Shown: positions 1-37,519, numbered from the stretch's first letter. The stretch is 37,519 nt of DNA from Rhodothermales bacterium (GCA_022821875.1 JAJECV010000075.1:1-37519); one strand, 5' to 3'. Notes: generated from the letters alone by a model not told the origin. A program made the numbers and translations.

Positions 1-197
1 AGAAGTGTCAGAAGGGAATTACCCCCCCCCATTTTGTAATGTGTTTCATATGTTTTGCCTTAGTGATTTAGTTGAGAAATACTCTAACCGCCCGATGCAG
101 TCAATGTGCACGAACAGAACTCACAGGAATATACACATTCGGCAGCAAAGACACACAATTTCCACACAGACAACAATTTTTACTGGATTCCAGATAA

Positions 198-611
198 ATG
201 CAACAGAGACAATCTACACTTATCGAAACTTCGGATAACGGGGATGCATAATCCATTTCTACGATTATCGATATCCTGAGAGAGCACATCTTTCCGCGAA
301 CTTCACAACTCTCCCAATCTCTCACTGAATGGGATGTCTCTCTGATTGTTGATCAGAATGTCAAGGGATGGACTGAGTTTTATGAGGCTCTTACCGATGG
401 CATTCCTGCAGAGCATCTAGCATCTCTCACCCAAGTAGTCACCGCGGCCACCCCCGAGAGGGCAGGGATGCGCTACACAGACATAATGACCGTTCTGAGA
501 AATGATTTCAAAGAGGATGCCGAGACGATCTTCACGAGAGCCGTGCAGCGAGGTGCACTAGACATGCGCAAGGGGCGATACATCATTCCCATCCTCTCAA
601 TGGAGTCCTAG
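198..611 (+). pseudogene. Broken C-terminal fragment of an unidentified protein
   Basis: One reading frame is open from the ATG at 198 to a TAA at 249-251, and then open again from 252 to the TAG at 609-611. The second part reads like real protein: a helix-rich segment with WDVSLIVDQNVKGWTEFYE, then AATPERAGMRYTDIM, and an end YIIPILSMES. I see no good start between 252 and the ATG at 468, so the segment is either the tail of a longer gene whose front is lost or a gene carrying a nonsense codon. The ending resembles the C-termini of some bacterial ATP-binding proteins that finish in IPIPSM-like residues, but I cannot name the family. Nothing downstream appears to be co-transcribed with it. 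Confidence 0.4.
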
Positions 612-1050
612 ATCGTGGACACCTACGGACGGGGACCGGCACCCCGCCCCTGAATTCGCTGAGCCCGATCATGTACTGAAGCATTAAGTCTGGTGGGGGG
701 ATTCTATGTGGCTACATACAGCATTTCAATCTTTGGCCTATTAAATCCTGCCTGACTCCATGCTTCAGACACCCTTGATGCCTTCCATTTCTTTGACCCC
801 TCAAGCCTCCCGCAACATCTTCTTTCGAAGGGCATATTCAAGAATATATTCCCGACCTGCCTGCTCCGTTCAGAGTCAACTCTTTGGGATAGATTACAAT
901 TGATCCACAAATATCTGCAGTACTTGAATAATTCTCGGACGAAATCCCTTCTTAGTTGTCATTATTGTCCGCCCTGGTTGACGCTTAACAAAACCAATCC
1001 GCTTCCAACTCAACCCAAGAACATCTCCTATCAAATAAATCCGTATATTG
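612..1050. other. Intergenic stretch with no supportable gene
   Basis: About 440 bases between the broken fragment and the small type IX cargo gene. The minus-strand open frames here are short, overlap in different frames and show no recognisable motif, so I do not call them genes. Together with the remnants on either side this looks like eroded DNA. No tRNA-like or repeat structure was seen in this part. Confidence 0.4.
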
Positions 1051-1075
1051 TGCTGGATCTTTACATGATCCAGCA
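1051..1075 (+). promoter_or_regulatory. Perfect 9-bp hairpin just upstream of the 1103 gene
   Basis: TGCTGGATC and GATCCAGCA pair perfectly around a 7-base loop (1060-1066). The structure ends 27 bases before the ATG at 1103. It has no following T run on the plus strand, so it is more likely a 5' leader structure or protein-binding palindrome than a terminator. Function is inference only. Confidence 0.35.
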
Positions 1076-1102
1076 GTTCCAGTTTATATCCAGTTGTACA
1101 CC

Positions 1103-1660
1103 ATGATACCAATGAAACATCCATCGTTGATGTGTCGCGCTGCTAAACTAGCGTTGATTTTCTTGCCATTCTGCCTATCTCCCTCGGTTCTTTTCGCGCA
1201 GGAAATTCCTCCCATTCCAACAGAATGGGATACGGAAGAGGATAGAGTACCGACAACCGACATAACATCTGGACAGGCATCTGCTGCCACAAATCAGGGC
1301 AGCCTGATTGCAGTCGTGAAGATCACCGTAAAAGACAAGGATGCGGTGGATACGATCACAGAAGAGCGCACAGAATTACCCGATGCACTATCCCTGTATA
1401 GTAACTATCCGAATCCATTTAACACTGCAACAAGTATTGTATTCGATCTACCGGAACCTGCACGGGTATACGCCGAGATTTTTGACACACTCGGCCGTTT
1501 GGTTCACACTTCGCAGACCACGCGGCTTGATGCCGGCTGGAATCACACACTGTCTCTGCATCTGCCCAGCACCAGTTCCGGCGTTTATATCTACCGCCTC
1601 GTGGCAGATACTGTATCAGATACGCTTGTACGAACCGGTCGCATACTCCAGGTTCGATAG
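1103..1660 (+). CDS. Small secreted protein with type IX secretion C-terminal sorting domain
   Basis: An exported protein of about 186 residues. The N-terminus has a signal peptide (basic MKHPSLMCRAAK, then a hydrophobic run ending near LFAQ), so either ATG 1103 or ATG 1112 is the start; a TTG at 1094 is also in frame but less likely. The mature part is short and low in recognisable structure. The last 85 or so residues form a typical type A sorting domain: SNYPNPFNTATSIVFDLP, then VYAEIFDTLGRLV, then a GVYIYRL strand and a basic end. In known type IX systems this domain is recognised at the outer membrane and removed on export. There is little room for a catalytic domain, so the protein is probably a small surface or adhesion component. 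It stands alone, preceded by a hairpin. Confidence 0.8.
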   Translation: MIPMKHPSLMCRAAKLALIFLPFCLSPSVLFAQEIPPIPTEWDTEEDRVPTTDITSGQASAATNQGSLIAVVKITVKDKDAVDTITEERTELPDALSLYSNYPNPFNTATSIVFDLPEPARVYAEIFDTLGRLVHTSQTTRLDAGWNHTLSLHLPSTSSGVYIYRLVADTVSDTLVRTGRILQVR

Positions 1661-1789
1661 CGTGTGCTTCCGTACCAGATAGTTCACGATTCTCGCAGAA
1701 GCTGATCAGATCGGACAAGCCCACAACCGAGACGATTATGTTCCTGCGAGCGTGAGGTCTTTGGATTATATTTTACCGTCGATACAGAA

Positions 1790-2135
1790 GATTCGCCATG
1801 GTATACGTCAGGGATGTCGCTGTTGCGGATTATTCGGCCCCCGAGAATTGATGATCTTCGCTGCCGTTGGCGACTCAGAAAAGAGAGGGAGATTCCCGTT
1901 TTGATTACAGTCAAGGCATCTTCCGCTCTGGTGGGAATTAACACCCGGATCGCTGAACATGATGCGCCCACAGGATCAGATAATCCATTTTAACGGATCT
2001 TTTACCACCGTTACGCACTACATCACGTTTAATCCTTCGGAATCTGGACATGTTGTACATCACGGAAGGTTCAGGATGGGACAGATTTTCCACTGAACTC
2101 AGCGACCATGCCCGCTTTTTATCCTTGATGGCTCA
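1790..2135 (+). pseudogene. Degenerate response-regulator receiver domain remnant
   Basis: From about 1790 to the TAA at 1991-1993 the frame containing ATG 1814 reads SGMSLLRIIR, then REIPVLITVKASSALVGI, then an end DAPTGSDNPF. This follows the pattern of a receiver domain from the loop after the phospho-Asp (usually LP.M.G.ELLR.IR), through strand 4 (IPVL.LTA), to the final GADDYLTKPF, with key residues lost. Right after the stop, a different frame (from 1993) reads TDLLPPLRTTSRLIL, which fits the last receiver helix. No start codon, Asp pocket or output domain remains. I read this as a frameshifted fossil; the similarity is by eye and weak, and chance is possible. Confidence 0.33.
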
Positions 2136-2181
2136 AAAACTATCCATGCTGGCTTGACGAAAAAAAAATCTTAGCACTCGA

Positions 2182-3387
2182 ATGTCTAACTCATTTAACC
2201 CTCGTGTTGCATCTATGCAGCCCTCTGCGACGCTCGCCATGGCTGGACGTGCAAAAAAGCTCAAACGTACAGGTGCCGATGTGATTGCCCTGAGCGCTGG
2301 AGAACCCGACTTTAACACTCCTGATCCGATTTCCGAAGCAGGCATCCAGGCCATTCGGGATGGCTTTACACGGTATACCCAGAATCCAGGAATGCCCGAA
2401 CTCAGAGAAGCCATCTGTGCCAAGTTCAAACGGGAAAACAACCTGAACTATACCCCCGACCAGATTCTCTGCTCCAATGGAGCAAAACAGTCCGTCGCTC
2501 TGGCCATCTCTGTACTTGCCGCCGAAGACGATGAGGTTCTGATTCCAGTCCCCTACTGGGTCAGTTACCCCGAAATGACCCGCTTTGCCGGTGCAACTCC
2601 CGTCATTGCTCATACGACCGCAGAGGCACAGTACCGGCTGACTCCCCAGACTCTGGCAGATGCAATCACCGAACGCACGCGGATATTGATCCTGTGCTCT
2701 CCCTCCAACCCGACAGGCTCGGTCTATACCCGAAGAGAGTTGCATGCCCTCGCAGAGGTACTGCACGAACATGAACGGATTGTGGTTGTCTCCGATGAAA
2801 TCTATGAGCATGTGATTTATGACGCGGTTCATGTTCCGATTGCAACCCTCCCCGGAATGCAGGAGCGCACCATCACCGTGAACGGATTTTCCAAGTGCTT
2901 TGCGATGACGGGCTGGCGGCTAGGCTATATGGCCGGCCCTCTGGAGATGGTGAAGCAGGCTGCGAAGCTGCAGGGGCAGCTTACTTCCGCGCCAGGCAGC
3001 ATCTCCCAGCGGGCCGGGGTTGCCGCACTGAATATGGATCAAGCCCCCGTCAAAATTATGGTACAGGCATTCCGTGAACGCCGGGATTACCTGCTGGAAC
3101 GCCTGGGTGCTCTGCCCGGCGTAAATACCCCCAAACCCGAAGGAGCATTCTATCTGTTTCCACAGGTTAGCGATTACTATGGCACGGTGGCTCCATCTGG
3201 TCGCACCATCAATTCCAGTGACGATCTCTGTTTTTATCTCCTTGAGGAGCACCTCGTAGCACTCGTTCCCGGTGCCGCATTCGGAGATCCCGATGGAGTT
3301 CGTATTTCCTATGCCTCCTCCATGGAAGATTTGCAGAAGGCCTTTGACCGGATCGAGACCGGCCTCCGTCAACTCAAAAGGCCATGA
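2182..3387 (+). CDS. PLP-dependent aminotransferase, aspartate aminotransferase type
   Basis: A 401-residue class I fold aminotransferase, full length for the family, that most likely exchanges amino groups between aspartate (or another amino acid) and 2-oxoglutarate in the cytoplasm. Visible motifs are the N-terminal LSAGEPDFNTPDPI substrate loop, the SNPTGSVY loop that binds the cofactor phosphate, VVSDEIYEHV carrying the pyridine-binding Asp and Tyr, and GFSKCFAMTGWRLGY with the Schiff-base lysine at K238 and Arg246. RISYASS near the end holds the usual substrate-carboxylate arginine. It resembles the Ib subgroup of aspartate/prephenate aminotransferases, so prephenate could also be a substrate. 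The start at ATG 2182 leads directly into the family N-terminus. The downstream gene begins 70 bases later. Confidence 0.92.
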   Translation: MSNSFNPRVASMQPSATLAMAGRAKKLKRTGADVIALSAGEPDFNTPDPISEAGIQAIRDGFTRYTQNPGMPELREAICAKFKRENNLNYTPDQILCSNGAKQSVALAISVLAAEDDEVLIPVPYWVSYPEMTRFAGATPVIAHTTAEAQYRLTPQTLADAITERTRILILCSPSNPTGSVYTRRELHALAEVLHEHERIVVVSDEIYEHVIYDAVHVPIATLPGMQERTITVNGFSKCFAMTGWRLGYMAGPLEMVKQAAKLQGQLTSAPGSISQRAGVAALNMDQAPVKIMVQAFRERRDYLLERLGALPGVNTPKPEGAFYLFPQVSDYYGTVAPSGRTINSSDDLCFYLLEEHLVALVPGAAFGDPDGVRISYASSMEDLQKAFDRIETGLRQLKRP

Positions 3388-3457
3388 ATCCTTTTTCGGT
3401 GCGCAGCATAAAACGCAAATCCTTTTCCTGTCCCCCTGACTGCCGAAGACCGAGTTC

Positions 3458-4627
3458 TTGACCCGTAACCGCTATTTGCTGCATGCCGGGCTATTTGTCG
3501 TAACGCTGCTCTCAACCGCGCTCACCGGTGCATTGATGTTCATCGGGCGAAGTGTCGCCTGGGCAGCAGGAGATACCCTTCTCCAGATCGGTGGGATCCC
3601 ATTTACTTCTGTATTTCTGGCCGATGCATTTACGTTTGGTGGAGCACTGATCACATTTTTGACGGTCCATGAATTTGGCCACTATGTTGCAGGCCGGATT
3701 CACCATGTTAAGACTTCGCTCCCCTATTTCATTCCGGCTCCCATGATCGGGATTGGCACGCTTGGAGCAGTCATCAGTATTCGCGAACCGATCCCAAACC
3801 TGACGAAACTCTTTGATATCGGCGCATCAGGCCCCATTGCGGGATTTGCAATGGTCATGATCCTGTTGATCTGGGCAATGGCAACCCTGCCCTCCCCCGA
3901 TTATATGTTTGGCGTTGGCGGACATGAATCGCTGCTGAATTATATCCAGGTGACCGGAAGCTTTCCCGAAACTCCAATCTCGGATGCTCCTCCAGGAGGC
4001 CGACTGACGGTCGGATCGACTCCGCTGTACTGGGCCCTCTCACAGATATTCCCGAACGTGCCTCCGCTGTACGAAATGTATCATTACCCGCTCCTTTTCG
4101 CGGGTTGGCTTGGACTCTTTTTTACCGCACTCAACCTGATGCCCGTCGGTCAGTTGGATGGGGGACATGTCATCTATGCCCTCTTCGGACCAAAATGGCA
4201 TGCTCGAATTTCCCGTGCATTCATCTTAACGATGCTCACATCCATGACGATAGGCGGGGCACTGACCCTCCATGGACTATTCAATACCATCACAGGTAAT
4301 GAACTGCTGGGGACATTCATGCTCTGGATGACTTTAGCCTCCATTCTCACGATTTGCACCATACGGATCATTCTGTCCTGGTGGTGGCAGGCAACCCTGA
4401 CGATCCTTGCCATCTCGTCTTTTGCTTCACTTTTCCCGGATACAGTCAGCTGGTTCGGATATTTTGGCTGGCTGCCCTGGTGCCTGCTACTCATCTTTGT
4501 CGTTAAAGTCGATCACCCCCCGGTCCCAATGTTAAACCCGCTGACCAACCGGCGTCGCCTGATTGGATACCTTACGCTAACCATTTTTATCCTTTGTTTC
4601 AGTATAAAGCCGCTGTACAGTGTATAG
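3458..4627 (+). CDS. Site-2-protease-like membrane zinc metalloprotease (M50)
   Basis: A 389-residue polytopic membrane protein of the M50 (site-2 protease) family, which cuts transmembrane segments inside the lipid bilayer. The zinc motif HEFGH is at residues 71-75, with the catalytic Glu72, inside a membrane helix. The third ligand motif NLMPVGQLDGGH carries the conserved Asp at residue 234. Several further hydrophobic helices follow, to residue 389. The start is a TTG at 3458; no better ATG precedes the first membrane helix. No PDZ domain is visible, so it belongs to the compact subgroup. It is the first gene of a closely packed envelope operon, which suggests regulated proteolysis or envelope quality control. 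The substrate is unknown. Confidence 0.88.
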   Translation: MTRNRYLLHAGLFVVTLLSTALTGALMFIGRSVAWAAGDTLLQIGGIPFTSVFLADAFTFGGALITFLTVHEFGHYVAGRIHHVKTSLPYFIPAPMIGIGTLGAVISIREPIPNLTKLFDIGASGPIAGFAMVMILLIWAMATLPSPDYMFGVGGHESLLNYIQVTGSFPETPISDAPPGGRLTVGSTPLYWALSQIFPNVPPLYEMYHYPLLFAGWLGLFFTALNLMPVGQLDGGHVIYALFGPKWHARISRAFILTMLTSMTIGGALTLHGLFNTITGNELLGTFMLWMTLASILTICTIRIILSWWWQATLTILAISSFASLFPDTVSWFGYFGWLPWCLLLIFVVKVDHPPVPMLNPLTNRRRLIGYLTLTIFILCFSIKPLYSV

Positions 4628-4635
4628 CAATTACT

Positions 4636-5469
4636 TTGAAAAATTCTCGCCGACTTATTTTTCTTCTGGCCCTCGTCTACGGGGCATCCTGTGATTCTGT
4701 ACCGGGCCCGTTACCTGGTGTCTCGGAGCAAACTCCAATCATTGAAGCATTTTCAATCTCACCCCAGCGTGTTGATTACTCGCTTTTGAATGAATCTGCG
4801 ATTGATGGAGACAGTGTGCATCTCGTACTTGATTTTGAAGTCACCATTCAGACAAGGGGAACCACGATCTCCCAAGTTACCTATGCGGTACTTGATCCGG
4901 AGTTATTCGGGGACCCCATCAAAACCGGAACTCTCATCAGAACCGGCAATAATGTCTATGGGCGCCAGATCAACCTTACCCTGAGTGCACTTGATGTGGA
5001 TGATTATCCTGTCATCGTCTACATGATTGACTCCTATAATCGCCTGGGCGGCGAAGCCCGAACGCAATTAGAGTACTTCCGCTCATTCCAGGCAAAATCT
5101 CCACCGGTTATCGAAAAATTGATCGTCCCTTCCAGGATCCAGCGCCCCGGCCCCGGCGAACCCGACCGCGCTCTCGTCTTCATTGCAGAGGTCTCCGACC
5201 CGAACGGACGGACGGATGTAGAACTGGTGGAGTTCTGGAATGACAATGCCCCCGCGGACCGTATCCTGCTCTGCGACGACGGGAATGAGCGTCCGTGTGG
5301 AAACAGTACCGAAAGCGGCGATGAAGAGGCCGGAGATGGACGATTTACCCGTACTGGGTTTATTCGAAGTTCCAACAGCCTCGGCCCGAACACCTTTACG
5401 TTTGAAGCCATTGACCGTGCAGGGCTTCGCAGTAAGCAGGTCAGCCATACCATTGAGGTCTACGAATGA
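4636..5469 (+). CDS. Hypothetical lipoprotein with Ig-like repeats
   Basis: An exported protein of about 277 residues, unrecognised at family level. The N-terminus LKNSRRLIFLLALVYGASC is a basic-then-hydrophobic leader ending in a Cys, consistent with a lipoprotein signal although the GASC box is not canonical. The body shows beta-strand patterns in two similar halves (ISQVTYAVLDPELFG and DVELVEFWND), each followed by a turn and an FEAIDRAG-like strand, as in Ig-like or cadherin-like modules. A longer form starting at TTG 4594 would overlap the protease gene by 34 bases, but TTG 4636 places the leader correctly. The stop overlaps the next ATG in ATGA, so translation is probably coupled. I infer a periplasmic or surface accessory protein working with its neighbours. 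Confidence 0.7.
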   Translation: MKNSRRLIFLLALVYGASCDSVPGPLPGVSEQTPIIEAFSISPQRVDYSLLNESAIDGDSVHLVLDFEVTIQTRGTTISQVTYAVLDPELFGDPIKTGTLIRTGNNVYGRQINLTLSALDVDDYPVIVYMIDSYNRLGGEARTQLEYFRSFQAKSPPVIEKLIVPSRIQRPGPGEPDRALVFIAEVSDPNGRTDVELVEFWNDNAPADRILLCDDGNERPCGNSTESGDEEAGDGRFTRTGFIRSSNSLGPNTFTFEAIDRAGLRSKQVSHTIEVYE

Positions 5470-7055
5470 TGTCTCGCATCTACCTGGGAGTTCTGGCTCT
5501 TTTCTCGCCTGCTTTGCAAGCGCAGGACCTCGTCTCTACCCCTGGAATTCTGTCTAACGTGATCACCAATCTGGAAACGGATGGCACCTCGATCTGGGTA
5601 GGACCCTATCTGGATATATCCCGTGACGGGGGCCTTACATGGCAATCTGCCGATGTTGAACCGTTCCGTGATTTTGAAAATACCGCTTACTCGCTGACCA
5701 TCCATGATCAGCAGATCTGGGCGGGAATTGGGAAGCAGTCTAGGCAAAGAGACGATAGTGGGCAATTGCGGAATATCAATAATGCCGTCGGGATCCTGTA
5801 TTCTCCCAATGGCGGCAACACCTGGAATTTCTGGCCTGCGACACCACCCGCCGACAACGATCCCATCTCAACCGGACTGATGGACAATCCGGAAGATACC
5901 CAGATCAACTATGGATCCGTTACGCTCACCACCCTGCCCATCACCGTCCCGGCGCAAGCACCGCCATGGGATCTTGATTATGATGTAAACACTCAGACTC
6001 TCTGGGTTGCCGGGCAGCTTGCCGGACTTCGGCGCAGTGCCAATCTTGGGCAAACCTGGGAACGTGTCGTGCTCCCTCCAGATACGAGTTCGTACCTTGG
6101 ACCGGAACTGGGATATGACTTCCCGTTCACGGTACAACCGGTGGGGATTCCTGAATCGCAATTTTTTGGCCTCAATTTTCAGCCGTTCTCCGTTCTGGTT
6201 GACAAGACTGCCTCCATCTGGGTAGGGACTGCCGGCGGACTCAACCGCTCAGACGACGGAGGTACGAGCTGGCATCACTATACGACCGACGACGGGATGC
6301 TTGGGAACTGGATTATCTCCATTGAAGAACAGTCCAGAGAAGGCCGGTCCCCCGCAATCTGGACCACGAATTGGCCAGGGCGTGGAAGAGAGCAGGGATA
6401 CGGAGTTGCGGTAACCCGTGATCAGGGAACCACCTTCCAGACCGCACTGCATGGCGAACGGTGTTCCGACTTTGCTTTTGACGGCCCGCGCATCTATGTA
6501 GCCTGCTATCGGGGATTATATCAGTCCAGAGATGATGGAATTACGTTTGTGTTTACGAATGAATTTATCGACCGTGACAACCCGGTGCGCAGCATGCGCC
6601 CCGGTGCACGGATCTTTGCAGTGGAAGTCACTGAAAACGCTCTCTGGGTTTCGTCAGGGGACGGGTTGTTTAAGAGCGTGGACCAAGGGAATTCCTGGAC
6701 CATCTTTCGTGCGGAAGTGCCACTTAATCCATCCGGCCTTCCCGGTATCATTCCTGCAGATCAAGTCCGGAACGTATCCACCTATGCCTATCCGAACCCA
6801 TTCTCCCCCTCAACAGACCGTCTGATCCGTCTCCGCTATGATTTGGCGCAGGCGGGGGCGGTGACCGTTAAAATCTTTGATTTCAGCATGACCCTTGTCG
6901 AGGAAATCTCCGCCCCGTCCGGTTCCATTGGAACCAATGAAGTCGCCTGGGATGGTACAGATAAGCAAGGTCTACGACTGGCAAACGGCCCCTACTTCTA
7001 TGCCGTTCAAGCTCCGGAAGATACGTTCTGGGGAAAAATTCTGATTATTGAGTAG
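5466..7055 (+). CDS. Secreted beta-propeller protein with type IX sorting domain
   Basis: A 529-residue exported protein. Residues 1-20 form a signal peptide ending near LQAQD. The long middle carries repeated BNR/Vps10-like propeller motifs: SRDGGLTWQS, SPNGGNTWNF, RSDDGGTSWHH, TRDQGTTF, QSRDDGITF and KSVDQGNSWT. From about residue 440 comes a sorting domain beginning AYPNPFSPSTDRLIRL, with an FlgD-like fold (VTVKIFDFSMTLV, then EVAWDGTDKQGLRLANGPYFY). Such proteins are exported by the type IX system and held at the cell surface. The gene overlaps the lipoprotein stop by 4 bases and ends two bases before the first PorV/PorQ-like gene. Ligand and activity are unknown; the propeller contains no obvious sialidase catalytic set. 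Confidence 0.85.
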   Translation: MMSRIYLGVLALFSPALQAQDLVSTPGILSNVITNLETDGTSIWVGPYLDISRDGGLTWQSADVEPFRDFENTAYSLTIHDQQIWAGIGKQSRQRDDSGQLRNINNAVGILYSPNGGNTWNFWPATPPADNDPISTGLMDNPEDTQINYGSVTLTTLPITVPAQAPPWDLDYDVNTQTLWVAGQLAGLRRSANLGQTWERVVLPPDTSSYLGPELGYDFPFTVQPVGIPESQFFGLNFQPFSVLVDKTASIWVGTAGGLNRSDDGGTSWHHYTTDDGMLGNWIISIEEQSREGRSPAIWTTNWPGRGREQGYGVAVTRDQGTTFQTALHGERCSDFAFDGPRIYVACYRGLYQSRDDGITFVFTNEFIDRDNPVRSMRPGARIFAVEVTENALWVSSGDGLFKSVDQGNSWTIFRAEVPLNPSGLPGIIPADQVRNVSTYAYPNPFSPSTDRLIRLRYDLAQAGAVTVKIFDFSMTLVEEISAPSGSIGTNEVAWDGTDKQGLRLANGPYFYAVQAPEDTFWGKILIIE

Positions 7056-7057
7056 CC

Positions 7058-8065
7058 ATGAGACACTTTCTCTTCGTGTGCTTATTCGGGCTCATCCCCA
7101 GTCTGGCGACTGCACAGACTGCCGGACAGATCGTGCGCATGGGATTTGGGGGACGGGGGATTGCTGTAGGGAATGCGCTGGCCGGCGATGCATCCGGGGG
7201 CGCTAGTCCCTTCTACAACCCTGCACTTGCGCCCTATCTTAAAAAACAGAGCCTTGGCCTGAGTGCGGCACTGATGACCCAGGACCGCCAGTTGCAGTTT
7301 GTAGAACTGCGTACCCCTCTTAAACCACTGGCCGGGATTGCTGCCGGACTCATTCACACGGGTGTTCAGGATATTGACCAGCGTAACACCAGCGGCTATC
7401 ACATCGGCATGGCTTCCACGAATGAGTTTGCTTTTTTTGCGGCTTTCGGCGTACGTATCGGGCGCAGCGCCTCTTTGGGGATCGGCCTGCAATTATTCCG
7501 TAACGATTTACACACGGACCTTCCCGCGGTCCAGACCTTTGGCCTTGATATTGGCATCGGCCTTCATGTCCTCCCCTCTGTGCATGTCGGTCTGGTGGTG
7601 GACGACCTTCTGGCAAAATATAGCTGGGACGCGCTCAACCGGGAGGGGATCGGCGTGACGGACAGATTTCCGACGCGTGTACGCGTCGGTGCCTCCTGGA
7701 TGCTGCTGAACGAGCGTCTACAGCTGCTCGCCGAGTACGAATCAAGTTTTTCTGTGCGGGAGATTCTGGAGCCTGGTGTGATTTTCTCCGGCAGTTCCCC
7801 CCGCCAGATCTATACAGCACATGAACTTACCCGACATCATGGTCATTTTCGATTGGGCGCAGAATATACGCTGATCCCCCAATTCATACTTCGCGCAGGT
7901 CTAGGACGGATGGAACAACTCTCCACCGGCGGCCCGCGCCCCAGTGCAGGATTTATGGTTGAGCAGCCCTTGGGACTCCTGATTACACAAGTTGCGTATA
8001 CATTTGTACTGGATTCCTATGCCATGGGAACCATGCATCTTGTTACTCTGCGACTTTTTCTGTAG
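7058..8065 (+). CDS. PorV/PorQ-like outer-membrane beta-barrel protein
   Basis: A 335-residue outer-membrane protein of the PorV/PorQ family. The signal peptide (first 20 residues, ending TAQT) is followed by the family opening MGFGGRGIAVGNALAGDASG with ASPFYNPA, where the variable-gene conserved GARA and YNPA/WNPAG boxes normally lie. Alternating strands fill the rest, with an aromatic-rich end. In characterised type IX systems PorV carries cargo from the secretion pore to the attachment complex and PorQ belongs to that complex, so a role in cargo handling is likely, although the family has many paralogues with unknown roles. It follows the propeller cargo gene by two bases and precedes a second family member by two bases. 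Confidence 0.8.
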   Translation: MRHFLFVCLFGLIPSLATAQTAGQIVRMGFGGRGIAVGNALAGDASGGASPFYNPALAPYLKKQSLGLSAALMTQDRQLQFVELRTPLKPLAGIAAGLIHTGVQDIDQRNTSGYHIGMASTNEFAFFAAFGVRIGRSASLGIGLQLFRNDLHTDLPAVQTFGLDIGIGLHVLPSVHVGLVVDDLLAKYSWDALNREGIGVTDRFPTRVRVGASWMLLNERLQLLAEYESSFSVREILEPGVIFSGSSPRQIYTAHELTRHHGHFRLGAEYTLIPQFILRAGLGRMEQLSTGGPRPSAGFMVEQPLGLLITQVAYTFVLDSYAMGTMHLVTLRLFL

Positions 8066-8067
8066 GC

Positions 8068-8976
8068 ATGCGTGTACTTTTAGTTTTCGGACTGACCTTA
8101 CTGACCACTCCCGCTGCGGGGCAGGAGACCGGGTTGAGTTTTTTACGGATTGGGGTCAATGCGAGGGCAGGCGCATTCGGGGATGCGCAGGTGTCCAGCG
8201 TTCGAAACGCTTTTGCAACCTATTGGAATCCAGCCGGATTAGTTGGGGGGCGCAACTCCGTAGCCGGGTCCCACCGCCTGTGGATCGGTGATGTCCGGGC
8301 ATATGATGTTGCCGCTCAACTCCCCCTCGGCCCTAACAGCGCATGGGGACTGGCATTGACGGCAACGGATAATGGAGATCTGGAGGCACGTACCCAACCC
8401 GGCGAACCGGATGGCCTTTTCAGTGCACAGTTTATCAGCGCCGGTGTGAGTTATGCGCGTACATTCGGAGGCCTCCGCATAGGAATGACGGCCAAGTATC
8501 TCCGTGAGCGGATCTTTGACACCCATGCATCCGGGTATGCGGTAGACTTTGGGAGTCAGACCGATATCCTTGATGGGCGGCTGCATCTAGGAGCATCAAT
8601 CCGAAACCTCGGCCGTATGAGTACACTGGAAACCGAGCGGACCCCCCTGCCACGCCTCATGCAGGGAGGAATTGCATTATCTCCTCTGCAGATCATTGCA
8701 GTCTTTGACGAGGCACGCCTCCTTGACATGATGATTAGCGCGGAAGTTTCTCACCTGTTTGATGACCAACTCACACGATTACACCTCGGATGCGAGGTCA
8801 CGATCATGGAACTGGTTGACCTGCGTGGCGGCTACATCTCCAGGGATGAATTGCGGAGTTATACATTCGGGATCGGATTGTTCTTTGACCGGATTGATGC
8901 AGATTATGCGTACATTCCCTTTGAGGACGGATTTGACGGCCCCGGGCATATACTGAGTCTTCTGTACTACTGGTAA
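8068..8976 (+). CDS. Second PorV/PorQ-like outer-membrane protein
   Basis: A 302-residue barrel with clear PorV/PorQ family features: a signal peptide ending near AAGQ, then SFLRIGVNARAGAFGDAQ and AFATYWNPAGL, which are the two most conserved boxes of the family. The strands continue to a C-terminal ILSLLYYW, a good outer-membrane barrel ending in aromatic Trp. It is closer to the canonical family motif than its upstream neighbour, so the pair is a divergent tandem, not a recent duplicate. Spacing of two bases implies coupled expression with the upstream barrel and the cargo protein. Confidence 0.82.
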   Translation: MRVLLVFGLTLLTTPAAGQETGLSFLRIGVNARAGAFGDAQVSSVRNAFATYWNPAGLVGGRNSVAGSHRLWIGDVRAYDVAAQLPLGPNSAWGLALTATDNGDLEARTQPGEPDGLFSAQFISAGVSYARTFGGLRIGMTAKYLRERIFDTHASGYAVDFGSQTDILDGRLHLGASIRNLGRMSTLETERTPLPRLMQGGIALSPLQIIAVFDEARLLDMMISAEVSHLFDDQLTRLHLGCEVTIMELVDLRGGYISRDELRSYTFGIGLFFDRIDADYAYIPFEDGFDGPGHILSLLYYW

Positions 8977-9048
8977 GCAATGTTCCGACTGAATCCAGTT
9001 GTCCCTGACTCTCGTACTACAAATTCCTTCATAAACATTTGAGATCTC

Positions 9049-9297
9049 ATGGGAATTTTCAGCTGGGCACTTTTTGGACTTATTGCCGGAGTTCTGGCAA
9101 AATGGATTTACCCCGGCCGTCAGGGATACGGAATCTTCAAGACGATGATCATCGGGATTATCGGCGGCGTTCTTGGCGGCTGGGCGGGCAGTACATTTTT
9201 TGGTGTCGGCACGCTTGGCTTTGACTGGCGAAGTTTGCTCGTTGCCGTTCTTGGTGCAATGTTTGTCATCTGGATCTGGGAGCGAATTCGTAAATAG
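9049..9297 (+). CDS. GlsB/YeaQ/YmgE-family small membrane protein
   Basis: An 82-residue protein with three hydrophobic helices and glycine-rich turns: the opening GIFSWALFGLIAGVLAKWIYPG, the middle IIGIIGGVLGGWAGS, and a last helix ending in WERIRK. This is the transglycosylase-associated (GlsB/YeaQ/YmgE) family, inner-membrane proteins linked to general stress responses but without a defined biochemical activity. Length and motif order match the family exactly. It lies 72 bases after the PorV/PorQ-like pair and 33 bases before the AI-2E family gene. Confidence 0.87.
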   Translation: MGIFSWALFGLIAGVLAKWIYPGRQGYGIFKTMIIGIIGGVLGGWAGSTFFGVGTLGFDWRSLLVAVLGAMFVIWIWERIRK

Positions 9298-9330
9298 TCC
9301 GTTTAAGTGCAAAACCATACCGGAGTGTAA

Positions 9331-10431
9331 GTGGCAAGTTCAGGTGTAGAGTTTAGGAATTTCAAGCCCCAGGGAATTGTCTCGTTCCTGCTGGGATTGA
9401 TTGCTGCTTTTGTGGTCGGGGTTACCCTGCTTGAACTCCGCACCGTGCTGGTGCCTTTTTCTGTGGCGCTTCTTTTGTCGTTTATATTTCAGCCCATTGT
9501 GCTCTACCTGAAGGCACGCCGGATCCCGATGGTCATTGCTCTGGTGGTCGTCTTTGTGGCACTTGCAGCAGCGGCAACGATCGTCGGATATATTGTGTAT
9601 TCAAGTGCACAGTCGCTGGCAACCGCCGCGGAGCGCTATCTTCCGCGTCTTCAGACGGTGGTGGTGGATATTGAAGTACTTCTTCAGAGCACTGCTGCTG
9701 CAATGGGACTGGACGAAGGGCGACTGGACCTGAGTCAAACCATTGATCCGTCTATCGTGGCGACACTGTTTCAGAGCGGCATCGGCGAGGCGCTCACGTT
9801 TGTATGGAATACCTTCCTGGTCCTCCTGTTCATGTTGTTTATTCTGGCAGGAAGTGGCGAACTGGTGGTAAAAGTCCGGCGTGCCTATCCCGAGAGCGTC
9901 GCGGCCCGGATTGCTTCGGTGACCGACAATATCAGTCAGCAGGTTCGCCAGTATCTGGTCGCAAAGACCTTGGTCAGCGTGGGGACGGGGCTGCTGGTCT
10001 TTCTGGTCCTCTGGATGCTAAGGGTTGATTATTCCGTCTTCTGGGGATTTCTGGCCTTTCTCTTGAACTATATCCCCAATATCGGCTCGTTCGTCGCTGT
10101 GGTTCTTCCGTTCGGGTTTGCACTGCTGCAGTTTGAAACCTTAACGATTCCGATCATTGCTGCCCTTTTGATGTGGCTCATTCAGATGGTGATGGGCAAT
10201 GTGGTTGATCCGAGGCTAATGGCATTCAGACTGAATCTCAGCCCCCTTCTGGTGATTGTATCGCTCATCTTCTGGGGGTGGCTCTGGGGCGTAGCCGGTA
10301 TGATCCTTGCCGTTCCCTTGACTGCGACCATCAAAATATTTTTTGAAAATATTGACAGTCTGCGTCCAATTGCGGTGCTGATGGGGTCCGTGAATGGCTC
10401 CGAAAGTGCTCCGAAAGATTCATCGAATTAA
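9331..10431 (+). CDS. AI-2E family transporter (PerM-like)
   Basis: A 366-residue inner-membrane protein of the AI-2E exporter/PerM family. It begins with two hydrophobic helices (VSFLLGLIAAFVVG and VALLLSFIFQPIV), then a third, a soluble stretch of about 100 residues, and the conserved second membrane block with LLNYIPNIGSF (the P-N-I-G motif), MVMGNVVDPRLM and WGWLWGVAGMILAVPL. These are the hallmark segments of the family. Only some members export the AI-2 signal; others are sodium/proton antiporters or of unknown role, so the substrate cannot be assigned. The start is GTG at 9331. A possible terminator follows at 10454-10483. Confidence 0.87.
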   Translation: MASSGVEFRNFKPQGIVSFLLGLIAAFVVGVTLLELRTVLVPFSVALLLSFIFQPIVLYLKARRIPMVIALVVVFVALAAAATIVGYIVYSSAQSLATAAERYLPRLQTVVVDIEVLLQSTAAAMGLDEGRLDLSQTIDPSIVATLFQSGIGEALTFVWNTFLVLLFMLFILAGSGELVVKVRRAYPESVAARIASVTDNISQQVRQYLVAKTLVSVGTGLLVFLVLWMLRVDYSVFWGFLAFLLNYIPNIGSFVAVVLPFGFALLQFETLTIPIIAALLMWLIQMVMGNVVDPRLMAFRLNLSPLLVIVSLIFWGWLWGVAGMILAVPLTATIKIFFENIDSLRPIAVLMGSVNGSESAPKDSSN

Positions 10432-10453
10432 GACGTATCTGTCGGCCTGTATT

Positions 10454-10483
10454 TCTGGTCTTGGCACCAGATACTTGTCTTTT
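10454..10483 (+). terminator. Possible rho-independent terminator after the AI-2E gene
   Basis: TCTGGT (10454-10459) and ACCAGA (10466-10471) form a 6-bp stem with a 6-base loop, flanked by further partial pairing, and are followed by a T-rich stretch ending TCTTTT at 10483. It lies 23 bases past the stop at 10431. The stem is short, so this is only a plausible terminator. Confidence 0.35.
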
Positions 10484-10716
10484 CCGAACCCATCCTGAAT
10501 TCTTGGAATTAGGGAAACACTGTATCCCGTTGCGGGTTGCAAATGGTGTCGGGGTTCTATTATGTTGACATCCACTTCATGCCAGTTTTTTCACGACACA
10601 GTTCAGGCGGCCGCATTTGGCTGTGTCCGATTTCTGCGAAATTCCTCTGGCCAACTCGCTGTGTTCTGGAACAGAAGCCAGGAATCCGAGCATTTTTATT
10701 TGCGGCATAATACCTG

Positions 10717-11498
10717 ATGAGCGTCTCTCCTTCGACCCGGATTCGTTTGGCCCTGCGTAGCGGCAACCGATGCGCAATCCCATCCTGTCGCCAACCGCTG
10801 TCGGAGTATCAGGACGGCAGTCGTGATGTTGTCCTGCTGGGGGCGAAGCCGCTCACATCGCTGGCGAACATGGAGGAATGAATCGAGGCCGCCCATCGGC
10901 CCGGTTTGATGCGTCGATGACAACGGAAGAGCGGAATTCACTCTCCAATCTTATTTACGTCTGCCGCAACTGTCATGCAAAGATTGACGCGCATCCTCAA
11001 GGGGAAAAGGATTACCCTGTGGAGCGACTTCTTGCGATCAAGCATGCCCACGAAAACATGGTTGCTGCAGCCATGGAAGATGCAATGGTCACCGTGAGTT
11101 TTTCTGAACTTGAGGAGGCCACACGGTGGATAAGCGAGATATCGCCTCCCTCACCGGATCATGACTTCTCCAGAATATCCATAGAAAATAAAATCCAGAA
11201 AAACGGCCTTTCGGTATCATCCCGGAACCTGATCAAAAACCATCTAACAGCGACCCCTCAGGTGCGCTCATTTATTCAGGCATTGAGCCAGGAAGATCCC
11301 AGGTTTCCGGATCGCCTGAAATCGGGTTTTCTGGAACACTACTACAGGCTTCGCAAAGAAGGCATATCTTCCGGTGAAGACCTCTTTGATAAAATGTGTA
11401 TATTCGCTCGGCGGGGGTTCAAGGATTTCAAGATCCAGCACGCCGCAGAGACCGTATTAGTCTATTTGTTTGAGACCTGTGAGGTATTTGAACAATGA
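10717..11498 (+). pseudogene. ABC-3C effector with HNH nuclease domain, frameshifted in a G run
   Basis: The start at ATG 10717 opens MSVSPSTRIRLALRSGNRCAIPSCRQPLSE, the first CxxxC zinc half of an HNH nuclease. The frame then runs into TGA at 10879. Shifting by one base in the GGGGG run at 10839-10843 gives LLGEAAHIAGEHGG, the missing His box, and continues uninterrupted to the stop at 11498 through LSNLIYVCRNCHAKID, the second metal half (CxxCH). The remaining 150 residues (VRSFIQAL, FPDRLKSGFLEHYYRLR, AAETVLVYLFETCEVFE) match the C-terminal domain of ABC-three-component effectors. The repaired protein has about 260 residues. Genes downstream overlap it by 4 bases. One extra G explains everything, so this is a recent mutation, a phase-variable tract or a sequencing error. 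The stand-alone second half could start at ATG 10878. Confidence 0.8.
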
Positions 11499-11722
11499 TC
11501 CACCCAACCAAGCACATACCTGCAGAACAAACCCTGCTTGGTGCCGGGGCGGTGATCTTCGCCAGCCTCCCACAGCCCCGCACCGTGACGAGCCTATGGG
11601 AAGCCGTTCGAAAAGATAAGTCGATTGGTACCTTTGAACGTTTCATCCTTGCACTCACGATGCTCTATTCACTTCAGGTCGTACGGTTTGAAGGCGGGCT
11701 TATCACACGCCAGAAACCATGA
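11495..11722 (+). CDS. ABC-three-component system middle component
   Basis: A 75-residue protein typical of the middle component (MC6-like) of ABC-3C systems. It opens with HPTKHIPAEQTLLGAGAVI, has the PRTVTSLWEAVR helix, and ends FERFILALTMLYSLQVVRFEGGLI, which resembles a winged-helix pattern ending in a short strand. In these systems the middle component is thought to link the ATPase to the effector. It overlaps the effector stop (ATGA at 11495) and the ATPase start (ATGA at 11719), giving the standard order effector, middle component, ATPase. The gene itself looks intact. The family call rests on context plus the motif pattern. Confidence 0.72.
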   Translation: MIHPTKHIPAEQTLLGAGAVIFASLPQPRTVTSLWEAVRKDKSIGTFERFILALTMLYSLQVVRFEGGLITRQKP

Positions 11723-13880
11723 TTCACGAGATCCGTGCGAACATGGAATCGTTTCGTCCAATCAAGTTCACATCAGGTCTGAATGTGATATTGGCCGACC
11801 GCGCCGAGGACTCATCCAGAAAGGACACGCGCAACGGACTTGGTAAGTCCACCCTGATAGAGATTATTCACTTCTGCCTTGGTGCCAGCGTGAATAAAGG
11901 CCGTGGTCTGGCAGTTCCAGCTTTAGAAGAATGGATATTCACGATGGAACTTTCTCTCGGCGACGAACGAATTACCGTCTCCCGGGCAGTTGGTAATCCC
12001 AAAACCGTGACGGTTAAAGATTTGGGGAACGACTGGCCTGATATCCCGGACATTGAGTTCACGGGCGAGCGATCCTTCACGCAAAAACAGTGGTGCATGT
12101 TTCTGGGAAAGGCGTTGTTTTCGCTCACGCCGCCAGAGGCCCCAAAATACAATCCGTCGTTCCGCAGTCTTATTTCCTATTTCGTTCGAAGGGGGCATCA
12201 TGCATTTGGCGACCCCTTCTCCCATTTCCCAAACCAAAAGCCATGGGATAAGCAGGCTCATGTCGCATTACTTCTCGGAATGGACTGGCATCTTGCGGTG
12301 CAATGGCAACAGATAAAGGATCAGAATACAGAACTCAAGGATCTTCGTAAACTTGTGAAGCGCGGAGCCGTGCCCTATATTCGGAGCAACATGGGAGAAC
12401 TGGAGGCGGAGCGTGTCCTGCTGCTGCAGGAGATTGAGGAGAATTCTCGTACCCTCGCCAACTTCAAAGTTCATCCCCAATATGAATCCATCCAGCAAGA
12501 GGCCGATCAGCTTACCGAAAAACTTCATGCTGCCACAAACGAGAACATCCTCACCGCCCGTCGTCTTAAAGTCTATCAGCAGGCCGTTGAGTCTGAAGAA
12601 CCACCATCAACGGAGTCCATTGAACAGGTGTATGGGGAAATGGGAGTGGTATTCTCTAAAACGATACAGAGATCGCTTGCAGAGGCAAAAGAATTCTACG
12701 CCCTAGCCTGAATTTCCAACCACGTTTTTTCTGGGACAATTTGGCACGGCACGCAAGTTTTTGGGGAAGCGGACGTATTCAAGGGTGAGATTTGTGAGGG
12801 TATGGCCTGAATTTGTCATCAAAAATCGTGATTATATTATGCACACCAATATATTTTAACAAATTAATAAATGTCAAGTTCTCAGAATGAAGCGAGGAAA
12901 AACCGATGAAAGTGCACTGTAATAGAGAAAACTCGTTTCAATGAAAAAATGCGAATGTATTGATTTACTTGATATAGTCACGATAAAAAGTGACAAAAAA
13001 GTGAAAGAATCTTGACTGTAGGGCATCCAATCCCCCCACAGTGTCATTTTAAATTGTCTGTTGGAAATTCAGGCTAGTCATCAAGGATCGTAAACGATTC
13101 CTGAAAAAAGAGATCTCTCGTCTTGAACATGACATGACGGAGGCAAACAATAAAATTCGGGAGTTGACAGAGGCCCGGGCCAACCTCCTTCAAATACTCA
13201 GCGAGCACGGAGCACTGGACGAAATGGACAGATTACGCGAGCGGCATAGCTATAAGTGTGAAGAATTAGAGCATATTAAAAGACAGATTAAGCAGTTGCG
13301 CAAGATAGAGTCCCGTGAGCGTCAGATCGCACGGAATAAGACCGAACTTGCGGATCTAGCCACCTGTGACCATGAGGAGCGACGAGACACCTGGGAGATC
13401 CCTGTAGGGTTCTTTAATCTTAATTCTCGCGCACTATATCGAGTACCCGGACATCTAATCATTAATCTGACCGATTCGGGATTCCGGTTCAACATTGAGA
13501 TCAGAAAAAGTGGGAGCGACGGGATCAGCAAGATGAAAATCTTCTGCTTTGACCTCGCAATTCTCGAATTCTGTGCCGGCCGTGACCTGTTTATTGATTT
13601 TCTGGTTCACGACAGCGAAATCTATGACGGCGTTGACGCACGACAACGGGCGGCTGCTCTTGAACGAGCACATGAGGTTACCGAGCGTACCGGAACCCAG
13701 TATATCTGTGCGCTGAACTCCGACATGGTCCCTTACAATGACTTCCACAAAGAATTTGATTTTAACCAACACGTTTGCTGCAAGCTAACGGATGGCGAAG
13801 AATCTGGAACGCTACTGGGAATTATATTTGACCCCCCTTCGAAGTCACGAAGGGAGAGGAATGAAACCGTGGGGAATTAG
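11719..13880 (+). pseudogene. DUF2326 ABC-3C ATPase gene, split by an inserted element
   Basis: The first piece (11719-12711) opens with an SMC/RecN-like ATPase head: a Walker A NGLGKST around residues 39-45, then DUF2326-type segments and a coiled coil (QNTELKDLRKL, EAERVLLLQEIEEN). It stops two codons inside the inserted element. The second piece continues in the same frame after the element at 13077: VIKDRKRFLKKEISRLEHDM joins smoothly onto EFYAL, giving the family motif with NR..FL..EI and then LLQILSEHGALDEM. The C-terminal ATPase part follows (KMKIFCFDLAILEFC, DFLVHDSEIYDGVD) and the usual GTLLGIIF end, plus about 15 extra residues. Removing 12706-13076 (the element plus one TA) restores one protein of about 596 residues. 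The system is therefore inactive as it stands, unless the element is removed. Confidence 0.85.
12704..13076. mobile_element. 369-bp MITE-like element with TA target duplication
   Basis: The sequence at 12706-12720 (GCCTGAATTTCCAAC) is repeated exactly and inverted at 13060-13074, and both ends are flanked by TA (12704-12705 and 13075-13076). Including the target base pairs, the perfect inverted match is 18 bp and the outer four bases are CTAG. TA duplication inside CTAG is the known insertion preference of IS630/Tc1-mariner transposons. The interior is visibly A+T-rich, unlike the host gene, and has no credible open frame, so this looks like a non-autonomous derivative needing a transposase from elsewhere. 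It carries an internal partial copy of its end (GCCTGAATTTG near 12807). Confidence 0.85.
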
Positions 13881-14038
13881 ACACCTGGAGCGGATTATGG
13901 TCAGCCGGTCACAGTTGACTGACAGAATACGGCACATTTCGGATCTGCAGAAGCATCCGAGCCTCCTGACATGGCTGCAGAATACGCCCGCCAGATGCGA
14001 TACGGCCGCTTGGCGGACAATGATTATTTCACTGGCTT

Positions 14039-15487
14039 CTATGGGGATGAACCGGATGATCCATTCCGTTTCCAGACCGTAACTTCCAGGTCAAGTTGCT
14101 CCCGTGCAAGCCGGATCTGCCGCTCCACCTCTGTGGCGGCCGTTCCACCAAGGCTGTTCCGGGCATTCACCACCGCGTCCAGTTTCAGGCATTCCAGCAC
14201 ATCTGCTTCAATCAAAGGACTCACCTGCCGCATCGTTTCAAGGGGCAGGGACTCCAGAGAAAGCCCTTCCTTCAGACAGAGCGCAACCAGATGCCCCACC
14301 ACTTCGTGCGCCTCCCGAAACGGCAGCCCCTTACGCGTCAGATAATCAGCCAGATCTGTAGCATTGCTGAATCCGAACCCCGCCGCAGCCCGCATACGCT
14401 CCGCATGCACCTGGATACCGGAAAGCATCGCGGAGTAAATCCTGAGGGACATGCGAAGAGTGTCCGCCGCATCAAAAACCCCCTCCTTGTCCTCCTGCAT
14501 ATCCTTATTGTACGTCAGCGGCAAACCCTTCATCGTCATCAGCAGTGCCATGAGACTCCCGCATACGCTTCCCGTCTTTCCACGAATGAGTTCGCACATG
14601 TCAGGATTCTTTTTCTGAGGCATAATACTGCTTCCCGTTGTATGACTGTCCGGCAGCGTGATAAAACCAAACTCCTGACTAGACCACAGAATGAGTTCCT
14701 CGCTCAGCCTTGACAGGTGTACCATCACAATACTGCTGAACGATAAAAAATCTAATACAAAGTCCCGGTCACTGACGGCATCCATTGAATTCAACGCCAC
14801 GCCCCGGAATCCCAGCTGATTCGCGGTTGCCACCCGATCAATATCAAAACCGGTCCCCGCCAACGCACCTGCCCCAAGGGGCGAATCGTTCATGCGCTCC
14901 AGTGTCTGAGAAAGACGCTCTGAATCCCGGCTGAACATGGCATAATAGGCCATCAGATGTTGCGAGAACCGCACCGGCTGCGCGACCTGCAGGTGCGTAT
15001 AGCCCGGCATAATCACCTCCAGATGGGCTTCAGCAAGATCAATCAGCACAGCCCGAACGGTCTGCAGCTCTATCCCAATCTCATTCCCCGCCCTCCGAAG
15101 CCACAGGCGCAGGTCCGTGGCGACCTGATCATTCCGGCTTCGTGCGGTATGCAGTTTTCCGCCCACCGGACCAATCCGCCGGGTCAGTTCGTGCTCAATA
15201 TTCATGTGCACATCCTCCAACGCCGGATCCCAGTGAAACTCCCCTGCAAGGACAGCCTTCCGGATCTCTTCCAGACCTGCACAGATCGTCTTCCCCTCCT
15301 GTTCCGAAAGAATACCCTGTGCCGTCAGCATAGATGCATGTGCGACAGAGCCTTCTATATCCTCCAGGGCCATCCGCCTGTCTATGTCTGTGGATGCACC
15401 GAAAAGTTGCACCAGCCGATCTGTTTCTTCTGAAAAACGACCGCCCCACATACGCTTTGGATCACCGGTGCTGCGTTTTTTTTTCAT
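14039..15487 (-). CDS. argH: Argininosuccinate lyase
   Basis: A 482-residue argininosuccinate lyase, which splits argininosuccinate into arginine and fumarate in the last step of arginine synthesis. The N-terminal MWGGRFSE box, the HTARSRNDQVATD segment, the catalytic base in GYTHLQVAQP (His165) and the superfamily signature GSSIMPQKKNPD (285-296, with the catalytic Ser286) are all present. The protein is slightly longer than usual at the end (VWKRNGSSGSSP). It is convergent with the dead ABC-3C operon and divergent from the DUF5916 gene, with 74 bases between them. Other arginine genes are not in the window. Confidence 0.97.
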   Translation of the reverse strand: MKKKRSTGDPKRMWGGRFSEETDRLVQLFGASTDIDRRMALEDIEGSVAHASMLTAQGILSEQEGKTICAGLEEIRKAVLAGEFHWDPALEDVHMNIEHELTRRIGPVGGKLHTARSRNDQVATDLRLWLRRAGNEIGIELQTVRAVLIDLAEAHLEVIMPGYTHLQVAQPVRFSQHLMAYYAMFSRDSERLSQTLERMNDSPLGAGALAGTGFDIDRVATANQLGFRGVALNSMDAVSDRDFVLDFLSFSSIVMVHLSRLSEELILWSSQEFGFITLPDSHTTGSSIMPQKKNPDMCELIRGKTGSVCGSLMALLMTMKGLPLTYNKDMQEDKEGVFDAADTLRMSLRIYSAMLSGIQVHAERMRAAAGFGFSNATDLADYLTRKGLPFREAHEVVGHLVALCLKEGLSLESLPLETMRQVSPLIEADVLECLKLDAVVNARNSLGGTAATEVERQIRLAREQLDLEVTVWKRNGSSGSSP

Positions 15488-15561
15488 TAGGGGAATGAAT
15501 TTTCTGTTCTAAACAGATAAAATAGGTTCCTGCACCGTAAATTGTCTCATTCAACTGCCTG

Positions 15562-17811
15562 ATGACTGTGCGTCTTTTTTGTTTTTTACTCGGATCGTTC
15601 ACTTCTTCTGCACTCGTGAGCGCACAATCCTCCATGCCCGTTTCCGGAGAGCAGGCCACGCCGGCAGCGGCCGCGGCCTATACAGAGACCCCTCCAATAC
15701 TCGACGGCACCATCACGGATGACCCTGCATATGCGCAGACAATCCCGATTACCGAATTCTGGCAAACCACACCTCAGGAAGGGCAGCCCTCAAGCGAACG
15801 TACCGAAGTGTATCTGGTCTATACAGATCACGCCTTGTACGTAGGTGTGATCTGTTATGATCGTGAACCGGAACAGATCATCGTGTCGGATACCCGCCGG
15901 GATGCTCCGCTGGATGAAACCGACAGCTTTCAGATGATTCTGGATACCTATCTGGATGGGCAGAGCGGGTTTGTCTTCGGTACGAATCCTGCAGGCATTG
16001 AGTACGACGCACAGGTAACCAACGAAGGGCAGGGAGCCTTCGGCGCACGTCAGCAGACGGGCAGCGGCGGAGGCTTCAATATTAACTGGGATGGGTCATG
16101 GGATGTGCAGACCCGTACAACTGAAGCGGGGTGGACGGCTGAATTTGAAATTCCATTTCGGACCATTCGTTTTCCCTCCACGCGTGAACAGACATGGGGC
16201 ATAAACTTCCAACGGAATATCCGGCGCCATAATGAACGCTCTTTCTGGACCCGTATGCCCCGGCAATTCCAGCTCAGCAGAGTTTCCATGGCCGGCCATG
16301 TATCTGGACTGATCGTCCGGCAGCCCCGCAACCTCCAGATTGTCCCCTATACACTTGGAAATGTCACCCGAACGTTTGAACCTGCCGAGTCACAGGTTGA
16401 ACCGGATGTCGATGTCGGGGTGGATCTCAAGTACAGCCTCACACCAAGCCTTACACTTGATGCCAGCTACAATACAGATTTTGCACAGGTTGAAGTAGAT
16501 GAACAGCAGGTCAATCTCGACCGGTTCAATCTTTTCTTCCCCGAAAAGCGCCCCTTCTTTCTGGAGAATGCCGGCCTCTTCTCGGTGGGAGTATCTGAAT
16601 TCAGTGGACAGGAAGTCGAACTCTTCTTCAGTCGCCGGATCGGAATCGGACAGGACGGTGAACAGATTCCCATCCTCGGAGGGACCCGGCTGTCCGGACA
16701 GGCGGCGGGGGTCAATGTCGGGCTGCTGACCATGCAGACCCGAGAGGTGGAAGGAGCGGCGGCCGGGACAAATTTTTCAGTCGTACGGATCCGCAAAGAC
16801 TTGGCCAACCGTTCTGCTGTCGGAGTCATGGCAACCAGCCGGCTTCATCTTGATGCAGACGATTCCATACCTGTAGAAGAAGACAATCAGGCTCTGGCGA
16901 TAGACGGGCGATGGGGAATCGGCCGGTATACCACCCTCTCCGGCTTCGCTGCACGCACATTTTCGCCCCATCTAAGCGGCGCGGAGCATGCACTCAACCT
17001 GAATGCATCCTATCTCTCCAATGTGTGGCGAGTCAATAGCACCTTCACCCAGGTAGCCGAGAATTTCAATCCGGCGATTGGGTTCCTGAGACGAAACAGT
17101 GCGTATCGCAAACTCACCGGTCTGATCCTGTATGCATGGCGGCCGGAAAATTTGTTTGGGCTCCTGGAACTGCGGCCTCATATCAGTTACCAGGGATACT
17201 GGGACTTTCGAGGATTTCAGGAAGGAGGCCGCTGGCATATTGATAATCACTTTGAATGGAAGAGCGGATTCGAAATTCATACCGGAATCAACCTGACCCG
17301 TGAAGGGGTTCAGGAAGAATTTGAGATTGCAAGCAATGTACGCGTCCCCGCAGGGACCTATGATCACAGAGAAGCGCAGCTCGTACTCATCACCAATCAG
17401 GGACGAAAGGTGAGTATCCGTACGCGGGCGTTTCTGGGTGGATTCTTTGGCGGTACACGCAGAAATATTTCCAATACCATCCGTATCCGGGCCAATGAGG
17501 CCCTGACCACAGAGGTGAATTGGTCGTACAACGATGTGCGCCTGCCGAATGGTGACTTTGTGATCAATCTGATTCAAACCCGACTTTCTTACTCATTTAC
17601 CCCCCGACTCTATGTTCAGGGCCTGTTTCAGTACAGCGACAGCGCAGGAGATCTGTGGTCCGCCAACCTGAGACTGGGCTGGCTTCAGTCTGCGAATACA
17701 GGATTATTTATTGTCTTCAACGATGTAAGCGAATCCAGCCAACCCTTCCATAACAGCCTGGGGCGTACGATCACCATCAAATACAGCCGACTTTTTAATG
17801 TTCTCCGCTAA
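15562..17811 (+). CDS. DUF5916 outer-membrane protein with CBM9-like domain
   Basis: A 749-residue exported protein. After the signal peptide (ending VSAQS) comes a CBM9-like beta-sandwich at about residues 40-230: PPILDGTITDDPAYAQ, then TEVYLVYTDHALYVGVICYD, and AGWTAEFEIPFRTIRFP. The rest is the DUF5916 region: SLTLDASYNTDFAQVEVDEQQVNL, RFNLFFPEKRPFFLENAGLF and LFFSRRIGIG, followed by many barrel-like strands to a C-terminus ending YSRLFNVLR. Family members are found in Bacteroidota-type outer membranes and are of unproven function. The gene overlaps the following amidohydrolase by 14 bases, so the pair may be co-translated. Confidence 0.85.
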   Translation: MTVRLFCFLLGSFTSSALVSAQSSMPVSGEQATPAAAAAYTETPPILDGTITDDPAYAQTIPITEFWQTTPQEGQPSSERTEVYLVYTDHALYVGVICYDREPEQIIVSDTRRDAPLDETDSFQMILDTYLDGQSGFVFGTNPAGIEYDAQVTNEGQGAFGARQQTGSGGGFNINWDGSWDVQTRTTEAGWTAEFEIPFRTIRFPSTREQTWGINFQRNIRRHNERSFWTRMPRQFQLSRVSMAGHVSGLIVRQPRNLQIVPYTLGNVTRTFEPAESQVEPDVDVGVDLKYSLTPSLTLDASYNTDFAQVEVDEQQVNLDRFNLFFPEKRPFFLENAGLFSVGVSEFSGQEVELFFSRRIGIGQDGEQIPILGGTRLSGQAAGVNVGLLTMQTREVEGAAAGTNFSVVRIRKDLANRSAVGVMATSRLHLDADDSIPVEEDNQALAIDGRWGIGRYTTLSGFAARTFSPHLSGAEHALNLNASYLSNVWRVNSTFTQVAENFNPAIGFLRRNSAYRKLTGLILYAWRPENLFGLLELRPHISYQGYWDFRGFQEGGRWHIDNHFEWKSGFEIHTGINLTREGVQEEFEIASNVRVPAGTYDHREAQLVLITNQGRKVSIRTRAFLGGFFGGTRRNISNTIRIRANEALTTEVNWSYNDVRLPNGDFVINLIQTRLSYSFTPRLYVQGLFQYSDSAGDLWSANLRLGWLQSANTGLFIVFNDVSESSQPFHNSLGRTITIKYSRLFNVLR

Positions 17812-19123
17812 AATGCTGCTCTTTTTTCTTTGCCTGGTCCCCTTGTTGGGGGTGATGATGACGGTACAGGCACAAACCCCTTCACCGCTTCATGAGAAAC
17901 TGGATCTTCACGCCATGGCGGTGGAGTCCGATGTAATTAACTGGCGCCGGGATATACATGCAAACCCCGAACTCAGTAATCGGGAGTTTCGAACTGCAGC
18001 ACTGGTGGCAGATCACCTGCGTTCCCTCGGCATGGACGTTCAAACCGAGATCGCCCATACCGGAGTCACTGGATTCCTGAAGGGCGGAAAACCCGGGCCG
18101 ATTGTTGCCCTCCGTGCGGACATGGATGCATTGCCGGTGACCGAATTGGCAGAGGTCCCCTTTGCCTCCAAGGTGCGTACAACTTACAACGGCATGGAGG
18201 TCGGCGTGATGCATGCCTGTGGCCATGACACCCATACGGCCATCCTGATGGGGGTAGCCAGCGTCATGGCCAAGATGAAAGAGGATCTGCCGGGATCCAT
18301 TAAATTCATTTTTCAACCTGCCGAGGAAGGGGCACCGGCGGGCGAGGAAGGAGGGGCAGAGCTCATGCTTCGTGAAGGGGTCTTTGACGATCCAGCCCCC
18401 GAAGTGATTTTTGGATTACATGTCTGGCCGGAGCGGGTCGGGCATATCAGTTATCTGCCGGGCCCGTTTATGGCCAGCGCGGATGAGTTGTTTATCACCG
18501 TCAAAGGAAAACAGACTCATGGCGCCGTTCCGTGGGGAGGAGTAGATCCGATTGTCGTGGGCAGCCAAATTGTCCTGGGATTACAAACCATTGCCAGCCG
18601 GCAGCTGGATGTCACTGCCACCCCCTCTATTATCACCGTAGGCACCTTTCATGGCGGAGTACGCAGTAATATCATCCCCGATGAGGTGAAACTGTCAGGA
18701 ACCATCCGTACATTTCTGCCCGACATTCAGGATGAAATTGAAGAAAATATCCGCCGGACCGCCGAACACATTGCCGCTAGCGCCGGCGCGACCGCCGAAG
18801 TCCGGATTAACCGCGGATATCCGGTTACGGTCAATGATCCCGACCTGACGATGCGAATGATCCCCTCACTTGAGCGTGTATCCGATTCGGTCAGTCAGGC
18901 GGTGCAGATTACCGGAGCCGAAGATTTTTCCTATTTTGCAAACGAAGTGCCGGGACTGTTCATCTTTCTCGGGATTGCTCCTGCTGATGCAGACCTCGAA
19001 ACCGTCCCAAGAAATCACTCCCCCTATTTTTTTGTGGATGAATCTGCACTCATCACCGGTGTACGGGCACTCGCCAGCCTGGCCGTTGACTATATGGTCC
19101 AACCACCGGAAAGCGGGGAGTGA
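17798..19123 (+). CDS. Exported M20-family amidohydrolase
   Basis: A 441-residue M20D-type metallohydrolase related to N-acyl-amino-acid and hippurate hydrolases. A hydrophobic N-terminal segment (LLFFLCLVPLLGVMM, ending VQAQ) makes it periplasmic or exported, unlike the cytoplasmic members. Metal-site motifs are visible: RADMDALP, HACGHDTH (139-146, with Cys141 and His143), FQPAEEGAPAGEEGG, and a later ITGAEDFSYFA. The dimerisation domain with GTFHGGVRSNIIPDEV is complete. ATG 17798 and ATG 17813 are both possible starts; either keeps the signal peptide. It probably releases acyl or amino groups from small peptides or amides; the exact substrate cannot be read from sequence. Confidence 0.88.
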   Translation: MFSAKMLLFFLCLVPLLGVMMTVQAQTPSPLHEKLDLHAMAVESDVINWRRDIHANPELSNREFRTAALVADHLRSLGMDVQTEIAHTGVTGFLKGGKPGPIVALRADMDALPVTELAEVPFASKVRTTYNGMEVGVMHACGHDTHTAILMGVASVMAKMKEDLPGSIKFIFQPAEEGAPAGEEGGAELMLREGVFDDPAPEVIFGLHVWPERVGHISYLPGPFMASADELFITVKGKQTHGAVPWGGVDPIVVGSQIVLGLQTIASRQLDVTATPSIITVGTFHGGVRSNIIPDEVKLSGTIRTFLPDIQDEIEENIRRTAEHIAASAGATAEVRINRGYPVTVNDPDLTMRMIPSLERVSDSVSQAVQITGAEDFSYFANEVPGLFIFLGIAPADADLETVPRNHSPYFFVDESALITGVRALASLAVDYMVQPPESGE

Positions 19124-19218
19124 AGAGCAGCAGGACGAGAGGCGTTGTGTACATCCATCCCCGTAAACTCCGTATCACCAACCGGGTACTGGAGCGGTGG
19201 GTCCTCCCCTGCCGGTAT

Positions 19219-19812
19219 TCAAACGGCTTCCACCGCATCTGCGATGCGACGCAGCAATTCCTGCCGCCCCCTTCGATCCGCTGCAGAGGTGGCAATGATC
19301 GGGAGTTCAGCCCCCTGGGACTGCAGTGCCTCCTGGGCCGTTCGGATACTGCGCTGCATGGTGTTGCCAGATAATTTATCTGTCTTGGTCAGCACCAGAA
19401 AACATTCTGCGCATGTCTGCCGCAAAAGCAGCATAACCTCCTTATCCAGAGCGGTGGGAGCATGGCGACTGTCCACAAGATGAAGCACCGCACGTAAGGA
19501 CACGCGCTCTGTGAGGTAAGCCACGATGGTTCTCCTCCACCGCGCCCTTGCTTTTTTACTTACCCTCGCATAGCCGTATCCCGGGATGTCTACGAAGTAC
19601 ATCCCATGGTTGACCTCATAAAAATTAAAGGTCTGCGTCTTCCCCGGGGTTGCACTGATCCGTGCCAGAGACCTTCTCCGGCATAACATATTCAAAAGTG
19701 CACTCTTGCCGACATTGGAGCGTCCAATGAAGGCCACCTCAGGCAGATCCTCCGCTGGCATCTGTGCCAGATTTTCTGCACTCTTGATAAACGTGATCTG
19801 CCGAACCTCCAT
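19219..19812 (-). CDS. engB: Ribosome-biogenesis GTPase YsxC/EngB
   Basis: A GTP-binding protein needed for assembly of the large ribosomal subunit. I place the start at MEVRQITFIKSAENLAQMP (19812), giving 197 residues, the family length; the longer frame to 20001 lies inside sucD and has no family match. The G1 motif GRSNVGKS is at residues 30-37, the G2 Thr in RISATPGKTQT, G3 DIPGYG at 75-80, then TKTDKLS as G4 and TSAADRRG as G5. It starts 10 bases after the sucD stop, in the same direction. Convergent with the amidohydrolase. Confidence 0.93.
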   Translation of the reverse strand: MEVRQITFIKSAENLAQMPAEDLPEVAFIGRSNVGKSALLNMLCRRRSLARISATPGKTQTFNFYEVNHGMYFVDIPGYGYARVSKKARARWRRTIVAYLTERVSLRAVLHLVDSRHAPTALDKEVMLLLRQTCAECFLVLTKTDKLSGNTMQRSIRTAQEALQSQGAELPIIATSAADRRGRQELLRRIADAVEAV

Positions 19813-19822
19813 CAATGATGCA

Positions 19823-20692
19823 TCAAATTCCTGCACTTCGGACCGCTCCGCCGATATGCGCCGGGTTCCGTACAATATGCGCACCTGCATCTGCAAGTGC
19901 CGCAAACTTATCCTCAGCCGTCCCTTTTCCCCCGGCAATAATGGCCCCTGCATGCCCCATGCGGCGCCCTGGAGGGGCAGTTGCGCCGGCAATGAATGCA
20001 ACCACCGGCTTGCTCATATGCGCCTTGATATAGGCTGCAGCATCCTCTTCATCCGTGCCCCCAATCTCGCCAATCAGAACAACAGCAGCCGTTTCGGAAT
20101 CCTCCTCAAACAGTTTTAATGCATCAATAAACCGGGTCCCGATCACCGGATCCCCCCCAATTCCGATGGCCGTGCTCTGCCCGTATCCCTCACGGGTCAG
20201 CTGATCAACGGCTTCATAGGTCAAGGTTCCTGATCTGGAAATCACACCAACCGGCCCTTCCGCGAAGATCATCGCCGGCATAATCCCCACCTTGGCCTGT
20301 CCAGGCGTTAACAGCCCTGGACAATTCGGCCCAACTAAACGGGTGCCTTTGGATGCTGCATAATGGAATGCATGAACCATGTCCTTCACCGGGATCCCTT
20401 CTGTGATGCACACGATTAATGGCAAACCCGCATCAGCGGCCTCCATAATCGCATCTTTGGCAAATGCGGGGGGAACGAAGATGACCGAGGTATTGGCCCC
20501 CTCCGCCGTAACGGCTTCCTGAACCGTATTGAAGACCGGGCGGCCTAGATGCTGCATCCCTCCTTTGCCGGGAGTAACTCCGCCGACGACTGTCGTGCCG
20601 TATTCAATCATCTGCTCTGCATGAAATGCCCCCTCCCTGCCCGTAAACCCCTGTACGACTAACCGTGTGTGTTTGTCAATTAAAATACTCAT
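19823..20692 (-). CDS. sucD: Succinate-CoA ligase, alpha subunit
   Basis: A 289-residue alpha subunit of succinyl-CoA synthetase of the citric acid cycle, which makes ATP or GTP from succinyl-CoA. CoA-binding residues lie in [17 protein letters not shown] and in [12 protein letters not shown], and [10 protein letters not shown] is the second signature. The active-site phosphohistidine is His247 in [14 protein letters not shown]. The partner beta subunit gene is not adjacent, which is usual for this group. It lies 22 bases after gatA in the minus-strand block and precedes engB. Confidence 0.97.
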
Positions 20693-20714
20693 AATCCGTT
20701 TTTTGATTCAATGT

Positions 20715-22157
20715 CTATGAAGATGAATGTTCTATTAAATTCATGATTTTCCTGCTGATCGTAAGCAACTCCGCTTCACGGAATGGGGCCCCCAGCAACT
20801 GTACCCCTACGGGCAGTCCCTGAACGGTTCTCCCGACCGGAACGGAGATCCCCGGGATGCCCGCCAAATTGGCCGTCACCGTATAGGCATCGCTCAGATA
20901 CATCTGAAGCGGATCTTTGTCCTGCTGTCCAACCCGCATTCCCGCCCTCGGGTTTACGGGAGTTAAGAGGACATCCACTTTTTCCCATGCCTCATCAAAA
21001 TCCTTCCGAATTAAATTACGTACACGCTGCGCTTTCCCATAATACGCATCGTAGTAGCCGGCTGAGAGCACATACGTCCCCAGCATGACGCGCCGTTTTA
21101 CCTCAAATCCAAACCCATCGCTTCGGGTGCTTGTATACATGTCTTCCAGCGAATGCGCTTCACCTGCCCGTCGAAGCCCGTACTTTACTCCATCATAACG
21201 GGAGAGATTACTGGATGCTTCCGCAGCTGCGAGGATATAATACGTTGCAACCCCGTATTCTGTGTGAGGCAGCGAGACGGGGACCAGACGGGCCCCTTCG
21301 GATTCGAGCATACATGCGGTCTGATCCACAAGTTTTCTAACCTCCCCGTCAAGTCCATCTCCGTAATACTCCTTCGGCAAACCGACCCGTAATCCATGGA
21401 TTGCACGATCCGCGGAGAATTCCACATGCGGATAGGAACAATCCATACATGTTGCATCACTCGGGTCCGTGCCCGCCATGTGGGAGAGAATCCGGGAAAC
21501 CACTTCAACGCTATTGGCAAAGGTGCCGACACAGTCAAATGACGAAGCAAATGCAACCAGACCATAGCGACTCACCAGTCCGTAGGTCGGCTTCAATCCC
21601 AGAACTCCGCAAAAGGATGCCGGCTGACGTATAGACCCGCCCGTATCGGTGCCTAACGCGGCATGACACATCCCGGCCGCAACCGCCGCCGCCGATCCAC
21701 CTGAGGATCCGCCTGACACATATTCCAGATTATGAGGGTTCAGTGTAGGGCCATAGGCAGAATACTCGGTCGTTGCTCCCATCGCAAATTCATCACAGTT
21801 CGTGCGCCCAATCAGCAGTGCACCTGCCCTGCGAAGCCTTGCCACGGAAGTGGCCTCAAATGGAGGGCGATACCCTTCAAGAATTTTTGAAGAGCAGGTG
21901 ACCGGCCACTCGGTTGTGCTCAGAACATCTTTGACCCCCAGCACCAGCCCCATCAAGGGCAACTCATTTCCCTCTCTCAATGCCTGATCAATTGCCTCAG
22001 CGGATTGACCTACAGAGGACGCATCAACATGCGTGAACGCATTCAGAGATGGATTTTTCTCCTGAATGGTCTCCAGGGCAAGCTGCGCAATCTCTACGCA
22101 ACTCGCCCTTTTGCTCAGTAACGCACTCCTGCAATCGGCAAACGACGGCAAAGCCAT
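20715..22157 (-). CDS. gatA: Aspartyl/glutamyl-tRNA amidotransferase subunit A
   Basis: A 480-residue amidase-signature protein, the glutaminase subunit of GatCAB, which converts misacylated Glu-tRNA(Gln) or Asp-tRNA(Asn) to the correct amide. The Ser-cisSer-Lys triad is seen as Lys76 (GVKDV), Ser151 in SGGSSGGSAAAVAAG and Ser175 in GTDTGGSIRQPA. The length and the C-terminal LTISRKIMNLIEH are usual. Its partners gatB and gatC are not nearby. It lies 35 bases after tatA and is followed by sucD. Confidence 0.96.
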   Translation of the reverse strand: MALPSFADCRSALLSKRASCVEIAQLALETIQEKNPSLNAFTHVDASSVGQSAEAIDQALREGNELPLMGLVLGVKDVLSTTEWPVTCSSKILEGYRPPFEATSVARLRRAGALLIGRTNCDEFAMGATTEYSAYGPTLNPHNLEYVSGGSSGGSAAAVAAGMCHAALGTDTGGSIRQPASFCGVLGLKPTYGLVSRYGLVAFASSFDCVGTFANSVEVVSRILSHMAGTDPSDATCMDCSYPHVEFSADRAIHGLRVGLPKEYYGDGLDGEVRKLVDQTACMLESEGARLVPVSLPHTEYGVATYYILAAAEASSNLSRYDGVKYGLRRAGEAHSLEDMYTSTRSDGFGFEVKRRVMLGTYVLSAGYYDAYYGKAQRVRNLIRKDFDEAWEKVDVLLTPVNPRAGMRVGQQDKDPLQMYLSDAYTVTANLAGIPGISVPVGRTVQGLPVGVQLLGAPFREAELLTISRKIMNLIEHSSS

Positions 22158-22192
22158 ATGCGGTTCCCCAGACGTGCCAAGGCGGAAAAGGG

Positions 22193-22504
22193 TTACTTAG
22201 GCGTTTCGGGAGCAGGGTTTGCTGGATCAGGCCCCTGCCCCTGAGACGGAGGTGCATAACCTGGAGGATTCTGCTGTGCGGGTGGACGATACGCAGGTGG
22301 GCGATCCTCCACAGTCAACTCACGGCTGATCTCACTCGTGGCTGACTTAAATTCCCGAATTCCCTTCCCGAGTCCACGTGCAACTTCAGGGATACGCTTG
22401 GCCCCGAATAACACCAAAACAATCAGAAAGATAATGCCAATCTCCATAGGTCCAAAACTGAACAGAAACAGGACAGCGATTTCCAGAGATTCAAGATTCA
22501 ACAT
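22193..22504 (-). CDS. tatA: Sec-independent translocase subunit TatA/TatE
   Basis: A 103-residue TatA-family protein, part of the pore that carries folded proteins across the inner membrane. One transmembrane helix (IIFLIVLVLFG) is followed by the amphipathic helix (AKRIPEVARGLGKGIREFKSA) with the FG hinge in between. The Pro- and Gln-rich tail (PPAYRPPAQQNPPGYAPP) is low complexity. The start is ATG 22504 (MLNLESLE), which gives a longer N-terminus than most TatA proteins; the internal MEIGIIF would also match. No tatC is present in the window. Confidence 0.9.
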   Translation of the reverse strand: MLNLESLEIAVLFLFSFGPMEIGIIFLIVLVLFGAKRIPEVARGLGKGIREFKSATSEISRELTVEDRPPAYRPPAQQNPPGYAPPSQGQGPDPANPAPETPK

Positions 22505-22713
22505 GACGTGTTCTCGTTATTGTTAAGGTAGAACTGGTTAAAGATACAAATACCCGCCGTTCATGTTCCACACATTCCTCCCGCTTAGGTTCCATCTCTG
22601 TCCAACGTGAAGATTCCAGTTCCTCCATAGCGGTCATTTTGGGCTCCAATAACAGCTTGAAGCGATCTTTCTGATGTATCGGTGCACTGCCATAGCGAAA
22701 GATCTGAGAGCAA

Positions 22714-23325
22714 CTATGCTGCCGGAGTTGTCTGCTCCGACACCGGATGCTCTTCCGGAACAGGAATATCCTCTTCAGACGGCGCTGGATGCATTCCATT
22801 CAGGAATTTTTTCTGAAAAAGCAAAATACCCATGACACCTCCCACAATCCCAATATCTGCGACGTTGAAGATGGGAAAGAAGGACAGATAACTTCCTCCA
22901 ATGAACGGGATAGAAGCGGGAATCAGTCCATGCCAGAGATCAAAGTGAATAAAATCCACCACCCGCCCCTGAAAAAAAGGACCATAATCAAAGATCATCC
23001 CATAAAACAGCCGGTCAACAATATTCCCGATCGCCCCTCCTAGAATGCAGGCAAGGCTGGATGTATAGGGGAAATAGCCATCACGAACCCGAACCAGATA
23101 GACGACAATCATGACCGCGGCAATCATGGAGAACGCCGTAATCATGCCTGCAGGACCAAAATTGATCCCAAACGCCATGCCTGGATTTTCGGTATAGGTA
23201 AACTTCAGCCAGCCTCCCACAAGGTCAATGGCCCCGAGATGACCGGAATCCATGTTCAGTCGCACGACCACTTTCGTGACCTGATCAAGTACCAGCACGC
23301 CAGCCACAATCCAGAACAGTCGCAT
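22714..23325 (-). CDS. lspA: Lipoprotein signal peptidase (signal peptidase II)
   Basis: A 203-residue inner-membrane aspartyl peptidase that removes the signal peptide from diacylglyceryl-prolipoproteins. It has four membrane segments; the opening VLDQVTK and ENPGMAF motifs are in place, and the catalytic dyad sits in GGAIGNIVDR (Asp104) and FPIFNVADIGI (Asp157). The C-terminal tail beyond about residue 178 (HPAPSEEDIPVPEEHPV) is acidic and proline-rich, longer than usual. It follows the dksA-like gene by 8 bases; the ileS, dksA, lspA order is typical of Bacteroidota-type genomes. About 209 bases without a recognisable gene lie between it and tatA. Confidence 0.95.
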   Translation of the reverse strand: MRLFWIVAGVLVLDQVTKVVVRLNMDSGHLGAIDLVGGWLKFTYTENPGMAFGINFGPAGMITAFSMIAAVMIVVYLVRVRDGYFPYTSSLACILGGAIGNIVDRLFYGMIFDYGPFFQGRVVDFIHFDLWHGLIPASIPFIGGSYLSFFPIFNVADIGIVGGVMGILLFQKKFLNGMHPAPSEEDIPVPEEHPVSEQTTPAA

Positions 23326-23333
23326 ATGCGAGT

Positions 23334-23762
23334 CTACCGCTTCTGCTTAAGTTTGGCCTCAATCGAGATCTCTGTATGAGGGACCGCTTCCAGCCGCTCC
23401 TTGGAAATGGGATTTCCCGTCACCTTGCAGATCCCGTAAGTCCGATTCTCAATGCGCTCCAGAGCCCGATCCAGATATCCGATATATTTTTTCTGGCGAG
23501 CCAGCATTAGATACAATTTCTCCCGCTCCATTGCGTCCGTCCCGGCATCCGCCATATGGAAACTGTACGCCGAGTCGCTCTCGGATCGCTCACGTGAATC
23601 CTTGATCTGCGCCTGCATCTGCGTGATATCTTCAAGCGCATCCCTGCGCTTGTCCAAAATCAGCGAACGGAAATGCGCTAGGGTTTCATCGTCAAACGGC
23701 GTCTTTGCAGGGCCATTCACTGGGGATCCAGAAGATGCTTGAACTGATTTTTGAACTGCCAT
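23334..23762 (-). CDS. TraR/DksA-family regulator with reduced zinc finger
   Basis: A 142-residue DksA-like protein that probably acts on RNA polymerase through the secondary channel. It has a coiled-coil region (LILDKRRDALEDITQMQAQIKDS, then DAMEREKLYLMLARQKKYIGYLDRAL) with the tip DAGTDAMEREK, and the family ending ENRTYGICKVTGNPISKERLEAVPHTEISIEAK. The zinc finger keeps only the first Cys; CxxC is now CKVTG and the second pair is gone, as seen in many Bacteroidota homologues. It sits between ileS and lspA. Confidence 0.9.
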   Translation of the reverse strand: MAVQKSVQASSGSPVNGPAKTPFDDETLAHFRSLILDKRRDALEDITQMQAQIKDSRERSESDSAYSFHMADAGTDAMEREKLYLMLARQKKYIGYLDRALERIENRTYGICKVTGNPISKERLEAVPHTEISIEAKLKQKR

Positions 23763-23794
23763 AGTCTAACTTATTTCACTTCGTACCGCAAGGA

Positions 23795-26700
23795 TCACAC
23801 CGACCGGGTTATCCCCAGTGTAAAGATCTCCTCACCGATATTAAAGCGTTCAACATGCTCTCCTTTTGGAGAAAGAACGAAGTTATACGTGACGGCCAGC
23901 GTCTCGTTCCTGACCCGGTCAATATAGGATTCAATGGCCGTGCGCAGCACCTTGGTTGCATGGCAGTCCACATGAATTCGATCCGTCACCGCAAAGCCCG
24001 CCGCCTTGCGAAGATTCTGAATGCGATTGATACTTTCCCGGGCAAATCCCTCATGCAGCAGTTCCTCCGTGATCACAGTATCTAAAGCAACCGTATATCC
24101 ATCTTCCTGACCAACCAGCCAGCCCTCTACCCCCTGCGTGATGATTTCAATGTCGCCCGGCAGCAATTCAAGTTCAAACCCCTCTCCCGTCAGAATTACC
24201 GGATCGCCGGAAGCGTAGGCATTTAACTGTCCTGTTTTGAGTGCCAGAATTGCTTCCTTGACCCTGGGCATATTCCGCCCGGCCCGCCGACCTAATTGAC
24301 GAAAATTCGGGCGGGCGCTTCGACGGACAATGGGATGGGATGCATCAATGTATTCCATCGTTCGTGCATTCACCTCATCTAGAATAATGGGGGCGACCCT
24401 TGAAACGGTTTCCTCCTGACAACTTTCGTCCACCACCACCAGGATCCGTCCCACAGGCTGGCGAATATTCAATTTTGCCTTGTTCCGCAACCCAAGAGCC
24501 AGCGAGGAAATCACCTGTGCACTTTTCATGCGCGCTTCAAGTGCATGATTCACCAGTGCGAGGTCCTTTTTCGGGAAGTTTGTCAGATGAACCGACTCCG
24601 CTGCGCCGGCGGCATTGACCATAAGGCGCTGATACAGCCACTCACTGTAATGGGGCGCAATCGGGGCCATGAGGCGTGCCACCGTTTCCAGACATGTATG
24701 TACGGTTTCGTAAGCTGCCCATTTATCGTCATCCGATTCCGTGGGACGCGTTGCCTTTGCACTCCAGAAACGCCGGCGGGATCTGCGGATATACCAGTTT
24801 GAAAGATCCATCACGAACGCCTCTACGGTGCGGGCGGCCCGGGTGGGATGATAATCTGCCAGTGCCGAATCCACCCGTTCCACCGCAGACTGCAAACAGC
24901 TGAGAATCCACCGGTCCAACTCCGGCCGCTTCTGCACCGGAGGGGCATCCTGCATCCCTGTATAGCCATCGATATTGGCATACGTTGCAAAGAAACTGTA
25001 GCTGTTCGTTAAGGTGCTGAAGAGCTTTCGCTCCACTTCCTTCACCCCGTTGATCGTAAACTTCAAATCCTCCCACGGTGGGGAGTTACTCATCATATAC
25101 CACCGTACCCGGTCTGCTCCGTGCTCTTTAATCAACGCAAACGGGTCTAGCGCATTTCCTTTGGTCTTGGACATCTTTTCGCCCTTTGCATCCAGGAGCA
25201 GTCCCCCCACTACGCAATTACGGAACGAAACCTCATCCATCACCAGGGCTGCAATTGCGTGGAGCGTATAAAACCATCCGCGTGTCTGATCCACGCCTTC
25301 GGCAATGAAGTCGGCCGGAAAACTCCGTTCGAATGCCTCTTGATTCTCAAATGGATAGTGCCACTGTGCGAATGGCATGGCCCCTGAATCAAACCACACA
25401 TCAATGGTTTCCGGTACTCGCCGCATCGTTCCCGCGTCTGGTGCCGGCCATGTCAGTTCATCCACAAACGGGCGGTGCAGATCAATATCCTCATCCTGAT
25501 CCGGCAACTGATCTCCGCAGCGTTCGCGCAGTTCCGCAATGGAGCCGATCACCTCAATGACATCCGGGTCGTGATCGGAGACCCAGACCGGAAGAGGGGT
25601 TCCCCAGAAGCGTCGACGGCTGAGTGCCCAGTCCACATTATTGGAAAGCCACTCCCCGAAACGGCCGGTTCCAATAGAGGCAGGCTGCCATGCAATCTGA
25701 TGATTGAGCTCTACGAGCCGGTCGCGGATCGCCGTGGTGCGAATGAACCAGCTTTCCACCGGATAACTCATCAGCGGGGTCCCTTTCCGCCAATCATGGG
25801 GATAGTTGTGGACATAACTGTCCTCCCGTTGCAAAAGCCCCCGTCTGCGCAACTCCCGAATGACCGGCCGGTCTGCGTCCTTGAACCAGAGCCCGCCCAC
25901 ATGCGGCATCTCTGCCATAAAATGCCCCCGCAGATCAATCGGATTCAATACGGGAAGTCCCTCCGTTTGTCCCACCTCATAGTCATCTGCTCCGAATGCA
26001 GGCGCAATATGGACGATCCCCGTACCCTCTTCGGTGGACACAAACTCCGCCGTCACAATCCTCCAGGCCTGATGCCCCTGATCCTTAAAAAAACTGAAAA
26101 GCGGCGCATACTGCTCCCCCGCAAGGTCACTTCCACGTACCGTTCGGATCACCTCATATTCCTCCTGCAGCATCTCCAACCGGGCCTGGGCAAGAATCAG
26201 ACTAGATTCAGGGAGCGAGGCGCAGCGCACAGCGACATACTCAATCTCCGGCCCGACTGCCAATGCTGCATTTGAAACCAGCGTCCAGGGCGTGGTCGTC
26301 CAGGCCAGAAAGTATGTATCCGGCTGATCCAGAGATCGGAAACGGACCGTGACGCTTGGATCCTGAACTTCCTTGTACCCCAGACTGACTTCATGGGAGC
26401 TTAGAATCGTGCCGGATCCCGGACTATACCAGTGAATCTTATGGCCTTTGTAAAGCAGCCCCTTCTCGTAAATCTGTTTGATCAGCCACCACTCGGTTTC
26501 GATGTATTTCGTTTCGAAGGTCACATAGGGATGATCAAGATCCACCCAGTATCCCATCTGCCGTGTCAGTTCATCCCATTCCCCTTTATAGGTCAGAACA
26601 CTCTCACGGCACTGCTGATTAAACTTTGCCATGCCATAGCGCAAAACATCTTCCTGTCCATCAAGCCCGAGACTTTTTTCAACCTCAATCTCTACCGGAA

Positions 26701-26983
26701 GTCCATGCGTATCCCAGCCTGCTTTGCGCTCCACACGCCGCCCTTTCATGGTATGATACCGGCAGAATACATCTTTAATGGTGCGGGCCATTACATGATG
26801 GACACCTGGATGTCCATTGGCGGTTGGGGGGCCTTCATAAAACGTATAGGTGGGCGCGTCTATACGCAGTTCAACACTTTTTTTGAAGATATCTTCGGCC
26901 TCCCACCTCTCACGGACCTCCCGCTCAACCTGATGAACATCCGCACGCTGAATTTCTTCAAAACGCTGCATCCCCTCACTCAT
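23795..26983 (-). CDS. ileS: Isoleucyl-tRNA synthetase
   Basis: A 1062-residue class I synthetase that charges tRNA(Ile). The HIGH box appears as GPPTANGHPGVHHV (residues 52-64), and the KMSKS loop as KMSKTKGN (603-610). The CP1 editing domain (about 190-400) carries TTTPWTLVSNAALAV and the GTGIVHIAPAFGADDYEVG segment. The PGxHH form of the first box and the length are those of the eukaryotic-like second IleS type, which in some bacteria is linked to mupirocin tolerance, although no such trait can be read directly here. The start at 26983 fits the usual N-terminus. Three bases separate it from the upstream phosphorylase gene. Confidence 0.97.
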   Translation of the reverse strand: MSEGMQRFEEIQRADVHQVEREVRERWEAEDIFKKSVELRIDAPTYTFYEGPPTANGHPGVHHVMARTIKDVFCRYHTMKGRRVERKAGWDTHGLPVEIEVEKSLGLDGQEDVLRYGMAKFNQQCRESVLTYKGEWDELTRQMGYWVDLDHPYVTFETKYIETEWWLIKQIYEKGLLYKGHKIHWYSPGSGTILSSHEVSLGYKEVQDPSVTVRFRSLDQPDTYFLAWTTTPWTLVSNAALAVGPEIEYVAVRCASLPESSLILAQARLEMLQEEYEVIRTVRGSDLAGEQYAPLFSFFKDQGHQAWRIVTAEFVSTEEGTGIVHIAPAFGADDYEVGQTEGLPVLNPIDLRGHFMAEMPHVGGLWFKDADRPVIRELRRRGLLQREDSYVHNYPHDWRKGTPLMSYPVESWFIRTTAIRDRLVELNHQIAWQPASIGTGRFGEWLSNNVDWALSRRRFWGTPLPVWVSDHDPDVIEVIGSIAELRERCGDQLPDQDEDIDLHRPFVDELTWPAPDAGTMRRVPETIDVWFDSGAMPFAQWHYPFENQEAFERSFPADFIAEGVDQTRGWFYTLHAIAALVMDEVSFRNCVVGGLLLDAKGEKMSKTKGNALDPFALIKEHGADRVRWYMMSNSPPWEDLKFTINGVKEVERKLFSTLTNSYSFFATYANIDGYTGMQDAPPVQKRPELDRWILSCLQSAVERVDSALADYHPTRAARTVEAFVMDLSNWYIRRSRRRFWSAKATRPTESDDDKWAAYETVHTCLETVARLMAPIAPHYSEWLYQRLMVNAAGAAESVHLTNFPKKDLALVNHALEARMKSAQVISSLALGLRNKAKLNIRQPVGRILVVVDESCQEETVSRVAPIILDEVNARTMEYIDASHPIVRRSARPNFRQLGRRAGRNMPRVKEAILALKTGQLNAYASGDPVILTGEGFELELLPGDIEIITQGVEGWLVGQEDGYTVALDTVITEELLHEGFARESINRIQNLRKAAGFAVTDRIHVDCHATKVLRTAIESYIDRVRNETLAVTYNFVLSPKGEHVERFNIGEEIFTLGITRSV

Positions 26984-26986
26984 TGC

Positions 26987-27838
26987 TCACTCGTGCCCAA
27001 GTTTTTCCACCACACCGGCCATAATCGCGGACAACTTCGGTTCTGCAAGACCTGCGGCTGCGATGACATGCTCTAACGTTAAAGGCTGGAGTGACTCAGG
27101 AAAACATTCATCCGTAATCACACTCACCGCCATTACACGCAGATTCATGTGTCTGGCAACGGTCACCTCCGGTGTGGTTGACATACCGACAACATCTGCA
27201 CCAATCGTTCGGAGAAATTTGTACTCCGCTCTGGTTTCCAGACTAGGGCCCAGTACTGAAACATACACCCCCTCATGAAGCTGAATAGAATGGGCCTGGG
27301 CAACCTGCATTGCGTACTGGCGAAGATTGGGATCATACGGTTCACTCATGTCAGGGAATCTCGGCCCCCATTCGTCCACATTTGGCCCCACCAGCGGATT
27401 GACACCCTGCAGATTAATATGATCTGAGAGCAGCATCACATCTCCTCTCTGATAATCGGGGTTCATGCAGCCACACGCATTGGAGACCAGAAGACTGTCT
27501 ATGCCAAGGTTTGCCATGACACGAACCGGGAACGTCACCTGACGGGCACTGTACCCCTCATATAGATGTACGCGCCCTTTCATGCATGCTACCTGCACCC
27601 CCTTTAGCGTTCCAAAAAGGAATTCGCCCCGATGAGATTTGACGGTTGAGACAGGAAAATGCGGAATGGACTCGTACGGAATCCGGTGTGTGACCTTGAT
27701 TTCTTCGGTCAACTGTCCCAATCCTGTTCCCAGGATCAGGCCGGCCCGGGGCCGTAACTGCGTGATTTTGCGGATTACCTCCACCGCCGCTTCCACCTGC
27801 GCAATCTGCGTTTGAGGATCGGGAATATTCGTTTCCAT
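26987..27838 (-). CDS. Purine-nucleoside phosphorylase
   Basis: A trimer-type purine nucleoside phosphorylase that splits purine nucleosides with phosphate, serving salvage. The likely start is METNIPDPQTQIAQ at 27838 (283 residues); a longer frame starting at 27937 lies inside yggS and carries no family sequence. Phosphate and base sites are visible: LILGTGLGQL, then KSHRGEFLFG, GRVHLYEGYS, SNACGCMNPDYQRGD, and the purine-binding LGPSLETRAEYKFLR with Glu202. A late ITDECFPES has Asp where many relatives have Asn, which may shift base preference. It starts 4 bases after the yggS stop. Confidence 0.92.
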   Translation of the reverse strand: METNIPDPQTQIAQVEAAVEVIRKITQLRPRAGLILGTGLGQLTEEIKVTHRIPYESIPHFPVSTVKSHRGEFLFGTLKGVQVACMKGRVHLYEGYSARQVTFPVRVMANLGIDSLLVSNACGCMNPDYQRGDVMLLSDHINLQGVNPLVGPNVDEWGPRFPDMSEPYDPNLRQYAMQVAQAHSIQLHEGVYVSVLGPSLETRAEYKFLRTIGADVVGMSTTPEVTVARHMNLRVMAVSVITDECFPESLQPLTLEHVIAAAGLAEPKLSAIMAGVVEKLGHE

Positions 27839-27842
27839 CTGA

Positions 27843-28526
27843 TTAAGTTTTTTTGAACTGATTTCGCGGTCCAAACAGGGCCGAGCCGACGCGGACATGC
27901 GTGGCTCCTTCCTCAATTGCGATTTCGTAATCTCCACTCATTCCCATGGAGAGCCCCGGCCCTGTTAAGTGTCCATATCTGGAACGTATACGACGAAGCA
28001 GGCGGAATTCCTCACGCACCTTCCGTACATCTGGCGAGGCCAGTGTCATGAGGCCGGCCAGACGAACCGACTGAAATTCCTCCAGCGGCGCTAGAATCTC
28101 ATCTATGCGGGTGGGATCCAGGCCAAATTTGGACGCTTCGCCCGACACATTCACCTGCAAAAAGCACGGCAGTACCCGGCCTGCTGATTCGGCATGGCGA
28201 TTCAGGGTCTGCGCCAGCCGGATGCTGTCCAGAGCATGAAACTCCTTCGCATGCGCGACAACCTGACGCGCCTTATTTCGCTGCAGATGTCCGATCATAT
28301 ACCAGTTTTGATCTGGGAAGTGCGGCGCTTTCGCAACCAGTTCCTGCACCTTGTTTTCTCCAAACTCGGCGAGCCCGGCTTCAACTGCCGCAGCAACGAC
28401 CTCAATGGGCCAGGTCTTCGTCACTGCAATAAGGGTGATGTCTTTTTCCCTGCGCCCGGCCCGGCGACAGGCACCCGAAATTTTTTCCTGAACCCGATGG
28501 ATTCGATCACTGATCTGATTCGTCAT
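27843..28526 (-). CDS. yggS: YggS-family pyridoxal phosphate homeostasis protein
   Basis: A 227-residue cytosolic protein of the YggS/PROSC family, a PLP carrier and homeostasis factor that is a single-domain version of the alanine racemase barrel. The PLP lysine is in ITLIAVTKTWP (Lys37), followed by FGENKVQEL, WYMIGHLQRNKAR, FLQVNVSGEASKFG, LAGLMTLAS and LSMGMSGDYEIAIEEGATHVRVGSALFG, all standard motifs. The gene lies 9 bases after ybbP in the minus-strand block and 4 bases before the phosphorylase. Confidence 0.95.
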   Translation of the reverse strand: MTNQISDRIHRVQEKISGACRRAGRREKDITLIAVTKTWPIEVVAAAVEAGLAEFGENKVQELVAKAPHFPDQNWYMIGHLQRNKARQVVAHAKEFHALDSIRLAQTLNRHAESAGRVLPCFLQVNVSGEASKFGLDPTRIDEILAPLEEFQSVRLAGLMTLASPDVRKVREEFRLLRRIRSRYGHLTGPGLSMGMSGDYEIAIEEGATHVRVGSALFGPRNQFKKT

Positions 28527-28535
28527 TTTAACGCA

Positions 28536-31055
28536 TTAACCTTCCGCGCGAAGCACCGCAAGCACGGACCGGTCGTAAACACTCCGGTTACTTAGAAACC
28601 CGATGAGCACGGTCAATCCGACCACGGCAGCGATCACGGCAAGAATGGACTGCCCCGTCACTGCCAGCGGAAGATCAAACACGGTCATCGCTAGAATCCA
28701 GCCTGCGACTAAAGATAAAATCAAACCTGTTGCGCAGGACAAAAAACCCAGCACAGAATACTCCGCCATCGTAATGATCAGGAGTTGTTTCCTGCTGGCG
28801 CCCAAAGTTTTGAGCAGCCCGCTTTCTTCAATTCGCTGTAATCGGCCGATTAAGAGCGAGCCGACCAGAACCAGTACTCCGGCGATGAAACAGAAATAGG
28901 CCATGAACTGGATGGCAAAGCGGATCCGATCCAGAACTTCACGAATGATATGAAGAATCGCTTCAAGACTGAGTACCGTAACATTCGGGTAACTTGCGAC
29001 CACCAGTGACTGCAGGGAGTCCGGGGAGGTGGCTCCCTCCCTGCGACTGGTAATCACATGTGTCTGCGGCGCGTCTTCCAATACATTCGCGGGGAACACC
29101 ACATAAAAATTTGACCGCATCTGCTCCCAGTCTACGGTTCGGAAACTGGTGACCATTGTGGGAATCAATCTCCCCTGTACATTGAAGACGAGTGTATCTC
29201 CCATCTCCAGCCCCAGTTCTGCCCGCGCAAAATCGTCCTCCACTGAAATCGGGACAAAGGCAGAATCCGGCTGATAGGTTCCCGTGAAGGTGCCACGGGC
29301 AAGTGATTCGGCATCGGTAAGCCCGGCCCGGTAGGTAGATCGATATTCCCGTGTCAGCGGCCATGTGAATTCCCGTGTGGAATCCTTCACCAATTCCTCC
29401 ACGGTCTGCTCCCCGACCGCATGGAGGCGCATATTCACGATGGGAGAACTGTCAATGATCGGCCAGTTCTGCTCCTGAATCAGGCGTGTCACGCCGCTGA
29501 GCTGATCATTCTGGATATCAAAAAAGATCATATCCGGTCGACCTTCACCGCCTACAGCATCCATTTGTTGCACAATGGTGCTCTCACTGATCAGCAGTAC
29601 CATAACAATAAAAGTGCCCAGCCCAAGGGCGAGCATCACTAAGATCGTCTGGTTGCCGGGGCGGTGAAGATTGGCAAATCCCTGGCGAAGCGGATAAAAC
29701 GGAATCCGATTAGTCAACTTACGGGCAATCCACATAAGAATCTTTGCCATGAATACCAGAGCACCAAAAGCAATGATGATAGCCAGTGCATAATAGAGAC
29801 TCGCTGCCCAGCTTCCTGATTGGGCAGCGGCGATCAGAATCAGTCCACCCACGATAATGATGTAAGCCAGAAGGCGGGCCCGCGCCGGGGTCAGCGGTTC
29901 AATACTGGAACGGAGTGCCCGTAAGGGAGAGACCCCGCGCACATCCATTAGAGGCAGGATGGCAAAAATCAGGGTTACAAACAAGCCAACCCCGAATCCC
30001 ATCCCCATGCTTGACCACGACACGCGAAATGCAATCTCAAACGGCAGGAACGCGCTGATTGCATAGGGGATGAGTAATTGTGCCAATGCACCCCCGATAC
30101 AGCCAAGCACGCCCGCAATACAGCCCAGTATAAATGCCTGAAAAAAATAAATCGCAAAGACGCTCCCGCCGCCTGCCCCCATACACTGCAACACCGCAAT
30201 ATTATCCAGACAGCGACGGACATGTGCACGGATTGCTCCTCCGACTCCCAATCCGCCGAGCACAAGTGCACCAAAGCCCGCCAGTCCAAGAAACTGGTTG
30301 AAAAATCCCAATGCCGCTTCCCAGTTGTCCCGCTGCTCTGCGACCGTGTCAATATCTGCGTTGAAGCCATCCACACGGCGATACAGGGAATCCCGAATGG
30401 TCTCCGGATTTTCATCGGAGGCAAGTTTAACGTATACCTCATAATTCACCATGGCCCCGAACCCTAGAAGCATCGTATCCAGCGTCGCAATCGGAATATA
30501 TACCGAGGGCATGATGAACATACTGACTTCGGTTTCGCTGGGGGCACGCACCAGTGAGCCTGAGATTGCGTACCGCTTCCGGCCAATCTGGACGGTATCC
30601 CCTTGCTGAATACCGAGTGTCTCCATCAACCCTTCATCCACCAGTGCGCCTGACGTTTCCCTGAACCCGGCTGCCGCTTCAGCGGGATTGGAGTTCAGTG
30701 CCCCATAGAGCGGGTATGCATCTTCTACTCCATAGACACTCACCAGGCGGGACTGGTGCTGTATTGGGAAATAGGCAACCGTCATTGTGGAGACCCTCTG
30801 GGTTTTTGCAACCCCGATCGTATCCATGGCCGCCTGTGTGGAATCATCAAATGGCTGGTTATTGGAGAACCGCATGTCGGCCCCCAGGAGTTCCCTTGCC
30901 TGCTGATCGACACTGTACTGAAGGCTTTCAGATGTCGAGGACAATGCGACCAGCAGGGCGACCCCGACAATCATAGAGAACAGGAAGATCAGCAGCCGGC
31001 GACGGCTTCCCCGACTTTCCCACCATGCCATACGAAGAACCCAGGTACTGCTCAT
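28536..31055 (-). CDS. YbbP-like ABC transporter permease with two FtsX domains
   Basis: An 839-residue membrane protein with the large YbbP/lipoprotein-export-like layout: a signal-anchor helix (LLIFLFSMIVGVALLVAL), a long periplasmic domain with MacB-like strands, three membrane helices of an FtsX domain near residues 250-370, two more helices near 395-440, another periplasmic part, and a second FtsX domain at the end (IQFMAYFCFIAGVLVLVGSLL and two later helices). Its four-base overlap with the ATPase gene marks a two-gene transporter. Homologues next to tesA are proposed to export or assemble envelope components; the cargo here is unknown. Confidence 0.9.
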   Translation of the reverse strand: MSSTWVLRMAWWESRGSRRRLLIFLFSMIVGVALLVALSSTSESLQYSVDQQARELLGADMRFSNNQPFDDSTQAAMDTIGVAKTQRVSTMTVAYFPIQHQSRLVSVYGVEDAYPLYGALNSNPAEAAAGFRETSGALVDEGLMETLGIQQGDTVQIGRKRYAISGSLVRAPSETEVSMFIMPSVYIPIATLDTMLLGFGAMVNYEVYVKLASDENPETIRDSLYRRVDGFNADIDTVAEQRDNWEAALGFFNQFLGLAGFGALVLGGLGVGGAIRAHVRRCLDNIAVLQCMGAGGGSVFAIYFFQAFILGCIAGVLGCIGGALAQLLIPYAISAFLPFEIAFRVSWSSMGMGFGVGLFVTLIFAILPLMDVRGVSPLRALRSSIEPLTPARARLLAYIIIVGGLILIAAAQSGSWAASLYYALAIIIAFGALVFMAKILMWIARKLTNRIPFYPLRQGFANLHRPGNQTILVMLALGLGTFIVMVLLISESTIVQQMDAVGGEGRPDMIFFDIQNDQLSGVTRLIQEQNWPIIDSSPIVNMRLHAVGEQTVEELVKDSTREFTWPLTREYRSTYRAGLTDAESLARGTFTGTYQPDSAFVPISVEDDFARAELGLEMGDTLVFNVQGRLIPTMVTSFRTVDWEQMRSNFYVVFPANVLEDAPQTHVITSRREGATSPDSLQSLVVASYPNVTVLSLEAILHIIREVLDRIRFAIQFMAYFCFIAGVLVLVGSLLIGRLQRIEESGLLKTLGASRKQLLIITMAEYSVLGFLSCATGLILSLVAGWILAMTVFDLPLAVTGQSILAVIAAVVGLTVLIGFLSNRSVYDRSVLAVLRAEG

Positions 31056-31747
31056 GCGACTGTACGCACTTCTTCTGCGGTTTGATAATCCCGGGCAACC
31101 CGGCCGGCATTGAGTTCCAGAATCCGGTGGCAGGACTGGGCAAATTTCAGATCATGCGTCACGACGACCAGCGCTGTACCTGCAGTTCGATTCAGTTCCA
31201 GGAGCAATTCTTCAATTCGGTTCCCCGTGGCCGTATCCAGATTGCCCGTCGGCTCGTCCGCAAAAAGAATCGCCGGGCGATTAATGAAGGCCCGGGCGAG
31301 GCCAACCCGCTGCTGCTCTCCCCCGCTCATCTGTACGGGATAGTGGTGTGCCCGCCCCTTGAGCCCAACCTCATCAAGTAATTCCATGGCACGCTTACGG
31401 GCGCTCCCCCCTCCACTGAGTTCCAGCGGGACCATCACATTCTGCAGTGCGGTCAATGTGGGAATCAACTTGAAGGTCTGAAAGACAAAGCCAACCGAAC
31501 TGCGCCGGATTGCCGCCCGCTTCCCTTCCGAGCAGTCGTTCAGATTCTTTCCGGCCAGTTTGACGATTCCGGATGTCGGCGAATCCAGCCCCGCGCATAA
31601 TCCCAGTAAGGTGGTCTTGCCACTACCCGAAGGTCCTACGATAGCGCAGAGATCTCCCGTACCGAGAGAAAATGTGATATTATCGAGAACGGTCAATAAG
31701 CGGGACCCACTTTGGTAGGTTTTCGTAAGTTCTACAACATCAAGCAT
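31052..31747 (-). CDS. YbbA/LolD-like ABC transporter ATP-binding protein
   Basis: A 231-residue ABC ATPase with Walker A GPSGSGKTT (38-46), a Q-loop FVFQTFKLIPTLTALQNV, signature MSGGEQQRVGLARAF (140-154), Walker B AILFADEPT (159-167) and switch VVVTHDLKFA. It lacks fused membrane domains and groups by motif with LolD/MacB/YbbA-like enzymes that drive FtsX-type permeases. It overlaps the permease gene by four bases (ATGA) and is separated from the divergent tesA by only 14 bases, so the two promoters must lie partly inside the opposite gene. Confidence 0.93.
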   Translation of the reverse strand: MLDVVELTKTYQSGSRLLTVLDNITFSLGTGDLCAIVGPSGSGKTTLLGLCAGLDSPTSGIVKLAGKNLNDCSEGKRAAIRRSSVGFVFQTFKLIPTLTALQNVMVPLELSGGGSARKRAMELLDEVGLKGRAHHYPVQMSGGEQQRVGLARAFINRPAILFADEPTGNLDTATGNRIEELLLELNRTAGTALVVVTHDLKFAQSCHRILELNAGRVARDYQTAEEVRTVA

Positions 31748-31761
31748 TCAATTTTGGACTA

Positions 31762-32436
31762 TTGACTGATTTGCTGAAAATTAGAACCGCCCTGTGCACG
31801 GTCATGTGTCTGCATGTTTTATTATCTGCAGGGCCTGTGGTTGCACAGGTCGCTCCAACGGGGGGCACGCAGATTCGTGTACTTTTTCTGGGAAACAGTT
31901 TGACGGCTGGTTACGGCCTCCCTGCAAACGAGGCCTATCCCGCTCTTCTGCAGGCACGTGCAGATTCGCTGCAGTGGCCTGTAACCGTCATCAATGCCGG
32001 CGTGAGCGGGGACACCTCCGCCGGAGGGCTGAGGCGGCTCGTCCGGCAACTGGAATCCCCGCCCGACATCTTGATCATTGCATTGGGGGCCAATGACGGT
32101 CTGCGCGGACTTCCTCCATCCATGACCAAAAGCAATTTGATCCGGATCATTGATCTGGCCAGAGAGTCCAATCCTGATGTGAGCATCCTGCTTGCCGGTA
32201 TGCAGGTCCCTCCCAACCTGGGCCCCATCTTTCAGGAAGAATTCCGGGAGGTCTTCCCTTCTGTGGCAGACGAGATGGACACCGAACTGATCCCCTTTCT
32301 TCTGGAAGGAGTCGGCGGTGTCACTAAACTCAACCAGTCCGATGGCATCCACCCGAATACTGCCGGGCAGCAAAGACTGGCCGATACCGTCTGGCGTGTT
32401 CTGGAACCCGTTCTGCGATCACGTATCACAGGATAG
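31762..32436 (+). CDS. tesA: Periplasmic GDSL-type esterase/thioesterase, TesA-like
   Basis: A 224-residue exported SGNH hydrolase of the TesA (acyl-CoA thioesterase I/lysophospholipase/arylesterase) family. The N-terminus is a signal peptide (VMCLHVLLSAGPVVAQ). Conserved blocks are GNSLTAGYG (44-52, catalytic Ser46; the usual GDS is GNS), NAGVSGDTSAGGL with the oxyanion Gly, LGANDGLRG with Asn111, and SDGIHPNTAGQQRLAD with the catalytic Asp and His. The start is TTG at 31762. It is transcribed away from ybbA-ybbP, reproducing the tesA/ybbA/ybbP arrangement seen in Escherichia coli and many others, which supports the name. The 3' end overlaps an OLD-nuclease remnant on the other strand by 18 bases. 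Confidence 0.9.
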   Translation: MTDLLKIRTALCTVMCLHVLLSAGPVVAQVAPTGGTQIRVLFLGNSLTAGYGLPANEAYPALLQARADSLQWPVTVINAGVSGDTSAGGLRRLVRQLESPPDILIIALGANDGLRGLPPSMTKSNLIRIIDLARESNPDVSILLAGMQVPPNLGPIFQEEFREVFPSVADEMDTELIPFLLEGVGGVTKLNQSDGIHPNTAGQQRLADTVWRVLEPVLRSRITG

Positions 32437-32800
32437 CGGTATTCGAGATATGGCGCATAACCCATTCTGAAGCAGGCTAATGTCAATATTCCGATATGGA
32501 AAAAGGATTTGATCCGTTTCCACGGCACCATTGAGAAGATTACGGAGTTTGTTTTCAACTTTACTTCGGTTATCATCATCACCCCCAACACAGCACCATA
32601 AAATGCCAAGTCCATCGGCAATCTTTGCAAACATGCCTGCGTCGGCCTGCTGCTATGGAATGATTCTGATTCCCTCTTTATGGAGATTGTAACGAGGCGC
32701 CTTTGCCACAGCTGGATATATCATCGCAGTAGGGACCCGGGTTTCCCCGGGCCCCGCACAGAATCGTGAGTTTCCAAATGCGAACTCACGATTCACCCGA
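32419..32800 (-). pseudogene. Remnant of an OLD-family (TOPRIM) nuclease gene
   Basis: On the minus strand a frame runs, with one TAG, from about 32800 to the TGA at 32419. The upper part reads GETRVPTAMIYPAVAKAPRYNLHKEGIRIIP, the lower part QQADAGMFAKIADGLGILWCCVGGDDDN, then RSKVENKLRNLL and ETDQILFPYRNIDISLLQNG. This follows the TOPRIM domain of OLD-type ATP-dependent nucleases, normally VEGxTE..ALP, GI.II, AD.G.F.K.A..LGI.W, DGD and ILPYPNIE. The acidic Asp motif is scrambled (GGDDDN), and both the ATPase half and the normal C-terminus are missing, so it is a fossil. It probably belonged to a defence cassette; similarity judged by eye. Confidence 0.5.
32761..32794. repeat. Perfect 12-bp inverted repeat with 10-base loop
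   Basis: GAATCGTGAGTT (32761-32772) pairs with AACTCACGATTC (32783-32794) around a 10-base loop. It lies in the front edge of the OLD-type remnant. No T run follows, so a terminator is unlikely. Confidence 0.6.
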
Positions 32801-32826
32801 TGCACAAATCCCCTGTATATTGAGGT

Positions 32827-32977
32827 TCTTGCAAAACGAACAATCCAGGCTAAAAAGCGCTCCCGGGTGCACTCAGGTGAGCAAAAACCCTCAAGATCAA
32901 GGGTTTTGCAAGAGGCTCTATTATAAGGGACTCTAATTCGAATAATCCCAAAACCGGATTATAGATCTTGAGGGTTT
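32827..32977. repeat. Nested inverted repeats, possible insertion-sequence ends
   Basis: Three inverted pairs lie in 150 bases. TCTTGCAAAAC at 32827-32837 pairs with GTTTTGCAAGA at 32903-32913. AAACCCTCAAGATC at 32885-32898 pairs with GATCTTGAGGGTTT at 32964-32977. A third, ATAATCC with GGATTAT, lies inside the second (about 32943-32962). The block contains no credible gene. The TTGCAAAA core with a GAG..CTC border resembles ends of some IS5-type elements, but I cannot identify the element; it could equally be a protein-binding palindrome cluster. Confidence 0.5.
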
Positions 32978-33196
32978 CCGTTACACGGACGCACCGGGAT
33001 TGATGCGTACCTGCTCTACGAATTCGGATAAAATACACCGCAAAAATTCTTGATTAAATGCAGGCGGAGTATCTTCGGAAGACGCAGCCATACATTTAAA
33101 CTGGCCCCGCATGAAATCAGCATCAAACTCCAAAGCATGGTTTCAGAACCGCTTGTGTCTAACTTCGTAAAGGGACTTATTGAGGATCCCTGAATA
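32978..33196 (+). other. Leader region before the GHKL/methyltransferase operon
   Basis: About 220 bases between the palindrome cluster and the ATG at 33197. I see no controller-protein gene such as many restriction-modification loci have, and no clear promoter box that I would assign. A GAGG sequence about 15 bases before the ATG is a weak ribosome-binding candidate. Confidence 0.4.
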
Positions 33197-35605
33197 ATGA
33201 GTACAGATATTTCCAGACTTACACAAGCAGGACAAGAGCTTGAAAAGATCCCCGTGTCCTTAAGTTACGACATCATTCGTCTTTTTTCCGAAGGGCTGTA
33301 CCAAAGCCCCCATAAGGCAATTGAAGAACTTGTAAGCAACAGTTATGATGCTGAAGCTAAGAATGTTCATGTCCTGCTCCCCGATCAAAATGATGAGGAC
33401 ATCATTCCTGCTCACCTGTGGGTGATTGATGATGGGCACGGCATGAATGCCCATGAGTTTCATCATCTGTGGCACGTAGCACATTCTACAAAGACCGATG
33501 CGTCCCCTTCTGAGGGGCGGCGTTTACCTATTGGGCAGTTTGGAATTGGAAAACTGGCAGCCTATGTTCTTGCATGGAATCTCATTCACATAAGCCGTGT
33601 TGATGATCAATTCCGCCTGACGGTGATGGACTTTCATGTCATTGAGAAATTGAGCGCAGATAACCCCGGTCCTATCAAGATCTCGCTTCGCGAGATTGAT
33701 GAGCAGACGGCACGATCCTTTTTGTCGGATATAGAAAGACGGGATTCCAATGCATGGGATCTCCTATTCGGAGCTGATCATTTGAACTCCTCTTGGACTG
33801 TAGCTGGGCTATCTGATTTTCGAGGCCTTTACGACAAACTCTCGGTTGGAAGATTGAAATGGGTGCTGAGCACAGGATTGCCCCTTCATACAAATTTCAA
33901 AATATATCTCGATGGTGACGAGATCAAATCAAGCAAGTTAAGGCCGGATCCGCTTGATAATATTTCAATACGTGAGGAACTGAAAATTGGAACCGTCACT
34001 GGTAGTGCTCAAATCTACGAGAACCCCCTGACAGCAGGAAAATCGGTTCGTGTAGGGCGAAGTCACGGATTCTTTATACGTGTCCGTGGACGTGTTATCA
34101 ACTTGGAAGATGCGTTGTTCGGGATTACCCAGCCGAATCACGCGGCGTGGTCACGCTTTACTATGGAAGTCCATGCAGAAGGGTTGCAGACACATCTGCT
34201 GTCATCACGCGAAGGCGTGAGAGATTCTGCTGCTATCCGCGAATTCCGAGAGTATTTACAGCAGACATTCAATCAATGCCGCAGAGTCTATCAAGATTGG
34301 CATCAGAATCAGGTAGATGACCTAGACATCCAGGCACTTTTATCCGACACGCCCAGTCATCATATTCTTGAGCCTTTACTGAGTGGAGTTCAATTCACAT
34401 TAGAATCAGGTGAGGATTCGTTCTATATCTCTGCAACAGGGGACAGCACGGATCAAGATGTGTCCGTACGGTTGGCCGGCCTGCGAGAACAGATCGCTGA
34501 AGAACCATTCAAGACAACGAATTTCGTCCAGCACGGCCCTCATGCTGCCGCAGTACGCTATGAGCCTGGGACGCGTAATCTCGCCGTCAATACTGAGCAT
34601 CCCTTTGTCAATAAACTTACAAACGATGATCGGAATAGAAATCCGGCAAAATTGTTTGCTCCATCCGAAGTGCTTCTTGAAGGGCTCCTAAAAGAGTATG
34701 GGACTAGAAAATCTGTGATTGCAGATATTCTCCAGGCCCGGGATCGCGTCCTGAGACTCATGGCAGGGGAAACATTGCCCACCGCATCAGAAACTCTGAG
34801 ATTGCTCCGCGCAGCCAACCAGAACGAACATGCACTTGAACGTGCTACCGGTTCCGCATTTCGTGTTCTTGGGTTTGAATATGAACGAAGAGGCGGCAAT
34901 AAACCTGGGCCAGATGGCATCCTCTTCGCACACTTGGGGCGGCATGGTGACAATGATCGTGGCTATATGGGCTACAAGCTAGTATACGATGCTAAGCACA
35001 CGGATAAACCGACGGTTCAAGCGGACAAGATTGATCCATCAAGTTTAGAAGACTTTCGTTTGAGAGAATCCGCAGCATACGGTTTCTTCATCGCAGACAA
35101 ATATGCAAGTAAAAATGACTCGGATGGAAAAATTAATCGGAAGATCTTTTCAGAACAATCCTCACAAAATTATGAGTTTCTCACTTTGCTCAAAATTGCC
35201 CATCTTGAGCATTTGCTCAAATTACACTTCCGTCATGGTCTGACTCTGACAGACATCGGAAATATGTTCAAGGAGTGTCGCACAATCATAGAAGTTGATG
35301 ATTGGATCACTAAAATGCAAAGAAAATTCTCGGAAAGCGAAGTGCCTCTGGCCACTCTGGTCGAAATCCTTGAAGGTCTAAAAGAAGATGACAAGGCTGT
35401 ACCGAACGTCAAAGCGGCCCGAATGGTTAATGATGAACTTAAAAAATTCGAGCCAAATCGGCTGATAGCCCGTTTGAAGGCGGTCGAGATAATTATTGGA
35501 GATAGATGGCTGCAAGTAGAAGATTCGGGCGATGTCAAAATGAGTCAGACGGGTATGCAAATCCTTAGAGAGCTTGATCGGCAAATTGGAACACTGGACT
35601 ATTAG
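33197..35605 (+). CDS. GHKL ATPase fused to a PD-(D/E)XK-like nuclease domain
   Basis: An 802-residue protein with a MORC/MutL/Hsp90-type GHKL ATPase at the front: the N box IEELVSNSYDA (Glu44, Asn48), then WVIDDGHGMNAHEF (Asp79, Gly82), and the lid PIGQFGIGKLAAY (111-123). A second-half ATPase/transducer region follows (RVGRSHGFFIRVRGRVIN, LLSSREGVRDS). A coiled region leads to a predicted nuclease at about 545-700: ATGSAFRVLGFEYERRGGN, PGPDGI (Asp573), then KLVYDAKHTDKP with the D-x-K pair Asp598 and Lys600 and a downstream QADKID. Such GHKL-nuclease fusions beside methyltransferases are the prokaryotic MORC-like restriction systems described by comparative genomics. The gene is followed at 26 bases by the methyltransferase and looks intact. 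Nuclease activity is inferred, not shown. Confidence 0.8.
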   Translation: MSTDISRLTQAGQELEKIPVSLSYDIIRLFSEGLYQSPHKAIEELVSNSYDAEAKNVHVLLPDQNDEDIIPAHLWVIDDGHGMNAHEFHHLWHVAHSTKTDASPSEGRRLPIGQFGIGKLAAYVLAWNLIHISRVDDQFRLTVMDFHVIEKLSADNPGPIKISLREIDEQTARSFLSDIERRDSNAWDLLFGADHLNSSWTVAGLSDFRGLYDKLSVGRLKWVLSTGLPLHTNFKIYLDGDEIKSSKLRPDPLDNISIREELKIGTVTGSAQIYENPLTAGKSVRVGRSHGFFIRVRGRVINLEDALFGITQPNHAAWSRFTMEVHAEGLQTHLLSSREGVRDSAAIREFREYLQQTFNQCRRVYQDWHQNQVDDLDIQALLSDTPSHHILEPLLSGVQFTLESGEDSFYISATGDSTDQDVSVRLAGLREQIAEEPFKTTNFVQHGPHAAAVRYEPGTRNLAVNTEHPFVNKLTNDDRNRNPAKLFAPSEVLLEGLLKEYGTRKSVIADILQARDRVLRLMAGETLPTASETLRLLRAANQNEHALERATGSAFRVLGFEYERRGGNKPGPDGILFAHLGRHGDNDRGYMGYKLVYDAKHTDKPTVQADKIDPSSLEDFRLRESAAYGFFIADKYASKNDSDGKINRKIFSEQSSQNYEFLTLLKIAHLEHLLKLHFRHGLTLTDIGNMFKECRTIIEVDDWITKMQRKFSESEVPLATLVEILEGLKEDDKAVPNVKAARMVNDELKKFEPNRLIARLKAVEIIIGDRWLQVEDSGDVKMSQTGMQILRELDRQIGTLDY

Positions 35606-35631
35606 CGTGCATTTTTAGCCACAGTCTGACG

Positions 35632-36801
35632 ATGAAATTGACCACTATCCATCCATTTCCGGCACGCATGGCACCGGAACTTGTGTATGACGCACTCAAA
35701 TTCCTGCCAGTTAAGGGGCGTGTACTTGATCCGATGTGCGGGTCTGGAACGGTTCCCAGACTAGCTGTCGAAGCGGGGCATGAGTGTGTTGGTGTGGACA
35801 TTGATCCACTCTCGGTTTCAATGGCACGAGTATGGACGAGCCGTTTCGATCCAGATCACATCAATGAAGATGCAGAGAATCTTGCTCAAGAGGCGAAGTC
35901 ACTGAACTCCAGTACCATACAGAAACCGGGAGATCCCGAAACCCAGAGATTCATTACATATTGGTTCGCTATGAAGCAGCAAGATGCTCTTGCAAGATTG
36001 GCGACAGTTCTCATGCGCTGTGACCGACCCACGAAACCTGCCTTACTGATTGCACTCAGCCGAATCATCGTGTCCAAGAAAATGATGGCATCTTTAGCAC
36101 GGGACACGTCTCACAGCCGACCTCACAGGGTTGCTCACGAGAATAATTTCAATGTGTATGAAGGTTTCCAGAAATCTGCTCAACTGATAGGCCGAAGACT
36201 TCTTCCCGAACGTATCGTTGGGACCGCAGATATTTTATCCGGTGATGCTCGTACCCTAGACGGAATCAAGGACAGTGGATTTGATATGGTGCTCACATCA
36301 CCACCCTATCTGAATGCAATTGACTATCTACGAGGCCACAGAATGGCCTTGGTTTGGATGGGGCATACAATGAAGTCACTTCGAAAGACACGATCAGAAA
36401 GCGTTGGAGCCGAACGAATACTGCCACAAACCATTGCATCATTTGATATTTCCCCCTTTGTAGTTAAGACCGAGGGGGCAACCCTTAGACAATGCCATTT
36501 AGGGTGGATTCGCAGATATGCAGCTGACATGAAAGCAGTTCTCGATCAAGCATACAGAACACTCAAACCAAATGGGTACTTAATCATGGTTGTCGGTAAC
36601 TCATTCATTCGAGGGGCTAAAGTCAATAATGCAGGATTAATAGAAACGCTGGCAATTGAGAATGGCTTCAAATTCCATGACCGTAGAACCCGCAAAATCC
36701 CGGCACGCCGACGTTACTTACCTCCTCCTGGTAACAGCACGGGTTCCTTAGATACCCGCATGCGCACGGAAACGGTATTAACCCTTCGCCCGGATAAATG
36801 A
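35632..36801 (+). CDS. DNA methyltransferase of the SPPY (N4/N6) type
   Basis: A 389-residue amino-methyltransferase of the type that modifies exocyclic amino groups of adenine or cytosine. The S-adenosylmethionine pocket comes first: HPFPARMAPELVYDAL (motif X-like), then VLDPMCGSGTVPRLA (Asp33, motif I) and GVDIDPLSVSMA (motif II). The catalytic motif IV is TSPPYLNAIDY (222-232), followed after a long insert by LKPNGYLIMVVGNSFI and a C-terminal GFKFHDRRTRKIP segment. So motif I precedes motif IV, as in the alpha/gamma groups. Located 26 bases after the GHKL-nuclease gene, it is the protective partner expected of a restriction-modification unit. The recognition site cannot be inferred. The end at 36801 looks normal. 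Confidence 0.87.
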   Translation: MKLTTIHPFPARMAPELVYDALKFLPVKGRVLDPMCGSGTVPRLAVEAGHECVGVDIDPLSVSMARVWTSRFDPDHINEDAENLAQEAKSLNSSTIQKPGDPETQRFITYWFAMKQQDALARLATVLMRCDRPTKPALLIALSRIIVSKKMMASLARDTSHSRPHRVAHENNFNVYEGFQKSAQLIGRRLLPERIVGTADILSGDARTLDGIKDSGFDMVLTSPPYLNAIDYLRGHRMALVWMGHTMKSLRKTRSESVGAERILPQTIASFDISPFVVKTEGATLRQCHLGWIRRYAADMKAVLDQAYRTLKPNGYLIMVVGNSFIRGAKVNNAGLIETLAIENGFKFHDRRTRKIPARRRYLPPPGNSTGSLDTRMRTETVLTLRPDK

Positions 36802-36862
36802 CGAATACCGGAAGGTTCATGAAATGGAGAAAGGCCGGTGATCCTATTTGAAATAATCCCTG

Positions 36863-36974
36863 TATCACGGTCTAACGACAGTTGTCACACGAGACCGGTA
36901 TTCTGTGAGTCATAGATCCCCAGCGCGGTCCCAGCGGGTATCACTGTCTAACGACAATTGTCACACGGGAGCGG
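36863..36974. repeat. Two 36-nt imperfect direct repeats containing a palindrome
   Basis: TATCACGGTCTAACGACAGT (start of copy 1, 36863-36898) and TATCACTGTCTAACGACAAT (start of copy 2, 36939-36974) belong to 36-nt units that also share TTGTCACACG and a final CGG. The second copy holds the perfect palindrome GACAATTGTC; the first has one mismatch. The spacer is about 40 bases. Two copies with several differences argue against a CRISPR array. They could be operator sites, or duplicated target or end sequence of an inserted element that begins right after copy 2. Confidence 0.7.
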
Positions 36975-36980
36975 GGCGAG

Positions 36981-37320
36981 GTGTGCTATTTTCACGGGCG
37001 AGTGAAAAATTCTGGATGATTTCAAGGAACTGCGGAGCAGGGCAAGACCGCCCTGCTCCGCGAATGAATGTGCGCGGATCGCACAAGCACCGCAATGGCA
37101 AACCGTTAAGATCCAATTAGATGCGCTGTGGAACCCGACCACGCTCCTTCAGTCCCTTGACGGAAAAGGAGGTGTCGAAGCAGAAAGAGCGCGGATGGAG
37201 CAGGAAACTGGAAGGAGGAGCAACACTACCGGGGGACGGAAGCATGAAGGGGAGCGGAGGATACGAATCCAGGGAAAAACCTGCCCTTCGCAACACTCTG
37301 GAGGTGCTGAAGGACGGGGA
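36981..37320 (+). ncRNA. Structured purine-rich stretch, possible 5' part of a group II intron
   Basis: Directly after the second repeat the sequence starts GTGTG (36981-36985), the 5' consensus of group II introns. Two strong hairpins follow: TTTTCAC/GTGAAAA at about 36990-37009 and a perfect 12-bp stem GCGGAGCAGGGC/GCCCTGCTCCGC at 37032-37061 with a 6-base loop. The remainder is rich in GGAA, GGAG and GAAA tracts typical of intron domain I and has no plausible protein. No catalytic domain V or reverse transcriptase is visible before 37519, so at most a truncated copy is present. The call rests on pattern only. Confidence 0.3.
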
Positions 37321-37326
37321 GAGGGA

Positions 37327-37363
37327 AATTTGACCTGAAATCAGTAAATTTTCAGGTCAAATT
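37327..37363 (-). terminator. Perfect 14-bp palindrome downstream of the partial minus-strand gene
   Basis: AATTTGACCTGAAA (37327-37340) and TTTCAGGTCAAATT (37350-37363) pair exactly around a 9-base loop. It lies 11 bases past the stop of the minus-strand gene ending at 37375, so it is most simply its terminator; on that strand the stem itself ends in AAATT followed by TCCC, a poor U tract. Alternatively it is a transposon end or binding site. Confidence 0.45.
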
Positions 37364-37374
37364 GCGAAAATGGG

Positions 37375-37519
37375 TTATCCCATCTTCGTCACCTGATCTG
37401 TTAATTTACGGATATTTAGAAAATTTTCACCCTCTGATCTCGCCTGGAGGTGCGTAATCGTATATTTTTTGTCAAAAACCTTATGTAGTGCTATAGGTAT
37501 TGGAACTGGTTCGCCCCAC
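37375..37519 (-). CDS. C-terminal part of an unidentified protein (runs off the window)
   Basis: On the minus strand a frame is open from the window edge to TAA at 37375-37377, giving 47 residues: EPVPIPIALHKVFDKKYTI, then THLQARSEGENFLNIRKLTD and an end QVTKMG. The amino-acid mix is that of a folded protein, and a palindrome follows the stop, so I accept it as a real gene end. The family is not recognised; the fragment is too short to judge. Confidence 0.5.
   Translation of the reverse strand, partial: WGEPVPIPIALHKVFDKKYTITHLQARSEGENFLNIRKLTDQVTKMG

What the first reader, a model, noticed from the sequence alone, without database searches (positions are those of the whole stretch)
33197..36801. 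Two-gene GHKL-nuclease plus SPPY methyltransferase unit: best candidate for a little-studied defence system
An apparently intact 802-residue GHKL ATPase with a C-terminal PD-(D/E)XK-like patch (Asp573, Asp598-x-Lys600) is followed 26 bases later by a DNA methyltransferase with all motifs. Prokaryotic MORC/MutL-like ATPases in restriction-modification contexts are known from comparative genomics but have barely been tested. The specificity, the ATP-driven role of the GHKL domain and the absence of a separate specificity or controller gene make this pair worth study.
Basis: partly seen in the sequence, partly recalled or inferred. Interest (0 to 1): 0.76.

Follow-up and report, generated by a model that had tools for sequence, protein, structure and literature searches.

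The report
Two-gene ATPase-nuclease restriction-modification pair
The two genes form a real, widely shared bacterial restriction-modification unit: a MORC-like ATPase fused to a DNA-cutting domain, and a DNA methyltransferase that probably marks the cell's own DNA, which makes it a minimal test case for how such ATPases drive DNA restriction.

Summary
An intact 802-aa gene (33197-35605) and a 389-aa DNA methyltransferase gene (35632-36801) lie 26 bases apart. R is a GHKL ATPase plus S5/transducer module, closest in fold to MORC/SMCHD1 and Hsp90, with a C-terminal PD-(D/E)XK nuclease (E548, D573, D598-x-K600) that resembles FokI/HindIII-type domains and not the Shedu nuclease. In 58 relatives from a GTDB scan, 45 have a full-length M within 350 bp of R. 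In a 38-pair tree covering 12 phyla, the R and M trees share 22 of 35 splits (random maximum 2). Among 59 near relatives, M occurs only in genomes that have R. The one relative with a mutated catalytic lysine (K600R) also has a decayed M gene; another decayed-M locus keeps an intact R. Best reading: a horizontally acquired, two-gene, ATP-gated restriction-modification system of the paraMORC type (Iyer 2008), a separate variant from VcSduA/Shedu and BbrUII/HgiDII. Some relatives add a Z1-type SF2 helicase, as in Iyer's third operon class and CglI/NgoAVII. Cleavage, methylation, target motif and ATP coupling are inferred.

The parts
33197..35605 (+). R gene, 802 aa: GHKL ATPase - S5/transducer - helical middle - PD-(D/E)XK nuclease - C-terminal tail
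33257..33676 (+). GHKL ATP-binding domain (residues ~21-160; E44, N48, D78, G80, GQFGIGKLA 113-121)
   Evidence: HATPase_c_3 1.7e-17; motif residues invariant 47/47
33902..34231 (+). S5-fold transducer (residues ~236-345) with K282 and the GFFIRVRGRVI motif 291-301
   Evidence: VIA-align rows spanning model residues 21-375 against MORC/SMCHD1 (Z up to 17.5) and Hsp90 (Z about 16); G291 and R299 47/47
34829..35236 (+). PD-(D/E)XK nuclease domain (residues ~545-680; E548, D573, D598-A-K600)
35243..35602 (+). C-terminal tail (residues 683-802), helices with a beta-hairpin 772-782; possible winged-helix DNA-binding element
   Evidence: predicted secondary structure only; identity as a DNA-binding element is inference
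35632..36801 (+). M gene, 389 aa, SAM-dependent DNA methyltransferase (amino-MTase type, probably m4C)
35728..35748 (+). M motif I DPMCGSG
   Evidence: D33, P34, M35, G37, S38, G39 invariant in A3
36109..36129 (+). M SHSRPHR stretch in the helical insertion between motif II and the GDAR/motif IV region; candidate target-recognition element
   Evidence: S162 R163 P164 H165 invariant in 40 sequences; role is inference
36298..36309 (+). M catalytic motif IV SPPY
   Evidence: S223 P224 P225 Y226 invariant in 40 sequences

Best explanation
A two-gene, horizontally acquired restriction-modification system. M (probably an N4-cytosine methyltransferase, less likely N6-adenine) marks a sequence in the host genome. 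R is the restriction enzyme. Its N-terminal GHKL ATPase and S5 module should dimerise around DNA when ATP is bound, as MORC, MutL and Hsp90 do. The C-terminal FokI/HindIII-like PD-(D/E)XK domains then cut DNA that lacks M's mark; ATP binding or hydrolysis gates or repositions the paired nuclease domains so that host DNA is spared and foreign DNA is cut on both strands. R carries its own target recognition, perhaps in the middle region or the C-terminal tail, so no specificity subunit is needed. Shown here: the domains, the catalytic residues, the conserved pairing and co-inheritance of R and M, and base composition consistent with acquisition. Inferred: cleavage, methylation, the shared target, the ATP-gated clamp and double-strand cutting by paired nucleases. 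The confidence given is for a restriction-modification pair in which R cuts and M protects; I put the specific clamp mechanism at about 0.45.
For: Pairing: full M within 350 bp of R in 45 of 58 loci found without using M, most downstream on the same strand and many overlapping by 1-4 bp. R and M trees share 22 of 35 splits against a random maximum of 2; Mantel r 0.76, 0 of 2000 permutations. Among 59 relatives M occurs only in G000, G009, G013 and G014, all of which have R. Catalysis: ATPase residues 47/47, K600 46/47, E548 45/47. The K600R case (G012/L029) also has a decayed M gene. Nuclease: AF2 topology; HindIII E 0.008 with D-A-K aligned; Mrr_cat in 5 and FokI_cleav_dom in 3 of 47 members, weakly; hhalign 90.7% with FokI-type domains against 0.1-0.5% for the Shedu nuclease and controls. 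ATPase module: MORC/SMCHD1 Z about 17, Hsp90 Z about 16. Context: some relatives lie beside Type II, Type IIG, Type I or Type IV restriction genes or HEC-01; some carry a Z1 SF2 helicase with Iyer's DThhQXuRhFG motif. Acquisition: R/M GC 0.465/0.483 and GC3 0.44 against GC3 0.57-0.60 in neighbours; patchy within the genus. Precedent: VcSduA E27A and K557A abolish defence (PMC12137116).
Against: No activity has been measured for this family. L070 has an R with intact catalytic residues beside a decayed M, and L063 an intact R with no M found nearby, which a strictly lethal R should not allow. The nuclease fold of the window protein rests on motif, predicted topology and family-profile evidence; direct fold search could not test it because GHKL hits fill the list. 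pTM is 0.45, so the domain arrangement is not known, and no dimer was modelled. No target-recognition domain was identified.
Confidence: 0.77

Rival explanations
1. Shedu-like immune nuclease: R acts alone as a GHKL-regulated nuclease that senses DNA ends or a phage cue, as for the Shedu family, and M is a neighbour or an accessory protector.
For: Same overall architecture as VcSduA (GHKL, middle region, PD-(D/E)XK), which restricts phage as a single protein (PMC12137116). A few R relatives here lack M (L063, L079).
Against: The nuclease is not SduA_C/DUF4263: 0 of 47 members match it in Pfam and hhalign probability is 0.1. The M gene is conserved and co-inherited.
Confidence: 0.1
2. Regulatory or DNA-architecture pair: R is a MORC-like DNA clamp that compacts or silences foreign DNA and M sets an epigenetic mark; cutting is minor or lost.
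For: The ATPase module is closest in fold to MORC/SMCHD1 silencing ATPases. Iyer et al. proposed DNA looping for these proteins (PMC2292703).
Against: Nuclease catalytic residues are under strong constraint (K600 46/47, E548 45/47).
Confidence: 0.06
3. Incomplete system: the window pair needs a missing partner, for example a Z1-type SF2 helicase, and is inactive or incomplete as seen here.
For: Z1 ATPase genes lie near M in 9 of the 58 loci. The contig ends 718 bp after M, so a further gene could lie beyond the window.
Against: No Z1 homologue was found in the fetched loci of the window's clade (L024-L034), including long contigs (L026-L028), so the two-gene form looks like a stable arrangement.
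Confidence: 0.1
4. Selfish addiction module: the pair is kept mainly because losing M is lethal, with little benefit against phage. This is a variant of the main explanation in terms of selection, not of biochemistry.
For: Patchy distribution and trees that cross phyla. K600R goes with M decay in L029.
Against: Restriction and other defence genes beside some relatives.
Confidence: 0.1

Closest known systems
paraMORC R-M operons (Iyer, Abhiman, Aravind 2008, PMC2292703), especially paraMORC3
   Same: N-terminal GHKL plus S5 module, C-terminal restriction-endonuclease-fold domain with an E-D-(D/E)xK pattern, R-M gene neighbourhoods, sporadic distribution; some relatives carry an SF2 helicase with the DThhQXuRhFG motif
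   Different: paraMORC3 was linked to RecB-like nucleases and a subset of its members was standalone; here the nuclease is FokI/HindIII-like and a dedicated amino-methyltransferase is conserved beside it. The original paraMORC sequences were not compared directly.
VcSduA / Shedu type I-D (PMC12137116)
   Same: GHKL ATPase fused to a PD-(D/E)XK nuclease in one protein
   Different: Different nuclease family (SduA_C not matched), and a methyltransferase partner is conserved here
BbrUII/HgiDII family restriction enzymes (NCBIfam NF050001)
   Same: N-terminal region matches the GHKL domain of R (E 1e-12); coupled to a methyltransferase
   Different: Only the N-terminal domain aligns (47.5 bits against a cut-off of 550); the partner methyltransferases there are C5-cytosine enzymes, M.HgiDII for GTCGAC (PMC5867850), here an SPPY amino-methyltransferase
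CglI / NgoAVII stress-sensitive R-M (PMC4267653)
   Same: ATP-driven restriction in a Type II-like setting; Z1-domain SF2 ATPase shared with some relatives of this system
   Different: R there is a PLD nuclease with a B3 domain and the Z1 protein is required for cutting; the window has neither
FokI and HindIII cleavage domains
   Same: Family-profile similarity including the catalytic D-x-K
   Different: No GHKL ATPase in those enzymes (general knowledge); the window protein alone does not reach a Pfam match to either

Membership tests
paraMORC R-M proteins (Iyer 2008) | N-terminal GHKL domain with conserved ATP-binding motifs | tested here: met
paraMORC R-M proteins (Iyer 2008) | S5 domain directly after the GHKL domain | tested here: met
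   MORC/SMCHD1/Hsp90 alignments span residues 21-375 of the model
paraMORC R-M proteins (Iyer 2008) | Conserved neighbourhood with R-M genes | tested here: met
paraMORC3 subfamily | C-terminal RE-fold domain with E-D-ExK | tested here: met
   E548, D573, D/E598-A-K600; predicted topology; HindIII and FokI profile matches
paraMORC3 subfamily | Similarity to RecB-family nucleases, or direct sequence grouping with Iyer's paraMORC3 | not tested
MORC proper | GhXhhpXXRhl signature in the S5 domain | tested here: not met
   strict pattern 0 of 47; relaxed G-h-x-h....R-h-l 47 of 47
Shedu (VcSduA, type I-D) | SduA_C / DUF4263 nuclease domain | tested here: not met
   not among the Pfam matches of 47 members at E<=1; hhalign probability 0.1
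BbrUII/HgiDII family restriction enzymes | Full-length match above the NCBIfam cut-off | tested here: not met
   47.5 bits against 550, N-terminus only
FokI-type cleavage domain | Match to the FokI_cleav_dom family | tested here: inconclusive
   3 of 47 relatives match weakly (best E 0.032); family profile 90.7% probability against two FokI-type sequences, 75% against one; window protein alone no match
Type II-like restriction-modification system | Adjacent nuclease and DNA methyltransferase genes inherited together | tested here: met
Type II-like restriction-modification system | R cuts a specific site that M's methylation protects | not testable with these tools
   needs biochemistry
CglI/NgoAVII-type R-M | Z1-domain SF2 ATPase encoded with R and M | tested here: not met
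   no such ORF in the 718 bp after M, where the contig ends; absent from the fetched loci of the window's clade, present near M in 9 of 58 loci

The most novel reading that the evidence does not exclude
A widespread, unnamed class of two-component ATP-dependent restriction enzymes in which a MORC-like GHKL clamp closes on DNA and pairs two FokI-like nuclease domains, with one largely conserved target sequence across at least 12 phyla (M keeps many invariant residues outside the standard methyltransferase motifs).
Probability: 0.35. Interest if true: 0.72.

Novelty: new variant of a known kind. Interest (0 to 1): 0.52.

Why it matters
What the GHKL/MORC-type ATPase does in prokaryotic restriction has been open since it was described by comparative genomics in 2008. 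This pair is about the smallest natural system in which to ask it: one ATPase-nuclease, one methyltransferase, no helicase or specificity subunit, conserved in at least 12 phyla, and with a natural K600R/M-decay variant. An answer would bear on how eukaryotic MORC ATPases handle DNA. The full-length R family is not named in the Pfam, PADLOC or NCBIfam copies searched here.

Tried and rejected
Single-protein scan of viral contigs with R found nothing; the family alignment found five. Phylum-wide search with the first alignment found only G000 and G012 among 395 genomes at E<=1e-30, so relatives came from the GTDB scan. The second look at M's structural matches returned generic Rossmann methyltransferases, Trm11/Trm14 first, and did not settle m4C versus m6A. 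NCBIfam hits of the nuclease domain were chance-level. A first attempt at a Shedu alignment used wrong frames and was redone. Papers on BbrUII (PMC3815753) and Shedu classification (PMC11805627) are not held. Considered and set aside: MORC proper (signature not met), Shedu (nuclease not matched), BbrUII/HgiDII (N-terminus only). The link between K600R and M decay is one case, and L070 goes the other way, so it is not used as proof.

Full report
THE OBSERVATION. The window is the whole of contig C18 of its genome (37,519 bases). Two intact ORFs are present at the stated places: R 33197-35605 (802 aa) and M 35632-36801 (389 aa), 26 bases apart on the + strand. R matches HATPase_c_3 (1.7e-17) and M matches DNA-methylase families. 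PADLOC calls M a Type II methyltransferase (5e-30) and gives weak N-terminal Type II restriction-enzyme hits for R.

RELATIVES. A search of 148 related genomes found R over most of its length in G000, G009, G012, G013 and G014 only; other matches were to the GHKL part. A scan of GTDB genomes with a short S5-domain motif found 58 relatives, 24-64% identical. The scan did not use M, so M's presence is an independent observation. A complete M homologue lies within 350 bp of R in 45 of 58 loci, often overlapping R by 1-4 bp. Of the rest, some are cut by a contig end or fragmented (L041, L075, L040), one has a truncated R with what reads as its C-terminal remnant just before M, 3.4 kb away (L053), some sit beside a different DNA methyltransferase (L058, L061), and a few have no M (L063, L065, L079). 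Trees of 38 R and M proteins, from 12 phyla, share 22 of 35 splits; random relabelling gives at most 2. Among 59 relatives M is found only in genomes that have R.

R PROTEIN. The tested GHKL motif residues are invariant in 47 sequences. The nuclease residues E548, D573(D/E), D598(D/E) and K600 are conserved in 45, 47, 47 and 46 of 47. The AlphaFold2 model (pLDDT 83, pTM 0.45) shows a helix-strand-strand-strand-helix-strand core at 544-633 with D573 and D598-K600 in the expected places. The ATPase-transducer part (21-375) is closest to SMCHD1 and MORC2/3/4 (Z about 17) and Hsp90 (Z about 16). The nuclease family profile finds HindIII first in the PDB (E 0.008, catalytic D-A-K aligned), weak Mrr_cat, FokI and HindIII hits in Pfam, and 90.7% probability with FokI-type domains against 0.1% with the Shedu nuclease and 0.3-0.5% for two controls (a single FokI-type sequence gives 75%).

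M PROTEIN. Conserved HPFPARMAP (motif X-like), motif I DPMCGSG and TSPPY; the model is confident (pLDDT 92). Distant relatives in archaeal viruses are annotated as PspGI-like or N4-cytosine methylases, and the SPPY motif favours m4C by general knowledge; m6A is not excluded. A helical insertion between motif II and the GDAR/SPPY region carries an invariant SRPH and may recognise the target (inference). Many invariant residues lie outside the standard motifs, which would fit one conserved target across the family (inference). M relatives occur in eight viral contigs, seven of them with no R in the fetched stretch.

NATURAL VARIANTS. In G012 (L020/L029) R is a full ORF but K600 is arginine, and the M gene is a short decayed remnant. 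This is what loss of protection followed by loss of cutting would leave, but it is one case. L070 has a decayed M beside an R with intact residues, a counter-example unless that R is silent or protected otherwise.

SURROUNDINGS. R and M have GC 0.465/0.483 and GC3 0.44, against GC3 of 0.57-0.60 for neighbouring genes, and the pair is patchy within the genus, so it was probably acquired. The nearest upstream genes in the window are a GDSL lipase and an ABC transporter. In some relatives the neighbours include a Type IIG enzyme and a Type II pair (L024), HEC-01 (G009), Type I R-M (L070), a Type IV enzyme (L067) and HerA (L035); only a chosen set of neighbours was scanned, so this is not a test of enrichment.

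THIRD GENE. Nine of the 58 loci carry a Z1-domain SWI2/SNF2-type ATPase near M; the nine include near-duplicate loci L036 and L037. The motif DTYIQRARMFG, which fits the DThhQXuRhFG motif that Iyer et al. gave for their third class of helicase, was found in seven of the eight distinct loci checked (PMC2292703). The same domain is in the N-proteins of CglI and NgoAVII, where ATP hydrolysis is required for site-specific cleavage (PMC4267653). It was not found in the window's clade.

PLACE AMONG KNOWN SYSTEMS. The pair fits the paraMORC R-M systems of Iyer et al. and has paraMORC3 architecture. It is not MORC proper (strict signature 0/47), not Shedu by its nuclease, and not BbrUII/HgiDII by full-length match. 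VcSduA shows that a GHKL-nuclease can restrict phage and needs both activities (PMC12137116).

MECHANISM. Most likely ATP-gated restriction of DNA lacking M's mark, with the GHKL dimer clamping DNA and pairing two nuclease domains. Domains, residues and co-inheritance are shown; the clamp, the shared target and double-strand cutting are inferred.

Noticed in passing
window 32816-32922: A roughly 100-bp element with inverted ends (ATTGAGGTTCTTGCAAAAC / GTTTTGCAAGAGGCTCTAT) just upstream of R has about 39 further copies across the genome at 73-97% identity; it looks like a MITE or REP-type repeat.
   Followed up: partly
window 36862-36898 and 36938-36974: Two 37-nt direct repeats (89% identical, spacing 76) just after M; a 28-nt core of them was found nowhere else in the genome.
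   Followed up: partly
window 37327-37363: Perfect 14-nt inverted repeat with a 9-nt loop near the contig end.
   Followed up: no
L036, L043, L053, L057, L059, L067, L073, L080 (near M): A conserved Z1-domain SF2 ATPase accompanies the pair in some lineages, split in two in L059; in L036 and L057 a 152-153 aa protein without Pfam match follows it.
   Followed up: partly
L103, L105-L110: Viral contigs carry M-family methyltransferases with no R in the fetched stretch, possibly phage self-protection.
   Followed up: partly
L116 2278-7191 (Allorhizobium plasmid): An M homologue stands divergent from a second methyltransferase followed by a protein annotated as sensor histidine kinase, perhaps a two-methyltransferase GHKL arrangement.
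   Followed up: no
L024 577-5619: A 1680-aa Type IIG-like restriction-methyltransferase ORF overlaps the start of R by 4 bp.
   Followed up: partly
L032 3-2518 (minus strand): A second GHKL-like protein overlaps a distant M relative near an R without its own adjacent M.
   Followed up: no
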